From contig CALWBV010000005.1 in the NCBI GenBank assembly GCA_944376205.1, positions 1 to 64,000 on the forward strand: a stretch of DNA of 64,000 nucleotides. The letters are read 5' to 3'. The notes below the pieces were generated by a model that had not been told where the DNA came from, searched no databases, and was given only the letters and a program-made list of their open reading frames with translations. Shown piece after piece: positions 1 through 64,000 of this stretch. The stretch is from an uncultured Christensenellaceae bacterium. GTDB lineage: Bacteria > Bacillota > Clostridia > Christensenellales > UBA3700. A program made the translations under genes and the position numbers. The first letter of the stretch is position 1. Every line of letters starts with the position of its first letter.

Positions 1-130
1 GTTTTACTTCTTGGCAACTGCCTTGCCAGCTTCACGGCTGGACAGTCCGAAATAGTGACGCTCGCTTTCTCCGCTCCGCTAGCTCGCTATTCCGTCGCTT
101 CGCTCCTTACGAATCCCACCGTCTCCGCCA
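1..130 (+). other. Broken tRNA-Ser-like 3' end fused to GC-rich repeats
   Basis: Positions 110-130 read CGAATCCCACCGTCTCCGCCA minus its last base, which matches the 3' half of a T arm, acceptor strand, discriminator G and CCA of a serine-type tRNA. The matching 5' acceptor (GGAGACG) and the 5' half of the T stem are absent upstream. Bases 50-105 are instead a low-complexity run of GCTCGCT, GCTCCGCT and TCGCTTCGCT units, and bases 26-42 hold a small hairpin (CCAGC/GCTGG). I read this as a tRNA remnant or a repeat that captured a tRNA end. It is not a functional tRNA. Confidence 0.5.
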
Positions 131-427
131 TTAGTGAATAATACGAACTCTGAAAACGGGTTCGTAGTACTCGTCTGTCGTAAATTGATTTTTCCATTCG
201 CCTTTATCTCTGTACCATCCCATAAAAGTATAGCCGTCCTTTTCAGGCGCATCGGGAAAAGCCAGTATTTCTCTGCCTGCAGTCACCACGCTTCCTATCA
301 ATTCGTCTTCTGCATAAAAAGATATTTTATACTCTTTTTTAGAAGTACATGCGCTTGCAGATGCAAAAACAGTAATTAAAAACACAGTCAATAATAAAAC
401 AACAATCAATTTTTTATTATTTTTCAT
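131..427 (-). CDS. Small secreted protein with InlB/Flg_new-type repeat
   Basis: This 98-residue protein has a classic export signal: basic MKNNKK, a hydrophobic stretch at about 7-24, then SASAC near residue 27, which may be a lipoprotein processing site although the -3 position is Ala, not Leu. The mature part carries one copy of the repeat seen in InlB B and Listeria-Bacteroides surface proteins, ending in the typical GYTFMGWY core at about 66-73. Such repeats usually occur in multiples in long surface proteins, so a single-copy protein is unusual. The start is supported by AAAGGAGGG about eight bases upstream. Function is unknown; extracytoplasmic location is inferred. Confidence 0.7.
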   Translation of the reverse strand: MKNNKKLIVVLLLTVFLITVFASASACTSKKEYKISFYAEDELIGSVVTAGREILAFPDAPEKDGYTFMGWYRDKGEWKNQFTTDEYYEPVFRVRIIH

Positions 428-647
428 ACTACTGCCCTCCTTTAATTGAATTCAGGGTTTTCGGATAGCCGATAAATTTACCAGTTCAGAATAACATACT
501 TTTACAGAATTAACATTATTAGACCTGTAACAAAGATAAGTTTTACAAAAATTTAACACTAAATAGTTGATTATCAAATGATAATAAATATTTATAATGC
601 TATAATAATACTGCAAATATAAATAAGTTGTTAAAGGAGAACGCTTA

Positions 648-1715
648 ATGCAGGCTAAAAACAAAACGACTTCCCTCAACCTTACATGGTATAACTTTAT
701 TTTTTTAATACTTGCAGGCATAATAAACGCTTTCGGAGTTGTACTGTTTCTTGCACCTTGCGGACTTTATGACGGAGGATTTTCGGGCACATCAATTCTT
801 TTATCGCAAATTACCCCTTTACACATGAGTTTTTTCCTTATATTCTTGAACTTCCCGTTTTTCATAATAGGATACAGAAAACTCGGTGTAACTTTTCTAA
901 TTTACTCATTGTTTACCATAATTATTTATTCGCTGTTTTCTTTCCTTTTTCAATCGGTTATTCCCTTTGACTTCTCAGAAGGCTCGCCTTTCGCGGGCTC
1001 CGATAAGTTGCTGTGCGCCGTCTTTGGCGGTATAATATCAGGCGTGGGTAGCGGTCTTACGATAAGATTCGGAGGAGCAATCGACGGAGTCGAGGTAATG
1101 GCGGTAATGTTTGCAAAAAAACTCGGACTGACAGTAGGAACTTTTGTAATGATTTTCAATATTATTCTATATACGATAGCAGGCATTGTCACAAAGAGTT
1201 TTTACAGTCCGCTTTATTCGGTAATCGCTTATGCAATCGGACTTAAGGCGGTAGACTTCGTAATTGAAGGTTTTGACAAGGCAAAATCGGCATATATAAT
1301 AACCGAACATGACAACGAAGTAGCCGAACGATTGTCAACCGTATTCGGCAGAGGTCTGACTCTTTTCAATGCGAGAGGCTATTATTCTGACAGCGAAAAG
1401 ACCGTGTTGTTTTGCGTGGTAAACAGATTTGAAATAAACAGTCTCAAGAATATGGTTACCTCTATCGACCCTCATGCTTTTATCGTTGTAAACGACGTAA
1501 CAGATACTTTAGGAAGCAGTCTGAAGTACGAGCGAGTACTAAAACGCAGATTCTCGACGAAACTGAAAAATACAAAAATTACACTTTCTGAAAAATCGTC
1601 ATTACAGGACATGCCCCCAAAAGCCATACCGTCAAACATCGAAAACGTCACATCTTCTCTGCAATACAGCGATAAGCAAAACGACGATGACGATAAACAA
1701 AATATAAAAGAATGA
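648..1715 (+). CDS. YitT family membrane protein
   Basis: This 355-residue protein has five to six hydrophobic segments in residues 12-210 and a soluble C-terminal domain at about 215-290. The whole matches the YitT family (DUF161 plus DUF2179), with the family signature around GGFSGTSILLSQ near the N-terminus and RFGGAIDGVEVMAVMFAKK in the middle. No member has an agreed transport substrate. The usual length is about 280-300, and the extra 55 residues here form a charged tail ending in an Asp/Lys-rich stretch. The start follows AAAGGAG with good spacing. It stands alone, closed by a terminator at 1743-1778. Confidence 0.88.
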   Translation: MQAKNKTTSLNLTWYNFIFLILAGIINAFGVVLFLAPCGLYDGGFSGTSILLSQITPLHMSFFLIFLNFPFFIIGYRKLGVTFLIYSLFTIIIYSLFSFLFQSVIPFDFSEGSPFAGSDKLLCAVFGGIISGVGSGLTIRFGGAIDGVEVMAVMFAKKLGLTVGTFVMIFNIILYTIAGIVTKSFYSPLYSVIAYAIGLKAVDFVIEGFDKAKSAYIITEHDNEVAERLSTVFGRGLTLFNARGYYSDSEKTVLFCVVNRFEINSLKNMVTSIDPHAFIVVNDVTDTLGSSLKYERVLKRRFSTKLKNTKITLSEKSSLQDMPPKAIPSNIENVTSSLQYSDKQNDDDDKQNIKE

Positions 1716-1742
1716 TTAATCTGTTCGGGTTTAATTTTAAGC

Positions 1743-1778
1743 AATAAAGACAGGCGGACGAATCCGCCTGTCTTTATT
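1743..1778. terminator. Bidirectional intrinsic terminator
   Basis: A perfect 16-bp stem (AATAAAGACAGGCGGA and its complement) with a CGAA loop lies between the converging YitT gene and the metallophosphoesterase gene. A/T runs flank it on both sides, so it can end both transcripts. Confidence 0.85.
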
Positions 1779-1861
1779 GTGGAATATGGAAAAACTCATA
1801 ATGCAAAATGCATCATAGGTAATGGCTTTTAATTATACTCACCGTACATGATAATACGACT

Positions 1862-3106
1862 TTAATATATAATATCGGGAGCGAGTTTTCTTCTGTAAAC
1901 ATCCTTCTTGCCTATTTGAACACCTTGAATAACAGTATAATCTTCGCTGATTTGTCCGTAAGAGTCTATTGCGTATATTTTTATATTGTATAAACCTTTT
2001 TTCTTGCCGTAAATTCGCAAACGGATTTTATCGTTGACTTGAGAAACGTATTTGATTCCTTTGTAAAAATCGCTGAAATAGTCCTGTACATCTCCGTCGC
2101 TGTAAACCAATCTGTAAGTATGTATGAAATCGTTATCCTCTCCTGACGAAAAAGTCAGATAGGTTGCTCCGTTTTCCTCATACCAACTTCCCGATTTATA
2201 ATGCATACAAGGTTTTGCCGACGGCTCTTGAGCATGCGAAGATACTGTAATATCATAGGGTATGCTCCAGCGCATATCCTGTTTTTCTTCCTCGCCTGTT
2301 AAAAGATTGTATCTTATAAGTTCGATTTGTTTGTCTGCAAAATCCATTACGTATCCCATAGGCGCTATGTGAGCGTCGGGAGGCACGCTGCCGTTCATTT
2401 TTCCTCTTTCGAGTTCGATATATGATACGGATTGAGTGTTGACGACTCTGTATTTTCCCGTATAATAGCTTCTTTCGTCTACAACCGAATAGTGCGAATG
2501 ACCTGCAAAATCCACCACGTTGGAATACTTGGAAAATATCTTATCCAAGGTCTCGTCGCCCCAATCGTCGCTGCCGTACACGGTATCTACAGGAGGATGA
2601 TGAGTGATTACGAAAACGGGTTTGTCGGGAGTATCGGCAACAGCCTCGGCAAGCTGTTTGTCCAACCATTCGCCTGTTTTAAGATATGCACGGTGCATAC
2701 TGCAACAGTCGGGCGAAGCGCCGATAAAATGAAAGCCGTTGATAACATAATGAGAAAAAGGACTCACTCCCAATTCTTTTTCGAAAATGCGACGGGCAAA
2801 AAAATTTCCGTAATAATCGTGATTTCCCATAACGCTTATCACCAGCGGCATCTCTTCGCCGAAAACCTCGGCAAAAGATTTTTTATATCTTCTGTAAGCG
2901 TATTTGCTTGCCATATTGCAGATATCGCCTGCAAACAATATAACGTTACACTCCTTCTTTTTGAGAGTTCTCAAAGCCTGAATGAGATTTTTCTGATAAG
3001 TATTTACCTTATCGTTGGCAAAAGGAGAAAGCTGCGAATCGGAAATAACGCCTACTTTAAGTTCTTTTGCGATATTAATATACTCTGTTTTACTGTTGAT
3101 CTTCAT
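1862..3106 (-). CDS. Calcineurin-like metallophosphoesterase
   Basis: This 414-residue cytosolic enzyme shows all blocks of the calcineurin-type phosphoesterase fold in order: GVISDSQ at about 19-25, FAGDICN at 58-64, GNHDYY at 93-98, ITHHPPVD at about 166-173 and FAGHSHYS at 199-206. These supply the Asp, Asn and His ligands of a di-metal centre. The C-terminal 150 residues look like a separate beta-rich region. No signal peptide is visible. The substrate cannot be told from the sequence. Its start codon lies inside the end of the upstream GPH symporter gene (17-base overlap), so the two are translationally coupled and probably share a substrate pathway. Confidence 0.85.
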   Translation of the reverse strand: MKINSKTEYINIAKELKVGVISDSQLSPFANDKVNTYQKNLIQALRTLKKKECNVILFAGDICNMASKYAYRRYKKSFAEVFGEEMPLVISVMGNHDYYGNFFARRIFEKELGVSPFSHYVINGFHFIGASPDCCSMHRAYLKTGEWLDKQLAEAVADTPDKPVFVITHHPPVDTVYGSDDWGDETLDKIFSKYSNVVDFAGHSHYSVVDERSYYTGKYRVVNTQSVSYIELERGKMNGSVPPDAHIAPMGYVMDFADKQIELIRYNLLTGEEEKQDMRWSIPYDITVSSHAQEPSAKPCMHYKSGSWYEENGATYLTFSSGEDNDFIHTYRLVYSDGDVQDYFSDFYKGIKYVSQVNDKIRLRIYGKKKGLYNIKIYAIDSYGQISEDYTVIQGVQIGKKDVYRRKLAPDIIY

Positions 3107-4490
3107 TGTGAGCCACCTCTGTCAATTGTTGTTTGAGCGCTCTTCTCTCCTCGAGTTCGGCGAGAATCTTCTTTTTCTTCTCTCCTGTATAATCGTAGAA
3201 CGCCATAGGTATAAGAGAAAGCAGGAAGCCGATTGCAGGTATGAGCGTTGCCATTGCAAACATACCGTTTACGGTAAATTCGGACTGTGCTTCTATCGCA
3301 CCCGATTCGGAAGGTTGTACGAAATTGACGAGAATAAGTCCCAGCATTACACCGAAAGCGCCTACCGCATTGTTGAATTTGGTAACAAACGAATTAAGGC
3401 TGAAACATATACCTTCCATTCTTTCTCCCGTCTTCCATTCGAGATAATCGAGACTGTCTCCCACCATAGGATAAGGCAAAGTGTTGTATGCGCCGAGACC
3501 GAGACCGCCTATCGCCATAAACGGCAAGGCAGCATAAATATTGGCAAGTCCCACTACAAAACTCAATCCCAAAGCCGCTGCGCCTATTGCTCCGAACAAC
3601 AAACTCGTCTTCTTGTAACCGATACGCTTATAACTCATTGGCGTGAGCAAAATACCTCCGAACATTCCCAATCCTACGACGACATAAAGTATGATAAGAA
3701 CGGTACCCGAAGAAAGTCCGGGGATTTGTACTACATAGGTGGCGATATAAATCGCAATCACCATTATCATATATCTTGTCGACGCAAGCATGGACGTAAG
3801 CAACGCAAGAGTCATGGGCTTGTTTTTCGCTACTACCTTGAACATATCTTTTACCTTTATCTTTTCGGTCACAGTGGAAAATCTTTCCTTGCTGTGATGA
3901 TAAAGATATGTATAAGCTATAAAGGTCAAAACGCCTACTATACACGATATTGCAAAATACACCCATTTTTCAGGAATGAACATCTGCAAAATAAACAACA
4001 TTGCCGCAGGCAAAAGTCCGCCGACAGATCCCACTGCAACATAATAAGACGACAGCGAAGCTCTCTCGTCCTTGTCGGGAGTGGCAACGCTCAACATTCC
4101 CATTGCAGGCACGTCGACAAACGTGTATGCCAATCCGAAACCGATATACATTACAGCGGCAAAAAGGCTGCGCCATGCAAGCGAACCCCCGACGGGATAA
4201 AACATAAACACTGCGACTATGCCGATAAAAAATGCGCCCGCTTGTACGTAGGGACGCATTTTTCCTTTTTTTGTATTTGTCTTGTCAACGATAATACCCA
4301 TCATCGGATCGGTGCACATATCGAGAAATCTACCGAGAATCATAAGCACCAAAATAAATACGGGTGCAACCATAATAATATTGGTAAGATAATAATTGAT
4401 GTACGACGACACTATATTTGCGACCATATAACTTCCCACTGCCGCAAAACCGTATGCAAACTTTTCTTTTCCCTTAACGTAATTCGTCAT
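3090..4490 (-). CDS. GPH-family (MelB-like) sugar:cation symporter
   Basis: This 466-residue protein has about twelve hydrophobic segments and the glycoside-pentoside-hexuronide (GPH) family signature near GRFLDMCTDPMMGIIVDKT at residues 53-71, followed by the charged loop GKMRPYV. Family members import glycosides or sugars with sodium or protons. The start follows AAAGGAGTAAGTT, and a TTGTCG-N17-TATAAT promoter lies at 4527-4555. The downstream metallophosphoesterase overlaps its 3' end. The substrate is unknown; a phosphorylated or phosphodiester-linked sugar is a guess based only on the partner gene. Confidence 0.88.
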   Translation of the reverse strand: MTNYVKGKEKFAYGFAAVGSYMVANIVSSYINYYLTNIIMVAPVFILVLMILGRFLDMCTDPMMGIIVDKTNTKKGKMRPYVQAGAFFIGIVAVFMFYPVGGSLAWRSLFAAVMYIGFGLAYTFVDVPAMGMLSVATPDKDERASLSSYYVAVGSVGGLLPAAMLFILQMFIPEKWVYFAISCIVGVLTFIAYTYLYHHSKERFSTVTEKIKVKDMFKVVAKNKPMTLALLTSMLASTRYMIMVIAIYIATYVVQIPGLSSGTVLIILYVVVGLGMFGGILLTPMSYKRIGYKKTSLLFGAIGAAALGLSFVVGLANIYAALPFMAIGGLGLGAYNTLPYPMVGDSLDYLEWKTGERMEGICFSLNSFVTKFNNAVGAFGVMLGLILVNFVQPSESGAIEAQSEFTVNGMFAMATLIPAIGFLLSLIPMAFYDYTGEKKKKILAELEERRALKQQLTEVAHNEDQQ

Positions 4491-4526
4491 AACTTACTCC
4501 TTTGCAAATTCATATTTATCACCTAA

Positions 4527-4555
4527 ATTATAGTCACGCATATAAGTAGCGACAA
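4527..4555 (-). promoter_or_regulatory. Promoter of GPH symporter-phosphoesterase operon
   Basis: On the minus strand TTGTCG (4550-4555) and TATAAT (4527-4532) are separated by exactly 17 bases, about 37 bases upstream of the symporter start. Confidence 0.6.
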
Positions 4556-4683
4556 GCGGTAGTATGTAAGCGAATTGTAAAAAAACTGTAAGCGTGAGAA
4601 GCTGTTCGGGGGTTAACGGCAATTGAGATTGATATAGTAAAAATATTGAATAATATATATAATATTTTACGCTCGATATATGT

Positions 4684-4712
4684 TTGTACATAAGGAAATT
4701 TTATAGTAAAAT
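4684..4712 (+). promoter_or_regulatory. Promoter of two-component operon
   Basis: TTGTAC at 4684-4689 and TAAAAT at 4707-4712 have a 17-base spacer and lie 54 bases upstream of the response regulator start. Confidence 0.6.
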
Positions 4713-4765
4713 AAAGTTGAAGCCGAAGTTTCAACACCGGCAAACAAAACCAAAGAGGACGCACT

Positions 4766-5428
4766 ATGAACGAATTGTTGTATATTATCGAAGACGACGA
4801 AGGCGTACAGGAAGTTTACGAAAGTGCTTTTGAAGATTTATACAGAATAAAAATTTTCGGCAACGGAAAAGACTTTTTCGATACGTTCGCCAACGAAAAA
4901 CCCGACCTTATCATAGTTGACATCATGCTGCCGGATATGGACGGATACAAAATCATCAGCGACATCAGAAAGCGTGACGAACGCATCCCGATAATCGTCG
5001 TATCTGCAAAAACGGATGAATTGAGTTTTGTCAAAGGCCTCAACAAAGGTGCCGACGACTATATGGCAAAACCCTTCTCCATAATGGAATTGCTGGCACG
5101 AGTAAAAGCCGGGTTGAGACGAAGCAACCTTTTGGTCAAGCATCAGGGCGATTTCATAATCGACAAAAACAACTTCCGCATTCTTTATAAAAACACCGAT
5201 CTTATGCTAACGCCTAAAGAGTTCAGGCTCTTTTCGTATATGCTCTCTTCCAACGGCAGAACTATTCCCCGTGAGGAACTTTTCAGAGAAATTTGGGGAG
5301 ACGAATTCATAGGCGAAACACGTACTCTCGATATGCACGTCGCAGAATTGAGAGGAAAACTCTCCGCCGCAGGAGCCAACAACGTAATCCAGACGGTCCG
5401 CGGTATAGGCTATAAAGTCGAATCATGA
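4766..5428 (+). CDS. OmpR/PhoB-family response regulator
   Basis: This 220-residue transcription factor has a receiver domain (about 1-115) with acidic residues in IIEDDEG, the phospho-acceptor Asp in IVDIMLPDMDG near residue 52, and the conserved Lys in YMAKPFS. A winged-helix DNA-binding domain follows (about 125-218) with LTPKEFRLF and TVRGIGYKVE, typical of the PhoB/OmpR group. The start has GAGG upstream. The gene overlaps the downstream kinase by four bases (ATGA), so the two are co-translated. Organisation resembles PhoP-PhoR, but no phosphate transport genes are nearby, so the signal is unknown. Confidence 0.92.
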   Translation: MNELLYIIEDDEGVQEVYESAFEDLYRIKIFGNGKDFFDTFANEKPDLIIVDIMLPDMDGYKIISDIRKRDERIPIIVVSAKTDELSFVKGLNKGADDYMAKPFSIMELLARVKAGLRRSNLLVKHQGDFIIDKNNFRILYKNTDLMLTPKEFRLFSYMLSSNGRTIPREELFREIWGDEFIGETRTLDMHVAELRGKLSAAGANNVIQTVRGIGYKVES

Positions 5429-7128
5429 AAAAAAGACTTGTTCTTCAAAGCTTTATCATTACCCTTATCGTACTGATAGCAGTATTTATCGCATCGGTAT
5501 GTACTTTTTATTTTATCCAACAGAAAAAAATCAAAGAAGACCTCGTCGTGCAGGCAGGGATAATCACTGCGTTATACAGTGAAAATCCTTCTGCCCTCGA
5601 ATCGCTCGACACAGGCGAAATACGCATAACGGTAATCTCCGAAGAAGGCGACGTATTATTCGACAGTTCGTCTCAAGACGTAGACATCTTCGACAATCAC
5701 CTTTCCCGAGAAGAAATAGTTGCTGCCCTCAACGGCTCTCCTTGCGTAGTAAAACGATATTCCGACACCTTAAAATGCAATATGTTTTATTATGCTGTCG
5801 TATGTCAGACTTTTGACGGCGAAAAAGCCGTATTACGTATTGCGCATCCCGAAAGCAGCGTATGGACCTATACGGGAGCGGGACTGATATACCTTGCGAT
5901 TGCAATAGTGTTTGCCATTGTGATGTCTATACTGCTCGCAGAAAGACTTTCCTCGAAGGTCAATGACAGACTTAAGCAATTGAGAGACAATCTCCGCAAT
6001 ATCAACAGCGGTAACTATGCCGTAATAGACGATCAATCAGACGACGCTCTCAATCTTTCGATTCTCAACGAAATGAACGAAATCGTGAGAAATCTTCAGT
6101 CTAGTTATGACAGCGCTCAAAACGAAAAAACCAAACTCTACAACATCATCAACAACATGACGCAGGGAGTTATAGTAGTCGACGGCAATTATAAAACCGT
6201 ACTTATCAACAATGTTGCGTCCGACCTTTTCAACGCACAGACAGAAAACGATATTCTCGAAAACGTTATATCCGACAAATATCTATACGATTGCGTGACC
6301 TCATCTCTCAGCGCAGGTAAAAGCGAACCTTTCGCATATACTTTCGGCAATAAAGACCTTGCCGTCAATGCATTCAAAATTCATGTCAACGGTTCGGAAG
6401 ACAAGCTGGGAATTATTCTTATCAGCGACGTGACAAAAGAAAAGGAACTCTCGAGACAAAAAAGCGTTTTCTTCGCCAATGCTTCGCACGAACTCAAAAC
6501 TCCCCTCACTTCCGTACAAGGTCTGAGCGAAAGTCTTCTTGCCCGCACCGACGAAAATTCTCCGTCATTCAAATACCTCAAACGTATCTATACTGAAAGC
6601 GTCAGACTTCACAACATCGTCATGGATATGCTTTACATAAGCAAACTCGAGGCAAAAAGTATTGATAAAATAAGCGAAAACGTAAACATACGGAAAGTCG
6701 CCGAAGAATGCTTTTTGAACTATTCTAAAGAGATAAGCGAAAAATCTCTCTCGTGTACTATAGACGGAGACGCATGTATTTTTGCAGATGCGCACAATAT
6801 ATACGAGTGCGTCAACAACCTTATAGGAAACGCCGTGCATTACAACAAAAACAACGGAAGCGTATCGGTCAAATTGGAAATGACAGAAGAATTTGTCACT
6901 ATGAGCGTATGCGATAGCGGCATAGGCATATCCGACGAACATCTTCCCCATATATGCGAAAGATTTTACAGAGTTGACAAAAGCCGTTCTAAAAGCACAG
7001 GCGGAACGGGTCTGGGACTTGCAATAGTCAAACACATAGTCATGCTTTACAACGGACAACTCGATATAAAAAGCAAGCTGGAAGAAGGCACTTGCGTAAA
7101 AATTACTCTGCCAAAAGAAAACGAATAA
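5425..7128 (+). CDS. PhoR-like sensor histidine kinase
   Basis: This 567-residue membrane kinase has a first membrane segment at about 7-29, an extracytoplasmic sensor of roughly 120 residues, a second membrane segment at about 150-172, a linker, and a PAS-like domain around 235-330. The phospho-acceptor block FFANASHELKTPLTS follows at about 348-362. The ATPase domain carries the N box (NLIGNAVHYN), G1 (CDSGIGIS), the F box (ERFYRVDKSRS) and G2 (GGTGLGLAIVKH). The PAS plus HisKA order matches PhoR/WalK-type kinases. It pairs with the overlapping upstream regulator and ends at the terminator near 7200. Confidence 0.92.
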   Translation: MKKRLVLQSFIITLIVLIAVFIASVCTFYFIQQKKIKEDLVVQAGIITALYSENPSALESLDTGEIRITVISEEGDVLFDSSSQDVDIFDNHLSREEIVAALNGSPCVVKRYSDTLKCNMFYYAVVCQTFDGEKAVLRIAHPESSVWTYTGAGLIYLAIAIVFAIVMSILLAERLSSKVNDRLKQLRDNLRNINSGNYAVIDDQSDDALNLSILNEMNEIVRNLQSSYDSAQNEKTKLYNIINNMTQGVIVVDGNYKTVLINNVASDLFNAQTENDILENVISDKYLYDCVTSSLSAGKSEPFAYTFGNKDLAVNAFKIHVNGSEDKLGIILISDVTKEKELSRQKSVFFANASHELKTPLTSVQGLSESLLARTDENSPSFKYLKRIYTESVRLHNIVMDMLYISKLEAKSIDKISENVNIRKVAEECFLNYSKEISEKSLSCTIDGDACIFADAHNIYECVNNLIGNAVHYNKNNGSVSVKLEMTEEFVTMSVCDSGIGISDEHLPHICERFYRVDKSRSKSTGGTGLGLAIVKHIVMLYNGQLDIKSKLEEGTCVKITLPKENE

Positions 7129-7449
7129 ACATTGTATAGACTTATACCGTATGATATAAATCTCAAATACAGATTATTCGATTCAACCCTAAAACAAAAA
7201 ACAGCCGTTTGGCTGTTTTTTTTGTTATGCGTTAATCATTGTCTTGCGATTATCGTTAATTTATTATACAGACACTTTTATACTCTGTAAAAGCCGAAAA
7301 TGTCTGAATGCCTTGAGCCCGTTATCTTAACACATAATCATATTGATTAATATTATAATAAAAGAATAGAACACGTCGGTATTTGTCTTTCGTTGTGACA
7401 AAGCCTGCATTTTGCAAAAACACTTTATCTAAAATCCGCAATAGTTGTT
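7129..7449. other. Intergenic region without genes
   Basis: This stretch lies between the converging kinase and luxS genes. It contains the kinase terminator (7193-7226) and otherwise AT-rich DNA in which I see no credible reading frame or structured RNA. Confidence 0.6.
7193..7226 (+). terminator. Terminator of two-component operon
   Basis: The stem AAAAACAGCC/GGCTGTTTTT with a GTTT loop is followed by a run of T. Confidence 0.85.
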
Positions 7450-7875
7450 TTATTTGCAAAGCACATCGAGATAGGCTTTTATTTCTCTCTTTGCCCCCTC
7501 TAGGTCATGTTCTTTGTAATTACCGCATTCGATAGGTTTAGTACCGGGCACATAGTCGAGAGTAAGACATTTTTTAAGACATTCTATAGTTATCTTCCTT
7601 GCTTCGGCTTCTTCTGTCTTGTACAAAAGAAGATAACATCCCGTCCTGCAACCCATAGGTCCGAAATATACGACTTTATCTTTTATTTCACTGTTGCGGA
7701 TAACTACGGCAAAAAGATGCTCTATCGAATGAAGCGCTGCGTAAGATATGTAGTCCCCCTTATTTGGGTACTTAAACCTCATATCGTATGTATATACGCC
7801 GTTGGCTTCGCCGAGACAGTAAAATCCCGGAGTCATTGTATTGTGATCGAGTTCGAAAGATTTAATGTTGTCCAT
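7450..7875 (-). CDS. luxS: S-ribosylhomocysteine lyase LuxS
   Basis: This 141-residue cytosolic iron enzyme cleaves S-ribosylhomocysteine into homocysteine and DPD, the precursor of autoinducer AI-2. The metal site HSIEH at residues 49-53, the catalytic-loop block FGPMGCRTGCYLL at about 70-82, and the late metal Cys in PIECGNYKEHDL are all present. Length is normal for the family. The start follows AAGGAGCATAT. It sits 17 bases downstream of cysK in one operon, which suggests that the homocysteine or sulfur released is fed to cysteine metabolism. No other AI-2 genes are in the window. Confidence 0.95.
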   Translation of the reverse strand: MDNIKSFELDHNTMTPGFYCLGEANGVYTYDMRFKYPNKGDYISYAALHSIEHLFAVVIRNSEIKDKVVYFGPMGCRTGCYLLLYKTEEAEARKITIECLKKCLTLDYVPGTKPIECGNYKEHDLEGAKREIKAYLDVLCK

Positions 7876-7892
7876 ATATGCTCCTTACGCTT

Positions 7893-8813
7893 TTACGCTC
7901 TGTAAAGTTCAGTCGAAAGATATCTGCTGCCGCTGTCGGGAAGTACGGTAACGATGTTTTTACCCTGTGTGTTTCTTGCAATTCTTATTGCTGCGTCGAG
8001 ATTAGCGCCTGCCGAAATACCTGCAAGAAGTCCTTCAATATTTGCAAGTTCTCTTGCCCTTGCGTATGCGGCTTCGTTTTCTACCGTCATAAATTCGTCG
8101 ATAACTTCCTTATCCAAAAGCGAAGGAATAAAATTGGCACCTATACCCTGAATTGCATGCGCCGCCGCATATCCCTTTGTTACAAGAGGAGAGGACGCAG
8201 GCTCAACTGCAATTACTTTTATATTTTTATCTTTTTCCTTCAAAAATTTTCCCATGCCGCTTACGGTGCCGCCCGTGCCGAAACTTGCCACAAATACGTC
8301 AACCTTTCCTTCGAGGTCTCTCCACACTTCCTCGCCCGTAGTCTTTATATGAGCAAGCGTGTTGGCAGGATTGTCGAATTGAGAAGCTATGATCGAGCCG
8401 GGGATCTCTCTGTTCAACTCCTCCGCCTTACTCAACGTACCCGCCATACCGAGTTCGCCTTTTGTGAGTACGACTTCCGCTCCGTAAGCGCTTATGAGTT
8501 TACGTCTCTCCACGCTCATTGTCTCGGGCATAACGACTATCATTCTGAAGCCCATTACGGCGCACAACATGGCAAGTCCGATGCCCGTATTTCCCGAAGT
8601 AGGTTCTATTACCGTACCGCCTTTTTTGAGTCTTCCCGACTCAACTGCGTCGTTGAGCATGAAAAGCGAAGCCCTGTCCTTTATGGAACCGGAAGGGTTA
8701 AGAAATTCTGCCTTTGCATATATATCGCTTTTGAGATTGTATTTTTGCTTTATTCCGTCAAGTCTTATAAGCGGTGTATTGCCGACAAGTTGTTCAACGC
8801 TGGTGTATATCAT
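7893..8813 (-). CDS. cysK: Cysteine synthase (O-acetylserine thiol-lyase)
   Basis: This 306-residue PLP enzyme belongs to the cysteine synthase/cystathionine beta-synthase group. PLP Lys lies in NPSGSIKDRA (about 38-47), the substrate loop PTSGNTGIGLA follows at about 70-80, the phosphate-binding GTGGTVSG lies near 175, and VLPDSGSRYLST is at the C-terminus. It would make cysteine from O-acetylserine and sulfide. Because it is the first gene of an operon with luxS, it could instead be an MccA-like enzyme joining homocysteine to O-acetylserine; the two groups have the same length and motifs, so I cannot separate them by eye. Start supported by AGAGGTG. Confidence 0.88.
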   Translation of the reverse strand: MIYTSVEQLVGNTPLIRLDGIKQKYNLKSDIYAKAEFLNPSGSIKDRASLFMLNDAVESGRLKKGGTVIEPTSGNTGIGLAMLCAVMGFRMIVVMPETMSVERRKLISAYGAEVVLTKGELGMAGTLSKAEELNREIPGSIIASQFDNPANTLAHIKTTGEEVWRDLEGKVDVFVASFGTGGTVSGMGKFLKEKDKNIKVIAVEPASSPLVTKGYAAAHAIQGIGANFIPSLLDKEVIDEFMTVENEAAYARARELANIEGLLAGISAGANLDAAIRIARNTQGKNIVTVLPDSGSRYLSTELYRA

Positions 8814-8841
8814 ATTTTCACCTCTTTTTTATTATACGCAT

Positions 8842-8870
8842 ATTTTACTACACGCAACCGATAATGTCAA
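8842..8870 (-). promoter_or_regulatory. Promoter of cysK-luxS operon
   Basis: On the minus strand TTGACA (8865-8870) is 17 bases from TAAAAT (8842-8847). The predicted start of transcription lies about 22 bases ahead of the cysK ATG. Confidence 0.7.
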
Positions 8871-8990
8871 TAAAGCCGCCTTTTGTCAAAAAGGAAAAAT
8901 TTAATACTCATTTGTATATCCGAAAGTCTCCGCATTTTGACATACTGAACAAAATAATACGCATACGCCGCAATTTCAAAAGCACTTAAG

Positions 8991-9019
8991 TTGACATGCA
9001 CCGCACGATTTTATATAAT
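8991..9019 (+). promoter_or_regulatory. Promoter of second GPH symporter operon
   Basis: A consensus promoter, TTGACA (8991-8996), 17-base spacer, TATAAT (9014-9019), lies 31 bases ahead of the start at 9050. Because a possible ATG at 8996 falls inside this promoter, it cannot be the start codon. Confidence 0.85.
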
Positions 9020-9049
9020 ACAATTGAACAACACAATAAAGGGGTAATT

Positions 9050-10687
9050 ATGGAAGAAAATCAAAAGAACATTCCCGTCGCTCCGCAAGCTGACGATAAC
9101 TCGAATGAAGCAGGCGACAAATCAAAGATGTCAAAATGGGAAATCATCGCTTACAGCGGCGGTGAAATCTACGGCGGCGGCTATGCCGCATTGCTCGGAG
9201 TCGTACTCACGTTTTTCCTGACCAACCTTATTCTGGTAGGCATCAAAAATGCAGAACTCTATGCGGCTATAATAATAGTAGTTGCCAAAGTCTGGGATGC
9301 TATATCCGACCCTCTTATGGGCGTAATATCCGACAACACCCGTTCTAAATTAGGCAGACGTCGTCCCTGGATAATCATCGGCGGCGCACTTGTACCCGTT
9401 GCCTTTGCGATAATGTTTTTGCCGTGGGCTAAAGATATCGAGAATCAAGGCTTGAGAATAGCATATGCTTGTTTCGGATACTTCCTGCTTTGCACCGTAA
9501 ACACTATCTCTCAAGTACCCTTTATGTCCTTGAGCGCAGAAATATCCACGGACTTCAAAGAGCGTAACAAAGCAAATTCCATAAAGCTCATCTTCTCAAT
9601 TCTTGCATCCGGCGTATTTTATCTTATCCCTGCCGCAGCTACCGAAGCGTATTCGGCTTACCGCTCACACGAAACTTCAATGTACGGTACTCTCGACGAG
9701 ACGGGATTCTTCCTTATAGTCGCTGTACTGTGCGGAGTTATTTTCGGCGTTGCCACATGTCTTACGGGTATCTTTACAAAAGAACGTACCCCTTACGACA
9801 AAAACGTCAAGAGTACGTTCTCATTCAAAAGTTATGCCGTTCCTCTCAAGAATAAGTCTTACAGATATCACTTGCTCATGTATCTCATGGCATTCGGATG
9901 TTATGACTTTATTTCTGCACTCGTACTCTATTACGTAACAGCCGTCGTACCCAAAATCACTATCTTCGGAATGACTATGAGTTCGCTCTTCATAGTTGCG
10001 CCTATGATGGTAATGGCAGCTATTACCTATCCTATCAATATGAAATTCAAGAGTACGAAAGGCAAACAGTTTGCATACAGATGGGGACTTCCCTTCTACA
10101 TAATCGGTGCAATAGGTCTTGCCGTTTTCCCCAACACCACGAATACCAACATAAGCTGGCTTCTCCTCATATGCTCATGTATAATGGGTATAGGTTTCGG
10201 CGGAGCGCAGATGATGCCCTGGATGATCTTCCCCGATACGCAGGACGTAGCCGAACTCAAAACTGGCGTAAAAGATACGGGATGTTACAGCGGACTTATG
10301 ACATTCACGAGAAAAATAGGCACAGCGCTCGCTCAAAGCATCGTGTTGATAGTCTTGGCTTGCGTAGGTTACAGTGCGTATAACAACGAAATCGTAAACA
10401 ATAAAAACCTTATTGCAGAAGCGGCTGAAAAGGGAGAAACAATAGACACTTCCGGCATGCTTCTCGCCTTCCCCGCAAAAGTTACGATTGCTATAAGAGT
10501 AATGTTTGCAGTTGCCGTTCTCGTATTGATAAGCATAGGAATATGGGCTTCACTCAAATATAAAGTAACAGATAAAAAACTTGCCCGTATCAAATACTTC
10601 CTTGAAAAACAACGTGCAGGAGAAAACGATACTCTTACAGAAGAAGAACAAGCAGAAAGACAAGCGCTTTTGGAGGAACTCGGCTGA
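9050..10687 (+). CDS. GPH-family sugar:cation symporter
   Basis: This 545-residue transporter has about twelve membrane segments, a charged 30-residue cytosolic N-terminus, and the GPH signature around KVWDAISDPLMGVISDNT near residue 85, followed by the basic loop SKLGRRRPW. It resembles the first GPH symporter (3090-4490) only at family level. The start at 9050 is chosen because it follows AAAGGGG and the consensus promoter ends at 9019. The C-terminal 40 residues are acidic and helical. Its stop overlaps the start of the next gene (TGATG), so it is coupled to the alkaline-phosphatase-superfamily enzyme. Confidence 0.9.
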   Translation: MEENQKNIPVAPQADDNSNEAGDKSKMSKWEIIAYSGGEIYGGGYAALLGVVLTFFLTNLILVGIKNAELYAAIIIVVAKVWDAISDPLMGVISDNTRSKLGRRRPWIIIGGALVPVAFAIMFLPWAKDIENQGLRIAYACFGYFLLCTVNTISQVPFMSLSAEISTDFKERNKANSIKLIFSILASGVFYLIPAAATEAYSAYRSHETSMYGTLDETGFFLIVAVLCGVIFGVATCLTGIFTKERTPYDKNVKSTFSFKSYAVPLKNKSYRYHLLMYLMAFGCYDFISALVLYYVTAVVPKITIFGMTMSSLFIVAPMMVMAAITYPINMKFKSTKGKQFAYRWGLPFYIIGAIGLAVFPNTTNTNISWLLLICSCIMGIGFGGAQMMPWMIFPDTQDVAELKTGVKDTGCYSGLMTFTRKIGTALAQSIVLIVLACVGYSAYNNEIVNNKNLIAEAAEKGETIDTSGMLLAFPAKVTIAIRVMFAVAVLVLISIGIWASLKYKVTDKKLARIKYFLEKQRAGENDTLTEEEQAERQALLEELG

Positions 10688-11517
10688 TGAAAAAGCAATT
10701 TAGCGAACAAGATTTTCACTCGATGCCGCTCACGCATCTTACGGGTGCGCTTTGCAAAATCATGAATGTCCAAGCTCCTAAGCACAGCGAAGGCGTCAAT
10801 GAGCCTCTATGCGATTATGTAATGCAACAGACAGACGGCAGAGGCGTAGACAGAGTGCTTATGTTCAATCCCGACGCAATAGGCACTTACACTTATAAAA
10901 AATATTCCGACAAATTCGATATCGTAAAACAATATGCGCCTTTCGAATCGGATATGTTGACGGTCTTTCCGCCCAAAACTCCCGTATGTTTCGGAAGCAT
11001 GTACACAGGTGCGTCTCCTGAAGTCCACGGCATACAGCATTACGAAAAACCCGTCATAAAAATAGATTCCGTATTCGACGCTCTCATCCGCAGCGGTAAA
11101 AAGCCCTGCATTGTCGCCGTCAAAAATTCCAGTATGGCAAAGATTTTTCTTCAAAGAGATATGGATTACTATTTAGAGGACTATGACAACGAAGCCGTCA
11201 CACGTGCAATCTCTCTCATAAAAGAAGACAAATACGATTTTATATGCGTATATAATCAGGAGTTTGACGACGTAATGCACCGCTCTCACCCCGATTCCAA
11301 GCGCTCGCAAAAAGCAATCGACCATTATAACGCTTCTATGCAACTCCTCGCACAAGCCGTCAAAGAGAATTGGAAAAACCACGACACTCTTATAGGCTAT
11401 GCGCCCGACCACGGCACTCACAGAGAATGGTATCTTTTGGGACAGCACGGTAAAAACATACCTCGAGATATGAACATAACGCATTTTTACGGCGTTATTC
11501 CAAAACAAACCAATTAA
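10687..11517 (+). CDS. Alkaline phosphatase superfamily phosphohydrolase
   Basis: This 276-residue protein has the metal and nucleophile blocks of the nucleotide pyrophosphatase/phosphodiesterase branch of the superfamily. They are Asp in FNPDAIG (D63), a Thr in the position of the nucleophile in PPKTPVCFGSMYTG (T98), TGASPEVHGI (108-117), EFDDVMHRSH (192-201), APDHG (229-233) and LGQHGK (241-246). It is shorter than typical members (about 400 or more), lacking cap insertions. No signal peptide is present, so it acts in the cytosol. Coupling to a GPH symporter suggests cleavage of an imported phosphoester or phosphonate, but the substrate is unknown. The terminator lies at 11531-11560. Confidence 0.8.
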   Translation: MKKQFSEQDFHSMPLTHLTGALCKIMNVQAPKHSEGVNEPLCDYVMQQTDGRGVDRVLMFNPDAIGTYTYKKYSDKFDIVKQYAPFESDMLTVFPPKTPVCFGSMYTGASPEVHGIQHYEKPVIKIDSVFDALIRSGKKPCIVAVKNSSMAKIFLQRDMDYYLEDYDNEAVTRAISLIKEDKYDFICVYNQEFDDVMHRSHPDSKRSQKAIDHYNASMQLLAQAVKENWKNHDTLIGYAPDHGTHREWYLLGQHGKNIPRDMNITHFYGVIPKQTN

Positions 11518-11530
11518 ACCTTTACGACGC

Positions 11531-11560
11531 AAAAGTCCGCATAAAATTGCGGACTTTTTT
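11531..11560 (+). terminator. Terminator of GPH-phosphohydrolase operon
   Basis: A perfect stem AAAAGTCCGC/GCGGACTTTT with an eight-base loop is followed by T residues. Confidence 0.85.
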
Positions 11561-11759
11561 CTCTCATAGCTCTTCTATATCGGCAAAACAAACTTCAATT
11601 GACATAAACCGCAAACTCACTCTTTGTACTTTTTTCGACTTTTATGCGGCATACAGGGAGTTTGTTATAATATAAACAAACATTTTTATTGTTTATAACA
11701 ATATCGTCGCAAATTAATGGGATTTTATATCATAAAATGTTAAAAAAAACACTTCGGTA

Positions 11760-11788
11760 TTGACAAAATAAAACTATTAATGTTTAAT
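11760..11788 (+). promoter_or_regulatory. Promoter predicting a leaderless mRNA
   Basis: TTGACA (11760-11765), a 17-base spacer and TTTAAT (11783-11788) end six bases before the ATG at 11795, so transcription should begin at that ATG. Confidence 0.55.
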
Positions 11789-11794
11789 AGAATT

Positions 11795-12496
11795 ATGGAA
11801 GTATTGCTCGGTGTTTTGATGGCAGTTTGCCTCGTTATGGGTGTACTCAAAAGTTACTCCCGCAACAAAAATTATCTCGAATACGAATTGCTCTTCAAAA
11901 CTTGCGGTTCGTTGAGTTTCGTATGTCTCGGCATACTTTCTTTCTATATCTCCGACACCCCCAATACGCAATATGCGCTTGCCGTCATAATAGCGCTTAT
12001 ACTCGGAATGTTGGGCGATATTTTTCTGTGTCTTTACGATATTCTCGTCATTCCCAAGCGCAAAGACTTCGTACAGTATGTGGGCGTAACATTCTTTTTC
12101 CTCGGACATATATGTTATATGTTCAATTTCCTCTCGCTCGAACCTCTCAAATTGTATCTCATCCCCTGCGTAATCATAATGCCCGTCATTTATCTGATAC
12201 TTGCAGGGCTTAAAAAAGTTCAGACAAATGCTTTGCAAAACGTCTTTCTTACTATATACTTTTTAGCGCTCAACCTTATTCTGGTATCGTCGGTAAATCT
12301 CCTTATCGTCAGAGGCGATTACGCCTTCCCTATTCTCGTGCTTGCGGCAAGCGTATTGTTTATATCTTCGGATATAGTGTTGGGCTTGTCCTGGTTTGCT
12401 CCCTCGGCAAAACTTCACAAAAATTACGATTTCTATATCATACTCAGCTATTTCATCGCTCAATGTCTATATGCGATATCCATCTATTTTGTATGA
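11795..12496 (+). CDS. YhhN/TMEM86-like membrane protein (lysoplasmalogenase family)
   Basis: This is a 233-residue protein of about eight hydrophobic helices. Conserved motifs of the YhhN family are visible: LGMLGDIFLCLYD, FFLGHICYMFNF and LFISSDIVLG, whose Asp and His residues form the presumed active site. Eukaryotic relatives hydrolyse the vinyl ether bond of lysoplasmalogens; bacterial function is less certain. Another ATG lies at 11780, but it falls inside the spacer of the promoter at 11760-11788 and neither has a ribosome site. The ATG at 11795 fits a leaderless transcript. It is monocistronic, facing the zinc-ribbon gene across a terminator. Confidence 0.75.
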   Translation: MEVLLGVLMAVCLVMGVLKSYSRNKNYLEYELLFKTCGSLSFVCLGILSFYISDTPNTQYALAVIIALILGMLGDIFLCLYDILVIPKRKDFVQYVGVTFFFLGHICYMFNFLSLEPLKLYLIPCVIIMPVIYLILAGLKKVQTNALQNVFLTIYFLALNLILVSSVNLLIVRGDYAFPILVLAASVLFISSDIVLGLSWFAPSAKLHKNYDFYIILSYFIAQCLYAISIYFV

Positions 12497-12585
12497 TAAG
12501 ACTTTGCAAAACAACTAATAAAACTATTTTCAACCAACTGCTCAATAAATCACGATACACAACCGTCGCATAAATCATATAAAAA

Positions 12586-12603
12586 AGACGCCTCGCGGCG
12601 TCT
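12586..12603. terminator. Intrinsic terminator between converging genes
   Basis: The stem AGACGCC/GGCGTCT with a TCGC loop is preceded by six A (a U-tract for the minus-strand zinc-ribbon gene) and followed by a weaker T-rich run for the plus strand. Confidence 0.75.
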
Positions 12604-12646
12604 ATATTTTTATATTTCTACTCTTATTATTCTGACAGATTTTGTC

Positions 12647-12967
12647 TTACATATACGCCACGCCCATCAAGAACATCGCAAGATAACATATAAGCACGAG
12701 AAGCACTATCATTATCCATATTATAAGTCCGTTGAAACTGTTTTTCATTATGACTTTGAAAAACACGGGATACCTCTTTTTCATGCACATTCCAATGATA
12801 AAACCGACAAAAGGGATAACAAGCGCCGTAAGTATCAAAAATCTTACCAGGTGCACGTTGAGAATTTCAATTGCCTTTTTATCGGGGTTGTACAACGGCT
12901 CGCCGCAATATGGACATATCACCATATCTTTGTCCACGTCTCTGCCGCATTTAGGACACTGTTTCAT
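12647..12967 (-). CDS. Zinc-ribbon membrane protein of unknown function
   Basis: This 106-residue protein begins with a four-cysteine zinc ribbon, CPKCG at 4-8 and CPYCG at 18-22, followed by two hydrophobic segments at about 42-63 and 80-104 separated by a short basic loop (KKRYPVFFK). Such zinc-ribbon plus membrane-helix proteins are common in Bacillota and have no agreed role. There is no clear ribosome site upstream. It is a single gene between converging and tandem terminators. Confidence 0.7.
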   Translation of the reverse strand: MKQCPKCGRDVDKDMVICPYCGEPLYNPDKKAIEILNVHLVRFLILTALVIPFVGFIIGMCMKKRYPVFFKVIMKNSFNGLIIWIMIVLLVLICYLAMFLMGVAYM

Positions 12968-13007
12968 ATATTTATTCTAGCATCAATCTGCTTTTCCGTC
13001 AATAAAA

Positions 13008-13030
13008 AAGCTCCCGCATTACGGGAGCTT
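13008..13030 (-). terminator. Terminator of proS
   Basis: The stem AAGCTCCCG/CGGGAGCTT has a five-base loop and, read on the minus strand, is followed by six U. Confidence 0.85.
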
Positions 13031-13058
13031 GATTTGTACTAATCCTCAAAGCACTAAA

Positions 13059-14801
13059 TCAATTGCATTTCTTTTCTACTTCAGCATTGATTTTATCAAG
13101 TTCGTCTTTGATAAGCTTCTTTACGACTTCAACCGCATCTGCAAAAGGATATCTTGTACTCTCTTTTGTACTTCTGATCGTAATTTCCACTTCGTCGTTT
13201 GCGAGACTCTTGGGCGATACGACTATTCTTATAGGCATACCCATGAGGTCAGCGTCGTTAAACTTGATGCCTGCCGCCGTATCTCTGTCGTCAAAGAGTA
13301 CGTCAACTCCTGCTTTTTTGAGACTGTCATACAATTCGTAAGACTTCTTTGCGACATCTTCGTTATCGATTCTCAAAGGACACATATGTACCTGCCAAGG
13401 CGCAACCGTCATAGGAAGCACGAGTCCCTTGTCGTCACCCGATTCCTGTGCGATAGAAGCGATTGCTCTGCCTACGCCTATTCCGTAACAACCCATGATA
13501 GGATTGAAAAGCGTACCGTCTGCCGCTGCTACGGTCATTCCCATGGACTTGGTATATTTAACGCCAAGCTGGAAGATGTTGCCTATTTCGATACCGTTTT
13601 CAATTCTCAACTTACCTCCGCAGACTGGACATATGTCACCTTCTCTTACTTTGGATATATCATAAAATTCGGCATCGGGCATATCTCTTTTGAAGTTGAA
13701 TCCCGTGTAATGATATTCGGGCTTGTTTGCACCGATAACGAGAGAGTTTACGTCTTTAAGCGATTTGTCATATACGGTAATGATGCTCTTGTCGAGATTA
13801 TAGGGGCCTATGTTGCCGCATGCGATTATTTCGCTTACGCCGCCGTCATAGGGCACGATATCCTTTTTAAGAACCTTTTTGAGTTTTGCTTCATTGACTT
13901 CGAGGTCGCCTCTCGTAAATGCGATAACGACTTCTTCACTGTTACCTTTGACCGCAAAAACAACTGCTTTGCATGAAAATTCCGCTTTCTTGCCGAGACG
14001 GTTGCATACTTCCTCGATAGTTTTGTCATCACCCGTAAACACTTCCTGCAAGGGCTCGATTTCGCATTTAGCTTCGTTGATTTTGCCTTCGGCAACTTCC
14101 ATATTCGCTCTGTAATCGCAATCGTTGCAAAGTACGATACTGTCTTCGCCGACTTCTGTCAAAAGCATAAATTCATGTGCTATGCTGCCGCCCATCATAC
14201 CGCTGTCGGACTTGATATCGATAAAGTTTTTAAGACCTATTCTTCTAAAAATTCTGTTGTAAGCGTTGAAAACCTTGTAATAATATTCTTCGAGGTCCTC
14301 TTTAGTCGTATGGAAAGAGTATGCGTCTTTCATGGTGAATTCTCTTACTCTGATAAGTCCGCCTCTCGCACGTGCTTCGTCTCTGAATTTCGTCTGTATC
14401 TGATAAATCATCATAGGCAGTTGAGCATAGCTGCTTACGATATGGTTGGCAAGATGAACAGCCGCCTCCTCGTGCGTCATACCGAGAAGCATATCTCTGT
14501 TGTTTCTGTCCTTGAATCTTACCATTTCGCTTCCGATTGTGTTGTATCTGTCCGAAAGTTCCCACAATTCTCTGGGCATTACGACAGGGAAAAGTACTTC
14601 CTGACCGTCAAGCGCATCCATCTCTTCACGAATAATATTCTGGATTTTCTGACTCATCTTCTGACAAGGCATAGTCATCGTATAAATACCCCCGGCAACC
14701 TGTTTGATAAATCCCGCTCTCGAGAGAAGAATATGGCTTTTGATTTTTGCGTCCTGGGGAGCGTCTTTCGTACGTTCGCAGACCAACTTGCTGAGTAACA
14801 T
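13059..14801 (-). CDS. proS: Prolyl-tRNA synthetase (bacterial type)
   Basis: This 580-residue class II synthetase charges tRNA-Pro. Motif 2 (FRDEARARGGLIRVREFTM) lies at about residues 139-157, motif 1 around GIYTMTMPCQ, and motif 3 in GCYGIGVGRAIASIAQ near 440. The region between about 220 and 400 is the YbaK-like editing insertion that marks the bacterial (ProS type 1) form. The C-terminal anticodon-binding domain begins near 465. A TTGCTT-N17-TAAAAT promoter lies at 14838-14866. I found no T-box element in the leader, although GCATAT repeats lie further upstream. Confidence 0.95.
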   Translation of the reverse strand: MLLSKLVCERTKDAPQDAKIKSHILLSRAGFIKQVAGGIYTMTMPCQKMSQKIQNIIREEMDALDGQEVLFPVVMPRELWELSDRYNTIGSEMVRFKDRNNRDMLLGMTHEEAAVHLANHIVSSYAQLPMMIYQIQTKFRDEARARGGLIRVREFTMKDAYSFHTTKEDLEEYYYKVFNAYNRIFRRIGLKNFIDIKSDSGMMGGSIAHEFMLLTEVGEDSIVLCNDCDYRANMEVAEGKINEAKCEIEPLQEVFTGDDKTIEEVCNRLGKKAEFSCKAVVFAVKGNSEEVVIAFTRGDLEVNEAKLKKVLKKDIVPYDGGVSEIIACGNIGPYNLDKSIITVYDKSLKDVNSLVIGANKPEYHYTGFNFKRDMPDAEFYDISKVREGDICPVCGGKLRIENGIEIGNIFQLGVKYTKSMGMTVAAADGTLFNPIMGCYGIGVGRAIASIAQESGDDKGLVLPMTVAPWQVHMCPLRIDNEDVAKKSYELYDSLKKAGVDVLFDDRDTAAGIKFNDADLMGMPIRIVVSPKSLANDEVEITIRSTKESTRYPFADAVEVVKKLIKDELDKINAEVEKKCN

Positions 14802-14837
14802 CTTAATACCTCGTATAAAATTGTTTAATTCTTTGTT

Positions 14838-14866
14838 ATTTTAGCATATACGCCCGACAAAAGCAA
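14838..14866 (-). promoter_or_regulatory. Promoter of proS
   Basis: On the minus strand TTGCTT (14861-14866) and TAAAAT (14838-14843) are separated by 17 bases, about 37 bases upstream of the proS ATG. Confidence 0.6.
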
Positions 14867-14888
14867 GTATAAGACAAACATGCGAATA

Positions 14889-14916
14889 AAAAAATAATAC
14901 TGCCCTTTGAGGGTAT
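14889..14916 (-). terminator. Possible terminator of ferritin-like gene
   Basis: Read on the minus strand, AATAC pairs with GTATT around a small internal hairpin, followed by ATTTTTTT. The stem is short and bulged, so this is a weak call. Confidence 0.4.
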
Positions 14917-14948
14917 TTTTGCTTGCCGAAGTACGTATGCACACCGTC

Positions 14949-15034
14949 GCATATCTGCATATGCGTACCTATTCACCTGTATATATGCAAAATTGCGCAT
15001 ATTTTCTCATGTATAGTTGAAGATATGCGCATAT
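14949..15034. repeat. Cluster of GCATAT/ATATGC hexamers
   Basis: Within 86 bases there are at least six copies of GCATAT or its complement, including palindromes GCATATGC (14957-14964) and ATATGCGCATAT (15023-15034). The cluster lies 80-200 bases upstream of the proS promoter and just downstream of the ferritin-like gene. It may be a multi-site operator; no regulator can be named. Confidence 0.4.
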
Positions 15035-15060
15035 TGAGTAATTTTGATTTTAAGGTTTAA

Positions 15061-16302
15061 TCACAAAAACGTCAACGACGTATTGTCTTTTTGTCTGTTT
15101 TGCAAAGCCTCTACGGGATGTTGTGCAATCTGATAGCGGTAATCTATGCCCTTCTTGGAGATATAATCGTCTATGACCCTGTGAGAAGGAGTCTGCTTTT
15201 TGCGTGGATTGACAATATCCTGATAGACAAAATAATCCGCATCCGACGGCAACTCTTCCACATTGATATACCCTTCTCTGTCGGCGGTAAGGTCTATCGT
15301 ATTGTTGAGAAGATTGCGAATATAATCCTTGTGCGAACAGAATCCCAAAAGCGAAGGAAATTCACCGTCGGGAATTACTTGACGGTATTCTTTTTTGTCA
15401 TACTTCTCAAGAAGTTTACGCGCTATGTTGAGATGGCACAATTCCTGTTCGAAAAATTCTTCCCACATGAGTTTTATTCTGTCGTCTTTTTCACCCTGAT
15501 AACACGAATAATAGAGATAGGCTTCGCAATATTCGTGCATGAGAAGATTTTCAAGAGGAGTGGCTGTCGTATCGAGAAGCGAACCGTAATGCGAAACGTG
15601 CTGTTCCTCTATCATGGCTATCTCGTTGTAAAGTTCTCTGCCTAAAGACGATCCGCCGTAAAAAGCTCCTACGTTCATATAATAGTTCATCGTCTGTTGT
15701 TCGGCAGCGGTGATAGTCATTACGTTGAGGATAGTAGAGAGTTGCGATTCCTTGGAAGATATGTGATTTTTAATACTGTCGTAAGGATGACGGTGTTCGG
15801 CAAGAGTGGGGCGCCCCGGCATTATTTCCGCATACTCGCCCACAAGTCTTTGCGCCTTGACTCCCTGTTCCATCTCGAGCAAATCGGCATAGCGGTAAAG
15901 ATGGTCAAAGTCTTCGAGCAATGCAAAATCCAGCGCCTGCTTGACATAAGGATTACTTTCCTTGCAAGCAAGTTCCGCCGTAAGATCCACGGCAAGATGT
16001 TCGTATCCGATGGTATGCTCGAGTATATTTTCGTTTTGAGGTTTTAAGGAAGCTATGCGCTTTTGCTGTTGAGCTTCGCTTCGTCTTATTGCCGCAAGAT
16101 TTCTGCGAATGTCGTTGTTTGAACACATTCTCGAAAAGCGGTGCGAGAAGTTTACCGCTTCAAATTCGGTACCGTTCATAAGGATAATGCGAAGTTTCGT
16201 ATAGGGATCAGTCTGCTCTTTGTCATAGGATTTAGAAGAAAGCTTGCTCAAAGAACAATAACATTTTTCTATATCCGAAATATTTTGTTCAAAAGGATTC
16301 AT
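15061..16302 (-). CDS. Ferritin-like di-iron protein of unknown function
   Basis: This 413-residue cytosolic protein has two helical regions with ferritin-like spacing of ligands. The first region (about 94-145) has EHTIGYEH and LLEDFDHLYRY; the second (about 200-325) has TAAEQQTMNYY, IEEQHVSHY, HEYCEAYLYY and FFEQELCHLNIARKL, giving a full E, ExxH, E, ExxH set. The ends resemble no family I recognise. Start at 16302 is chosen because GGAGGTAATT precedes it; an in-frame codon at 16416 would overlap a separate small ORF. A role in oxygen, peroxide or iron handling is inference from the fold. Confidence 0.65.
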   Translation of the reverse strand: MNPFEQNISDIEKCYCSLSKLSSKSYDKEQTDPYTKLRIILMNGTEFEAVNFSHRFSRMCSNNDIRRNLAAIRRSEAQQQKRIASLKPQNENILEHTIGYEHLAVDLTAELACKESNPYVKQALDFALLEDFDHLYRYADLLEMEQGVKAQRLVGEYAEIMPGRPTLAEHRHPYDSIKNHISSKESQLSTILNVMTITAAEQQTMNYYMNVGAFYGGSSLGRELYNEIAMIEEQHVSHYGSLLDTTATPLENLLMHEYCEAYLYYSCYQGEKDDRIKLMWEEFFEQELCHLNIARKLLEKYDKKEYRQVIPDGEFPSLLGFCSHKDYIRNLLNNTIDLTADREGYINVEELPSDADYFVYQDIVNPRKKQTPSHRVIDDYISKKGIDYRYQIAQHPVEALQNRQKDNTSLTFL

Positions 16303-16327
16303 AATTACCTCCAAAGTGATATTAATG

Positions 16328-16459
16328 TCAATTGTTGACCCGTTTTTGTATTTTAAGACATGCTTTTTTAATTTTTTCAGGCACAAACCGTCTACGCAAC
16401 GTTTTTCCGTGGTCAACGCAAAACAGAGCTTTAGCTTCCCCGTTTTCTTGAATCGTCAT
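16328..16459 (-). CDS. Possible 43-residue basic small protein
   Basis: A short frame of 43 codons begins at an ATG preceded by AAAGGA with eight-base spacing and ends 25 bases before the ferritin-like start. The product is basic, with Cys14 in ALFCVDHGK and a C-terminal KIKKACLKIQKR helix. It is out of frame with any N-terminal extension of the downstream gene. No family is recognised. It could be a genuine small partner protein or a leader ORF coupling translation to the ferritin-like gene. Confidence 0.45.
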   Translation of the reverse strand: MTIQENGEAKALFCVDHGKTLRRRFVPEKIKKACLKIQKRVNN

Positions 16460-16800
16460 AATTTTATTCCTTTGATTGTTTGTCTTTTCACAAACATTGA
16501 GCATCGTTAGTTTGATTCTGAAAGTTGTAATAATCTTTTTTACGATAAAAACATTGCTTGATATTTACGTGAATTATCGTCATAGATACTGAAAATAACG
16601 CTTTACTGCTTGCAAAGCGATATTTTTAGCGCTGTAAACAAGACTCTCGAATGCATCCGATTTTTCTATCGAAGCCTGACGATAAAATAAAATTTATTTT
16701 ATGTTTTGTCAAAATTTATGGCGAAAACACTTTTTATTTAATTGATTTAGTGATAGAATAAGAATGCCGTAAAGGTTACTATTTTTTTAAGGAGTAAGCA
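16460..16800. other. Divergent intergenic region
   Basis: This region separates the minus-strand ferritin-like operon from the plus-strand transketolase operon and must hold both promoters. It is AT-rich. I see a GCTTTACTGCTTGCAAAGC imperfect hairpin near 16600-16620 and no credible ORF. I could not settle on a well-spaced promoter pair. Confidence 0.4.
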
Positions 16801-17625
16801 ATGAACAGCGAAAAGTTGCAAGTTCTTCAGTCCAAAGCTCTCGACATCCGCAAACTTACCGTTGAAATGATCGGACGTCTCGGCGTAGGACACATCGGCG
16901 GCGCACTCAGTATAGTAGATTTGCTGACAGTGCTCTATTACGATATAGCAAACGTCGACCCTAAAAATCCCCAAAATCCCGACAGAGACAGAATAGTACT
17001 CTCCAAAGGACACGCAGGTCCCGCTCTTTACAGCGTACTTGCCGACAAAGGATATTTCCCCATCGAGGAAATCAAAACCCTCAATCAACCCGGTACGAAA
17101 CTTCCCTCTCACTGCGACATGAACAAGACTATCGGTATCGATATGACCGCAGGTTCTTTGGGACAAGGTTTGAGCTGCGCAATAGGTATGGCTCTCGCCG
17201 CAAAAATCGACAAGAAAGATTATAAGGTATTCTGCATAATGGGCGACGGCGAATCACAGGAAGGACAAGTCTGGGAAGCTCTTATGTACGCAGGCAATAT
17301 GGGACTTGACAACCTCGTAATATTTATCGACAACAACGGTATGCAAATCGACGGCATGACTAAAGATATCAACTCTATCGAACCTCTTGACGAAAAAGGC
17401 AATGCTTTCAATCTGCATACACAGAGAATAAACGGACACGATTTCGAAGCTATCGAAAACGCTATCAATACTGCTCTCGATACAAAGGGCAAGTGTTCTT
17501 TGATAGTTATGGATACCGTAAAAGGCTACGGAGTCGACTGGGTAGCCAGCAAAGGTTACGGATGTCACTCGATGTCTATTTCGGAAGAACAATGGCGTAA
17601 CTTCTGCCAAAAGGAGAGAGACTGA
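16801..17625 (+). CDS. Transketolase, N-terminal subunit
   Basis: This 274-residue protein is the thiamine-diphosphate-binding (PP) half of a split transketolase. Substrate-binding HIGGALSIVDLL lies at about 37-48, the conserved SKGHAGPALY at about 70-79, and the ThDP/magnesium motif GDGESQEGQVWEAL at about 147-160, followed by the metal Asn in IDNNGMQIDG. Transketolase moves two-carbon units in the non-oxidative pentose phosphate pathway. The two-gene form is common in Clostridia and archaea. The start follows AAGGAGTAAGCA. The stop overlaps the start of the second subunit (TGATG). Confidence 0.93.
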   Translation: MNSEKLQVLQSKALDIRKLTVEMIGRLGVGHIGGALSIVDLLTVLYYDIANVDPKNPQNPDRDRIVLSKGHAGPALYSVLADKGYFPIEEIKTLNQPGTKLPSHCDMNKTIGIDMTAGSLGQGLSCAIGMALAAKIDKKDYKVFCIMGDGESQEGQVWEALMYAGNMGLDNLVIFIDNNGMQIDGMTKDINSIEPLDEKGNAFNLHTQRINGHDFEAIENAINTALDTKGKCSLIVMDTVKGYGVDWVASKGYGCHSMSISEEQWRNFCQKERD

Positions 17626-18563
17626 TGCAAGATACTTTTGAAATGAGAGAGATATACTGTCAATCTCTTATAGAAGCGGCAAAGACAAACAAAAATATAG
17701 TGGTAGTAGAAGCCGACCTTATGAACTGTATCAAGACGGGACCTTTCAAAAAAGAATTCCCCGACAGATTCTTCAATGTAGGTATTGCCGAAGCAAACAT
17801 GGTAGGCATATCCGCAGGACTCGCAACTTGCGGCAAGATTCCCTTCTGTTCGTCATTCGGTACGTTTGCTACGAGAAGATGTTTCGATCAGGTATTTATA
17901 AGCGTTGCTTACAGCAAACAAAACGTTAAAATAGTAGGTACCGATCCCGGCATCTGTGCAGAAATCAACGGCGGTACGCATATGCCTCTCGAAGACATGG
18001 GCATTATGAGAGGTATCCCTCAAATGCTCTGCGTAGAACCTACCGACAGCGTTATGCTCAAAGCGCTTATGCCTCAAATCATCGACTATAAAGGCGCAAC
18101 TTACATAAGATTGCAAAGAAAAAAGGCAGAAACCGTTTATAGCGAAGGCGAAAAGTTCGATCTCTTCAAAGCAAAGAAAATCGCCTCCGGCAAGGACGCT
18201 ACGATTATCGCTTCGGGCATTATGGTAAGCAAAGCCGTAGAAGCACGTGAAGAACTCAAAAATCAAGGTTACGACGTAGGTATTCTCAACGTATTCACTT
18301 GGAAGCCTATCGACGAACAGGCAATTATTGAATGTGCAAACGAAAGCGGCGCAATAGTCGTTGCCGAAAACCACAACGTTCACAACGGACTTTACAGCGC
18401 TGTATCCGAAGTAATCGTCGCAAACAAGCCCGTACCTATGGAAAGCGTAGCCGTAATGGACGAATTCGGAGAAGTAGGCAAAATGCCCTATCTCTCCAAG
18501 AAATTCCACCTTACCAAAGAGGATATCGTAGAAAAAACTCTCAAGGCTATCAAGAGAAAATAA
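17625..18563 (+). CDS. Transketolase, C-terminal subunit
   Basis: This 312-residue protein carries the pyrimidine-binding and C-terminal domains that complete the split transketolase. The catalytic Glu block VGIAEANMVGISAGLA lies at about 50-65, followed by PFCSSFGTFATRR and DPGICAEINGGTHMPLEDMGIMR. The C-terminal domain (about 190-312) has VVAENHNVHNGLYSAV. It is translated from a start overlapping the first subunit. A terminator at 18601-18627 ends the operon. Confidence 0.93.
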   Translation: MQDTFEMREIYCQSLIEAAKTNKNIVVVEADLMNCIKTGPFKKEFPDRFFNVGIAEANMVGISAGLATCGKIPFCSSFGTFATRRCFDQVFISVAYSKQNVKIVGTDPGICAEINGGTHMPLEDMGIMRGIPQMLCVEPTDSVMLKALMPQIIDYKGATYIRLQRKKAETVYSEGEKFDLFKAKKIASGKDATIIASGIMVSKAVEAREELKNQGYDVGILNVFTWKPIDEQAIIECANESGAIVVAENHNVHNGLYSAVSEVIVANKPVPMESVAVMDEFGEVGKMPYLSKKFHLTKEDIVEKTLKAIKRK

Positions 18564-18600
18564 TTATTCTCTCTATACCGTATCTGTATAAAAAATTAAA

Positions 18601-18627
18601 CGCACTTCTCTAAAGAGGTGCGTTTTT
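18601..18627 (+). terminator. Terminator of transketolase operon
   Basis: CGCACTTC pairs with GAGGTGCG (one wobble pair) and is followed by five T. Confidence 0.8.
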
Positions 18628-18758
18628 GTATACCTTTATTTTTTCTTATTTTATTGCGACTTGAACATTATAAAAAAGAATTATTCCCTTTTACATCTCT
18701 CAATAAAAAATACCTTTATGCTTAACGGTAATAACGGCGTTTTTATGCAACCTTCAAA

Positions 18759-19934
18759 TCAGAAATTTGCACTCTTGTAGACTTCGTAAAGCGCTTTTTC
18801 GTCAAGCTGACTGAATTCTCCGACCACTCTGGAGCGATTGCGGGAACATTTATTCGCAAGAGTTTTTAAGGTTTCTTCGCTCTGCACTCCCTTAAGGTCT
18901 TTAAGACTTACGGGCATATCGAGACTTGCAAAATAATTTTCGGTAGCTTTTATTCCCTTAAGTGCGGTCTCCCTGTCGTCGCCGTCTATTCTCCATACGT
19001 TGTTGGCATATCTTATAAACCTCTTTATGTCTTTATCCATCACGTACCTTGCCCAGTGCCCCCACATTGCCGACAGACTTGCGCCGTGCGCTACGTCAAA
19101 CATGGCACTCAATTCGTGTCCGAGTTGGTGTACGGCAAATTCTCTGCCCCCGCCGAGACCCGTGAGATTATTGTGTGAAAGACTGCCCGCCCACATAAGT
19201 TCGCTCATACTTTCGTAATCGCAATTTTCGTAAGCGCGCCTGCCGTATTCTATAACTGTACGCAACAGACTTTCGCTTATGCCGTCCGTCATGGCGTTTG
19301 ACTGTAATTCGGGGCGATAGAAATATCTGTCGAGAGTATGCATCATTATATCGACGACTCCGCACGCAATCTGATACTTTGGCAAAGACAGCGCAAATTC
19401 AGGATTCATTATTGCAAACGAGCATACAAACTTGTCGCTGGAGTGTCCCCTCTTGTCGCTCAAAAAATCGTTGGTAAGCACGGCGCTGTCGCTCGTCTCG
19501 CTTCCTGCGGCGGGTATAGTGAGAATACAACCAACTTTGAGTGCATGCGTTTCTTTTATTTTATAACACCATATATCCCAAAGATTGCCGTCATTGACAG
19601 CACCGATAGCGATTGCCTTTGCGGTATCTATCACGCTGCCGCCGCCTATTGCAAGCATGCAGTCGGGATTGAACTCTTTTGCCTTCTCAACTCCCTTCAG
19701 TACGTGCGAATAACGGGGATTTGCCTGTACTCCTTTGAACAGACAATACTCAACTGAAATACTTTTTAGAATATTTATTACTTTATCCAAAAGTCCGTTT
19801 TTTTCTATCCTGTCCGAACCGTAACAAATCATTATTCTCTTTGCGTTGAGTTTGTCGAGTTCGACGGGCAAAGCGTTCAAAGCGTCTTTGCCGAAGTTTA
19901 TAGAGGTGGGTATTGAAAACTTAAAATCTCTCAT
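18759..19934 (-). CDS. Iron-containing alcohol dehydrogenase
   Basis: This 391-residue enzyme belongs to the group III (iron/zinc-dependent) alcohol dehydrogenases, closest in look to butanol dehydrogenase/YqhD. The NAD(P)-binding GGGSVIDTAKA lies at about 97-107. Metal ligands are in CGVVDIMMHTLDRY (Asp and His, about 192-205) and in VHQLGHELSAMFDVAHG (two His, about 265-281). It would reduce an aldehyde such as butyraldehyde during fermentation. The start follows AAAGGAGAAAGC and overlaps the HAD gene by four bases, so the pair is one operon. Confidence 0.88.
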   Translation of the reverse strand: MRDFKFSIPTSINFGKDALNALPVELDKLNAKRIMICYGSDRIEKNGLLDKVINILKSISVEYCLFKGVQANPRYSHVLKGVEKAKEFNPDCMLAIGGGSVIDTAKAIAIGAVNDGNLWDIWCYKIKETHALKVGCILTIPAAGSETSDSAVLTNDFLSDKRGHSSDKFVCSFAIMNPEFALSLPKYQIACGVVDIMMHTLDRYFYRPELQSNAMTDGISESLLRTVIEYGRRAYENCDYESMSELMWAGSLSHNNLTGLGGGREFAVHQLGHELSAMFDVAHGASLSAMWGHWARYVMDKDIKRFIRYANNVWRIDGDDRETALKGIKATENYFASLDMPVSLKDLKGVQSEETLKTLANKCSRNRSRVVGEFSQLDEKALYEVYKSANF

Positions 19935-20641
19935 GCTTTCTCCTTTTGCTTAAGTCTGTCTATAAGATCGATAAGTTCACGGTAATTTTTTACGGCGTAA
20001 TCGGGGACGACTTCTTTTATCGGTTTGTTTTCTCTGTTGAAAAGAATAGTACTTATACCGCTGTTGATTCCTCCCTGTATATCCGAACTCAACGAATCGC
20101 CTATGATATAAAGATCGTCTTTGTCTGTCTTGCCTATATCGTTGAGTACATAATCGAAGAAATCCTTGTTCGGTTTCTGAAAACCTATCTCCTGCGATAT
20201 ATAGAGTTTTTTGAAATATCTGTCGAGACGGGTGTTTTTCATGCGTAGTTTTTGTGTGCGGGTTACGCCGTTGGTAATACAATAAAGATCGTTGTCCTTT
20301 GAAACTCTTGCCAAAAAAGCTCTCGCTCCTCGTATAATGCAAGTACTCTTTGCCACATTTTCTCTGTATGCGTCACCTACCTCGACTACGTCCTGCCCCT
20401 TGATTGAGAATTTATCGAAAAGCTCGTAAAAACGGGTATAGAAAATCTCTTCTCGGGTGATCTCTCCTCTTTCAAACATGTCCCACATGCGCCTGTTTAT
20501 CCTCTTGAATTCAAGCGCTATCGCTTGTCCGTCGCCAAGTGAATAATCTTGCGCTAGCTTGCATACCGCCTCGTATTCGCTGCGGTTAAAGTCGAGAATC
20601 GTATCGTCTGCGTCTATCAATAGAGTAAGTCTTCTTGCCAT
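19931..20641 (-). CDS. HAD phosphatase, YjjG-type nucleotidase
   Basis: This 236-residue HAD-superfamily hydrolase has motif I DADDTILDF (10-18, nucleophile Asp10), motif II ITNG, motif III Lys in QKPNKDFF and motif IV IIGDSLSSDIQGG. The combination with a helical cap matches the YjjG group, which dephosphorylates pyrimidine nucleoside monophosphates, including non-canonical ones. The natural role is nucleotide-pool cleaning, but HAD substrate prediction is uncertain. No ribosome site precedes the ATG; instead a promoter ends six bases upstream, predicting a leaderless mRNA. It overlaps the alcohol dehydrogenase gene, an unexplained pairing. Confidence 0.82.
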   Translation of the reverse strand: MARRLTLLIDADDTILDFNRSEYEAVCKLAQDYSLGDGQAIALEFKRINRRMWDMFERGEITREEIFYTRFYELFDKFSIKGQDVVEVGDAYRENVAKSTCIIRGARAFLARVSKDNDLYCITNGVTRTQKLRMKNTRLDRYFKKLYISQEIGFQKPNKDFFDYVLNDIGKTDKDDLYIIGDSLSSDIQGGINSGISTILFNRENKPIKEVVPDYAVKNYRELIDLIDRLKQKEKA

Positions 20642-20647
20642 AAATCA

Positions 20648-20676
20648 ATAATACCACTATCTTCAAAAATTTTCAA
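20648..20676 (-). promoter_or_regulatory. Promoter predicting a leaderless mRNA
   Basis: On the minus strand TTGAAA (20671-20676), 17 bases, TATTAT (20648-20653) and then six bases lead to the ATG at 20641. Transcription should begin at the start codon. Confidence 0.6.
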
Positions 20677-20802
20677 CTGCAGTGTACAAACATATTCCAT
20701 AGCGGCTTTAACAGTTGTATCAAAATAAACCTCTGTCACAGTTTCGGTAAATATCGCTTCTCCGATATTACTTTTTCGGGGCTTCGGCTTTTTGCATATA
20801 AA

Positions 20803-20830
20803 ATTGCCGCACGCTGATGCATACGGCAAT
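20803..20830 (-). terminator. Likely terminator of the ABC operon
   Basis: ATTGCCG pairs with CGGCAAT around a 14-base loop containing a smaller GCA/TGC stem. Read on the minus strand it is followed by TTTAT. Confidence 0.5.
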
Positions 20831-20910
20831 ATTTGAGATTAATATTATATGTTTAAGATTTGCAAGCGCTATGATATTTTAATTTATCTGCAAAACTTAT
20901 CTCGTTTATC

Positions 20911-23220
20911 TTATGCATCATACTTTGCGAGTATCTGCACGGGCGTTTTTCTCAAGAATCGCAACATAGGTATAAAGGAAATCAAAAGCATGCAAGCGCC
21001 TATACCGAACATTGATGCAAAATACAGCCATAACGGGAAATACATACCCGTGCCGTCAGACAGCGAAATTATCGGTATGCCTATCAAAACATATACGGAT
21101 ATCACGCACAAGAGTACCATCGCCAACGACTCCACAAAGAATTTGAATACAATGTTTCCCGTCGACACCCCGATCGCTCTGTAAAGACCGATTTCCTTTG
21201 TTTTCGTAGACATTGAAGCATAAAACATAAAGAATGTCGCCAACAGCATGATTCCGATAAGTATAGCGTCGATTATAAGCCATACTTTGATATTACTCTT
21301 TATCATATCCAATTCCATCTCGTACACGATATATCTTGTGTATACTCTGCCTGCAAATCCGTTGGCCATGAGCACTTCGGAAAGTTCTTTCACGTCATCC
21401 GTAACGATATGCAATTCTTCATTGGTGTCGAATCTGTCGGCAATCGCACGCAATTCTTTTTCGTTGATCGTATAATCCGTTACCTTGTCCGACTCTTTTA
21501 CGGTAAATTCTTTTCCGTAAATCGTCTTTGTATCGGAAAACTTGTAACCTGTGGGAACAAGTACTTCGTTGTCTTTTGCCTCAACATTGAAATAGGTGTC
21601 GGGAATATAATCAAAAGCCGTACTGCAACACAACAAATCGTTGACATACAGAAAACAGTCGTCACCTCTTACCACACCGACAATTTTAACTTGCTGACTG
21701 CCGAATAAGGCGTATGAATTATAAAGAAGCTCATAACCTTTTCCGTTGATTTGCGAACTGTTCAACCATGCTGCCAGCAATTTGTCTGCCAATCCTTTAC
21801 TGATTACGACTTTGTTGTAGGCGTCCAAATCCTCTTCGGTACCGTAAAGCCACTTCATATCGTAGACTTCTGCAATATCCATGCAAGCAAACCCTACACT
21901 CTTTGATATATTGGAAGAAATAGTTTCGAATCCCGAAATATTCATACTCAGCATAGTAAACATATCGAGAACGCTCTCATATCTGACGTCAAAACCTTTT
22001 TCCGCAATGATTTTGTCTATTGCTTTTTTATTTTCAGCGTCGTCTATTCTTACCGTAACAACATTAGGACTGATTTCGTCTCCGAATGTCTCGTAGCGAT
22101 GAATATTGGCACCCAACACTCCTGTAAGAAAAATCACGCCTATCATAAACAAAAATACGGATACGGTAAAAAGCATCATGCGCTTTTTCTTGCTGAATAC
22201 TGATTTTAAGCCTTCCGCAAAAGATTTTCTAAATGAAAATACCGCACCTGTCTTGCCCGTCTCGACGTTGCCGAGAAACTTTATTGCCCCGTATGTCTTG
22301 ACACGCTGTTCTTCGTAAAATTCTTTTTCCGTCTTATCGACAAATTTAACCTCCGACTTATCGTCGACGAATTTAACGGAAGAATCGTCCGTCTTGAGAT
22401 AAATTTTACCGTTTTCGTTGACAAGAATAAGATTTACATCGGCAGCTTCACCGTAATAAACAATGTTTACGCCTTGCGTTTTAAGCTGACTTTTTTTCTT
22501 GTCGCCGAGAAAAATCCTTGTCTTGTCACTTGTCTCTTGCGATATATTTGCTCCCTCACTCAAGTTTTCGACCTTGCCGTCTTTTATCTCTATTACGCTG
22601 TCGGCATACTTGTCTATAAGGTCACCTTCGTGCGTTACCACTATTACAAGACAGTTGCCGCTCATCGCCTTCAAAAGATCCATTACTATGCGTGTATTTA
22701 TCTCGTCGAGATTTCCCGTAGGCTCGTCGGCAAGTATTATCTTCGCTCCCTTGACCATTGCGCGCGCTATCGCCACTCTCTGTTGCTGTCCGCCAGATAG
22801 CGTCGTGATATTACGCTTGAAATAATCTCGCATACCGACGTTGTCTAACGCCGTCATAACTCTGTCAAATATCGTTTCTTCGTCTTTGACGCCGACTGTG
22901 CGTAAGCCCTGCGCTACATTCTGATATACGTCTAGTCGCTCGTCCAATAAATAGTTTTGGAAGATATACCCGATATTCTCTATTCTGTATTTATCGTCCA
23001 CGGACTTTTTGTAGACGTTTCCGTCCATGATGATCTCGCCGCCGTCGAATTTGTCGAGTCCGCCGAGTGCATTCATGAGCGTTGTCTTACCCGAACCGCT
23101 GGCGCCGTATATCGCTACAAGTCCCTTCTCGGGAAATTCCACGCTTACGTCGTTTATCGCTCTTACTTCGTTGGATTTGTTTTTGTTGAAAATCTTGAGA
23201 AGATTATTTATCTTTATCAT
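20911..23220 (-). CDS. ABC transporter, fused ATPase-permease (MacB/FtsX type)
   Basis: This 769-residue protein combines an N-terminal ATPase and a C-terminal FtsX/MacB-type permease. The ATPase (about 1-225) has Walker A GASGSGKTT, signature [15 protein letters not shown] and Walker B ILADEPTGNLD. A linker of about 110 residues precedes the first membrane helix at about 345-370. An extracytoplasmic domain of about 270 residues follows, then three helices at about 640-760. Such transporters act on lipoproteins, peptides or antibiotics at the membrane by mechanotransmission, not bulk transport. It overlaps the upstream gene by four bases, so the two probably form a heterodimer. No sensor kinase is adjacent. 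Confidence 0.88.
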   Translation of the reverse strand: MIKINNLLKIFNKNKSNEVRAINDVSVEFPEKGLVAIYGASGSGKTTLMNALGGLDKFDGGEIIMDGNVYKKSVDDKYRIENIGYIFQNYLLDERLDVYQNVAQGLRTVGVKDEETIFDRVMTALDNVGMRDYFKRNITTLSGGQQQRVAIARAMVKGAKIILADEPTGNLDEINTRIVMDLLKAMSGNCLVIVVTHEGDLIDKYADSVIEIKDGKVENLSEGANISQETSDKTRIFLGDKKKSQLKTQGVNIVYYGEAADVNLILVNENGKIYLKTDDSSVKFVDDKSEVKFVDKTEKEFYEEQRVKTYGAIKFLGNVETGKTGAVFSFRKSFAEGLKSVFSKKKRMMLFTVSVFLFMIGVIFLTGVLGANIHRYETFGDEISPNVVTVRIDDAENKKAIDKIIAEKGFDVRYESVLDMFTMLSMNISGFETISSNISKSVGFACMDIAEVYDMKWLYGTEEDLDAYNKVVISKGLADKLLAAWLNSSQINGKGYELLYNSYALFGSQQVKIVGVVRGDDCFLYVNDLLCCSTAFDYIPDTYFNVEAKDNEVLVPTGYKFSDTKTIYGKEFTVKESDKVTDYTINEKELRAIADRFDTNEELHIVTDDVKELSEVLMANGFAGRVYTRYIVYEMELDMIKSNIKVWLIIDAILIGIMLLATFFMFYASMSTKTKEIGLYRAIGVSTGNIVFKFFVESLAMVLLCVISVYVLIGIPIISLSDGTGMYFPLWLYFASMFGIGACMLLISFIPMLRFLRKTPVQILAKYDA

Positions 23221-25490
23221 TTGTTTACCCTCCTCAATCCTTTCTTAATTTTGTTTCTGTATATGAGTCTGTTATATGACGCCGCAAGTATGAGAAGTAT
23301 TGTCAGCATTCCCAACATTATCATTATCACTCCGCTCCATCCTATAAAGCTTATCACTACCCCGAAAGGAGCCATGTACAAAAATAATATAAACGCTACC
23401 GACAAAATAATAGCCGGGATAAGCGCAATCATAAGCTGCACGTAAGTAGAAGACTTGACTACCGAATCGGATATGCCCATTGTTCTGAACACGGATATAT
23501 CCTTTTTGCCTATAGTCATCAGTTTCATAAGAGTAACAACCACGACAAGCGAAATGGTAACCGAAAAGACGATACTTATAAGTGTAGTGCTTATAAAGTT
23601 GATGAACTTTTGCTGAATAGTCAAATCGCTCATTGCGTTGATATCGGCGGCTTTCAAAACGCTGTAACCGTCTTTTGTCATCTTTTCTATAGCTTTATCG
23701 GCTTGTTTGTCATTTTCAAACATCAAAGACACCTGTTGGCTGCTTTGAGTCGTCAATTCGTTGAATAATTCGGGATTCAGACTGATAACTATAGAACTTC
23801 TTGAAAACAGTTTTGAAACAACGGGCTTCAAATCGGCATTATATTCCAAATCCTCAAAAGTAAACCAAGTTTGTCTTCCGCCGGTAACACATATTCCCTG
23901 CCAATCTCTTATACGTGCGTTTGTCTGAGCCACTTTGCCTTCGAGATCGTAGTCTATTCTCAAACTCACGTATTCGTCTCGATATGGTATCTTATATCCC
24001 GATAAAAACCAGTCGTCTGACGACGAAGTATCTTGTTCTCTGCCTTCAATGTTATATACATAACCTGACAAATTGGGCAAACCCAACCTTATCAATCGTG
24101 TATAATAATCGTAACCTTCGGGCGTAAGATATATTCCGACAGGCTGTCTGTTGTCCACGTACAAATCTATACCTACGACGGTATATTCCATGCCCTGATT
24201 GCTTCCCCTAACCCCTGGAATTTCATCCAGCAAAATAATCGTTTCGCCCAAGCTGTAATCGTTTGCGAGATTATAGGGCACTTTGAGTGCGACTTCGTCG
24301 GGACGTGAAGGCAATCTGCCTTTGTTGACTTTTTTGCCTACTGTCAATTCCATTGTTATACTGCTTGGGAAATTGACATCCTGATTGGGTTTTACGTATT
24401 GAGCCTGGATATCGAGGTAAGTATCGTGCATGATATAGTATTCCGCCCCGTACTTCTTACATAACTCGTCAGCGTCTTCATAAGTATATCCGCTGCTAGT
24501 CGATGCCGCCACCATTACTCTGCCTTCCAAAGCATTTACTCTCATGACAGATGTATAAAACTTCATATTGCTGACCATGGATATCGCCAAAATAATTCCG
24601 CTCAAAGCAATAAACAAAATAAGCGAAATCAAAATATTTTGCTTGGGACGGGTACTAAATCTTTTCCACCCCAGCACTATTTTATCTCTGAAATCCGATA
24701 ACCTTTCTTTTTTTGAATAGTTCTCTCTTTTGAGACGTTTTTTGAATACGTATTGTTTTTCTTTTTCGTATTTGTCGTCGCTTTCTTTATAATATTCGAC
24801 GCTTTCTGCTTTTTGGAAAACTTCGTCGCTCTCCACTCCGCCGTCGAATATCCTTATATGACGAGTGGCGTATTCCTTGATGTCTTCGTAATTGTGCGTT
24901 ACCACTATGACAAGTTTGTCTTCGGATATCTCTTTCAACAGTGCCATTATGCTCTTTGCATTTGCGCTGTCCAGATTTCCCGTCGGTTCGTCTGCCAATA
25001 TTATAGGACTGTCCTTTGCTATCGCTCTCGCTATTACCGTGCGTTGCTTCTCGCCGCCCGACAACTTTACGCCTTTTGTCTTGAGCCTTCCCTCAAGTCC
25101 GACTTTCTTGGCTATATCCAACGCACGCTGTTTTCTCTCTTTAAGATCCTTTATCGATGTCAGCGCAAATTCTATATTCTCCAGTACCGTGAAACTCTCT
25201 AATATGTTGTAATCTTGAAAAATAAACGATATGTACTTGGATACGTATTCGTCCCAATCTGCCTTTGCATAGTGCGAAGTAGACCTTCCTTCTATATAAA
25301 GTTCTCCTTCTTCAAAACTGTCCAGTCCGCCTATAACGTTGAGAAGCGTAGTTTTACCGCTGCCCGACTTTCCCGTTACGGCGACAAACTCTCCTTTTTC
25401 AAACGACAGATTTACTTTGCGTATGCCGACGGATGCGTTGTCGGCACTCATGTAAATCTTGCCGATATCCTGTAATTTCAAAAATGCCAT
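23217..25490 (-). CDS. ABC transporter, fused ATPase-permease (partner)
   Basis: This 757-residue protein has the same layout as its downstream partner. The ATPase (about 1-230) has Walker A GKSGSGKTTLL, signature LSGGEKQRTVIARAI and Walker B ILADEPTGNLDS; a basic linker, one membrane helix near 290-315, an extracytoplasmic domain and three helices at about 640-745 follow. The start at 25490 is chosen because it follows GAGGAGAGAATTT; an upstream TTG at 25505 lies inside that ribosome site. The pair is probably a two-subunit export or defence complex in the outer leaflet; the substrate is unknown. Confidence 0.88.
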   Translation of the reverse strand: MAFLKLQDIGKIYMSADNASVGIRKVNLSFEKGEFVAVTGKSGSGKTTLLNVIGGLDSFEEGELYIEGRSTSHYAKADWDEYVSKYISFIFQDYNILESFTVLENIEFALTSIKDLKERKQRALDIAKKVGLEGRLKTKGVKLSGGEKQRTVIARAIAKDSPIILADEPTGNLDSANAKSIMALLKEISEDKLVIVVTHNYEDIKEYATRHIRIFDGGVESDEVFQKAESVEYYKESDDKYEKEKQYVFKKRLKRENYSKKERLSDFRDKIVLGWKRFSTRPKQNILISLILFIALSGIILAISMVSNMKFYTSVMRVNALEGRVMVAASTSSGYTYEDADELCKKYGAEYYIMHDTYLDIQAQYVKPNQDVNFPSSITMELTVGKKVNKGRLPSRPDEVALKVPYNLANDYSLGETIILLDEIPGVRGSNQGMEYTVVGIDLYVDNRQPVGIYLTPEGYDYYTRLIRLGLPNLSGYVYNIEGREQDTSSSDDWFLSGYKIPYRDEYVSLRIDYDLEGKVAQTNARIRDWQGICVTGGRQTWFTFEDLEYNADLKPVVSKLFSRSSIVISLNPELFNELTTQSSQQVSLMFENDKQADKAIEKMTKDGYSVLKAADINAMSDLTIQQKFINFISTTLISIVFSVTISLVVVVTLMKLMTIGKKDISVFRTMGISDSVVKSSTYVQLMIALIPAIILSVAFILFLYMAPFGVVISFIGWSGVIMIMLGMLTILLILAASYNRLIYRNKIKKGLRRVNK

Positions 25491-25609
25491 AAATTCTCTC
25501 CTCAACTTATCATAGCATATATTTTTCTAATTATCAATACCCTTCTTTATAACAAACTAACGCAGATATTAGTAATACACCTCTGAATAGGTTTTGTATC
25601 GCTTTATGA

Positions 25610-25640
25610 AAAAAAGGACGGTAATAATCCGTCCTTTTTT
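25610..25640. terminator. Intrinsic terminator after NSS symporter gene
   Basis: A perfect 12-bp stem AAAAAAGGACGG/CCGTCCTTTTTT with a seven-base loop works for the minus-strand symporter and could also stop plus-strand readthrough. Confidence 0.85.
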
Positions 25641-25666
25641 AACTATTCGATTTTAAGCAAACATTT

Positions 25667-27421
25667 TTATTTTGCCTGTGCCTTCTTGGTCGAAGTCTTC
25701 TTTACTGTCTTTGCCGCAGATTCGCAATTTGCATCGACTGATTCTTCTTTTGTTTCACTGTCGGCTGTAACTTCGATATTCTTAACGGTCTCTTGTACGC
25801 TATCGTCAAGCGAGGTTACGTCCGCATCGCCTGCCTGCTCGCTTTGAGCTTTCTGCGCTTCTTCTGCGTCGAGTTCTTCCCATGTCTTGAATTTCTGGTT
25901 CGCATGCCAAGCAAGCGCTCTCAACAAAGGCACATGCTTCGTAAGGAATTGAATAATAAATCCGGAAATGAATGCAAGGAACGTTATGACCCAACCGATT
26001 ATGTTTGCATACAAAGGATATCCGCCGTAAAGTCCGCCGTTTTTGATAAGCGCATAGATATTCCATACCGTAAGTCCGAACAATGCCACAGGTGCAATTA
26101 CCATTATAGCCGAATAGAACCAGAATGCAGGCATCTTGATCTTTTTGGTATTTTTGTTGATTTCGGTAAGAACTTTTTTGGGCTTGAAAAACCAACCTAC
26201 GAGGATACATTCGAGTACGCCTACTATGAGCAAATTATATTGGTTTGTCCAATTGTCAACGATATCCAACCAAGCTACGCCCGATCCCGTCATATATATT
26301 ACGGAGATAACTGCCGCAACGAGAATTACTGTAATAGTCGTCTTTTTCTTGCTTATTCCGTATTTGTCTGAAATACTTGCCGATATACCTTCGACTATCG
26401 AGAATGCCGAGTCGATAGTAAGCGTAATGAGCATCATATAGAAGATAAATCCGAATACTGCATTTATCCAACCTACGTCGGTTAGCTGAACGATTGCCAT
26501 AGGATAGATGAGGAATGCCGTAGAAATACCTGATGCCGACATATCGTCTACCGTCATACCGCAACCGTACATGGTAGTAAACAAAACTATACCCGAAAGC
26601 ACGCTCGTCAAGAAGTCGCTTACGGCGATAATCATAACGTCCTCAACAATGTTTGACTTGTCGTCGAGGAAGGAACCGTATGCTATCATTATAGCCATCA
26701 TTATAGACAAACTGTAAAAGGCTTGTCCTATTGCGTCAACCCAAATCGTAGGCTCCTTGAAAGCTTCGAATTTAGGAACGAACAATGCCTTCATAGCCGC
26801 ACCGGTATTTCCCATCGTAAAGCCTCTGATTGCAAGAATAACAAGCAAAATTACAGGAATGAATACCGTATATTTAACGACTTTTGACACCGAACTTGCA
26901 CCGTCTTTGATACAATAATAAATTGCAACCCAAGCAATCGCAAGACTCAAAAGCAAGAGTACGGGAATTTGACTGCCCTGTCCAAAAAGCGAGGTGCCCC
27001 AAGTGGTATTGATTGAATTTTCCCAAAGATGTTGAGCTTGATCCACGCCTGTCGAAGTGCCTGTCATAGCGGCAAACTTAAAGCTCAAAAGCGCCATGAG
27101 AATTACCCATGCAAATACAGCTGCATAATATGTTACTATAACAAAAGCGTTGGCAGTAGCTGCCCAACCGATATATTCGCCGCCCTTTCTCAATCCTTTG
27201 AGCGCAACGGGCGAACCCGCTTTCATTTTTCTGCCTATAGACAGTTCCATCATAAGCAAAGGCATACCGATAAGGACCATCGCTATGATGTAAGCAAACA
27301 GAAATGCACCGCCGCCGTGTTTAGCAGCGAGACCGGGGAAACGCCATGCGTTGCCGAGACCTACGGCAGAACCGATAGACGCAAGAATAAACGTAAACCT
27401 TGAAGGCCACTTGTCTCTCAT
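25667..27421 (-). CDS. Neurotransmitter:sodium symporter family transporter
   Basis: This 584-residue membrane protein has about eleven to twelve helices and the NSS hallmark at the start of helix 1, SAVGLGNAWRFPGLAAKHGGGAF at residues 17-39 (unwound sodium and substrate site), followed by MPLLMMELSIGRK. Bacterial relatives (LeuT, TnaT, MhsT) import amino acids with sodium. The last 75 residues are an acidic then Lys/Ala-rich tail (ending KKTSTKKAQAK) not seen in LeuT. The start lies ten bases after AGGAG. It is monocistronic. The amino acid substrate cannot be read from sequence. Confidence 0.9.
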   Translation of the reverse strand: MRDKWPSRFTFILASIGSAVGLGNAWRFPGLAAKHGGGAFLFAYIIAMVLIGMPLLMMELSIGRKMKAGSPVALKGLRKGGEYIGWAATANAFVIVTYYAAVFAWVILMALLSFKFAAMTGTSTGVDQAQHLWENSINTTWGTSLFGQGSQIPVLLLLSLAIAWVAIYYCIKDGASSVSKVVKYTVFIPVILLVILAIRGFTMGNTGAAMKALFVPKFEAFKEPTIWVDAIGQAFYSLSIMMAIMIAYGSFLDDKSNIVEDVMIIAVSDFLTSVLSGIVLFTTMYGCGMTVDDMSASGISTAFLIYPMAIVQLTDVGWINAVFGFIFYMMLITLTIDSAFSIVEGISASISDKYGISKKKTTITVILVAAVISVIYMTGSGVAWLDIVDNWTNQYNLLIVGVLECILVGWFFKPKKVLTEINKNTKKIKMPAFWFYSAIMVIAPVALFGLTVWNIYALIKNGGLYGGYPLYANIIGWVITFLAFISGFIIQFLTKHVPLLRALAWHANQKFKTWEELDAEEAQKAQSEQAGDADVTSLDDSVQETVKNIEVTADSETKEESVDANCESAAKTVKKTSTKKAQAK

Positions 27422-27899
27422 TTTTCTAACTCCTACTGATATGATTTTTACAATCTATCAAACAATACTTAAAAGATAAGCTTAATTAAGTATTTATACT
27501 CAATAAGTATATCGTAAAAACAAAGCATTATTAAATAAACCGTATTAACAATACTTTTTAATTTTATAATATTTTTACATTATTTACAAGCATTTTATAC
27601 AAATAAACAGATATATGGCATAATTTAAGACATGTTTTTGATTTATCAAAAATTTTTTGGGATAAAAATAAACTAACCTCACAATTGCACCTGCATACCG
27701 CATCCTGTTTTCTGTATTTTGGCTACTGTATTCAGTTTTGACATTGAGCATAAAATTTATATATAAAGCTATATAAATACCGGCATTAATAACCTTTATA
27801 ATATAAAAACTCCGACATCATATATCGTATATCAAGCAAAATTATAATATGGCATAAAAAAAGGCGCCGAAAGCGCCTTTTATATTGCGAATTTGATGA
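27422..27899. other. AT-rich intergenic region
   Basis: About 480 bases separate the NSS gene (reading away to the left) from the rubredoxin terminator. It contains a plus-strand TTGACA at 27738-27743 with TATAAA 18 bases later but no gene downstream of it on that strand until 28167. I see no ORF or structured RNA that I can support. Confidence 0.4.
27860..27880 (-). terminator. Terminator of rubredoxin gene
   Basis: AAAGGCGC/GCGCCTTT with a CGAAA loop is followed on the minus strand by a run of U. Confidence 0.85.
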
Positions 27900-28055
27900 T
27901 TATTCAGCAGAGAAATCGTCCTTACCTACGCCGCACAAAGGGCAAGCGAAATCGTCGGGTACATCTTCCCACTTGGTGCCGGCAGGAATATCGCATTCTG
28001 CACAACCTACTTCCTCGTCATATTCCCAACCGCATACGTTGCAAACATACTTCAT
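27900..28055 (-). CDS. Rubredoxin
   Basis: This 51-residue electron carrier holds one iron in four cysteines: YVCNVCGWEY near the N-terminus and FACPLCGVGKDDF near the C-terminus, with the conserved aromatic and acidic core PAGTKWEDVPDD between. A fifth and sixth Cys occur in GCAECD, where most rubredoxins have none. In anaerobes it passes electrons to oxygen- and peroxide-reducing enzymes such as rubrerythrin and flavodiiron proteins. The start at 28055 follows AAAGGAGG; longer upstream frames are not supported. The promoter is at 28087-28115. Confidence 0.93.
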   Translation of the reverse strand: MKYVCNVCGWEYDEEVGCAECDIPAGTKWEDVPDDFACPLCGVGKDDFSAE

Positions 28056-28086
28056 AATACATACCTCCTTTGAAGTTTCTGAATAC

Positions 28087-28115
28087 ATTATACCCCAACT
28101 GCAAAAAAAAGTAAA
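28087..28115 (-). promoter_or_regulatory. Promoter of rubredoxin gene
   Basis: On the minus strand TTTACT (28110-28115) and TATAAT (28087-28092) have a 17-base spacer. Confidence 0.65.
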
Positions 28116-28131
28116 CACTCGACACAAAATT

Positions 28132-28160
28132 TTGACTAAAAAAGTATTTTATAGTATTAT
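28132..28160 (+). promoter_or_regulatory. Promoter predicting a leaderless mRNA
   Basis: TTGACT (28132-28137), 17 bases and TATTAT (28155-28160) are followed by six bases and the ATG at 28167, which should be the first transcribed base. Confidence 0.6.
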
Positions 28161-28166
28161 AAGATT

Positions 28167-28895
28167 ATGGAAAGAAAACTGCGCATTGACGATCTCGAAT
28201 GTAACGGACTCAAAATAAAACAATTCGCTGACGGATACCGCTTTTCGTCGGACGCCGTATTGCTTGCCAATACGGTAAGATGCTCTTCAAAGGATACAAT
28301 AGTCGATTTCGGTTGCGGCAACGGAGTTATTTCTTTGCTTCTTACTGCAAAAACACCTTGCAAAAGAGTCATCGGAATTGAGTTACAGGAAGACGTAGCA
28401 CAACTCGCCAGCGACAACGTCGCTTTCAATGATCTGCAGGATAAAATAACTATTATAAACGCAGACATTCTCGACGCTCCTCAAATTCTCGGAAAAGAGA
28501 GTGTGCAGATAGTGGTTTGCAATCCTCCGTATTTTGCGCCCTCTTCAGGAGAAAAACGAGAGGATCCTCAAGTTGCGCTGTCCCGTCACGAATCTACATG
28601 CGATCTTGAAAATCTGTTGCGTTGCGCAAGCGAAATACTGAAATTCGGTGGCGAATTATATATTATACACAAGACTCAACGCATGGCTGAAGTGATTCAC
28701 AAAGCCTACAACGCAAAGCTCACTCCAAAGCAGCTTACTCTTGTCTACCCCAAACTTTCAAAACCTGCCGATACTTTCATTCTCAAATGCAAAAAATGCT
28801 CTCCCGACGGACTGATAGTAGACAGATTGGTAGTGTATAAAGAAAACGGCGAAATGACGGACGAAGCAAAAAAACTCTACAATAAAACTCTTTGA
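28167..28895 (+). CDS. tRNA1(Val) adenine-N6 methyltransferase family (YfiC/TrmN6-like)
   Basis: This 242-residue SAM-dependent methyltransferase has motif I VDFGCGNGVISLLL (about 46-59), an acidic SAM ribose site in GIELQED, and the amino-methylating catalytic motif NPPYF near residue 118. The N-terminal block GYRFSSDAVLLAN is typical of the YfiC/TrmN6 group, which methylates A37 of tRNA-Val. Clostridial members are often annotated only as tRNA1(Val) methyltransferase, so the exact base is unproven. There is no ribosome site; the promoter places the transcript start at the ATG. It is a single gene ended by the terminator at 29051-29080. Confidence 0.85.
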   Translation: MERKLRIDDLECNGLKIKQFADGYRFSSDAVLLANTVRCSSKDTIVDFGCGNGVISLLLTAKTPCKRVIGIELQEDVAQLASDNVAFNDLQDKITIINADILDAPQILGKESVQIVVCNPPYFAPSSGEKREDPQVALSRHESTCDLENLLRCASEILKFGGELYIIHKTQRMAEVIHKAYNAKLTPKQLTLVYPKLSKPADTFILKCKKCSPDGLIVDRLVVYKENGEMTDEAKKLYNKTL

Positions 28896-29050
28896 TTTTC
28901 TAACGCATCGCATCTGTCTTTAGGTAAGTTACATATAAAGGCTGAAAATATTAATAATAATCAATAGTCAAATTTACCCGTTTTCTCTTCAATCATATGA
29001 TATAAATACATATAAGATATTATCTTTTTTTGACATAAATATAAAAAAAC

Positions 29051-29080
29051 AAAAAGAAGGGATATACCCTTCTTTTTTTT
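29051..29080. terminator. Bidirectional terminator
   Basis: AAAAAGAAGGG/CCCTTCTTTTT with an ATATA loop and T-runs on both sides separates the methyltransferase gene from the converging XRE gene. Confidence 0.85.
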
Positions 29081-29112
29081 CGGTCATTGATTTTTATTAT
29101 AAGATCTGACTA

Positions 29113-29319
29113 TTATTCGTTGTCTTTGAGACCCAACATATAGTCAGTCGATTTTCCGAACAAGTTACTAAGGTCGATAAGCGCTTGATAGCTGGGCTCC
29201 TTAACTCCTCTTTCCCAGTTGCTGATACTAACCTGCGACACCTGCATGTACTTTGCAAGATACTCCTGATTATATCCGTTGCGCAACCTCTGTTCTTTTA
29301 ATCTTTCTGCAAACTTCAT
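29113..29319 (-). CDS. XRE-family HTH regulator
   Basis: This 68-residue protein is a complete single XRE (Cro/CI) helix-turn-helix domain. EYLAKYMQVSQVSISNWERG gives helices 2 and 3, and the C-terminal ending is typical of small clostridial regulators (DLSNLFGKSTDYMLGL). It has no extra sensing domain. The start follows TAGGAGGTATTGTAAA. It lies 33 bases after the kinase-fold gene in the same direction, so the two are probably one transcript. It may be controlled by, or act with, that partner. Confidence 0.85.
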   Translation of the reverse strand: MKFAERLKEQRLRNGYNQEYLAKYMQVSQVSISNWERGVKEPSYQALIDLSNLFGKSTDYMLGLKDNE

Positions 29320-29352
29320 TTTACAATACCTCCTAGATTGTATTTTATAAAA

Positions 29353-30024
29353 CTAGATCAGCTTATGCCAATCTACACCGTTTTCCTGAAATTGAGTAAG
29401 AGAATCGAGCATCATTTCTATATCTCCGCCGTCTCTTGACTTTTCCTTGCGCTTTTTGAGCGAAGCGTTTATTTCGTTGACAATGTCGATGAGTTTGAGT
29501 CTCGAACATTCCAACAGCTTGTCTATAAAAGGATAGCTGTCATAATATTCGCCTACACTGTTGAGAAGCGCATACGATATGGCACTTGCAACGTCTTCGT
29601 AAGGCATTCCGTTGTCTACCGAAGAAAAATCGACTCCGATAACTCTTCCGTCCTTGATTACGTAATTCTTGAAGTCTATCTCCTTCATGACGCAATCCGT
29701 GAAAGAATATATTATCTGTAAAAAAATCGCAAGCCTTGTCGCAAGCAGCTCCATACCTTGCTTATCGTCAAGCATCGTGGCTTTTCTGAATGCGTCGTGG
29801 AGATTTTCTCCGTCAATATATTCGTAAACAGCTTTGTTGTTTTCGTATTCAATGACTTCGGGAGCGTATCCTGTAAGTGCAATTTTTTTGACGGCTTGCA
29901 CCTCTTTGAGCGCCGCTTGTTCGTCGGAATACTCTTTTAACACGTAAATTTTATCTTCGTGTTCTACCTTAAAAACCTTTTTATCCTTTGACGATAATTC
30001 GCATACGACTTTATATTCTTTCAT
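29353..30024 (-). CDS. Kinase-fold (APH/Bud32-like) protein, probably inactive
   Basis: This 223-residue protein has the outline of a small kinase-fold domain: nucleotide-binding Lys in YVLKEY near 27-32, a Glu in KEVQAVKKI, a hinge-like YEYIDGENLHDAF at about 68-80, and a metal-binding-like Asp in GVDFSS at about 130. The catalytic-loop HxDxxxxN motif is degraded to MKEIDFKN, with Met for His and Glu for the catalytic Asp. It may therefore be a pseudokinase or ligand binder. The start is seven bases after AAGG, and TTGACT-N18-TATAAT lies just upstream. It shares a transcript with the XRE regulator. Confidence 0.55.
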   Translation of the reverse strand: MKEYKVVCELSSKDKKVFKVEHEDKIYVLKEYSDEQAALKEVQAVKKIALTGYAPEVIEYENNKAVYEYIDGENLHDAFRKATMLDDKQGMELLATRLAIFLQIIYSFTDCVMKEIDFKNYVIKDGRVIGVDFSSVDNGMPYEDVASAISYALLNSVGEYYDSYPFIDKLLECSRLKLIDIVNEINASLKKRKEKSRDGGDIEMMLDSLTQFQENGVDWHKLI

Positions 30025-30248
30025 ATTTTACCTTAAGTATTATACCTTGCCGACAAATCAATAGTCAACATATAACGCAAAAATTTTAGTAAAAATTTAC
30101 AACTTACGCTTAATTTTAAGTTTGATTTTACCAATTATTTAACTTTTATTTATATTTAGTCTCTACTTGTCTATCATATAACACTTTTGATTATTTTGTC
30201 AAAATCATTTTTGTATTATTTTTGTCAATAAACCAACTTTTTAATACA

Positions 30249-30289
30249 ATTTGCCGAAAACAATTCTTTATCACTTGTTTTCGGCAAAT
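30249..30289 (-). terminator. Long inverted repeat, likely terminator
   Basis: A perfect 15-bp inverted repeat, ATTTGCCGAAAACAA (30249-30263) and its complement (30275-30289), with an 11-base loop lies 29 bases after the P-type ATPase gene. The U-tract on the minus strand is poor, so it may be a processing or protein-binding site instead. Confidence 0.5.
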
Positions 30290-30317
30290 ATCCTGTTACT
30301 TATTTTTTGTCAAAATC

Positions 30318-32522
30318 TCATGTACGATTGCCAAGCTTTTTTGCCCTCTTGCTATCTGACGTTTTGAGAGTACGCATGCTGTTGAATACGGCAAGGATAC
30401 ATACTCCTACGTCGGCTATGACGGCAAGCCACATTATAGGCGTAACAAACATACATATTACCATTATTGCAAACTTAACGCCAAGCGCCATTGCTATGTT
30501 CTGAATAATTATGCGCCTCGTCTTTTTTGCAACTTTGAAAGCGTCGTCCAACTGATTCAGTTTGCCTCCTACAAGTACAACGTCGCTGGCTTCTACGCTT
30601 GCATCGTTGCCCATACCGCCTATACATACTCCTATCGTAGCGTTTTTAATTGCAGGAGCATCGTTGAGTCCGTCGCCTACGAACATTACTTTTTTACCGC
30701 TTGCAACTCCGTTTTGAACATAGTCGCACTTGTCCTGCGGCAAAAGTCCTGCTTTGTAGTCGTCAATACCTACCTGCGCCGCAACTTCTTTGGCAACACG
30801 TTCGTTATCTCCCGTGAGCATTACGGGTTTTATTCCCCGACTCTTGAGATCGGCAATACTTTCTTTTACTCCCTCTCGTATTTTGTCTGCAAGCGCGATT
30901 GCTCCGAGATATTTACCGTCGTATGCCACATATACGATGCTCAATACTTGCAAAGGCTCGTTGCCGCCGATGTCTATTCCGTAATCCGACATAAGTTTTT
31001 TATTACCCAAAAGCGCAGTTTTTCCCTTGTATTCGCATATCATTCCTTTGCCTGCCACTTCTTTGCTGTCCGACGCTCTTTCCTTTATGCCGCAATATTC
31101 GCTTATACATCTTGCAATAGGATGATTTGACAAATTTTCGCACGCTCCTGCAACTTCTTTAAGCAGTTTTACGTCGTCCGATACAATATCTTCAACCTGA
31201 AGTTTGCCTTCGGTAATCGTACCCGTCTTGTCAAAACATACCTCCTCGACAGAATTGAGCATTTCGAGGTAATTTCCGCCTTTGACCAAAACTCCCTTTC
31301 TCGATGCGCTTCCAATGCCGCCGAAATACGTAAGCGGCGTAGATATTACAAGCGCACAAGGACATGAAATCACCAAAAATACCAGACCTTTTGTCACCGA
31401 CTCCGTATAACTCATGTCAAACGCTTTTATCATAGGCGCAAACACTGCGATGCAAAGCGCAATGAAAAATACCACGGGCGTATAGATTTTTGCAAATTTT
31501 CTGACAAATTTTTCTGCTTTAGGCTTACTTTTTTGAGCTTCTTCCACGAGACGCAAAATTTTAGATACCGTCGTATCCTTGTCCTCTCTCGTAACTTTCA
31601 GAACTATACTGCTCTCAAGATTTACCGTACCCCCTAACAACTCGTCGTTTTCTTTGAGTTCCACGGGAATGCTTTCTCCCGTCAATTTTGAATAGTCGAA
31701 TGACGAACTACCGTCTGTTATTATGCCGTCGACAGGTACTTTTTCGCCCGCCTTGACCAAAACTTTGTCACCTATTGCAAGCGAAGACGTATCGACTTGA
31801 ACCGAGCTTCCGTCATCAAGAATTTTTACTGATTTGTCAACTTTGATATCGAGAAGCTGTCCGATACTTTTTTTTGATTTTCTTACGGATATTCCCTGAA
31901 TTATCTCTCCTACCGTATATAAAAGCATAACGGCAACGCCCTCTTCGAATTCTCCTATGCAAAACGCTCCGATAGAGGCAACGTTCATAAGGGTATTTTC
32001 ATTGAATATATCTTTATGCAAAAGCCCTCTGAATCCCTCTGCCATACTGTCCAAGGCTACAAGAAGATATGCTATTATATATATTGGCAGATATCCCCAA
32101 AAGAGTTTTTCTCCGCCAAAATGCTCCATGCAAAATGCAACGATGAGAAGTATTGCCGACAAAACTACAAGTACGACTTCCTTTTTGTCGATTTGCCATA
32201 CGCTTTGAGTCTTGTCAATCTTTATCGGCGTATCGTCGCAACATGCGCAAGAGTGAGAATGAGAATGTCCTAACTCGCAGTGTTCGTCATGACAATGAGA
32301 ATGTTCACCGTGACAGTGCTCGTGTTCGCCATGGCTGTGAGAATGTCCTTTGCAACCTTGCTCGCCGTGATTATGTTCGTGACAATGCACTTTTTCGTCA
32401 TGACAATGTCCGTCGTGACGCTCTGTGCATACTTCGCAATGTTGGGTTGACGAAGACTGTTTTTCCTCTTTTTCTTGAAAATTTTCGCATTCGTTTGAAT
32501 GTTTTATATCTTTTTTATACAT
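30318..32522 (-). CDS. Zn/Cd-type heavy-metal P1B-ATPase with His-rich N-terminus
   Basis: This 734-residue pump has the P1B core: the metal-channel CPC in ISCPCALVISTP (387-389), phosphorylation site DKTGT (431-435), the HP locus in LSNHPIARC, and GDGLNDAPAIKNA. The CPCALVIS context and the ADVGVCILAVFNSMR helix near the end mark the zinc/cadmium/lead (P1B-2) group rather than the copper group. Residues 28-95 are a His/Cys-rich metal-binding stretch (HCHEHNH, HSHSHGEHEHCH, SCACC), replacing the usual ferredoxin-like CxxC domain. It exports divalent metal. It lies seven bases after a CsoR-family repressor gene under one operator. Confidence 0.92.
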   Translation of the reverse strand: MYKKDIKHSNECENFQEKEEKQSSSTQHCEVCTERHDGHCHDEKVHCHEHNHGEQGCKGHSHSHGEHEHCHGEHSHCHDEHCELGHSHSHSCACCDDTPIKIDKTQSVWQIDKKEVVLVVLSAILLIVAFCMEHFGGEKLFWGYLPIYIIAYLLVALDSMAEGFRGLLHKDIFNENTLMNVASIGAFCIGEFEEGVAVMLLYTVGEIIQGISVRKSKKSIGQLLDIKVDKSVKILDDGSSVQVDTSSLAIGDKVLVKAGEKVPVDGIITDGSSSFDYSKLTGESIPVELKENDELLGGTVNLESSIVLKVTREDKDTTVSKILRLVEEAQKSKPKAEKFVRKFAKIYTPVVFFIALCIAVFAPMIKAFDMSYTESVTKGLVFLVISCPCALVISTPLTYFGGIGSASRKGVLVKGGNYLEMLNSVEEVCFDKTGTITEGKLQVEDIVSDDVKLLKEVAGACENLSNHPIARCISEYCGIKERASDSKEVAGKGMICEYKGKTALLGNKKLMSDYGIDIGGNEPLQVLSIVYVAYDGKYLGAIALADKIREGVKESIADLKSRGIKPVMLTGDNERVAKEVAAQVGIDDYKAGLLPQDKCDYVQNGVASGKKVMFVGDGLNDAPAIKNATIGVCIGGMGNDASVEASDVVLVGGKLNQLDDAFKVAKKTRRIIIQNIAMALGVKFAIMVICMFVTPIMWLAVIADVGVCILAVFNSMRTLKTSDSKRAKKLGNRT

Positions 32523-32529
32523 AAGCCAC

Positions 32530-32811
32530 CTAAATTTTCGAATAATATTCCACTGCCGTTGTAAGTTTTGACAATACTTCTTTGTCTCCCTTTTCTATAC
32601 CGTCTGCGACGCAATGATTGATATGGTGATAAAGTACGTCTCTAGCCACAGATTCTACGGCTTTTGTCACCGCAGCTAACTGTACGAGTACATCCTCGCA
32701 CGATCTGTCCTCCTGCACCATCTTTGTTATTCCTCTAACCTGTCCTTCGATACGGTTTAATTTTGTCGTCAATTTTTTTGACAAATCGCATCCTTCGTGT
32801 GCACAATCCAT
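32530..32811 (-). CDS. CsoR/RcnR-family metal-sensing repressor
   Basis: This 93-residue all-helical repressor has the family core LNRIEGQVRGITKMVQEDR at about 18-36. The likely metal ligands are Cys38 in RSCEDVL, a His in HHINHC and the Cys ending it, the C-H-C arrangement of copper-type CsoR. An extra N-terminal motif CAHEGC (3-8) could add ligands. It binds DNA when metal-free and is released by metal. Its own promoter contains a palindrome of the known CsoR type. The ATPase it precedes looks zinc/cadmium-type, so the inducer is uncertain. Confidence 0.9.
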   Translation of the reverse strand: MDCAHEGCDLSKKLTTKLNRIEGQVRGITKMVQEDRSCEDVLVQLAAVTKAVESVARDVLYHHINHCVADGIEKGDKEVLSKLTTAVEYYSKI

Positions 32812-32828
32812 TTTCTGCCTCCCATCAT

Positions 32829-32845
32829 ATACCCCTAGGGGGTAT
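32829..32845. promoter_or_regulatory. CsoR-type operator
   Basis: ATACCCCTAGGGGGTAT is a 7-bp inverted repeat around TAG with the G-tract/C-tract form of known CsoR sites. It lies just downstream of the predicted transcription start, so bound repressor would block elongation or open-complex formation. Confidence 0.8.
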
Positions 32846-32858
32846 CTATTACACTAAT

Positions 32859-32887
32859 ATTATATATCCGATTGTCTTATATGTCAA
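32859..32887 (-). promoter_or_regulatory. Promoter of csoR-like/ATPase operon
   Basis: On the minus strand a full consensus promoter is present: TTGACA (32882-32887), 17 bases, TATAAT (32859-32864). Transcription should begin near 32852, seven bases before the operator. Confidence 0.85.
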
Positions 32888-33073
32888 CACTTTTGAAAAA
32901 AATTTTTTCAATACGTTGAAAGACGCTTTTTATTTGAAATACAAAATTTTAATAAAAAACGCTACGCTCTGATTTTAATTATTGCATAACAGAATAATAT
33001 TATCCGCTTAATAAAAAGGCATACCTGTTAATGTCCTATAGTCAGACAGTAAATACTTTTTATTATCAAAAAA

Positions 33074-33100
33074 ACAGACGGCTCTTATCGAGTCGTCTGT
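33074..33100 (-). terminator. Terminator of TrpB2 gene
   Basis: ACAGACGGCT pairs with AGTCGTCTGT (one wobble) and is followed on the minus strand by a U-run. Confidence 0.85.
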
Positions 33101-33119
33101 AATGAACGTTGTCTGTTTA

Positions 33120-34487
33120 TTAGTCCACTTTAGGCAATGTTTCGAAGCCCTTTTGCAAATCCTCGTCGCTGGGGATATAGTCGGTCATTCTTCCTGCAAG
33201 GAAATCTTCGTATGCCGTCATATCGAAATATCCTGTACCCGTAAGTCCGAAGAGGATAGTCTTGGATTCGCCGGACTCTTTGCACTTGAGCGCTTCGTCG
33301 ATTGCGCCCTTGATAGCGTGAGCAGATTCGGGAGCAGGCAAAATCGTCTCGCATTTTGCGAATTTGACAGCCGCATCGAACACTTTAGTCTGTTCATAAG
33401 AAACAGCTTCCATATATCCGTCGTGATAGAGTTTTGACAGAATAGGTGACATACCGTGATATCTCAAACCTCCTGCGTGATTGGGAGAAGGTATGAATCC
33501 GCTGCCGAGTGTATACATCTTTGCAAGAGGAGTGATCTTACCTGTATCGCAATAGTCATAAGCATACATACCTCTCGTCAAAGAAGGACACGAAGCGGGC
33601 TCTACTGCCACGAATCTCGTCTTTGTCTTTCCCTGCAATCTGTCTTGCATAAATGCGCCGATAAGACCGCCGAGGTTAGAACCGCCGCCTGCGCAACCTA
33701 CTACTACGTCAGGATATTCGTCAAGCATTTCCATGGCTTTTTTACTCTCGAGTCCTATGATAGACTGATGCAAAAGCACCTGATTGAGCACACTGCCCAA
33801 AACATATCTGCAATTGGGAGTCGTCATGGCTTTTTCGATAGCTTCGGAAATAGCACAACCTAACGAACCTGTGGTGTTGGGTTTGTCTTGCAAAATCTTT
33901 CTGCCTACGTCGGTAGTATTGGAAGGGCTGGGAATAACGTTACCGTCAAACACCTGCATAACAGCCTTTCTGAAAGGTTTTTGCTGATACGAACCTTTTA
34001 CCATAAAGATATCGAGTCCCAAACCGAAATACGAACAAGCTTCTGACAAAGCGGTACCCCATTGACCTGCACCCGTCTCGGTCGTAACCGATGTAAGACC
34101 TTGAGCTTTTGCATAGTATGCCTGTGCAAGCGCAGAGTTGAGTTTGTGGCTTCCCGAAGTATTGTTACCTTCGAATTTGTAATAAATCTTTGCGGGAGTA
34201 CCCAGAGCTTTTTCGAGATTGTATGCTCTGCAAAGCGGAGCGGGTCTGTAAAGTTTGTACATCTCCATGATAGGTTCGGGGATATCTATATATCTCGTAG
34301 TCGAGTCCAACTCCTGATGAGCCAGCTCCTTGCAGAATATTGGATATAAGTCTTCTTCCTTGATAGGCTGCAAAGTTACGGGATTCAAAAGGGGGTCGGG
34401 TTGAGATTTCATATCTGCACGCAAGTTGTACCATTGTTTAGGCAATTGCTCCTCGGTCAAATAGAATCTGTAAGGTACTTTTGTCAT
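33120..34487 (-). CDS. trpB: TrpB2-type tryptophan synthase beta subunit
   Basis: This 455-residue PLP enzyme belongs to the TrpB2 branch of tryptophan synthase beta: longer than TrpB1 (about 400), with the N-terminal RFYLTEEQLPKQWYN block, PLP Lys in NTSGSHKLNSA near 112, the ETGAGQWG catalytic block and the phosphate-binding GCAGGGSN. It makes tryptophan from indole (or another indole donor) and serine. The start at 34487 follows CAGGAGGAAGG. No trpA or other trp gene is nearby, so it may salvage indole. A T-box leader with a tryptophan specifier sits directly upstream, which supports the role independently. Confidence 0.93.
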   Translation of the reverse strand: MTKVPYRFYLTEEQLPKQWYNLRADMKSQPDPLLNPVTLQPIKEEDLYPIFCKELAHQELDSTTRYIDIPEPIMEMYKLYRPAPLCRAYNLEKALGTPAKIYYKFEGNNTSGSHKLNSALAQAYYAKAQGLTSVTTETGAGQWGTALSEACSYFGLGLDIFMVKGSYQQKPFRKAVMQVFDGNVIPSPSNTTDVGRKILQDKPNTTGSLGCAISEAIEKAMTTPNCRYVLGSVLNQVLLHQSIIGLESKKAMEMLDEYPDVVVGCAGGGSNLGGLIGAFMQDRLQGKTKTRFVAVEPASCPSLTRGMYAYDYCDTGKITPLAKMYTLGSGFIPSPNHAGGLRYHGMSPILSKLYHDGYMEAVSYEQTKVFDAAVKFAKCETILPAPESAHAIKGAIDEALKCKESGESKTILFGLTGTGYFDMTAYEDFLAGRMTDYIPSDEDLQKGFETLPKVD

Positions 34488-34508
34488 TTTTCCTTCCTCC
34501 TGAAATAA

Positions 34509-34732
34509 ATTTTTATATAATAAAAAAATCTTGCCCCTAAAGGGACAAGATTGATTATCTTGCTTGTAAGCCACCCTGATGTGCCACCACACATCTTCCC
34601 ACTAACGAGGGGATTCCGTCAGACATTACTCTGCCCTCAAAAGCCCATTCACTATAACACTGCTCATTGCATCTCACCAACTGCAACTCTCTGTAAAGCC
34701 GCTACATATAGTTACTCTTCTTTATCAACGGT
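34509..34732 (-). ncRNA. T-box riboswitch, tRNA-Trp sensing
   Basis: Read on the minus strand the leader has the 5' AAGAGTA element, a stem I closed by ACTATA/TATAGT, a distal GTTGGTGAGA loop, then GAATGGG, where GAA precedes the specifier TGG (Trp codon). Further on come a T-box AGGGTGGC (TGGC pairs with an NCCA end whose discriminator is G, as in tRNA-Trp) and a terminator (34527-34552) with an 11-bp stem and seven U. Uncharged tRNA-Trp should stabilise the antiterminator and allow TrpB2 expression. Confidence 0.88.
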
Positions 34733-34754
34733 TTGTATTGAATTGTATATCACT

Positions 34755-34783
34755 ATATTACATTAAAGATTGCATTTTGTCAA
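34755..34783 (-). promoter_or_regulatory. Promoter of T-box/TrpB2 transcript
   Basis: On the minus strand TTGACA (34778-34783) and TAATAT (34755-34760) are separated by 17 bases, placing the transcript start near 34748, just ahead of the T-box. Confidence 0.75.
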
Positions 34784-34801
34784 CAACTTTATTTTATTTT
34801 A

Positions 34802-35863
34802 TCAATTTTTTGTTAACGTATTATCTTCTACGGGAATTGTTACCACAAATGTAGACCCGATTCCCTCTTCGCTTGTTACGTCTATATTGCAGTGAGATAT
34901 ATCGAGAATCTTTTTGACAAGCGCAAGTCCGAGTCCGTTACCCTCGTTGGCATGCGACATATCTCCCTGATAAAACTTGTCAAATATTCTTTCCTGGACT
35001 TCCTTACTCATTCCTATGCCCTTGTCCTTTATTGTAAACACGACTTTGTTATCGTATTTTTTGAGGATAATATTTATCTCTCCGCCCTCGTTGCTGAATT
35101 TTATCGCATTACCGATAAGATTGAGCCACACCTGCATAAACAGAGATTCGTCGCTGAATATAGTGATTTCGTCAAGATCGAGATTAAATACTATATTCTT
35201 GCTGTCCCACTTGTTTTCGAGAAGTATTATAGCCTGCCTTATCTGCTCGTCTACTCTGAAATCGCCCGCTTCGAGAATAATGTGATTTTCCAGTTTGCTG
35301 AGTTTGAGAATGTTTGACGTAAGCACTGACAAACTGTCAACCGCTTCTATAATATTGTCGCAATATTCTTTTACTTCATCGACGTTTTTACATTTTTTGA
35401 TGAGTTCGGCATGTCCTTTTATATTGGCAAGCGGAGTCTTGAATTCATGAGACACATTTGTCACAAAATCGCTTTTGAGAATTTTGTTTTTGTCAAGCTC
35501 GTTTACCATCACGTTAAAGTTATGTGTAAGGACGGACATCTCGTCCTTTTTAGGTTCGCCGTTCTTTTTGGTATATTCTTTCAGCTGCACGGAAAAATCA
35601 CCTTCCGCAACGCGTTTTGTCACCTTTACCAACTCGTTGATAGGATTGAGAAAAACTATATTCATTATCGTAGACAGCGTAATGCCTATAATGATACTCG
35701 AAATAGTCGCTATAATGACCGTCCACCACAAATCCTCTATCTCTACTTCGAGAGCCAAAAGTATGGAATACAGACCCGAAAAAATCAACGACGCTGCAAT
35801 TATCGTTACAAAACTCGCAATACTTAATTTGAGCAAAAGTTCCTTTTTAGGTTTTTGTTTCAT
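34802..35863 (-). CDS. HAMP-containing sensor histidine kinase
   Basis: This 353-residue kinase has two membrane helices (about 12-35 and 46-70) with almost no extracytoplasmic loop, a HAMP domain (about 72-125), the His box DFVTNVSHEFKTPLANI at about 137-153, and an ATPase domain with NLIGNAIKFS, KDKGIGMS, FDKFYQGD and GNGLGLALVKK. The tiny external loop suggests it senses within the membrane or through a partner, as intramembrane-sensing kinases do. The start at 35863 follows CAGGAGCAGTT. The response regulator gene lies 88 bases upstream in the same operon. Confidence 0.9.
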   Translation of the reverse strand: MKQKPKKELLLKLSIASFVTIIAASLIFSGLYSILLALEVEIEDLWWTVIIATISSIIIGITLSTIMNIVFLNPINELVKVTKRVAEGDFSVQLKEYTKKNGEPKKDEMSVLTHNFNVMVNELDKNKILKSDFVTNVSHEFKTPLANIKGHAELIKKCKNVDEVKEYCDNIIEAVDSLSVLTSNILKLSKLENHIILEAGDFRVDEQIRQAIILLENKWDSKNIVFNLDLDEITIFSDESLFMQVWLNLIGNAIKFSNEGGEINIILKKYDNKVVFTIKDKGIGMSKEVQERIFDKFYQGDMSHANEGNGLGLALVKKILDISHCNIDVTSEEGIGSTFVVTIPVEDNTLTKN

Positions 35864-35951
35864 AACTGCTCCTGTATTTATTATTATGTTACATTTACTG
35901 ACCTCGCTACAATCAATTATTGCGATGGTCAATTCGTATTATTGCAATAAT

Positions 35952-36629
35952 TTATTTCTGTTTTTTGACAGCCTTATACCCCAGTCCTCTTATGGTAACT
36001 ATCTCAAAATCGTTGCTGTTTTTGAACTTATCTCTTATACGTGTAATATGCACGTCTACCGTACGCTCGACAGAATCGCTGTCTGCGCCCCAAAACTCCT
36101 CCATAAGTTGACTTCGGGTAAAGATTTTACCGGGGTAAGAGAGAAGCTTATAGAGAATATAAAACTCTTTTTGCGGCAACTCGATTTCGCCTTCGGGAGT
36201 TGTCGCCGTAAGAGAATCGTATGTCAGTACAGTATCCCCTACCACCAGCTTTCTTTCGCTGACAATCTGGCTGCGCCTTAAAAGCGCACCTACTCTCAAA
36301 ACAAGCTCCTGCGTGTCGATAGGTTTGACCATGTAGTCGTCTATACCGAGCGCATATCCCTTTTTCTTGGCATCGAAATCGTCAATCGCCGTCATAAACA
36401 GAATAGGCACGTTGGAATTTATTTGCCTTACTTTTTCTGCAAGCGCAAATCCGTCCATAACGGGCATCATAATATCCGATATTATGAGATCGTAATGATC
36501 TTCGTTGAACATCTGAAGCGCACTTTCGGCATTTAGTGCCATATGTGCGTCATACCCTTCTTCTTCAAGGGTCTTGCGCACGAGTTTGTTCAGTTTTATA
36601 TCGTCCTCTACTACAAGAATCTTTATCAT
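35952..36629 (-). CDS. OmpR/PhoB-family response regulator
   Basis: This 225-residue regulator has a receiver domain with VVEDDIK, phospho-acceptor Asp in IISDIMMPVMDG near residue 51 and the Lys of YMVKPID, then a winged helix with ELPQKEFYILYKLL and TIRGLGYKA. It is followed by its partner kinase. The start has AGAGG six bases upstream. No target operon can be assigned; the neighbouring nucleoside importer and TrpB2 genes have their own control elements. Confidence 0.92.
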   Translation of the reverse strand: MIKILVVEDDIKLNKLVRKTLEEEGYDAHMALNAESALQMFNEDHYDLIISDIMMPVMDGFALAEKVRQINSNVPILFMTAIDDFDAKKKGYALGIDDYMVKPIDTQELVLRVGALLRRSQIVSERKLVVGDTVLTYDSLTATTPEGEIELPQKEFYILYKLLSYPGKIFTRSQLMEEFWGADSDSVERTVDVHITRIRDKFKNSNDFEIVTIRGLGYKAVKKQK

Positions 36630-36723
36630 AATTTCCTCTTTTAGATTTTATCGTAATATATTATACCACTTTTATCAAACGTTGTAAACATATGATTTGT
36701 CTTGTCGATTCGTTTGTCAGCAA

Positions 36724-36755
36724 AAGACGGAAGCGCTTTTAGCCGCTTCCGTCTT
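36724..36755 (-). terminator. Terminator of nucleoside importer operon
   Basis: A perfect 12-bp stem AAGACGGAAGCG/CGCTTCCGTCTT with an eight-base loop lies 47 bases after the last permease gene. The U-tract is short. Confidence 0.7.
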
Positions 36756-36801
36756 GACTTTTACATTTGCATATTCATATAAATTTTGATCTACGCTAAA
36801 A

Positions 36802-37782
36802 CTACCTGTCTTCTCTGTAATAGTTGAGACCGATTGCCGTGGGCTCGTCGGGCACCTTTTTCTTTCTGATCGACGAAATTATAAGAACAAGTGCCGTAAT
36901 TATAAAAGGCAATGCCTTGAAAAATTCGACAGGTATCTTGCTGAGCCAACCGAGTGCATTGGGGAACGATTCAACAAAAATACCGCGATAAACTTGCAAC
37001 GTATTAAAGAAACCGAATACAAAAGTGCCTGCAATTGCCCAAAGAGGATTCCATTTGGCGAATATTACGAGTGCTATGGCTATCCAACCGTAACCGTTTA
37101 TCCAACAGTTACTGCCTTCAAAAGTTCCGCCCATATTGAGACCCATGCACAATCCACCAACACCCATAATTCCGGCACCTATAATAATATTGATATATTT
37201 ATACGCATTAACGTTAATACCCGCCGCATCTGCCGCCGCAGGATTTTCTCCGATTGCTCTCGTCTTAAGTCCTGCTTTAGTCTTATACAGATAAATAAAC
37301 GCCAATATTGCTATCACAATGCCGAGATATACAAAAATATTATAAGAGAAAAGTTTTTCTCCCACAACAGGAATTTTAGACAGCAAAGGAATACCTATAG
37401 AATTGTCATAAACTTTTTTGAAGTTACCTCCTAACGTTATCCAGTTACTACTGCAAGCCTTACCTATAAAGAAGTAGAAGCCTAGGCCGAAAGTCGTTAT
37501 GGTAAGACCCGTTACGTTTTGGTTTGCCTTGAGCGTAACCGTAAGGAAAGCAAACAATAAACCGAGCATTGCCGCCGAAACAAAAGCAAACAGCATAGCA
37601 ACAAACATACTGTCAGCTTTGCTTCCCACGAGATAGCCTATAATTGCGCCGACCGCCATAATGCCTTCTACGCCGAGGTTAAGACTACCCGACTTTTCTG
37701 TAATGATTTCACCGACTGTCGCATACAAAAGAGGAATTCCGTAAAGAATTACACTGGCTATAAATAAGCTTAAAATTTCCAT
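36802..37782 (-). CDS. Nucleoside ABC importer permease (NupQ/YufQ-like)
   Basis: This 326-residue permease has about nine hydrophobic helices and belongs to the BPD_transp_2 group of the BMP-type nucleoside importers. The conserved start GIPLLYATVGEIITEKSG and the coupling-helix-like GENPAAADAAGINVNAYK at about 177-194 are typical. It forms a heterodimeric channel with the preceding permease; their genes overlap by one base (TAATG). It ends the four-gene operon. Substrate class (purine nucleosides or nucleobases) follows from the family. Confidence 0.9.
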   Translation of the reverse strand: MEILSLFIASVILYGIPLLYATVGEIITEKSGSLNLGVEGIMAVGAIIGYLVGSKADSMFVAMLFAFVSAAMLGLLFAFLTVTLKANQNVTGLTITTFGLGFYFFIGKACSSNWITLGGNFKKVYDNSIGIPLLSKIPVVGEKLFSYNIFVYLGIVIAILAFIYLYKTKAGLKTRAIGENPAAADAAGINVNAYKYINIIIGAGIMGVGGLCMGLNMGGTFEGSNCWINGYGWIAIALVIFAKWNPLWAIAGTFVFGFFNTLQVYRGIFVESFPNALGWLSKIPVEFFKALPFIITALVLIISSIRKKKVPDEPTAIGLNYYREDR

Positions 37783-39122
37783 TATTCCTTACCTCCTTCA
37801 ATTTGCTTGCCAATTTCCGCACAGACTTGAGTTTCTGCAAGTGATTCAGACTCATCGTCAGCATTATGACTGACTTCAACAACATTATCCGAATCTTCTG
37901 CTTTACCGCTTGAGTTTTTATTGAGAGTCAAATCTATAATCTCAAAACCTTGTAATTTTAATTTTGCAATTTTTTTAGCTTTAAACTTATCGGTATTGAC
38001 AACAATCTTATAATTGATAAGGAAGTGTACAGCCAATACGGCAAACAAAATAACACCTTGCAATAAATCGGCAAAGTTTGCATCGAGATTAGAGTGAGTT
38101 GATGATGCAGTCGATATTCCAAATTGCAATACAGCCAGCAAAAATGCAACTAATAATATCCCTAAAGGACTTAATTGTCCAAGCCAAGCAACTACTATAC
38201 CGGTCCAACCTACATCACCTGTAATACTGTCTGACAAAGTATGAGCAGAAGAAGTAATCTTAAATGCACCGGCAAGTCCTACGATAAACGCCGAAAGAAA
38301 TACCGTACGGAGGATTATTCTAGAGACGTTCATAGCTGCATATTTTGCGGTATTGTGACTGTCACCTACTACACTTATTTCATAGCCCTGCTTGGTTTTC
38401 TTGTAATAGATAAAAAGCAAAACTACCAATATAATTCCGATGATAAGCGTCAAATTAATATCGAGTTTACCCAGTTTAATACTCCACATTTCAGCATTTT
38501 CACTGATTGATGCGTATTTAGGACGTTCGGATTCTTTGTCCAACAAAATATTCCAGCCGCCCTTATTTTGTCCGAAAAATACTAGCAAATACAACGCGAT
38601 ATAGTTGAACATAAGGGTCAAAAGCGTTTCACTTGTTCCGAACTTAACTTTGAATACCGCAGTGATAAGTCCGTATATACCAGCGCTTAAGCCGCCCATA
38701 AGGCACATCAGAATTACAAGGAAAAAACCGTTGATCTTGTCTCCCAACCCTATACCTATACTTGTAGCAACAATTGCACCTATTATAAATTGTCCTTCGC
38801 CGCCGATATTCCAGAATTTCATTTTGAAAGCAAGCGAAAGTCCCAAAGATGTAATAAGCAAAGGTACAAAAGTATTTATAAAATTGCTTATAATAGTGGC
38901 AGGAATTTTGTTGCCTATTAATCCGATAGTAAAAGTATTGAGATAAAATTCAAAGGGATTTACTTTAAGAAAAGCAAGCAGTATCGCACCTATTATCAAC
39001 GCTACCAAAATTGCGCCGATATATAAAAGTGCAATTTTCCACTTCTCGAGATTGTCTCGCTTGGTAACTCTGAAAAGAGGCTCGCTTCTGTGTTTGAGCG
39101 AATAGTCAACCTGTTTAGTCAT
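37782..39122 (-). CDS. Nucleoside ABC importer permease (NupP/YufP-like)
   Basis: This 446-residue permease is the larger channel subunit, with ten or so helices and the family block GGEGQFIIGAIVATSIGIGLG at about 111-131. The coupling loop GDSHNTAKYAAMNVSR lies near 253-268. About 75 residues after the last helix form a basic then acidic tail (SGKAEDSDN, DDESESLAE) beyond the usual length of about 350-370. It overlaps the ATPase gene by eight bases and its partner permease by one base. Confidence 0.9.
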   Translation of the reverse strand: MTKQVDYSLKHRSEPLFRVTKRDNLEKWKIALLYIGAILVALIIGAILLAFLKVNPFEFYLNTFTIGLIGNKIPATIISNFINTFVPLLITSLGLSLAFKMKFWNIGGEGQFIIGAIVATSIGIGLGDKINGFFLVILMCLMGGLSAGIYGLITAVFKVKFGTSETLLTLMFNYIALYLLVFFGQNKGGWNILLDKESERPKYASISENAEMWSIKLGKLDINLTLIIGIILVVLLFIYYKKTKQGYEISVVGDSHNTAKYAAMNVSRIILRTVFLSAFIVGLAGAFKITSSAHTLSDSITGDVGWTGIVVAWLGQLSPLGILLVAFLLAVLQFGISTASSTHSNLDANFADLLQGVILFAVLAVHFLINYKIVVNTDKFKAKKIAKLKLQGFEIIDLTLNKNSSGKAEDSDNVVEVSHNADDESESLAETQVCAEIGKQIEGGKE

Positions 39123-41544
39123 TGTCAGCCTCCTTCTTTACTGTCTGTTTTTTTGCTGCCGCCTTTTTGGTCGAAGACGCTGCAACGTTTGTTTTCCCTG
39201 ATGTCTTCTTTGCACCGCTAGCAGAAGAAGACTTTGCCGTCTGCGGCTTTGAAGATGCCGTCTTTTTAGCCACACTCGCAGAAGCAGTTGTCTTTTTATT
39301 CTGTGCAGCACTTGTCTTTGAGTCGTTTTTCACACTGCTTTTTGAACCCGTTGACTTTGCAGCACTCTTTTTAGGCGCTGACTTTTTCTCGGGTCTTTCT
39401 TCTATAGGAGTTTTCGAATCGGCATTGTATTCGATTTTTTTGCTTTGAGTTTTATCGTCTGCCGATTGAGACAGATTATTTTCTTCTTGCGAAAACTCTT
39501 TATCTGATTTCAAGTTCTCTTGCTTGTCTAAAAGAGTCTCTTCTGCAATATCGTTGTTTGATGACAATGATTGTTTTCCGTCTTCGATATTTTCGGAAGG
39601 CGTATCGACTTTTTGAGCAATGTCGCAAGATATTTCAGAAGAATCCTTATGTGTTTTCTCTTCGTCTTCTGTAAATTGTCCGTCTTCAACGACTGCTTGC
39701 GGAGTATCTTTGAAAGCTTCGCTTGCAAACATACCCGTCATCATAAGACCCAACTTTTCTTTCGTTGCCATTGCCGCTTCGACTATACCCGTAACTCTTC
39801 CGTGACAAAGCACAAGTATCTTATCGCAAAGCTGAAGCATTACGTCTAAATCTTCGCCTACGAAAAGTATGCCCACGCCGTCCTGTTTTTGCTTATTGAG
39901 AATATCGTATATGAGATATGAAGAATTTATATCCAATCCTCTTACGGGATAAGCCGTTACTATAACTTGCGGCGTCATCTCGATTTCTCTGCCGAGAAGC
40001 ACCTTCTGAACGTTACCTCCCGACAGCCTTCTGACAGGCGTCTTATCTGTATCGGGAGTTTGCACGTCGAGTTTTTCGACTACACCCTTTGCCATATCTG
40101 AAGCTTTTTTTCTGTCCACAAAAGGATTGAATTTGTTCGCTCTGTAAGTCTTGAGCATCATATTGTCGATAATATTGAGCGTACCGGCAAGTCCCATACC
40201 CAATCTGTCTTCGGGAATAAATGACATCGCAATACCGAGATTTATTATATCCAGAGGAGTCTTGCCTGATATAGTCTGTCCCATAAATTCGATACTGCCT
40301 GACTTCACCTTTTCAAGTCCGGCGATAGCTTCGCAAAGTTCCTTTTGTCCGCTACCCGATATACCCGCAACGCCGAGTATCTCTCCTCTTCTTACTTTGA
40401 ACGAAACGTTATCTATAGCACGCAAATTATTGGAATTATTGACGCATACGTTTTTGAGTACGAGCATATCCTCGTCAAAATGCGTAACAGGTCTGTCAAT
40501 ATGCAAATCGACTTTTTTACCTACCATCATTTCTGTCAGTTCTGCCTCGTTAGTCTTTGCAGTCTCGACTGTACCTATATACTCGCCTTTACGCAATATA
40601 GAGACTCTGTCGCTTATCGCCATAACTTCGTTAAGTTTGTGCGTAATGATGATAATCGAACAGCCTTTTTCTTTCATATTTTTAAGAATTGCAAAGAGTT
40701 TTTGTATCTCCTGTTCGGTAAGTACTGCGGTAGGCTCGTCGAGAATTAATACTTTAGCACCGTAGAACAGCACCTTTACTATCTCGACAGTCTGTTTTTC
40801 GCTTACTGCCATATCGCATATACGCTTTTTGGGATCGATATCGAAACCGTAGCTTTTTGCAAATTCTTCAATCTTCGAATATCTGGATTTCGTTAAGAAT
40901 ACTTTTTTAGCCGTTTTCTTAATAAATTTTCCGCAAGCAATAAAAAACTTTTTGGTTTTGTTGAGACAAAGTTTAAAGTTTTCCTTCGCCTTATTTGACT
41001 TCTTTACCGTGCTGTCTATACTTGTTTCTGTGTCTTCGGCAGTTTCCTGTAAAGACATAGAATCGTTTTCGTTTTTACAATACTCTGCGTCATCCTCGCA
41101 GTTTTCATCGATATGTATATTTTCAATGACTTCCGAATCAGCAGCTTTTTCGTTCTGCATATTCTCGTCACCGTTATTGTCGTCGTTTATTTTTTCGGCG
41201 GGCTTATCCTCATTCGTTTGATGGTAGCCCAACCATATATTATCCGCTACCGAGAATTTTTCGATAAGCTTATAATGCTGGTGTACCATACCAATACCCA
41301 GCCTTTTACTGTCCTCGGGAGAATCTATATATACTTTCTTTCCGTCAATAAAAATCTGACCTTTGTCGGGACGGTATATACCCGACAGCATATTCATAAG
41401 CGTAGTCTTTCCGCTTCCGTTTTCGCCAAGCAAAGCAAGTATCTCGCCCTTTTTTAGGTCGAGATTTATGTTGCTGTTGGCTACAACATTACCAAAAGTC
41501 TTGGTAATACCCTTTAACTGTATAGCATAATCTTGTTTTGCCAT
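39115..41544 (-). CDS. Nucleoside ABC importer ATPase with large insertion and tail
   Basis: This 809-residue tandem ATPase (NupO/YufO type; usual length about 510) powers the importer. Domain 1 has Walker A GENGSGKTT (40-48), Q-loop VHQHYKL (87-93), a degenerate signature VSEKQTVEIVK (247-257) and Walker B LILDEPTAV. Domain 2 has GISGSGQKELCEAI and signature RLSGGNVQKVLLGRE. Two oddities stand out: residues 108-222 insert an acidic then basic segment between Q-loop and signature, and residues from about 635 to the end are a low-complexity Ser/Ala/Lys tail resembling histone H1. Both are presumably disordered. Confidence 0.9.
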   Translation of the reverse strand: MAKQDYAIQLKGITKTFGNVVANSNINLDLKKGEILALLGENGSGKTTLMNMLSGIYRPDKGQIFIDGKKVYIDSPEDSKRLGIGMVHQHYKLIEKFSVADNIWLGYHQTNEDKPAEKINDDNNGDENMQNEKAADSEVIENIHIDENCEDDAEYCKNENDSMSLQETAEDTETSIDSTVKKSNKAKENFKLCLNKTKKFFIACGKFIKKTAKKVFLTKSRYSKIEEFAKSYGFDIDPKKRICDMAVSEKQTVEIVKVLFYGAKVLILDEPTAVLTEQEIQKLFAILKNMKEKGCSIIIITHKLNEVMAISDRVSILRKGEYIGTVETAKTNEAELTEMMVGKKVDLHIDRPVTHFDEDMLVLKNVCVNNSNNLRAIDNVSFKVRRGEILGVAGISGSGQKELCEAIAGLEKVKSGSIEFMGQTISGKTPLDIINLGIAMSFIPEDRLGMGLAGTLNIIDNMMLKTYRANKFNPFVDRKKASDMAKGVVEKLDVQTPDTDKTPVRRLSGGNVQKVLLGREIEMTPQVIVTAYPVRGLDINSSYLIYDILNKQKQDGVGILFVGEDLDVMLQLCDKILVLCHGRVTGIVEAAMATKEKLGLMMTGMFASEAFKDTPQAVVEDGQFTEDEEKTHKDSSEISCDIAQKVDTPSENIEDGKQSLSSNNDIAEETLLDKQENLKSDKEFSQEENNLSQSADDKTQSKKIEYNADSKTPIEERPEKKSAPKKSAAKSTGSKSSVKNDSKTSAAQNKKTTASASVAKKTASSKPQTAKSSSASGAKKTSGKTNVAASSTKKAAAKKQTVKKEADND

Positions 41545-41565
41545 ATCGTCCTCTTAAAAAATTTG

Positions 41566-41595
41566 CTATACTACCCGAAAATTCGGGTAGTATAG
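41566..41595 (-). terminator. Intercistronic hairpin after BMP gene
   Basis: A perfect 14-bp stem CTATACTACCCGAA and complement with a two-base gap, followed on the minus strand by CAAATTTTTT, lies between the binding-protein gene and the ATPase gene. It probably terminates or stabilises part of the message so that binding protein is made in excess. Confidence 0.7.
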
Positions 41596-41617
41596 TGTGC
41601 ATCCTAATTAATTTATT

Positions 41618-42802
41618 TTAGGAAACTTCTTTTACGCCTTCTACAAGGTAATTCATTGTACCTGTGATAACACTGTCATCAACAGATGCGCCGCCGGCTT
41701 CTACGATAACTACACCGGCATTGGTCTTCAAAGCTGCATCAGTCTTAGTAATGGTACCGTCTGAAGCGATAGAAAGTTTAACGCCGCTGAATACATCCCA
41801 TTCACCATTGATGATAAGTTCTTTAACAGCGTCAATAGCTTCTTGAGTTCCGTCTGCACAGTTATCTGACAATGCCGAAACACCTACGAGACCGTCTGCA
41901 AGGCCCTTATAATATACTTTACCTACTTTTTCCATAAAGTTTTCTTTACCAGACATAGCTTCTTTTATGGCAGTAGTATAGTAAACATCCCAATGCCATA
42001 CAGTAGCCGTCAAGTGAGCTTTAGGAGCGTCTTTTGTCATATCAGAGTTATATCCACAACCGAAAGCACCTCTGTCCTGAGCAGCAATTTGAGGTTGTGC
42101 GCTGTCACAGTGCTGAGAAATTACTCCGCAACCCAAATCCAACAAAGCGTCAGCAGTTTTTCTTTCAAGGTCAATGTCACCCCAAGTACCCAAAGATTTT
42201 GCATATACTTCAGCTTCAGGATATACTGATTGAGCACCCATAGCAAATGCATTGATACCGCTTGCAGTTTCAGCCGTTGCGGTTGTGAAAGCAGCTACAT
42301 AACCGATTTTATTATTGTTAATTTCTTTTGCCTTAAGACCTGCGGCAATACCTGCAAGATATCTTGCCTGATATATTCTGCCGAAGTAATTGTTGAAGTT
42401 GGTGTCGTTGGACTTATAACCCGTAGCGTGAGTAAATATTACATCGGGGTACTTTTCTGCAGCCTCTTCCATAGCGTCCATGTAGCCATACGATATACCT
42501 ATAATCATATCGCAACCTTTACCTACCAAGTTGTCGATAGCGGTTCTTGTAGCATCCATATCGGTATCAGGAATATTGTCCTCAATAATGAGCTGGCTGT
42601 CTTTCAACCCGAGAGTTTCCATTGCCTTCTTGATTCCAGAATGATGCGCATAAGTGTATCCGGTATCTTCGTTTTGGCTGGTAATGTAAACCGCACCAAT
42701 TGTAAATTCGTCTTCGCCGTCAAAATCGCAACCTGCAAAAACAATAGCCATTGAAGCTACCATTGCGACTACCAACAACGAAATGATGATTGTCTTTTTC
42801 AT
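41618..42802 (-). CDS. BMP-family nucleoside-binding lipoprotein
   Basis: This 394-residue protein has a lipoprotein signal (MKKTIIISLL, then FAGCDFDG with lipid Cys near residue 25) and the BMP/PnrA fold. Typical blocks are GAVYITSQNEDTGYTYAHHSG, IIGISYGYMDAMEEAAEKYPDV split by loops, and VGVSALSDNC. Family members capture purine nucleosides outside the membrane and deliver them to the ABC permeases. The start at 42802 follows TTTTAGGAGGCACAAT. It is the first transport gene of the operon, preceded by a leader ORF and attenuator. An intercistronic hairpin follows. Confidence 0.92.
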   Translation of the reverse strand: MKKTIIISLLVVAMVASMAIVFAGCDFDGEDEFTIGAVYITSQNEDTGYTYAHHSGIKKAMETLGLKDSQLIIEDNIPDTDMDATRTAIDNLVGKGCDMIIGISYGYMDAMEEAAEKYPDVIFTHATGYKSNDTNFNNYFGRIYQARYLAGIAAGLKAKEINNNKIGYVAAFTTATAETASGINAFAMGAQSVYPEAEVYAKSLGTWGDIDLERKTADALLDLGCGVISQHCDSAQPQIAAQDRGAFGCGYNSDMTKDAPKAHLTATVWHWDVYYTTAIKEAMSGKENFMEKVGKVYYKGLADGLVGVSALSDNCADGTQEAIDAVKELIINGEWDVFSGVKLSIASDGTITKTDAALKTNAGVVIVEAGGASVDDSVITGTMNYLVEGVKEVS

Positions 42803-42833
42803 ATTGTGCCTCCTAAAAATTTTAATAAAAAAA

Positions 42834-42859
42834 GTGGCAGTATAAACTAATACTGTCAC
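42834..42859 (-). promoter_or_regulatory. Attenuator hairpin in leader of nucleoside importer operon
   Basis: Read on the minus strand GTGACAGTAT pairs with ATACTGCCAC (one A-C mismatch), followed by seven U and then, 13 bases on, the ribosome site of the BMP gene. A terminator located between promoter and first transport gene implies conditional readthrough. Confidence 0.65.
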
Positions 42860-42869
42860 AGATTTTCTT

Positions 42870-43031
42870 TTATCGGGTATGACAAAGCGTAAAATACGCT
42901 CCGTGAGCGATATTATGATTGTAGACCATAGTTTCTACGGTGTCTTCAGTAATAAAGGGCTTGACGAATGAATGTCCGAAAACACTTTGATTGTTAAATA
43001 TTCTCCTGTTCGACAATATCGCTTTTTCCAA
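42870..43031 (-). CDS. Possible 53-residue leader ORF
   Basis: A frame of 53 codons starts at TTG with AGAGG six bases upstream and ends ten bases before the attenuator hairpin. The product begins MEKAILSNRRIFNNQ and ends CHTR; no membrane segment, signal or family is recognisable. It lies inside the leader made from the promoter at 43060-43088. It may be a regulatory leader peptide or a small independent protein whose terminator is partly read through. Confidence 0.5.
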   Translation of the reverse strand: MEKAILSNRRIFNNQSVFGHSFVKPFITEDTVETMVYNHNIAHGAYFTLCHTR

Positions 43032-43059
43032 AACCGTTCCTCTTTTGTTGTATAAGTTA

Positions 43060-43088
43060 ATTTTACTTAAATTATATAAATAAGTCAA
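43060..43088 (-). promoter_or_regulatory. Promoter of nucleoside importer leader
   Basis: On the minus strand TTGACT (43083-43088), 17 bases and TAAAAT (43060-43065) give a start near 43052, about 250 bases upstream of the BMP gene. Confidence 0.7.
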
Positions 43089-43121
43089 CCTATTGACGAC
43101 AATTGGAATAAATTGTATTTG

Positions 43122-44669
43122 TCAAAACTCTATATCGAAAACTTTGTCGCAGAGTTTTTCGGCATACATAGGTTCGTGGCTGACGAGAATTATCGCTCCT
43201 TCGTATTTTTCAAGCGCTTCGAACAATGCTTCTTTAGCCGACACGTCGAGGTGATTCGTAGGTTCGTCGAGTATAAGGATATTGCTTTCTTTTTGCATAA
43301 GCGCACAAAGTTTTATCTTGACTTGCTCACCGCCCGAAAGATTGCCTACGCTCTTTGTAGCGAGGTCTTTTTTGATACCGACTCTGGCAAGCTGATTGCG
43401 TATTTCTTTTTGCGACATTTTGGGATACGTCTCGTTCATAAACGTAATGGCGTTTATCTCTTTGCTTCTGAAGACGAGATCTTGTTCGATATAATTGACC
43501 TTTGCATTCGGATTAAAAGAGAACGTTCCCTTGATTGCGGGAAGACGACGCATTATCGTCTTGAGAATAGTTGTCTTGCCGAGGCCGTTTGTACCTCTCA
43601 ACCACATTTTCGTGGTGCTGGAAATCTCAAACGATATAGGCGGAAGAATGGTCTTGCCGTCGTATCCGACTTCGAGATTTTTTACATCAAGAAGATGTTT
43701 TGTCACCAAAAGCGTATAAGGGAATTCGAATGTAGGCTTTTCGAAAGACACGGGTTTTTGCATAACGTCTATTCTGTCCAACATTTTCTTTCGGCTGTTT
43801 GCCATACCTGCCGTCGCCGCTCTGGCTTTATTGCGAGCGATGTAGTCTTCCATCTTTTTGATCTCACGTTGCTGACGCTCGTAACTGTCCGCATACTGCT
43901 TGGCGTTTTGTTCGTGTTGGAGCAAAAATTCGTCATAATTGCCCCAATATTTTTTTATCATACCGTTTTCGATATTGACTATTATCTTGCACACGCTGTT
44001 GAGAAAAGAAGTATCGTGCGATATGAGAATAAACGTACCTTTGAATGTATCGAGATATTTTCTCAACCATTCGATCTGCTCGAGATCGAGGAAGTTCGTA
44101 GGCTCGTCGAGAAGCATTACGTCGAGTTCTTCGAGAAGAAGTTTTGCAAGCATGAGCTTGGCTCTCTGACCTCCGCTCAGGTGAGATATTACCGTATCGT
44201 AACCGAAGTTGTTCACTCCCAAACCGTTGGCAACTTTCTTTATTTGCGAATCGAGATCGTAAAACCCGCTTTCGTCGAGTTTTTCCTGCATGGACGCAGA
44301 TCTGTTGACCATCTTGTCGAGTTTGTCCATATCTTCTTCGACAGCCATATCCGCATAAAGTTGTTCGAGTTTTTCGTTCAATTCGTAAAGGTAATCGAAC
44401 GATGTGCGCAAATACTGCATTACCGTCTGCGTTCTGTCTATATCGGCATGCTGATCGAGATACCCCCAACGTATGCCGTTGAGCCACTTCACTTCGCCTG
44501 CGTCCTGCGAAAGCTTGCCCGTTACTATATTCATAAAAGTCGACTTGCCCGCACCGTTGAGACCGACTATTCCCACATGTTCGCCGTTGTTGATAGACAG
44601 ATCGGCGTCATTGAAAAGCGTCTTCGAATCGAATACGTGAGTAAGTCCTTTAATTGTCAATACACTCAT
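43122..44669 (-). CDS. ABC-F family ATPase (ribosome-associated)
   Basis: This 515-residue protein has two ATPase domains and no membrane part, the ABC-F layout. Domain 1 has GLNGAGKSTFMN and LSGGQRAKLMLAKLLLEE with LLLDEPTNFLD; domain 2 has GTNGLGKTT and LSGGEQVKIKLCALM with LDEPTNHLD. The linker of about 80 charged residues (RQQREIKKMEDYIARNKARA) between them reaches into the ribosome in this family. It resembles the YbiT/YkpA group of translation factors. The start at 44669 follows GGAGAAAGAA; an upstream TTG lies at the ribosome site. A weak 6-bp hairpin at 43099-43118 follows. Confidence 0.92.
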   Translation of the reverse strand: MSVLTIKGLTHVFDSKTLFNDADLSINNGEHVGIVGLNGAGKSTFMNIVTGKLSQDAGEVKWLNGIRWGYLDQHADIDRTQTVMQYLRTSFDYLYELNEKLEQLYADMAVEEDMDKLDKMVNRSASMQEKLDESGFYDLDSQIKKVANGLGVNNFGYDTVISHLSGGQRAKLMLAKLLLEELDVMLLDEPTNFLDLEQIEWLRKYLDTFKGTFILISHDTSFLNSVCKIIVNIENGMIKKYWGNYDEFLLQHEQNAKQYADSYERQQREIKKMEDYIARNKARAATAGMANSRKKMLDRIDVMQKPVSFEKPTFEFPYTLLVTKHLLDVKNLEVGYDGKTILPPISFEISSTTKMWLRGTNGLGKTTILKTIMRRLPAIKGTFSFNPNAKVNYIEQDLVFRSKEINAITFMNETYPKMSQKEIRNQLARVGIKKDLATKSVGNLSGGEQVKIKLCALMQKESNILILDEPTNHLDVSAKEALFEALEKYEGAIILVSHEPMYAEKLCDKVFDIEF

Positions 44670-44732
44670 TTCTTTCTCCGTCAAATAAGGGCTTTTGTAA
44701 ATCCAAAAGTCCTTATCGGTATTAATAGATGA

Positions 44733-46601
44733 TTATTTTGTCAAGCCGTCCTCGTTCGTAGGCTTATTTTGCGTTTCCTCTCCTATGCTGTCCGAATCTA
44801 ATTCTTCACTCCCCTTTTTCGCTTTGTCGGTATCTTCAGTCATGTCGCTCTGCACGTCCGTTGATGAAGATTCCTTTAGGGGACTATCTTTTTTACTGCG
44901 TCTTGTCTTCTTGGATTTTTTGTCCTTATCGCTTTTTTCGGCAGAAGGTTCGTTTGCGACAAGATGAGTAATATACTCCACTGTTTCTTTATAATTCATA
45001 CTCTCCACTACTATGGTGAGTTTGTCGCCTTCCTGCAAAACAGTTTCGCCGTCGGGAACTATACTTTCGCCGTCGCTCTTGACAAGTTCTGTAACCAGTC
45101 CGTTGGCAGGCCAGATGATATCTTTTATTCTTCTGCCGATTATAAATGCGCCGTGCTCTATAAGTACGCCGAAACTTCTCTTTACGGTTTTTTCGTCCTC
45201 GTTGTTTTGCTCTCTCAATCTCTCGAGCAAGCTGTCGTACAAAGGCGTATTTCCCATAAGTTCAGCTACGAGAAAAGCCGAGAATATCGCTATGCCCGTG
45301 GGCAAAAAGTCCGAATTGTATCCCGACAGCTCAACGATAAGCACGATTGCGGTGATAGGAGCTCTTACGCTTGCGCCGAAAAACGTCGTCATCGATATCA
45401 ATACGAGTGCGGGAAAATACTCTTCATTCATTCCCATGGCAATAAACATCTTTCCGAGTACTGCACCCGCAAGCGCACCCATTGCCAGCATAGGAATAAA
45501 CAGTCCGCCCGTCGCTCCCGAATTAAAGCACAACAGAGTTAGTATCATTCTGACGAAAATTACAAGCAAAAGCAAAAGTACGGAATACTTAAGTCCGTTG
45601 TGACACAGATTGTCTATAAGCGAGTGTCCGCCGGTATTGACAAATGCAAAACCGTCCTCGAAATATTTCGTAAATATCAGACCGAACACGCCTGTAAGTA
45701 AAAACGCTACAAGAAGTCTTGCCCAATAAGGGAACTGTTTGACATACTTGTCCGTAAATCTCTGCGATCTTACAAGCAGAACGTTGAATACCACGGCAAG
45801 CACGCCGAGGATAATTCCCATCAATGCCAATAAGCCCATTACGCCCGCAAATTCTCCCCACTCGCTCAAGTCGTCGAGATTGCCCAAAGGCGTAAGTCCT
45901 TCGATATTGAAAAGCATCGTAGTGCTTGACCACTTTGCGTCTTTTATTATCATACCGAGCGTTCTGAAAGTAGCCGTACCGAATATGACCGCCGACGAAC
46001 CGCAAAGGAGCGTTATCGGGGACATTCTTTTCTGACACTCTTCCATGGCGAATATAATACCCGTAAGCGGAGCATTGAACGCAACGGCAATACCTGCGCC
46101 TGCGCCGCCCGCCATAACGTATCTGCGCCATGTAAGTTTTGCTTTCATAAGTTGCGTTATACCTTGCGAACTCATAGCACCGATCTGTACGCTGGGTCCT
46201 TCGCTGCCCAGAGGCAAACCTGCTACGTAGCTTATAAACGAACCGACAAACGTACCTATCAGCGTTCTACCGCTTTTATAAGAAAGATAACCTCTTACGC
46301 TTCCCTCCACGTTGGGAATGCCGCTGCCTCTGACATTGGGAATATATTTGTGAAGAAGTGACATAAGTATTGCAAGCGCCGCCAGTCCCAAAAAGAACAG
46401 AGGCAAAGCCCACAGATGTGCAAGCACACCCTCATAAATTTTCTGCGAATATTGTATGAGATATCTGGCAAAATAATTGAAAAAGCCTACCAGAATACCC
46501 GAAATGATACCGGCAATGCCACCGTAAGCGATTACGGGCAAGACGATATTTTTCATTCTTTCTCGCATTTTTTTCAATCTTTCTTTAGTATTTTGTTGCA
46601 T
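44733..46601 (-). CDS. ClC-family chloride channel/antiporter with RCK C-domain
   Basis: This 622-residue protein has the ClC selectivity motifs in order: GSGIPNVEGSVRGY, GSEGPSVQIGA with the gating Glu, and GATGGLFIPMLAMGA. FAMEECQ supplies a Glu near the position of the proton Glu of antiporters, favouring chloride/proton exchange. After the last helix, residues about 470-550 form an RCK C-terminal (TrkA-C) domain, which usually binds a small ligand. The final 65 residues are a Lys-rich then acidic tail. The start at 46601 has AAGG upstream, a weak site. It lies upstream of the ABC-F gene in the same direction, 63 bases apart. Confidence 0.9.
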   Translation of the reverse strand: MQQNTKERLKKMRERMKNIVLPVIAYGGIAGIISGILVGFFNYFARYLIQYSQKIYEGVLAHLWALPLFFLGLAALAILMSLLHKYIPNVRGSGIPNVEGSVRGYLSYKSGRTLIGTFVGSFISYVAGLPLGSEGPSVQIGAMSSQGITQLMKAKLTWRRYVMAGGAGAGIAVAFNAPLTGIIFAMEECQKRMSPITLLCGSSAVIFGTATFRTLGMIIKDAKWSSTTMLFNIEGLTPLGNLDDLSEWGEFAGVMGLLALMGIILGVLAVVFNVLLVRSQRFTDKYVKQFPYWARLLVAFLLTGVFGLIFTKYFEDGFAFVNTGGHSLIDNLCHNGLKYSVLLLLLVIFVRMILTLLCFNSGATGGLFIPMLAMGALAGAVLGKMFIAMGMNEEYFPALVLISMTTFFGASVRAPITAIVLIVELSGYNSDFLPTGIAIFSAFLVAELMGNTPLYDSLLERLREQNNEDEKTVKRSFGVLIEHGAFIIGRRIKDIIWPANGLVTELVKSDGESIVPDGETVLQEGDKLTIVVESMNYKETVEYITHLVANEPSAEKSDKDKKSKKTRRSKKDSPLKESSSTDVQSDMTEDTDKAKKGSEELDSDSIGEETQNKPTNEDGLTK

Positions 46602-46717
46602 ATACTCTACCTTATGCGCAGAAATTCCGCTACCTATATAAATATAAACCAAAAACCTTATATCAGTCAAGCAAAGCCCGAAAACCGAATCCGTACAAAA
46701 TAAAGATAAAAAAAACA

Positions 46718-46737
46718 GGGGGACTTTGAAATCCCCC
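46718..46737 (-). terminator. Terminator of small membrane protein gene
   Basis: GGGGGA/TCCCCC with an eight-base loop is followed on the minus strand by a U-run. Confidence 0.8.
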
Positions 46738-46758
46738 CGCCGTAATTGTTATTCTTGA

Positions 46759-47085
46759 TTACAAACTGATTGCATGACCGATAATCATCATTACCCAGTA
46801 TATACCGATGCATACGTAAATAACAACTTTAAACTCTGTCTTTTTGCTTCTTGCATAATAGTATGCGGACAACGTAATTACAATACCCAATGCAATATCC
46901 TTAATTAGATTGAGAATTCCGACTGCAGTAGAACTTGCTTCAACCAAGTTAAGGATGAGATTGATGACGTAAATTACTATCGCCAAAATCAAAACTACGC
47001 AAGAACAAATTCCGATTAAAGCATTCATATTGCTTCTGACAGATCTGTCTTCGATTTTTTTACCTGTGGACTTTTTCTGTGCCAT
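46759..47085 (-). CDS. Small membrane protein of unknown function
   Basis: This 108-residue protein has a basic cytosolic N-terminus (MAQKKSTGKKIEDRS) and three to four hydrophobic segments at about 22-45, 52-72 and 85-106, with the charged loop RSKKTEFK between the later ones. No family is recognised. The start at 47085 is chosen for its nine-base spacing from AAAGGAGG; an ATG two codons earlier is too close. It has its own terminator on each side and stands alone. Confidence 0.65.
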   Translation of the reverse strand: MAQKKSTGKKIEDRSVRSNMNALIGICSCVVLILAIVIYVINLILNLVEASSTAVGILNLIKDIALGIVITLSAYYYARSKKTEFKVVIYVCIGIYWVMMIIGHAISL

Positions 47086-47254
47086 AAACATACCCCTCCT
47101 TTTTAGTGCATTTATATTATATGCCCTCAATATTTGCAAAGTCAATGTTTTGATAAAAATTTATTCTCAATATCACATCTCTGTCAAATAAATACTTCAT
47201 TATTGCTGTAACTCCGATTTATCGAAATCAAAACGGATAATCTCTTGATAAAAA

Positions 47255-47283
47255 ACAAAACGGCAACAGAGTTGCCGTTTTGT
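47255..47283 (-). terminator. Terminator of sigma/anti-sigma operon
   Basis: A perfect 13-bp stem ACAAAACGGCAAC and its complement with an AGA loop lies 36 bases after the anti-sigma gene. Confidence 0.75.
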
Positions 47284-47318
47284 AAAGGGGATTTATTTAT
47301 GAAGGCACATTATGCTAT

Positions 47319-48608
47319 TCAGCTTTTTGATTGCGAAGACAAATATTCTTCATACTCTTGTTGAGATATTTCGGGACGGGAATCGAAAATATTCAGGAAT
47401 TTCGAAACTCTTTCCTCATAGAGAATGTTGAGACTTTCTACTACTTCGTTATAAAAAGTCATAACTTCGTTGTTGAGAAGGTCATAGAGATTTTCATCTA
47501 ATATGGCTATATATTCCAACAGCGTATTCATGAGTTTGCTTTGTGCGATATTATCTTTTATCTCCGCTACAAGAGTCTTTATATCTTCGATAATAGAATA
47601 TTTTATAAGATAAGCATCCAGCGAAATAACGCTCAATACGCTTATATCGTAATTCGCAAGCTGCTCTCTCACTGCATCGGCCTTTGCTATAAGCTCTTTT
47701 GTCTTTTCGGAAAGTTTATCGGTAAAAATCGCAAGCTTCCAATCCCAGTAACTCTTACCGCTCTCTTCTTCTATCAATGTATTAAGCTCGTCGAGTTCAA
47801 CCAGAAGATTATATATATCCGACGTCTTATTTACAAACTCGTCTATTTTACTCGAGATATCTTCCAAAACTCCGTCACCGAGACTGTTGGCTCTGTGGAA
47901 AATAAATTCTCCTTCGAGATTTTCCGTATAGGCGTCCAGATTACTTTGCGTATATTGCCAGCCTTTGCCTACCACAAAATCTTTGACGGCACTGACCGTT
48001 GCGCTTACCACTCCGAAAATATCTATCTCTTGCAAATACGATTGCAAATTCTGCTGGGTCTGCTTTGCGAGTTTGCTGCTCTTGGAAGATTTCTCTCCGC
48101 TTATGACAGTTATGTCTATGCGATTGTCCTTTGCTGTGCAATCTATATATCCGAGTCTTGCGGACTCTAATATAAACGTTTCCATACATTCTTCTGCCGT
48201 CATTTGCTTGTAATCTGCAAAACTTTCGCTCGACAATACAACGTCGGCATCGTCATTCTGCGCAGCGATATGAGTAACCTTTCCGTCCTTATCCGCCGTA
48301 ATCAGCACCGAAGGATTGATATCCACCTCATAGCACGTCGTTTGCAATGTCACTACGGGTTGGTTTTCCACGTTTTTGAAATATACTCCCAATACGCTCG
48401 CCACAATTACGACGACCAAAACGCACGCTACGGCACTCACCCAGGTAATGATGCTTTTTTTCTTCAGAGAGAAAGACTTTTCCGCCTTTTGTTCAGGCAA
48501 TGAGTTGTCGCTTGTGTTGATAGGAGCGGACAATATCTTTTTTGTCAGCTTGGGCGTCTTTTCGTCAAGACTTGCATTCAAAAGATTCTGAATTTGCTTT
48601 TTATTCAT
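47319..48608 (-). CDS. RsgI-like transmembrane anti-sigma factor
   Basis: This 429-residue protein has a short cytosolic N-terminal part (1-55) that could bind sigma, one membrane helix at about 54-77, and an extracytoplasmic part. The segment just outside the membrane, CYEVDINPSVLITADKDGKV at about 92-111, matches the RsgI domain (usual core DINPSIEL), which is autocleaved in RsgI proteins. The remaining 250 residues are helical and charged with no carbohydrate-binding module. The start has a GGAGG-type site upstream and overlaps the sigma gene by four bases. It should hold the sigma factor inactive until an outside signal. Confidence 0.82.
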   Translation of the reverse strand: MNKKQIQNLLNASLDEKTPKLTKKILSAPINTSDNSLPEQKAEKSFSLKKKSIITWVSAVACVLVVVIVASVLGVYFKNVENQPVVTLQTTCYEVDINPSVLITADKDGKVTHIAAQNDDADVVLSSESFADYKQMTAEECMETFILESARLGYIDCTAKDNRIDITVISGEKSSKSSKLAKQTQQNLQSYLQEIDIFGVVSATVSAVKDFVVGKGWQYTQSNLDAYTENLEGEFIFHRANSLGDGVLEDISSKIDEFVNKTSDIYNLLVELDELNTLIEEESGKSYWDWKLAIFTDKLSEKTKELIAKADAVREQLANYDISVLSVISLDAYLIKYSIIEDIKTLVAEIKDNIAQSKLMNTLLEYIAILDENLYDLLNNEVMTFYNEVVESLNILYEERVSKFLNIFDSRPEISQQEYEEYLSSQSKS

Positions 48609-49135
48609 AGTCCGTACTCCTCCTTAATTATTTTTTGAAGCGTTTTGATAGCTTTGTTATATTTCCATAGCACCGTACCGAGAGGAATTCCCAGATCGTT
48701 TGCTATTTCTCTGTGCTTGAATCCGCCCGAAAGGTGCATCAGTATAATTTTCCTGTCCGTCTCGTCCAACCTCGTAGCGATTATTTCCAACACGGGAACG
48801 TTTGTTTCGTCTATTCGGTAACTTCCCGATTTGTCCCGTTCGCCGAAGTCTGTGGGGATTACTTTCTTTCTTTTGCTTATTTCGTTGTATGCCGTATTCT
48901 TTGCAATCTGAATTATCCACGCAAAGGCATTTCCCGATTGATACTTGTCAACGTTTTTTCTTATCCTTATAAAAGTATCTTGCGTAAGATCCTGTGCCGA
49001 ATGATAATTGCTTACGATGGACAAAAGATAGGCAAACACCTTGCGGCTTGTCAACTCATACAGCTCTTCGAATGCTTTTTCTTCGCCGAATTTCATTCGA
49101 CAAAGCAGTTTGTCCAAAACTTCGTTATCCGTCAC
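48605..49135 (-). CDS. ECF-type RNA polymerase sigma factor
   Basis: This 176-residue sigma factor has regions 2 and 4 only. Region 2 contains FEELYELTSRKVFAYLLSIV and DLTQDTFIRIRKNVDKY, ending in AWIIQIAKNTAYNEIS; region 4 contains LSGGFKHREIANDLGIPLGTVLWKYNKAI with its helix-turn-helix. The start codon is GTG, six bases after AGAGG. It is co-translated with the RsgI-like gene, the usual sigma/anti-sigma order. The partner domain suggests an envelope or polysaccharide signal, by analogy with SigI-RsgI, although this sigma is ECF type. Confidence 0.92.
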   Translation of the reverse strand: MTDNEVLDKLLCRMKFGEEKAFEELYELTSRKVFAYLLSIVSNYHSAQDLTQDTFIRIRKNVDKYQSGNAFAWIIQIAKNTAYNEISKRKKVIPTDFGERDKSGSYRIDETNVPVLEIIATRLDETDRKIILMHLSGGFKHREIANDLGIPLGTVLWKYNKAIKTLQKIIKEEYGL

Positions 49136-49643
49136 AACAACCTCTTTTACTCAATAAACAGACGAAAAGTCCGATTTATTGTCGATTTTCGTTTTATTTT
49201 TTAATTTATTTATCTTCTTAAGACTCAAAATACATTTAAGAATACATTTATTAAATGGATTTACTGATATACAATATTGATTAATCCAATTATAATATAT
49301 AAATACAATAATAAGCAACTTCATTGACAGCTCAATTAATCACCTATAAGCATGATATAAAATTCACCCTCAATACATATTCAAACAAATAATATTTTGC
49401 TTGACTTTATAACGTATGATAGTAAATACACTTCTCCGAAACACGGGTTTGATAATTGTCAATTATAAAAATCGGCAAAGACTGCCAGCTTTGTGAATTT
49501 ATTGTCAAAGTATAAAAATATTCAACCACAATTTATTCAGAAATTAAAAAGCTGGTTTTTTTAAGATTGGATAATCTACGCTTATTTATCTTCAATAAAT
49601 GTAACGCCCGTGTCGGTTTTGCTCTTGATAACATATGATTATA

Positions 49644-49691
49644 CCACATTATATTGATAAAGATTTTTAAACAAAATACAATATATTGTGG
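49644..49691. promoter_or_regulatory. Tandem NrdR boxes
   Basis: Two copies of the NrdR core CWATATATWG occur: CATTATATTG (49647-49656, one mismatch) and CAATATATTG (49679-49688, perfect). Their centres are 32 bases apart, about three helical turns, the spacing known for NrdR tandem sites. They lie upstream of the nrdDG promoter. Confidence 0.75.
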
Positions 49692-49741
49692 TTTGTCAAG
49701 CATTTTTTGAAAAATATTTTTTATTTTTTTTGCATTATGTC

Positions 49742-49770
49742 TTGCATACGACTATGCTGTGTGCTATAAT
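49742..49770 (+). promoter_or_regulatory. Promoter of nrdDG
   Basis: TTGCAT (49742-49747) and TATAAT (49765-49770) have a 17-base spacer, 33 bases ahead of the nrdD ATG. Confidence 0.7.
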
Positions 49771-49802
49771 TAACTTTGCAATAATTCAATGGAGATGATA
49801 TT

Positions 49803-51920
49803 ATGTACGTTATTAAAAAGGATGGAACAAAAGAAGAATACAACGTTCAGAAAGTCGTTACGGCAGTCAATAAATCGGCTTTCCGCGCGCTTGTCAAATT
49901 CAGCGATGAAGACATTCAGTTTATCTGCGATTTCGTCAACAAAAAAGTCGAAGGCATGAACAAGGAGTTCATTACCATCAGCGAAATGCACAACATCGTA
50001 GAATATGCGCTCGAATCGCTCAACCCTGCAGTTGCAAAAAGCTATAAGGATTACCGCAACTACAAGCAGGACTTCGTTCATATGCTCGACGAAGTTTATA
50101 AGAAAAGCCAGGCAATCATGTATATCGGAGATAAGGAAAACTCCAACTCCGACAGCGCTCTCGTTTCCACCAAAAGAAGCTTGATTTTCAATCAGCTCAA
50201 TAAAGAACTTTATCAGAAATTCTTCCTCACAAAAGAGGAATTGCAGGCTTGCCGCGACGGCTATATCTACGTACATGATATGTCTGCGCGCCGCGATACA
50301 ATGAACTGCTGTCTTTTTGACGTTGCCACCGTACTCAAAGGCGGTTTTGAAATGGGCAACATCTGGTACAACGAACCCAAAACTCTCGACGTTGCGTTTG
50401 ACGTAATCGGCGATATCGTACTCTCTGCCGCAAGTCAGCAGTACGGCGGTTTTACCGTACCCCAAGTAGACAAAATTCTCGAACCCTATGCAGAAAAGAC
50501 ATACAAGAGACAGTATGACAGATACGTTTCACTCGGACTTTCTCCCGAAAAAGCCGAAGAAGAAGCTATCAAAGACGTAAGAAAAGACATGCTTCAGGGC
50601 TTCCAAGGTTGGGAATATAAATTCAATACCGTTGCTTCTTCGAGAGGCGATTATCCTTTTATCACTATCACCGGCGGACTCGGAAGATCGCGTTTTGCCA
50701 AGATGGCAAACATATGCATGCTCGAAGTAAGAAAAGGCGGTCAGGGCAAAAAAGAATGCAAAAAACCCGTTCTCTTCCCTAAAATCGTCTTCCTCTACGA
50801 CGAAAATCTCCACGGTCCCGGCTGTGAACTCGAAGACGTATTCGAAGCAGGTCTCGAATGCTCGGCAAAAACCATGTATCCCGACTGGCTGTCTTTGACA
50901 GGCGAAGGATACGTTGCAAGCATATACAAAAAATACGGCGAAGTAATCTCCCCTATGGGCTGTCGTGCTTTCCTCTCGCCTTGGTATGAAAGAGGCGGCA
51001 TGTACCCCGCTGACGAAAACGATAAACCCGTATTCGTAGGCAGATTTAACATAGGAGCCGTAAGCTTGCATCTTCCCATGATTTACGCAAAGGCAAAACA
51101 AGAATCCAAAGACTTCTACGAAGTGCTTGATTACTACCTCAATCTTATCCGTCAGCTTCACTTGCGTACCTATGAGTACCTCGGTGAAATGAGAGCTTCC
51201 ACCAACCCTCTTGCTTACTGCGAAGGCGGTTTCTATGGCGGACACCTCAAGTACAGCGACAAGATTGCTCCCCTTCTCAAAGCCGCAACTGCTTCTTTCG
51301 GCATTACGGCGCTCAACGAGTTGCAGGAAATTCACAATAAAAAATCTATTGCCGAAGACGGTCAGTTCGCACTCGAAGTCATGGAATACATCAACAAGAA
51401 AGTCAATGAATTCAAAGACGAAGACCACGTTCTCTACGCTCTTTACGGAACCCCCGCAGAAAGCCTTTGCGGACTCCAGATAGAACAGTTCAGAAAACAG
51501 TTCGGACTCGTCAAGAACGTCAGCGACAGACCTTATGTTACCAACTCTTTCCACTGTCACGTTACCGAGGATATTTCCCCTATTCAGAAGCAGGACCTCG
51601 AAAACAGATTCTGGAACCTCATGAACGGCGGCAAAATACAATACGTCAAATATCCTATCGATTACAACAAGGACGCTATCCGTTCGCTTATCAGACGTGC
51701 TATGAAAATGGGCTTCTATGAAGGCGTAAACCTCTCCCTCGCATACTGCGACGACTGCGGTCACCAAGAACTCAGCATGGACGTATGCCCCAAGTGCGGA
51801 AGCAAAAACCTTACAAAAATCGAAAGAATGAACGGTTACCTCTCTTACTCCAGAGTAAAGGGTGATACCAGACTCAACGCCGCTAAAATGGCAGAAATAG
51901 CAGACAGGAAGAGTATGTAA
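49803..51920 (+). CDS. nrdD: Anaerobic (class III) ribonucleoside-triphosphate reductase
   Basis: This 705-residue glycyl-radical enzyme makes deoxynucleotides without oxygen. An N-terminal ATP-cone (about 1-90) gives dATP control. The catalytic barrel includes HDMSARRDTMNCCLFD near 158-173 and the LHLRTYEYLGEMRASTNP block. A zinc site CDDCGHQ plus CPKCGS lies near 648-667, and the glycyl-radical loop is RMNGYLS near 678. The start follows TGGAGATGATATT. NrdG, its activase, follows two bases later. Tandem NrdR boxes upstream imply repression when dATP is high. Confidence 0.95.
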   Translation: MYVIKKDGTKEEYNVQKVVTAVNKSAFRALVKFSDEDIQFICDFVNKKVEGMNKEFITISEMHNIVEYALESLNPAVAKSYKDYRNYKQDFVHMLDEVYKKSQAIMYIGDKENSNSDSALVSTKRSLIFNQLNKELYQKFFLTKEELQACRDGYIYVHDMSARRDTMNCCLFDVATVLKGGFEMGNIWYNEPKTLDVAFDVIGDIVLSAASQQYGGFTVPQVDKILEPYAEKTYKRQYDRYVSLGLSPEKAEEEAIKDVRKDMLQGFQGWEYKFNTVASSRGDYPFITITGGLGRSRFAKMANICMLEVRKGGQGKKECKKPVLFPKIVFLYDENLHGPGCELEDVFEAGLECSAKTMYPDWLSLTGEGYVASIYKKYGEVISPMGCRAFLSPWYERGGMYPADENDKPVFVGRFNIGAVSLHLPMIYAKAKQESKDFYEVLDYYLNLIRQLHLRTYEYLGEMRASTNPLAYCEGGFYGGHLKYSDKIAPLLKAATASFGITALNELQEIHNKKSIAEDGQFALEVMEYINKKVNEFKDEDHVLYALYGTPAESLCGLQIEQFRKQFGLVKNVSDRPYVTNSFHCHVTEDISPIQKQDLENRFWNLMNGGKIQYVKYPIDYNKDAIRSLIRRAMKMGFYEGVNLSLAYCDDCGHQELSMDVCPKCGSKNLTKIERMNGYLSYSRVKGDTRLNAAKMAEIADRKSM

Positions 51921-51922
51921 TT

Positions 51923-52411
51923 ATGCGATATCACAACATTACGAAAGACGATATGCTCAATGGCGACGGATTAAGAGTCGTACTTTGGGTTGCAGGTTGC
52001 ACGCATAAGTGCAAACAGTGTCAGAATCCCATCACTTGGGACATCAACGGCGGTCTGGAATTCGGCGAAAGCGAGAAAAAAGAAATTTTTGACCAGCTCG
52101 ACCAATCCTATATATCGGGTATAACGTTCTCGGGAGGAGACCCTCTCCACCCTCAAAACAGACAGCCCGTATACGAACTCGCAAAGGAAATCAAAGAAAA
52201 ATACCCTCATAAGACGATATGGCTCTATACAGGTTTCCTTTGGGAAGAAATCAAGGACTTGCCGATAATCCCCTACCTCGACGTATTGGTAGACGGAGAA
52301 TTCAAGATAGATCTTCTCGATCCTCAACTTCATTGGAAAGGTTCGAGTAATCAGCGTGTAATAGACGTACCCGCTACTATAAAAACAGGCGAAGTCGTAT
52401 TGCATGCCTGA
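51923..52411 (+). CDS. nrdG: Anaerobic ribonucleotide reductase activating protein
   Basis: This 162-residue radical SAM enzyme generates the glycyl radical on NrdD. The iron-sulfur motif CTHKCKQC (CxxxCxxC) lies at about 27-34, the SAM-binding GGDPL near 74-78, and the N-terminus MRYHNITKDDMLNGDGLR is typical of the family. Length is normal. It is coupled to nrdD, two bases downstream, and the operon ends at a strong terminator (52428-52455). Confidence 0.95.
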   Translation: MRYHNITKDDMLNGDGLRVVLWVAGCTHKCKQCQNPITWDINGGLEFGESEKKEIFDQLDQSYISGITFSGGDPLHPQNRQPVYELAKEIKEKYPHKTIWLYTGFLWEEIKDLPIIPYLDVLVDGEFKIDLLDPQLHWKGSSNQRVIDVPATIKTGEVVLHA

Positions 52412-52427
52412 ATATCAAATATCCCGA

Positions 52428-52455
52428 AAAAAAGAAGCGAAATCGCTTCTTTTTT
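52428..52455 (+). terminator. Terminator of nrdDG
   Basis: AAAAAGAAGCGA/TCGCTTCTTTTT with a very short loop is followed by more T. Confidence 0.85.
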
Positions 52456-52569
52456 CTTGCAATCAAAGAGTGTTTGACGCTTAATTTGATCGACAGAGCG
52501 TTTTCCGATAACGCAAAATTTTCCTTGTTCGATATTATCATAGCACATCATGTCTGCGATAAAACGGTA

Positions 52570-52598
52570 TTGACTTAAAATAAAGGTTGTGTTATAAT
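52570..52598 (+). promoter_or_regulatory. Promoter of small membrane protein gene
   Basis: TTGACT (52570-52575) and TATAAT (52593-52598) are separated by 17 bases, 39 bases ahead of the start at 52637. Confidence 0.75.
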
Positions 52599-52636
52599 CA
52601 AAATGAATAAATACTAAAAACTCGGAGGACGATAAT

Positions 52637-53038
52637 ATGTTCAAAAAAGCTGATGAAGACTTCTTCTCAAAAGTAGATATAATTCAGAAATTCATCATTT
52701 TCCTTATATTAGCTAGTCTAGTCGGCGGAATAATACTCGTTTGTTTCGTAGACTTCACGTGCGGCATACTCATGGCAACAGTTTTACCCGTGCTTCTTAT
52801 AGTACTCTCTTTGATACTATATATGATGACGCACATTGCCATTGACGCTAAAATCGCACGCAACAAAGCCTGCGGAGAAGACGTCACTTATCTTCTCGAA
52901 CTCTTGGATTCTGACGACGATTCAGATTCTCAAAATAAAGCCGACGTTAATTTTGTAGATTACGAAAAAAAACAAAAAACTCAAAATGATACCTCGTCTT
53001 CAAAAACCGATAACAAGGTCAATGACAAAAAGGATTAA
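52637..53038 (+). CDS. Two-helix membrane protein with acidic tail, unknown function
   Basis: This 133-residue protein has a charged N-terminus, two adjacent membrane helices at about 18-37 and 42-65 forming a hairpin, then a cytosolic tail with DSDDDSDSQ and a Lys/Asn/Ser-rich end. No family is recognised. The start follows GGAGGACGATAAT and the gene has its own consensus promoter and a 14-bp terminator. The low-complexity tail resembles those on other membrane proteins of this window. Confidence 0.7.
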   Translation: MFKKADEDFFSKVDIIQKFIIFLILASLVGGIILVCFVDFTCGILMATVLPVLLIVLSLILYMMTHIAIDAKIARNKACGEDVTYLLELLDSDDDSDSQNKADVNFVDYEKKQKTQNDTSSSKTDNKVNDKKD

Positions 53039-53094
53039 CATACGATTTATAAGAATTTGACCTCCGTATTCATATATGGAAAGTAATAGCCCGA

Positions 53095-53125
53095 CAGTAA
53101 AAGCCCTGAACCAGGGCTTTTACTG
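53095..53125 (+). terminator. Terminator after small membrane protein gene
   Basis: A perfect 14-bp stem CAGTAAAAGCCCTG and complement with an AAC loop. It ends only eight bases before the next start codon. Confidence 0.8.
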
Positions 53126-53133
53126 ATAGCATT

Positions 53134-53703
53134 ATGATTATAGCTTCAATAAAAATACCGATGGACAGATTTGACGAAATAAAACTCAATATCAAGAAAA
53201 AACGAATGATACTTCTCTCGAAATCCAGCGAATGCCTTCTTCCCTTGCAAGAGGAAATATCTTCATGCGATAAAAAAACGGTAGTAGTATGGGCTTTCTC
53301 CTTCGCCGAAGAAGCTGTCGATTTATTGTCTTTACGCTATCCACGAGAAGAAGCGCCGAGAGAAGCGTTGATACTCACCAAACTATGGGCGCAAGGCAAA
53401 GTAAAGATGCCGGAAGCAAAACGTGCGATTCTCGCCTGTCACGGTCTTGCAAAGCGTTTGACTTCTTCAGAAGATATTGCCCTTTGTCATGCAGTAGGAC
53501 AAGCACTGGGCGCTGTACACGCAAAAGGACACGCAATAGGATTCCCGATATACGAACTCACTTCAATAGTAAGAAAGTACGGTATCGATAACTGTATAGA
53601 AGCATTTGACAAAAGACTGGCAGAATATACTCAAAGACTTCAAGCGTTTGCCGCAAGTCGTAAAGCCGACGAATACGAATGGGCAAAATTCTTTACAGAC
53701 TGA
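53134..53703 (+). CDS. Imm5-like putative immunity protein
   Basis: This 189-residue helical protein matches the pattern of the Imm-5-like putative immunity domain: WAFSFAEEAVDLLSLRYP (about 50-67), PREALILTKLWAQGKVKM, then AILACHGLAK and the AVGQALGAVHAKGHAIG block at about 122-138 with His residues. Despite the family name no toxin gene is nearby, and similar stand-alone genes are frequent in Bacillota. No ribosome site precedes the ATG, which follows a terminator hairpin by eight bases; an ATG at 53161 is an alternative start. Function is unproven. Confidence 0.6.
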   Translation: MIIASIKIPMDRFDEIKLNIKKKRMILLSKSSECLLPLQEEISSCDKKTVVVWAFSFAEEAVDLLSLRYPREEAPREALILTKLWAQGKVKMPEAKRAILACHGLAKRLTSSEDIALCHAVGQALGAVHAKGHAIGFPIYELTSIVRKYGIDNCIEAFDKRLAEYTQRLQAFAASRKADEYEWAKFFTD

Positions 53704-53777
53704 ATTAAAATCAATCATTCTTACGCATATACTTTTTTATAATACATTATTCAATTGTTACAAAGCAGCATAAAAAC

Positions 53778-53815
53778 AAGACGGTCTTTTAGGATAAAAT
53801 CTCAAAGACCGTCTT
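53778..53815. terminator. Bidirectional terminator
   Basis: AAGACGGTCTTT/AAAGACCGTCTT with a 14-base loop separates the Imm5-like gene from the converging dut gene. Confidence 0.8.
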
Positions 53816-53865
53816 TATTTGTACTGTTTTTTATATTCCTAAATAATTTAATTAGCTTTGCTCTC

Positions 53866-54378
53866 TTACTTCTTTTTAGTGGTTGAGCCGAAACCTCCGT
53901 CTCGCTTTTCGCTTGCGTCGTCATCGAAAGTAATGCCGTACTCTACGAAAATACCCTGTGCAAAGCCTTCGCCTGCTTTTATGCTTACGCTCTTACCTTC
54001 GTTGGAATCGTTGGTTATCTTGATAAAAATATGTCCTTCGTTGGACGAACCGTAATAATCGCTGTCGATTATTCCGACGGTATTGTTGAGCTGAAGTCTG
54101 TACTTGAATCCTAGTCCGCTTCTGGGGTAAACTTTGAGTACCCAATTGTCGAGAATTTTCACTCTTATTCCCGTGGGAATTTTTGCAGTCTGTCGGGGCA
54201 AAAGATCGATATCCACAGGCGCATAGAAATCGTATCCCGCCGATCCCGCAGTCGCTCTTTTGGGCAATTTGATACTGTCGTACACGGCTTTGGAATCGTA
54301 CATATCGCCGTAAGTATCTTTGAAGTCCTTGTCAAATTGTGAGAATGACACTTTCTCGAATTGTGCTACTCTTTGCAT
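53866..54378 (-). CDS. dut: dUTP diphosphatase
   Basis: This 170-residue trimeric dUTPase hydrolyses dUTP to dUMP, keeping uracil out of DNA and feeding thymidylate synthesis. The five family motifs are visible: AGSAGYDFYAP (motif 1), YPRSGLGFK (2), NTVGIIDSDYYG with the catalytic Asp (3), GEGFAQGIF (4) and RDGGFGST at the C-terminus (5). A 20-residue loop in the middle and about 35 extra N-terminal residues make it slightly longer than the E. coli enzyme. The start at 54378 is chosen for GGAG six bases upstream; that site overlaps an alternative ATG at 54390. Confidence 0.93.
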   Translation of the reverse strand: MQRVAQFEKVSFSQFDKDFKDTYGDMYDSKAVYDSIKLPKRATAGSAGYDFYAPVDIDLLPRQTAKIPTGIRVKILDNWVLKVYPRSGLGFKYRLQLNNTVGIIDSDYYGSSNEGHIFIKITNDSNEGKSVSIKAGEGFAQGIFVEYGITFDDDASEKRDGGFGSTTKKK

Positions 54379-54490
54379 AATCTTCTCCATATGAAATAGT
54401 TTTTTTTTAGTTTGATGTTCTTGCGAACTTTTTATTACAAGTTATACTGATTTATGTAATGTTTTAACGCGATTCTTATAAGCGTTAAAA

Positions 54491-55435
54491 TCAATAGAAA
54501 GTTGCGAGCTCCTGCTCTGGCTTGTCGGTTTTGTGAATTTCCAATGCTTCGAATACAGGTCCTACGCCCTCATAAACGTTGTGACGTTTGAAGTGAATTT
54601 TGCCGGTAAGCATGATCCAATCTCTTTTTTTAAGTGCGATATCCTGCTTGTATTCGCATACGAATGCACCGTAAAAAATATCCGCTTCGCAACATGTCAT
54701 GATATGCCTGCCTACGACGATGGTTTTGGGCGGCAATGTGTTGTCAACTGCGACGATACCTCTGAATTTAACCGTCTTGCCTTCGTACTTTTTACCGTCC
54801 TCGACAAGATCTCTGTAAAACTCCGCATAGTCCGTATCTTTAATCTCTATCACATCTGCGTTGATATCGTAAGGCAAGGGGTCCTGAATATTGTCAGGCT
54901 CGACGTGACCGTCCTTGTATTCGTAAAGTATGTCTATCCTCTTGCCTGCCGCTCTGACTATCTTGTGAAACTCGAGTTTGTTGTATGAGTTGTCGAATCT
55001 GTTGAATATTATCGCTTCGCTCACTTGCATTTTATCAAAAGTGAGCTGCCTCATATTTGCGTTGTAATTCATAAAAGTCGTAGCGTCGGCAAGCATGAGC
55101 GTTTGCGCAAGCACCCAATTTTCGGGCATGGCGTCGAGAAATTTTCCCACTTCGCTCATACCGTTGTATTCTACAATTACTCGCTGCGCTCCGTATTTTT
55201 TCTCAAGTACCGTAAGCATGCTAGGGTTGATATCGTCAACCTCTGCATATTCTATATGAACGTTGTTTCCGCCGCCTGCGAAATATTGCGGCTTATACTC
55301 CTCTTCGCCCTCTTCGAATACGAGAAGAAGAGTTTTTTCTCCTTCGTTGAAGCGGTCGTCCGTCATCATTTCCTGAATAAATTTTGTCTTACCGCTCTCC
55401 AAAAATCCCGTAAAAAGATATACCGGTACTTCCAT
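54491..55435 (-). CDS. Atypical G3E GTPase with DUF1980-like C-terminal domain
   Basis: This 314-residue protein starts with a G3E (CobW/COG0523) GTPase-like domain: Walker A GFLESGKT (10-17), a Walker B-like RVIVEYNGM (85-93) and a base-recognition NRFD (145-148). The family's metal motif CxCC is missing. Residues 215-300 resemble the C-terminal domain of YcgQ/TIGR03943 (DUF1980) proteins, with GRHIMTCCEADIFYG giving two adjacent cysteines (248-249). The start at 55435 follows AAAGGACGGATT. It lies 23 bases after a second G3E GTPase gene, so they are one operon. A metal-homeostasis role is inference. Confidence 0.75.
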   Translation of the reverse strand: MEVPVYLFTGFLESGKTKFIQEMMTDDRFNEGEKTLLLVFEEGEEEYKPQYFAGGGNNVHIEYAEVDDINPSMLTVLEKKYGAQRVIVEYNGMSEVGKFLDAMPENWVLAQTLMLADATTFMNYNANMRQLTFDKMQVSEAIIFNRFDNSYNKLEFHKIVRAAGKRIDILYEYKDGHVEPDNIQDPLPYDINADVIEIKDTDYAEFYRDLVEDGKKYEGKTVKFRGIVAVDNTLPPKTIVVGRHIMTCCEADIFYGAFVCEYKQDIALKKRDWIMLTGKIHFKRHNVYEGVGPVFEALEIHKTDKPEQELATFY

Positions 55436-55458
55436 AGTCAATCCGTCCTTTTATCTTC

Positions 55459-56646
55459 TCAAAGCAAAAAGAGTTTTGCAAGCTTTTCTTCGTCGAGTTT
55501 GCAGCCTATCACGCAAATTCTGCCGATTACTTCGCTGCTACCCGTTCTGACATCTTCTTCGCCGGGAACAAAGTCAAAGTGTATCCACTTTCCGTCCGTA
55601 CCCTGAACAATGCCTTTAGCTCTCAAAATAGTGCCGTATTCGCCGCTGTTGAGAGCTGTGAGCATCTCATTGATTTGATCTTGTGTATAAGAGTTGACAG
55701 TCTCTCTGCCCCAGCTTGAGAATACTTCGTCGGCGTCATGACCGTGATGGTGATGATGGTGACAGCACTCGCCGTCATGGTGATGATGTTCATGATCTTC
55801 GTCATGGTCATGATGGTGGCAGCACTCGCCGTCGTGGTGGTGATGTTCGTGCTCCTCGTCATGGTGATGATGGTGACAGCATTCTCCGTCATGATGATGT
55901 TCGTGTTCCTCGTCATGGTCATGATGGTGACAGCACTCGCCGTCATGGTGGTGATGTTCGTGTTCCTCGTCATCGTCATGGTGATGATGATGTCCGCATA
56001 CGGGACAGATATCTTCATCCTCTTGCATCTTCTTTATCTCTGCTTCGAGAGAGGATATGTTGTTCATAGCCTCAAAAAGTTTTTCTCCTTCAAGTTCTTC
56101 CCAAGGAGTAGCGACAATTGTCGCTTGAGGATTGAGACTCTTGACGGTATCGAGACAGAATTGCAATTTATCTTTGTCGATACCGGTCGTATGGCTGAGT
56201 ATTATGCACTTTGCTTCTTCTATCTGATTCTTATAGAATTCACCGAAGTTCTTCAGATACATCTTGCATTTTTTAGCGTCTACTACCGTAGTGAGAGAAG
56301 AAACTTCGCTGTCGGGAAGATTTGCCGAAAGCACCGCTTTAAGAACGTCGCTGAGTTTTCCGACACCCGACGGCTCGATAAGGATTCTGTCGGGAGCATA
56401 TTCCGTATATACTTTATTGAGCGCTTTTTTGAAGTCGCCTACGAGCGAACAACAAATACAACCGCTATTCATTTCGTTGATCTGAATACCTGCTTCCTTG
56501 AGAAAACCGCCGTCGATACCTATGTCGCCGAACTCGTTTTCGATAAGGACTATTTTCTGTCCTTTCAACGCAGAGGAAAGAAGTTTTTTGATAAGGGTCG
56601 TCTTTCCCGCACCCAAAAAGCCTGATACTATATCAATCTTTAACAT
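55459..56646 (-). CDS. G3E GTPase (CobW-type metallochaperone) with His/Cys repeats
   Basis: This 395-residue protein has Walker A GFLGAGKTT (9-17), ENEFGDIGID, the metal motif GCICC (62-66) and EPSGVG (91-96), the signature of COG0523 zinc chaperones. The base-recognition NKxD is replaced by SHTT (151-154). Residues 214-303 form a metal sponge: CPVCG, then four repeats of about 19 residues, each with a His cluster and DGECC. A CobW C-terminal domain follows (about 305-395). The start at 56646 follows GAGAGGTGAT. It probably hands zinc or another metal to client enzymes. Confidence 0.9.
   Translation of the reverse strand: MLKIDIVSGFLGAGKTTLIKKLLSSALKGQKIVLIENEFGDIGIDGGFLKEAGIQINEMNSGCICCSLVGDFKKALNKVYTEYAPDRILIEPSGVGKLSDVLKAVLSANLPDSEVSSLTTVVDAKKCKMYLKNFGEFYKNQIEEAKCIILSHTTGIDKDKLQFCLDTVKSLNPQATIVATPWEELEGEKLFEAMNNISSLEAEIKKMQEDEDICPVCGHHHHHDDDEEHEHHHHDGECCHHHDHDEEHEHHHDGECCHHHHHDEEHEHHHHDGECCHHHDHDEDHEHHHHDGECCHHHHHHGHDADEVFSSWGRETVNSYTQDQINEMLTALNSGEYGTILRAKGIVQGTDGKWIHFDFVPGEEDVRTGSSEVIGRICVIGCKLDEEKLAKLFLL
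55735..55995. repeat. In-frame tandem repeats of about 57 bases
   Basis: Inside the G3E GTPase gene, four near-identical units of 54-57 bases encode the His cluster plus DGECC. GTGATGATG and CATGGTC words recur on the plus strand. Unit-to-unit identity at DNA level suggests recent expansion and a potential for length variation between strains. Confidence 0.8.
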
Positions 56647-56860
56647 TTTATCACCTCTCGTGCGATATTGCCGCACAAATCTTATTTACATCTTGTCAAA
56701 AGACGGCTGAACCGTACTTTTCGGACTTTATATATTTTAGCACTTTTGCCGTTAATTTTCAAGGCTTTTACCTGCGTGTAAAATATTTTATATTTATTTT
56801 ACGCTTTAGATTATTACCCGATCAAAAACGATTTATTTGTACAACGATTTCCATACAGCA

Positions 56861-56888
56861 AAAGACCCCGACGGTTTTCGGGGTCTTT
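56861..56888 (-). terminator. Terminator of GH30 operon
   Basis: A 10-bp stem AAAGACCCCG/CGGGGTCTTT with an eight-base loop lies 11 bases after the first listed GH30 gene. The U-tract is short. Confidence 0.7.
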
Positions 56889-56898
56889 GAGTATTTTG

Positions 56899-58581
56899 TT
56901 ATTTTGAAAATACATACGTCGCTATCGACATTGCGGGAATCGTAACGCTGCCCGTATTCTCGTATTCGCTTGTCTTCCAGTTTTCTTCTTCTGTCGTCAA
57001 AACTTCATAGACGTTAGCGTAACCGCCCTTGATATTTATCTTGTGCGATCTCGTGCTGTCATTGATTACCACAAGCGCAATACTTCCGTCCGTCTTCTCG
57101 AATGCCACGCACTCAACGCCGTTGAAGCCGAGAGAATCGCTGTAACTTGCTCCGATACGCACGCTTCCCGATTCTATAAACTTTGAGAAGTGTCCCATTG
57201 CGTAATATCTCTTGTATGTCTTGATGACGTCTTCGCCGTCGATATTGTTCCAATAGATAAGTCCGTCTTCGTAATCCCCCTTGGACATCGACAGCCAGTA
57301 ATTCCAGTTTACGGCGTCAAGCATAGTGAGGTCTCGCATGATAACCTGCGCCGAGAATATTCCCATATTTATCGTGGGGTCGATGCCGGGCTGAAGCACG
57401 CAATATTCCGTGATACTTATCTTAAGGTCGGAATAATATTTATCCATATATTCACTGAAAAGCGTACGGTGGAATTTAGAGGTATCTGCGCCGTAGGAAT
57501 GTGCAGATATGTTGGTAACGCTTTCAAAGAAAGGATATTTTTCAAACTCCGTCATATATTCGTTTACTCTTGCAGACGAAGCAACCATCATATATTTGCC
57601 GCACTCGAAAATATCCATTTCGAAGGATGTTCCGTTTTCTTCGTTGAAAGCCGTAAGCGACTCGTAAAATTGCTGATAGAATTTTGCAAGCACATCGGGC
57701 TCATAGTGACAGCCCTCCTGCGAAGCGTCCGCTCCGCCCCACTTCCATTGAGGCTCGTTGACGGGGCTGATAATAACCTTGATATTCTTATCATACTTGC
57801 AGATTATGTTTTCATAAAGATAATCGGTAATCAAAAGCAGATAGTCGCTAAATGCTTCGTAACATTCCTCTTTGAGATTATCGACGTTGATTTCCTCACC
57901 GTGAGTCTTGCCATTGAGAGTCATGGTATAGTGAGGAGAGTTGGCAAAAAATACGACTTGCTCGATATTTCCCTTGGAAAGCGCAAGGTCAAAAAGTTCT
58001 CTTACCGCCGCATCTCTCGTAAAGTCGTAGTTACTCTCGTCCTTGAATACGGAATAATCGCCCGTAAAGTTTTCCGCCACGAAAAAGCTCTCCGCTCCTC
58101 TTAAATCGTCGCCGTATGCAGCAACTTCAACGCCGCCTCCGCCGATGTTGTATCTGAACGTATTGAGTTTAAGACCGCTGTCACCGTAAAGCATTTCCAT
58201 TGCCTCGTCTTTGAGCTCGGGATTATCGAGTTTTCCGAAGTCCTGATATATCCAAGCCGACGACGCTCCGAATCCTTCCATTGTCTGATAAGTCTTTTGC
58301 GTATCTAAAATTATGGTCGTCGTACCGTAAACTACGGCTGCGGCATAAATACCGAAAAAAGCACCTACCGCAATTATCACCGACAATATGACGGCAATTG
58401 CAATGACGAGTTTTTTCTTCTTACTTTTTGTTTTGGGGGTTTTAACGTCTTGAGACGTTTGATAAGCATTATCTTGCTGAACCATGCTCGGCTCCTCTGA
58501 CGACTTCAATGCGTCATCGCTTACTGCGTCCTGCTCCGATTGAATACCACTCGTATTAATAATGTCTTTTTGCTCTTCCAT
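56899..58581 (-). CDS. Membrane-anchored GH30 glycosidase (copy 1)
   Basis: This 560-residue enzyme has a 57-residue charged cytosolic N-terminus, one membrane helix at about 58-83, and an external glycoside hydrolase family 30 domain. MEGFGASSAW (101-110), RYNIGGGG, the acid/base Glu in SPVNEPQW (E276) and the nucleophile Glu in SITEYCVL (E392) are all present. A beta-sandwich ends the protein. The family cleaves beta-1,6-galactan, beta-1,6-glucan, glucuronoxylan or glucosylceramide; the subfamily cannot be fixed by eye. The start follows AGAGGAAAATT. It is a tandem paralog of the gene at 58671-60206. Confidence 0.85.
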   Translation of the reverse strand: MEEQKDIINTSGIQSEQDAVSDDALKSSEEPSMVQQDNAYQTSQDVKTPKTKSKKKKLVIAIAVILSVIIAVGAFFGIYAAAVVYGTTTIILDTQKTYQTMEGFGASSAWIYQDFGKLDNPELKDEAMEMLYGDSGLKLNTFRYNIGGGGVEVAAYGDDLRGAESFFVAENFTGDYSVFKDESNYDFTRDAAVRELFDLALSKGNIEQVVFFANSPHYTMTLNGKTHGEEINVDNLKEECYEAFSDYLLLITDYLYENIICKYDKNIKVIISPVNEPQWKWGGADASQEGCHYEPDVLAKFYQQFYESLTAFNEENGTSFEMDIFECGKYMMVASSARVNEYMTEFEKYPFFESVTNISAHSYGADTSKFHRTLFSEYMDKYYSDLKISITEYCVLQPGIDPTINMGIFSAQVIMRDLTMLDAVNWNYWLSMSKGDYEDGLIYWNNIDGEDVIKTYKRYYAMGHFSKFIESGSVRIGASYSDSLGFNGVECVAFEKTDGSIALVVINDSTRSHKINIKGGYANVYEVLTTEEENWKTSEYENTGSVTIPAMSIATYVFSK

Positions 58582-58670
58582 AATTTTCCTCTTTCACATG
58601 TTTTTGGCTTTGTCCGAAAGAAGCCGCTCTGTACAAAAACGGCGTCCTTCGATTTTATCAGTTGAATATT

Positions 58671-60206
58671 TTATTCGCTGAAAATATACGTGACAATTGA
58701 TTTTGCGGGTACCGTAACGCTCGAACTGTTTTCGTATTCGCTGATTTCCCAATTCACGTCCTGCGTAGTCAAAATTTGTTTGACATTGTTATAACCGCCT
58801 TCGATTTTTATCTTGTGATCTTTAGAGCTGTCGTTGATCACCACAAGTGCGATGCTGCCGTCCGTTTTTTTGTATGCAACGCATTCCACACCGTTGAAGC
58901 CGAGAGAATCGCTGTAACTTGCGTCTATTCTCACGCTGCCCGCCTCGATATATTTTGAGAAATGACCCATTGCATAATATCTCTTGTATGCATTGATAAC
59001 GTCCTTGCCTGCCTCGTCCTTATTCCAATATATAAGACCGTCCTCATAATCGTAGACCGACATAGACAACCAGTAATTCCAGCTTACCGCATCTATCATC
59101 GCAAGGTCACGCATAATAACCTTAGCCGAATAAAGCCCCATATCTATCGAAGTGTCTATACCGCCTTCGAGTACGCAGTATTCGGTTACGTTGACTTTCA
59201 TATCGGGGTAATTTCTGTTCATGTAGTTGTCGTACAAGGTACGCAGAAGTTTATCGGTATCGGTTCCGTAAGAATGTGCGGATATATTGGTAACACTCTC
59301 AAAGAAAGGATATTTTTCAAACTCTTTCATGTACTTATTGAATTTCGTATCAGTAGATTTGATAAGCTGATAATTTCCGCTTTCGAAAATATCCATTACA
59401 AAGTTAGTGCCGTATGCCTCGTTAAAAGCCGTAAGCGACTCGTAAAATTGCTGATAGAATTTTGCGAGCACGTCGGGATCGTAGTGACAACCTTCCTGCG
59501 TAGCGTTTTCTCCGCCCCAATCCCATTGAGGTTCGTTGACGGGACTGATGACTATTTTAATATCGTCGCCGTATTTTTTGACAACGTTTTTATAGAGATA
59601 ATTGGTAATTACCAAAAGATAATCGCTGAAAGCCTCGTAACATTCAGGCTTGAGATTGTTTTGCTGAATCACGTCGCCGTGCGTCTTGCCGCTTACCGTC
59701 ATGGTATAATGAGGTGAATTGGCAAAGAATACTACTTCTTTGATGTTACCTTTGGAAAGCGCAAGTTCAAAGAGTTCGAGAACTTCTTTGTCCTTTGTAA
59801 AATCGTAATTGGATTCGTCCTTAAAGACAGAATAATCTCCCTTGAAGTTTTCTGCCACGAAAAAGCTCTTTGAACCTCTCAACGGATCGGGGTATTCGAA
59901 AACTTCGCTTCCTCCGCCGCCGATGTTATATCTGAACGTATTGAGTGCAAGACCGCTGTCGCCGTAAAGCATTTCCATTGCCTGCTCTTTAAGCTCATCG
60001 TCCTCGATTGCTCCGAAACTTTGATATACCCATGCCGATGACGCTCCGAAACCTTCCATAGTCTGATATGTTTTTTGCGTATCGAGAGTAATAGTGGTCG
60101 TACCGTAAATAACTGCAAGCGCATAAATACCCAACGATGCGCCGATTATCAAAGCAACTGCAAGAAGTCCTACAATTGAAATCAAAAAGACTTTTTTTCT
60201 GCTCAT
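58671..60206 (-). CDS. Membrane-anchored GH30 glycosidase (copy 2)
   Basis: This 511-residue paralog shares most of its catalytic domain with copy 1 (same MEGFGASSAW, RYNIGGGG, SPVNEPQW with E225, and TEYCVL with E342) but has only a short MSRKK start before its membrane helix at about 6-33. The helix lacks a clear signal peptidase site, so it is probably an N-terminal anchor. The start follows GCGGAGAAATTT, and a promoter lies at 60240-60268. The copies differ in loops such as EYPDPLR, so they may have different substrates. No transporter or sugar-binding gene is next to them. Confidence 0.85.
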   Translation of the reverse strand: MSRKKVFLISIVGLLAVALIIGASLGIYALAVIYGTTTITLDTQKTYQTMEGFGASSAWVYQSFGAIEDDELKEQAMEMLYGDSGLALNTFRYNIGGGGSEVFEYPDPLRGSKSFFVAENFKGDYSVFKDESNYDFTKDKEVLELFELALSKGNIKEVVFFANSPHYTMTVSGKTHGDVIQQNNLKPECYEAFSDYLLVITNYLYKNVVKKYGDDIKIVISPVNEPQWDWGGENATQEGCHYDPDVLAKFYQQFYESLTAFNEAYGTNFVMDIFESGNYQLIKSTDTKFNKYMKEFEKYPFFESVTNISAHSYGTDTDKLLRTLYDNYMNRNYPDMKVNVTEYCVLEGGIDTSIDMGLYSAKVIMRDLAMIDAVSWNYWLSMSVYDYEDGLIYWNKDEAGKDVINAYKRYYAMGHFSKYIEAGSVRIDASYSDSLGFNGVECVAYKKTDGSIALVVINDSSKDHKIKIEGGYNNVKQILTTQDVNWEISEYENSSSVTVPAKSIVTYIFSE

Positions 60207-60239
60207 AAATTTCTCCGCTTCTTAATTATCGTTGAATAT

Positions 60240-60268
60240 ATTTTACCATATGAAGACTTTTTTGTCTA
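60240..60268 (-). promoter_or_regulatory. Promoter of GH30 operon
   Basis: On the minus strand TAGACA (60263-60268), 17 bases, TAAAAT (60240-60245), 34 bases ahead of the copy 2 start. Confidence 0.6.
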
Positions 60269-60641
60269 TACTTTGACCGTAATTTATACACGTGCACCGC
60301 TATTGACGATATAAAGTTATACTATTAATAAGAAAGATACAAATTTTTGTTATTTTTGATTTCGAAAGTAAATTTTCGCTGCCGTTTTTTCATATAAAAA
60401 AACACGTTTTGTCCATAAATTATTGTACGCTAAAAGGATATCCAAATGTGGTTTTAGGGTTATAAAGGAGCATTTATAATAAATATCGATCAATATATGA
60501 CGATATATTATACGGTATTTTTATATTTCCGACCTCTGTACGTAATTCTGTTTTTGAGTTGAATTACGCTCTTCGACCTTGCCAAAGCTTGTGCGCAAAA
60601 TTATATTGCAAAAGTATAGGGATATACCACGGCATATATCG

Positions 60642-60670
60642 TTGACATAATTCTACAATAGTTGTAAACT
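60642..60670 (+). promoter_or_regulatory. Promoter of xpt
   Basis: TTGACA (60642-60647) and TAAACT (60665-60670) have a 17-base spacer, 30 bases ahead of the start. Confidence 0.55.
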
Positions 60671-60699
60671 TAAAATGTATTTTATATCGCAGGTGAATT

Positions 60700-61272
60700 A
60701 TGAAACTTCTTCAAGAGTACATCTCTAAAAAAGGCAGGCTCGTCGGCAAAGATATAGTCAAAGTTGACAGTTTTCTCAATCATCAGGTAGATCCCATGCT
60801 TATGCAAGCTATGGGCAAAGAAATCAAGCGTCTCTATGAGGGCGCAGAAATAACCAAGATTCTCACAATCGAAGCTTCGGGAATAGCCATTGCCGTTATG
60901 GCGGCTCTCGAACTCGGAGTACCTATGGTATTCGCCAAGAAAAACGCTACAAAAAATCTCTCCCCCGACGTATATTCGACTACGATTACTTCTTTTACGC
61001 ACGGCAGAGACTATGACGTGAGAGTTGCCAAAGAGTTTTTGTCAAAAGATGATAAAATACTTATAATCGACGACTTCCTTGCCAACGGCGCTGCACTCAA
61101 CGGACTTATTTCCCTCGTACATCAAAGCGGAGCGCAATTAGCAGGCTGTGCAATCGCTATCGAAAAAGGATTCCAGGACGGCGGCAAAAAACTCCGCGCG
61201 CAAGGTTATCGCATAGAGAGTCTTGCCATAATCGACGGCTTCGACGAAAACGGCGTGGTATTCAGAGACTGA
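60700..61272 (+). CDS. xpt: Xanthine phosphoribosyltransferase
   Basis: This 190-residue cytosolic enzyme converts xanthine and PRPP to XMP in purine salvage. The N-terminal VDSFLNHQVDP block, IEASGIAIA (about 58-66) and the PRPP-binding IIDDFLANGAAL near 124-135 match Bacillus Xpt. Length is normal. The start follows GCAGGTGAATT. It is a single gene with its own promoter; its terminator lies 186 bases downstream. In Bacillus, xpt is under a guanine riboswitch, which is absent here. Confidence 0.95.
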   Translation: MKLLQEYISKKGRLVGKDIVKVDSFLNHQVDPMLMQAMGKEIKRLYEGAEITKILTIEASGIAIAVMAALELGVPMVFAKKNATKNLSPDVYSTTITSFTHGRDYDVRVAKEFLSKDDKILIIDDFLANGAALNGLISLVHQSGAQLAGCAIAIEKGFQDGGKKLRAQGYRIESLAIIDGFDENGVVFRD

Positions 61273-61457
61273 ATTTCAGGTGCACAAATACATAATTATA
61301 TTGATATTTATGAGCACCTAACACGCATGCGACAAATATAAAACGGATATAATGAAAATCAATAAAGTATGTTTGCTTACCTTAAACAATATATAGGATT
61401 TCCCCACCGTTTTTTATCAAAAAACCGCATCTGAACAATATAAATTTTTCTCATTCT

Positions 61458-61487
61458 TACTTGCTTGAAAAAAGCAAGTATTTTTTT
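61458..61487 (+). terminator. Terminator of xpt
   Basis: TACTTGCTT/AAGCAAGTA with a five-base loop is followed by seven T. Confidence 0.85.
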
Positions 61488-61531
61488 GCAAAATTTTTTG
61501 AAAATATTTGTAAAAAACTATATATATTCGT

Positions 61532-61560
61532 TTGACAAAGACATAGCAAAACTCTATAAT
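61532..61560 (+). promoter_or_regulatory. Promoter of XRE-cupin/pot operon
   Basis: A consensus promoter: TTGACA (61532-61537), 17 bases, TATAAT (61555-61560). Transcription should start near 61567, inside the first operator copy. Confidence 0.85.
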
Positions 61561-61566
61561 ACTCTT

Positions 61567-61636
61567 GTTTAATAATTCTAAACTCAATGTTTATTGCCAC
61601 AAAACTTCATAAAAATTAAGTTTAGAAATACTAAAC
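61567..61636. promoter_or_regulatory. Twin GTTTA-N7-TAAAC operators
   Basis: Two inverted repeats, GTTTAATAATTCTAAAC (61567-61583) and GTTTAGAAATACTAAAC (61620-61636), share the pattern GTTTA-N7-TAAAC. The first covers the predicted transcription start and the second lies 37 bases before the XRE-cupin gene. Centre distance is 53 bases, about five helical turns. Confidence 0.7.
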
Positions 61637-61672
61637 TCGACTTTAATCTTTTTATACTGACAAGGAGAGAGT

Positions 61673-62206
61673 ATGGATTTCGGTATCAAATTGAAGCAAC
61701 TTCGCTTGCAATGCGGACTCACGCAAGAAGAACTCGCCGACCGATGCGAACTTACAAAAGGCTATATTTCGCAGCTCGAAAACAACCTCACTTCGCCTTC
61801 GATAGCGACTTTGACGGACATTCTGGCAGTACTCGGCAGCGATCTCAAATCCTTCTTTGACGAAGACGTAGAAGAAAAAATCGTATTTGACGAAAACGAC
61901 TTTTTCGAAAAAGAAGACGACGGCGAAACCGTTACCTGGCTGGTCCCCAACAGTCTCAAAAACGAAATGGAACCTATCCTCCTCACTCTTATGTCGGGAG
62001 TCAGCACAACCGTGGACATGCCTCACGAAGGAGAAGAGTTCGGATACGTACTTCACGGCGAAGCGCTTCTGCATATAGGCAAGAAGACTTATGCGATAAA
62101 ACAAGGCAATTCTTTTTACTTTACCAGCAACAAACGACACTATATTGAAAACAAGGGCAGCGAAACGGCAAAGATTTTGTGGATATCCAGCCCTCCTACG
62201 TTCTGA
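61673..62206 (+). CDS. XRE-cupin regulator (PuuR-like)
   Basis: This 177-residue repressor has an N-terminal XRE helix-turn-helix (LTQEELADRCELTKGYISQLE, about 16-36, split here as LTQEELADRCELTKG and YISQLE) and a C-terminal cupin (about 105-175) with HEGEEFGYVLHGEALLHIG. The cupin binds a small molecule, in PuuR-like relatives a polyamine such as putrescine. The gene stands directly upstream of potA, a common arrangement in Bacillota. The start follows CAAGGAGAGAGT. Twin operators in its promoter suggest autorepression and control of polyamine uptake. Confidence 0.92.
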   Translation: MDFGIKLKQLRLQCGLTQEELADRCELTKGYISQLENNLTSPSIATLTDILAVLGSDLKSFFDEDVEEKIVFDENDFFEKEDDGETVTWLVPNSLKNEMEPILLTLMSGVSTTVDMPHEGEEFGYVLHGEALLHIGKKTYAIKQGNSFYFTSNKRHYIENKGSETAKILWISSPPTF

Positions 62207-62239
62207 TAACGTCATCATCATATAATAGGAGAATTTACT

Positions 62240-64000
62240 ATGGAAAAAGAAATTAAAAAGACTTCCGCCGCAAAAGAAGGCGAAAAGAAAATAAACACAC
62301 AAAAAACATCCGCTAAAAAACCGTCAGTCAAAAGCTCGGACAAAAAGACGGCGCAAAAACCCGCCGCTAAAAAAACCGTCAGCCAAAAACTCGGACAAAA
62401 AGACGACTACAACGCTGCCGAAAAATTCATGAAGGACAGCAAACCCAAAAAAGAAAATTTTATAAAAGAATTGTTGAAAGAGGTCTCCAAAAAGAATACC
62501 AAGACTCAAGACGAACCTCAAAGCGAATACATTATCGAATTGCAAGGTCTTACCAAGCAATACGGCAGCAAGACCGTTGTCAACGACATGAACCTCAAGA
62601 TTAAAAAGGGAGAATTCGTAACTTTCCTCGGACCTTCCGGTTGCGGAAAGACAACGACTTTGAGAATGATTGCGGGATTTGAAATCCCCACGTCCGGCAA
62701 GGTACTTTTCGACGGCAAGGATATCGCTAAACTCCCTCCCCACAAAAGACCCGTCAATACGGTATTCCAGAAATATGCCCTTTTCCCTCATCTCAATGTC
62801 TTCAACAACATTGCATTCGGTCTCAAACTAAAGAAAATCGACGTTACCTATACCAAAAAGACGGGCGAAAAGGCTATCAAACAAGTAAAACTCAAGGATT
62901 TTCTCGTAGATCCTAATACGGGCGTTCCCGATTTTTCCATTGCCGACAAGGATTACTATTCCTTTATCGACAAAGGATACGTAAAACTCTGCAAAATCAA
63001 AAAGACAGTTGACAAGATGACCAAAAAAGGCAGAGTCAGCAAAGTAGTCAACGGTTACAAATACTTTATTGACGAAAAAGTCAGACGTGCGCTCAAAATA
63101 GTAGGACTCAGCGACTATGAAACGAGAGACGTAGATTCCCTCTCGGGCGGTCAGCAACAGAGAGTTGCCATAGCACGCGCAATCGTCAACGAACCCAAAG
63201 TTCTGCTCCTCGACGAACCTCTCGGCGCTCTCGACCTCAAGATGCGTCAGGAGATGCAGATCGAACTCAAGGAAATGCATAAAACTCTCGGCATAACATT
63301 TATATACGTTACGCACGACCAGGAAGAAGCCCTCACGATGAGCGACACCATTGTCGTCATGAAAGACGGCGTTATCTGCCAGGAAGGCTCACCTATCGAT
63401 ATATACAACGAACCCCGCACTGCATACGTTGCCGACTTTATCGGAGAATCGAATATCCTCAACGGCATTATGCTCGACGACTACAAAGTCAGAATGGTTG
63501 ACGTAGACTTCGACTGCGTAGACGCAGGTTTCGGCAAGAATACTCCCGTTGACGTTGTCGTACGTCCCGAGGATATCGAAATCAGAAAGAAAGACAAGGG
63601 CCTCCTTAACGGTATTATCAAGTCAAGCATGTTCAGAGGCGTACATTACGAGATGGTATGCGAGGCAAATACCTATGAATTTACCATACACAGCACGGTA
63701 GAAGCGCCTGTCGGTAAAGAAGTAGGTCTGTACGTTGCTCCCGAAAACATTCAGATCATGCACAAAGAACACGTTGACAATACTCTTCCTATAGAGTTTT
63801 TGTCCAACACGACTTTCGATCTGCTCGACGCTACATACGAATTCTCGCCTGCCGACTGTTTTGAAAACTGCGAGTACGACTCCGAAAACGATATACTCAA
63901 AATAAACGGCAAAGAATACACTCTCAAAGGTTCCGAAGGCAAGGTCAGCTTCAACTTCTACCATGTAGAGATGACAGACGACGAATACGCAGCTCCCCTT
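62240..64000 (+). CDS. potA: Spermidine/putrescine ABC importer ATPase PotA (partial)
   Basis: The frame stays open to the window end (587 codons). The ATPase has Walker [11 protein letters not shown] (131-140), Q-loop [13 protein letters not shown], signature [14 protein letters not shown] (301-314), Walker [12 protein letters not shown] and [13 protein letters not shown], followed by the PotA-type regulatory domain. The usual length is about 350-380. Two additions are seen: a Lys/Ala/Ser-rich N-terminal extension of about 95 residues and an insertion of about 70 residues (roughly 203-275) between Q-loop and signature. The start follows TAGGAGAATTTACT. potB, potC and potD are expected beyond the window. 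Confidence 0.92.

Follow-up and report, generated by a model that had tools for sequence, protein, structure and literature searches.

Two adjacent genes in the window, the 64,000-nucleotide stretch of DNA from a gut clostridial genome analysed here, encode a real and conserved two-gene partner system. The first protein, P1, is a COG0523/YciC-type G3E GTPase that carries the metal motif GCICC. The second, P2, joins a G3E-fold P-loop domain that is devoid of this motif to a DUF1980_C domain. The system is a variant of the COG0523 kind in which complementarity between the partners is half right: it holds for the metal motif and fails for the guanine motif. P1 and P2 are tentatively viewed as an obligate two-protein metallochaperone module, with zinc the most probable metal. 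This view is based on the pairing of the genes, their conservation, the domain make-up of the proteins and the relatives located in zinc-type operons; we infer zinc as the metal, contact between P1 and P2, metal hand-over and nucleotide choice.

Organization of the locus

The P1 gene (55459..56646, reverse strand, ORF from the ATG at 56646, 395 aa) and the P2 gene (54491..55435, reverse strand, ORF from the ATG at 55435, 314 aa) are the first and second genes of an operon and are separated by 23 bp on the same strand in the window ORF list. On re-reading of the window, the ORFs, strand, coordinates and motifs given for both proteins in the preliminary description are correct. A promoter-like site (TTGAAA-17-TAAAAT with a TG, 56734..56762, reverse strand) precedes P1 as a consensus match only, and on visual inspection several genomes of the genus show a similar site ahead of their P1 genes. 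A terminator-like hairpin in the sequence (56861-56888) lies between P1 and the upstream glycoside hydrolase gene. No known Zur/Fur box of the B. subtilis type, from which clostridial boxes may differ, was found when the regions preceding P1 were scanned in 114 loci. Of these regions, 45 contain inverted repeats versus 31 expected from shuffles, with no common sequence seen.

The neighborhood includes other genes. Just upstream of P1 are two tandem GH30 glycoside hydrolase paralogs (56899-58581 and 58671-60206), both with apparent N-terminal membrane anchors, and GH30-like C-terminal ends seem to precede P1 in some genomes of the same genus. On the other side are a dUTPase gene (53866-54390), a neighboring ORF with an Imm5_like match that is a putative immunity protein (53134-53703), and two ORFs (49803-52411) that by sequence resemble the anaerobic ribonucleotide reductase NrdD and its activase NrdG.

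The metal-motif protein P1

P1 matches the Pfam families cobW (130.1 bits, cut-off 20.7, 8.7e-38) and CobW_C (23.2 bits versus a cut-off of 22), as well as E. coli YjiA (4e-27), a verified GTPase (PMC2770081). The CxCC motif, stated for all COG0523 members (PMC2770081), is present in the window P1 as GCICC (residues 62-66; 56449..56463, reverse strand) along with the Walker A sequence GFLGAGKTT. In the P1 proteins of 114 pairs, GCICC (114/114), ENEFG, EPSG and GFLGAGKT are all invariant. The window P1 is without an intact NKxD, a feature that is loose in COG0523, and has SHTT in its place (residues 151-154; 56185..56196, reverse strand). E. coli YjiA has TKTD; thus, Ser or Thr in place of Asn is normal in COG0523. 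SHTT itself is a local state, the P1 base motif across pairs being S/T-H/R-T-D/T/A/G/Q. P1 also has a His/Cys-rich insert encoded by a tandem DNA repeat detected by TRF (55743..55987, reverse strand; 57/111-base period with 4.4 or 2.2 copies). Among the 114 pairs, the insert contains as few as 2 and as many as 68 His residues; thus, the putative metal store varies fast.

The CxCC-less partner P2

P2 is composed of a G3E fold (residues ~1-185; cobW, 29.0 bits, cut-off 20.7) followed by DUF1980_C (residues ~191-308; 76.1 bits, cut-off 25.9). The match to NCBIfam TIGR03943 (72.4 bits) is under the 88.8 cut-off and includes only the C-terminal part. Motifs of the window P2 are GFLESGKT, EYNG, NRFD (residues 145-148; 54992..55003, reverse strand) and TCCEAD, with no CxCC. 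The CxCC motif is found in 0 of 125 P2 proteins, and the motif loop itself is missing in the alignment; P2 is, thus, considered G3E-related and not a member of COG0523. The Walker A motif and the Walker B Glu (ExxG) are retained, while in the base motif N-R is found in 112 of 114 and the final Asp in 43 of 114. CooC, an ATPase, retains only the Asn of the base motif (PMC9164220); thus, GTPase activity of P2 is not a given.

The DUF1980_C domain carries the motif GRHIMTCCEADI (residues 242-253; 54677..54712, reverse strand), of which the G, R, C, C and D positions are invariant (62/62). The same CC..D signature is common to P2 and the DUF1980 proteins of permease operons. Because CC..D is invariant, P2 is probably not metal-blind, and a P2 without any metal role is unlikely. 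On sequence grounds, P2 probably has a metal site of its own with CC..D as the candidate, although these residues could instead be structural.

This structural option is part of the strongest competing explanation, which is rather unlikely: as a pseudo-GTPase with a regulatory or scaffold role, P2 would dock on P1 to control the GTPase of the latter, CC..D would be structural or redox-active, and metal would never reside on P2. The degenerate base motifs of both proteins, the missing CxCC loop and the scarcity of His in P2 (median 4) are consistent with such a role, whereas the retained Walker A and ExxG and the sharing of CC..D with the DUF1980 proteins of permease operons argue against it.

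Conservation of the pair

Co-occurrence was scored in 291 genomes of the class Clostridia from full-length or long hits (E-values up to ~1e-38 for P2 and ~1e-79 for P1). The compact P2, as found in the window, is present in 54 genomes, its P1 in 53 and both in 53 (Fisher p ~1e-57); a chance pairing is, thus, dismissed, and the pair is found in about one-fifth of Clostridia genomes. Where both occur, the two genes are almost invariably neighbors. The sole genome with P2 and no P1 is 65% complete and has a truncated hit. Within the genus, P2 is in all 17 sampled genomes (including that of the window), and P1 adjoins it in each genome whose contig extends that far. The proposal that the genes are a conserved operon pair of functional partners is borne out by this co-occurrence (53/54) and by the parallel trees described below.

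Gene order is also conserved. P1 precedes P2 in 142 of 148 loci where both are recognised, with P2 first in 5 and the genes divergent in 1; this set takes in 14 permease-type relatives, one of which is the divergent locus. All 5 loci with P2 first are of one family (f57), in which the pair outlasts the order swap. No conserved third gene was found beside the compact pairs, the next clusters being antisense ORFs or scattered housekeeping genes.

Loci with only P2 are mostly cut by contig or locus ends. Two others are second-copy paralogs and are counted against obligate pairing: a lone P2-like copy in genome G210 (L178:2927-3892) with the decayed base motif FFSAD, and a second P2 paralog (L176:1559-3666; DUF1980_C and cobW) that is partnered with a different COG0523 protein (GYLGSGKT, CICC, SKCD). 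The lone copy is followed by a short ORF whose C-terminus is rich in His and Cys.

In the window genome, P1 and P2 are the only COG0523-like genes found. The two other cobW matches of this genome are FtsY and Ffh and were rejected as alternative G3E partners.

Permease-type relatives and the zinc context

The P2 search also recovered permease-type operons (L186-L198 and L230) in which P1 is followed by a G3E::ArsP_1 fusion and then by DUF1980. The G3E domain of these fusions is without CxCC, and in three operons (L194, L195 and L198) the G3E domain and permease are separate genes. The fullest operon (L193) reads znuA-znuC-znuB-Fur-P1-(G3E::ArsP_1)-DUF1980. Fur adjoins the pair in L186-L189 and L197, znuB is found in L190 and L197, and at one compact pair (L055) a divergent znuA is adjacent to P1. 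Certain genomes, G197 and G278 among others, have both the compact and permease types. ArsP_1 and ZnuA are not detectable in the window genome; thus, the compact pair works without them.

In the phylogenetic tree, all CxCC-less partners, compact and permease-type, are on one side (100/99), with the compact P2 proteins forming one group (94/96) nested beside the permease-type ones (97/91). The compact P1 proteins are nested within the permease-type P1 proteins, mirroring the nesting of P2. A locus from outside the class (L224) groups with family f41 on both the P1 and P2 sides of the tree, as joint transfer predicts. With the root placed at the midpoint and the direction of change deduced on that basis, the compact P2 most simply arose by loss of the permease and joining of DUF1980_C to the G3E domain. 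As the permease-type relatives have G3E::ArsP_1 and a separate membrane DUF1980, a membrane-linked zinc system appears to have been reduced to a soluble form in the compact P2.

It is improbable that the pair serves another metal (Co, Ni, Mn or Fe) in place of zinc, or acts in the insertion of a metal cofactor. Several metals are served by COG0523 members (PMC2770081), ZnuA is missing from the window genome and no Zur box was found in the 114 upstream regions; by contrast, znuABC and Fur-family genes are beside the relatives and znuA is beside one compact pair. Zinc and a relay are the best-supported function, as we infer from operon context and motif conservation.

Base motifs and the complementarity claim

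The preliminary description proposed that each protein has the motif the other lacks, with P2 supplying the guanine reading lost by P1. The metal half of this complementarity is real and old, as GCICC is always in P1 (114/114) and never in P2 (0/125). The guanine half did not hold. Of the 114 pairs, 71 have a P2 without the final Asp and 72 a P1 without it; the residue is found in P1 only in 33, P2 only in 34, both in 9 and neither in 38. An early tally of 114 pairs had only 3 with Asp in both, which rose to 9 with wider sampling; examples are TRTD with NRCD (L165-L167) and SRTD with NRCD (L173 and L174). In most pairs both base motifs are degenerate, with S/T-H/R-T-x in P1 and N-R-x-x in P2. 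A crude Fisher test detects a negative association of the two Asp residues (p = 0.009, 114 pairs), whereas a Pagel-type model on the concatenated tree finds no dependence beyond independence (LR 4.1, 4 df, p = 0.39). This is the outcome of the statistical test across genomes, and NKxD complementarity is rejected as a rule. Unpaired COG0523 proteins of the same class are also degenerate (SKxQ/SKxE, e.g., SKSQ and SKLE); thus, the Asp is lost irrespective of pairing, and a degenerate base motif characterizes the branch.

A division of labor in which P1 handles metal without reading guanine and P2 reads GTP for the complex is, therefore, highly improbable. The window and most relatives of its genus do fit this division (SHTT with NRFD), as does the crude Asp trade-off. 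It is countered by the pairs with Asp in neither or both proteins, by the result of the phylogenetic model, by P1-type proteins that keep both motifs (GCICC with SKTD in L019; CICC with SKCD in the partner of the L176 paralog) and by the invariant Walker A and EPSG of P1.

A mirror case of P1 is noted in a group of unpaired COG0523-like proteins (L200, L201, L203-L208, L212, L213 and L222), in which GSIFC or GSVFC replaces GCICC and nearly all have a canonical NKxD. One gene of this group (L200) adjoins corrinoid/ferredoxin-type genes.

Structure predictions

The AlphaFold2 model of P2 (pLDDT 95.7, pTM 0.80) has a G3E domain similar to HypB (Z 13.3) and YjiA (Z 13.2). The C-terminal domain is predicted to be beta-rich with weak OB-fold matches (CST complex chain, MCM N-domain and tRNA_anti-like), and matches in a viral structure library are mostly OB-type or unclear with low scores. 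By sequence search, YjiA was the only solved structure found for P2, at low score.

The P1-P2 complex was modeled on a locus (L068) in which the genes are in frame and the single TAA between them was read as Gln, using an alignment of 93 rows (29 fused, 32 P1-only and 32 P2-only). The read-through fusion model has a mean pLDDT of 83.8 and a pTM of 0.64, with no PAE and a linker that biases the arrangement; the CxCC loop and His region are of low confidence. Structural look-up of the model aligned almost only the P1 half. For a fusion of two unrelated halves of comparable length, we roughly estimate a pTM of ~0.5; the modeled value leans towards a preferred P1-P2 arrangement and is no proof of it. 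Although this model is not decisive, co-regulated proteins that act separately, with no complex or hand-over, are very unlikely, as plain co-regulation usually leaves a weaker trace than the near-absolute co-occurrence and common tree history of this pair.

Proposed mechanism

In the proposed metallochaperone module, P1 would be the metal-loading G3E GTPase, with the CxCC site and the His/Cys-rich store. P2 would be the divergent partner, belonging to a distinct branch of G3E, with its nucleotide pocket (Walker A, ExxG) kept and its OB-like DUF1980_C domain, by way of the invariant CC..D, as the candidate acceptor. The two G domains may pair in a nucleotide-dependent manner in the fashion of SIMIBI proteins (HypB dimers, Ffh-FtsY), and nucleotide turnover by P1 would move metal off CxCC, either onto the CC..D of P2 or onto a client common to both. 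A more specific form of this scheme, which is doubtful, is a zinc relay between twin NTPases: P1 would dock on the CxCC-less G3E NTPase, in a manner reminiscent of SRP and its receptor, and zinc would pass from CxCC to CC..D. In the related operons, this NTPase would be membrane-anchored through the ArsP_1 permease, while in the window type it would be a soluble protein with the DUF1980_C acceptor in the same chain.

Comparison with known systems

Studies of COG0523 chaperones usually deal with single proteins, for which the partners are either client enzymes or unknown. P2, which is found next to P1 across the class, carries a candidate metal site and has a permease-fused relative, would provide a concrete acceptor and would tie three poorly understood families (COG0523, ArsP_1/DUF318 and DUF1980) into one zinc-linked module. 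No description of the P1-P2 pair was found in the literature covered on the component families and G3E heterodimers, a coverage that leaves out many subscription papers and preprints.

P1 shares its cobW domain, GCxCC, His-rich stretch and CobW_C with the COG0523/YciC-type zinc metallochaperone GTPases (YjiA, ZigA and ZagA), and some relatives of P1 likewise adjoin znuABC and a Fur regulator; P1 differs in its degenerate base motif and obligate CxCC-less partner. P2 shares DUF1980_C and the CC..D signature with the TIGR03943/DUF1980 proteins that work with an ArsP_1 (DUF318) permease (YcgQ-YcgR and ScfB-ScfA), and the permease-type relatives carry both of these genes in the same operon as P1. 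By contrast, P2 has neither the transmembrane DUF1980 N-domain nor a permease, and carries its DUF1980_C in one chain with a G3E domain. The Ffh-FtsY and HypB/UreG SIMIBI dimers are likewise paired related NTPases with a G-domain fold like that of P2 (Z ~10-13), but the P1-P2 pair has the metal motif on one partner only and is known here from its genes. The ArsA-ArsB system, in which a SIMIBI NTPase energises a permease, resembles by analogy only the relatives that have an ArsP_1 permease fused with a SIMIBI NTPase domain; it is of another NTPase branch and another permease family.
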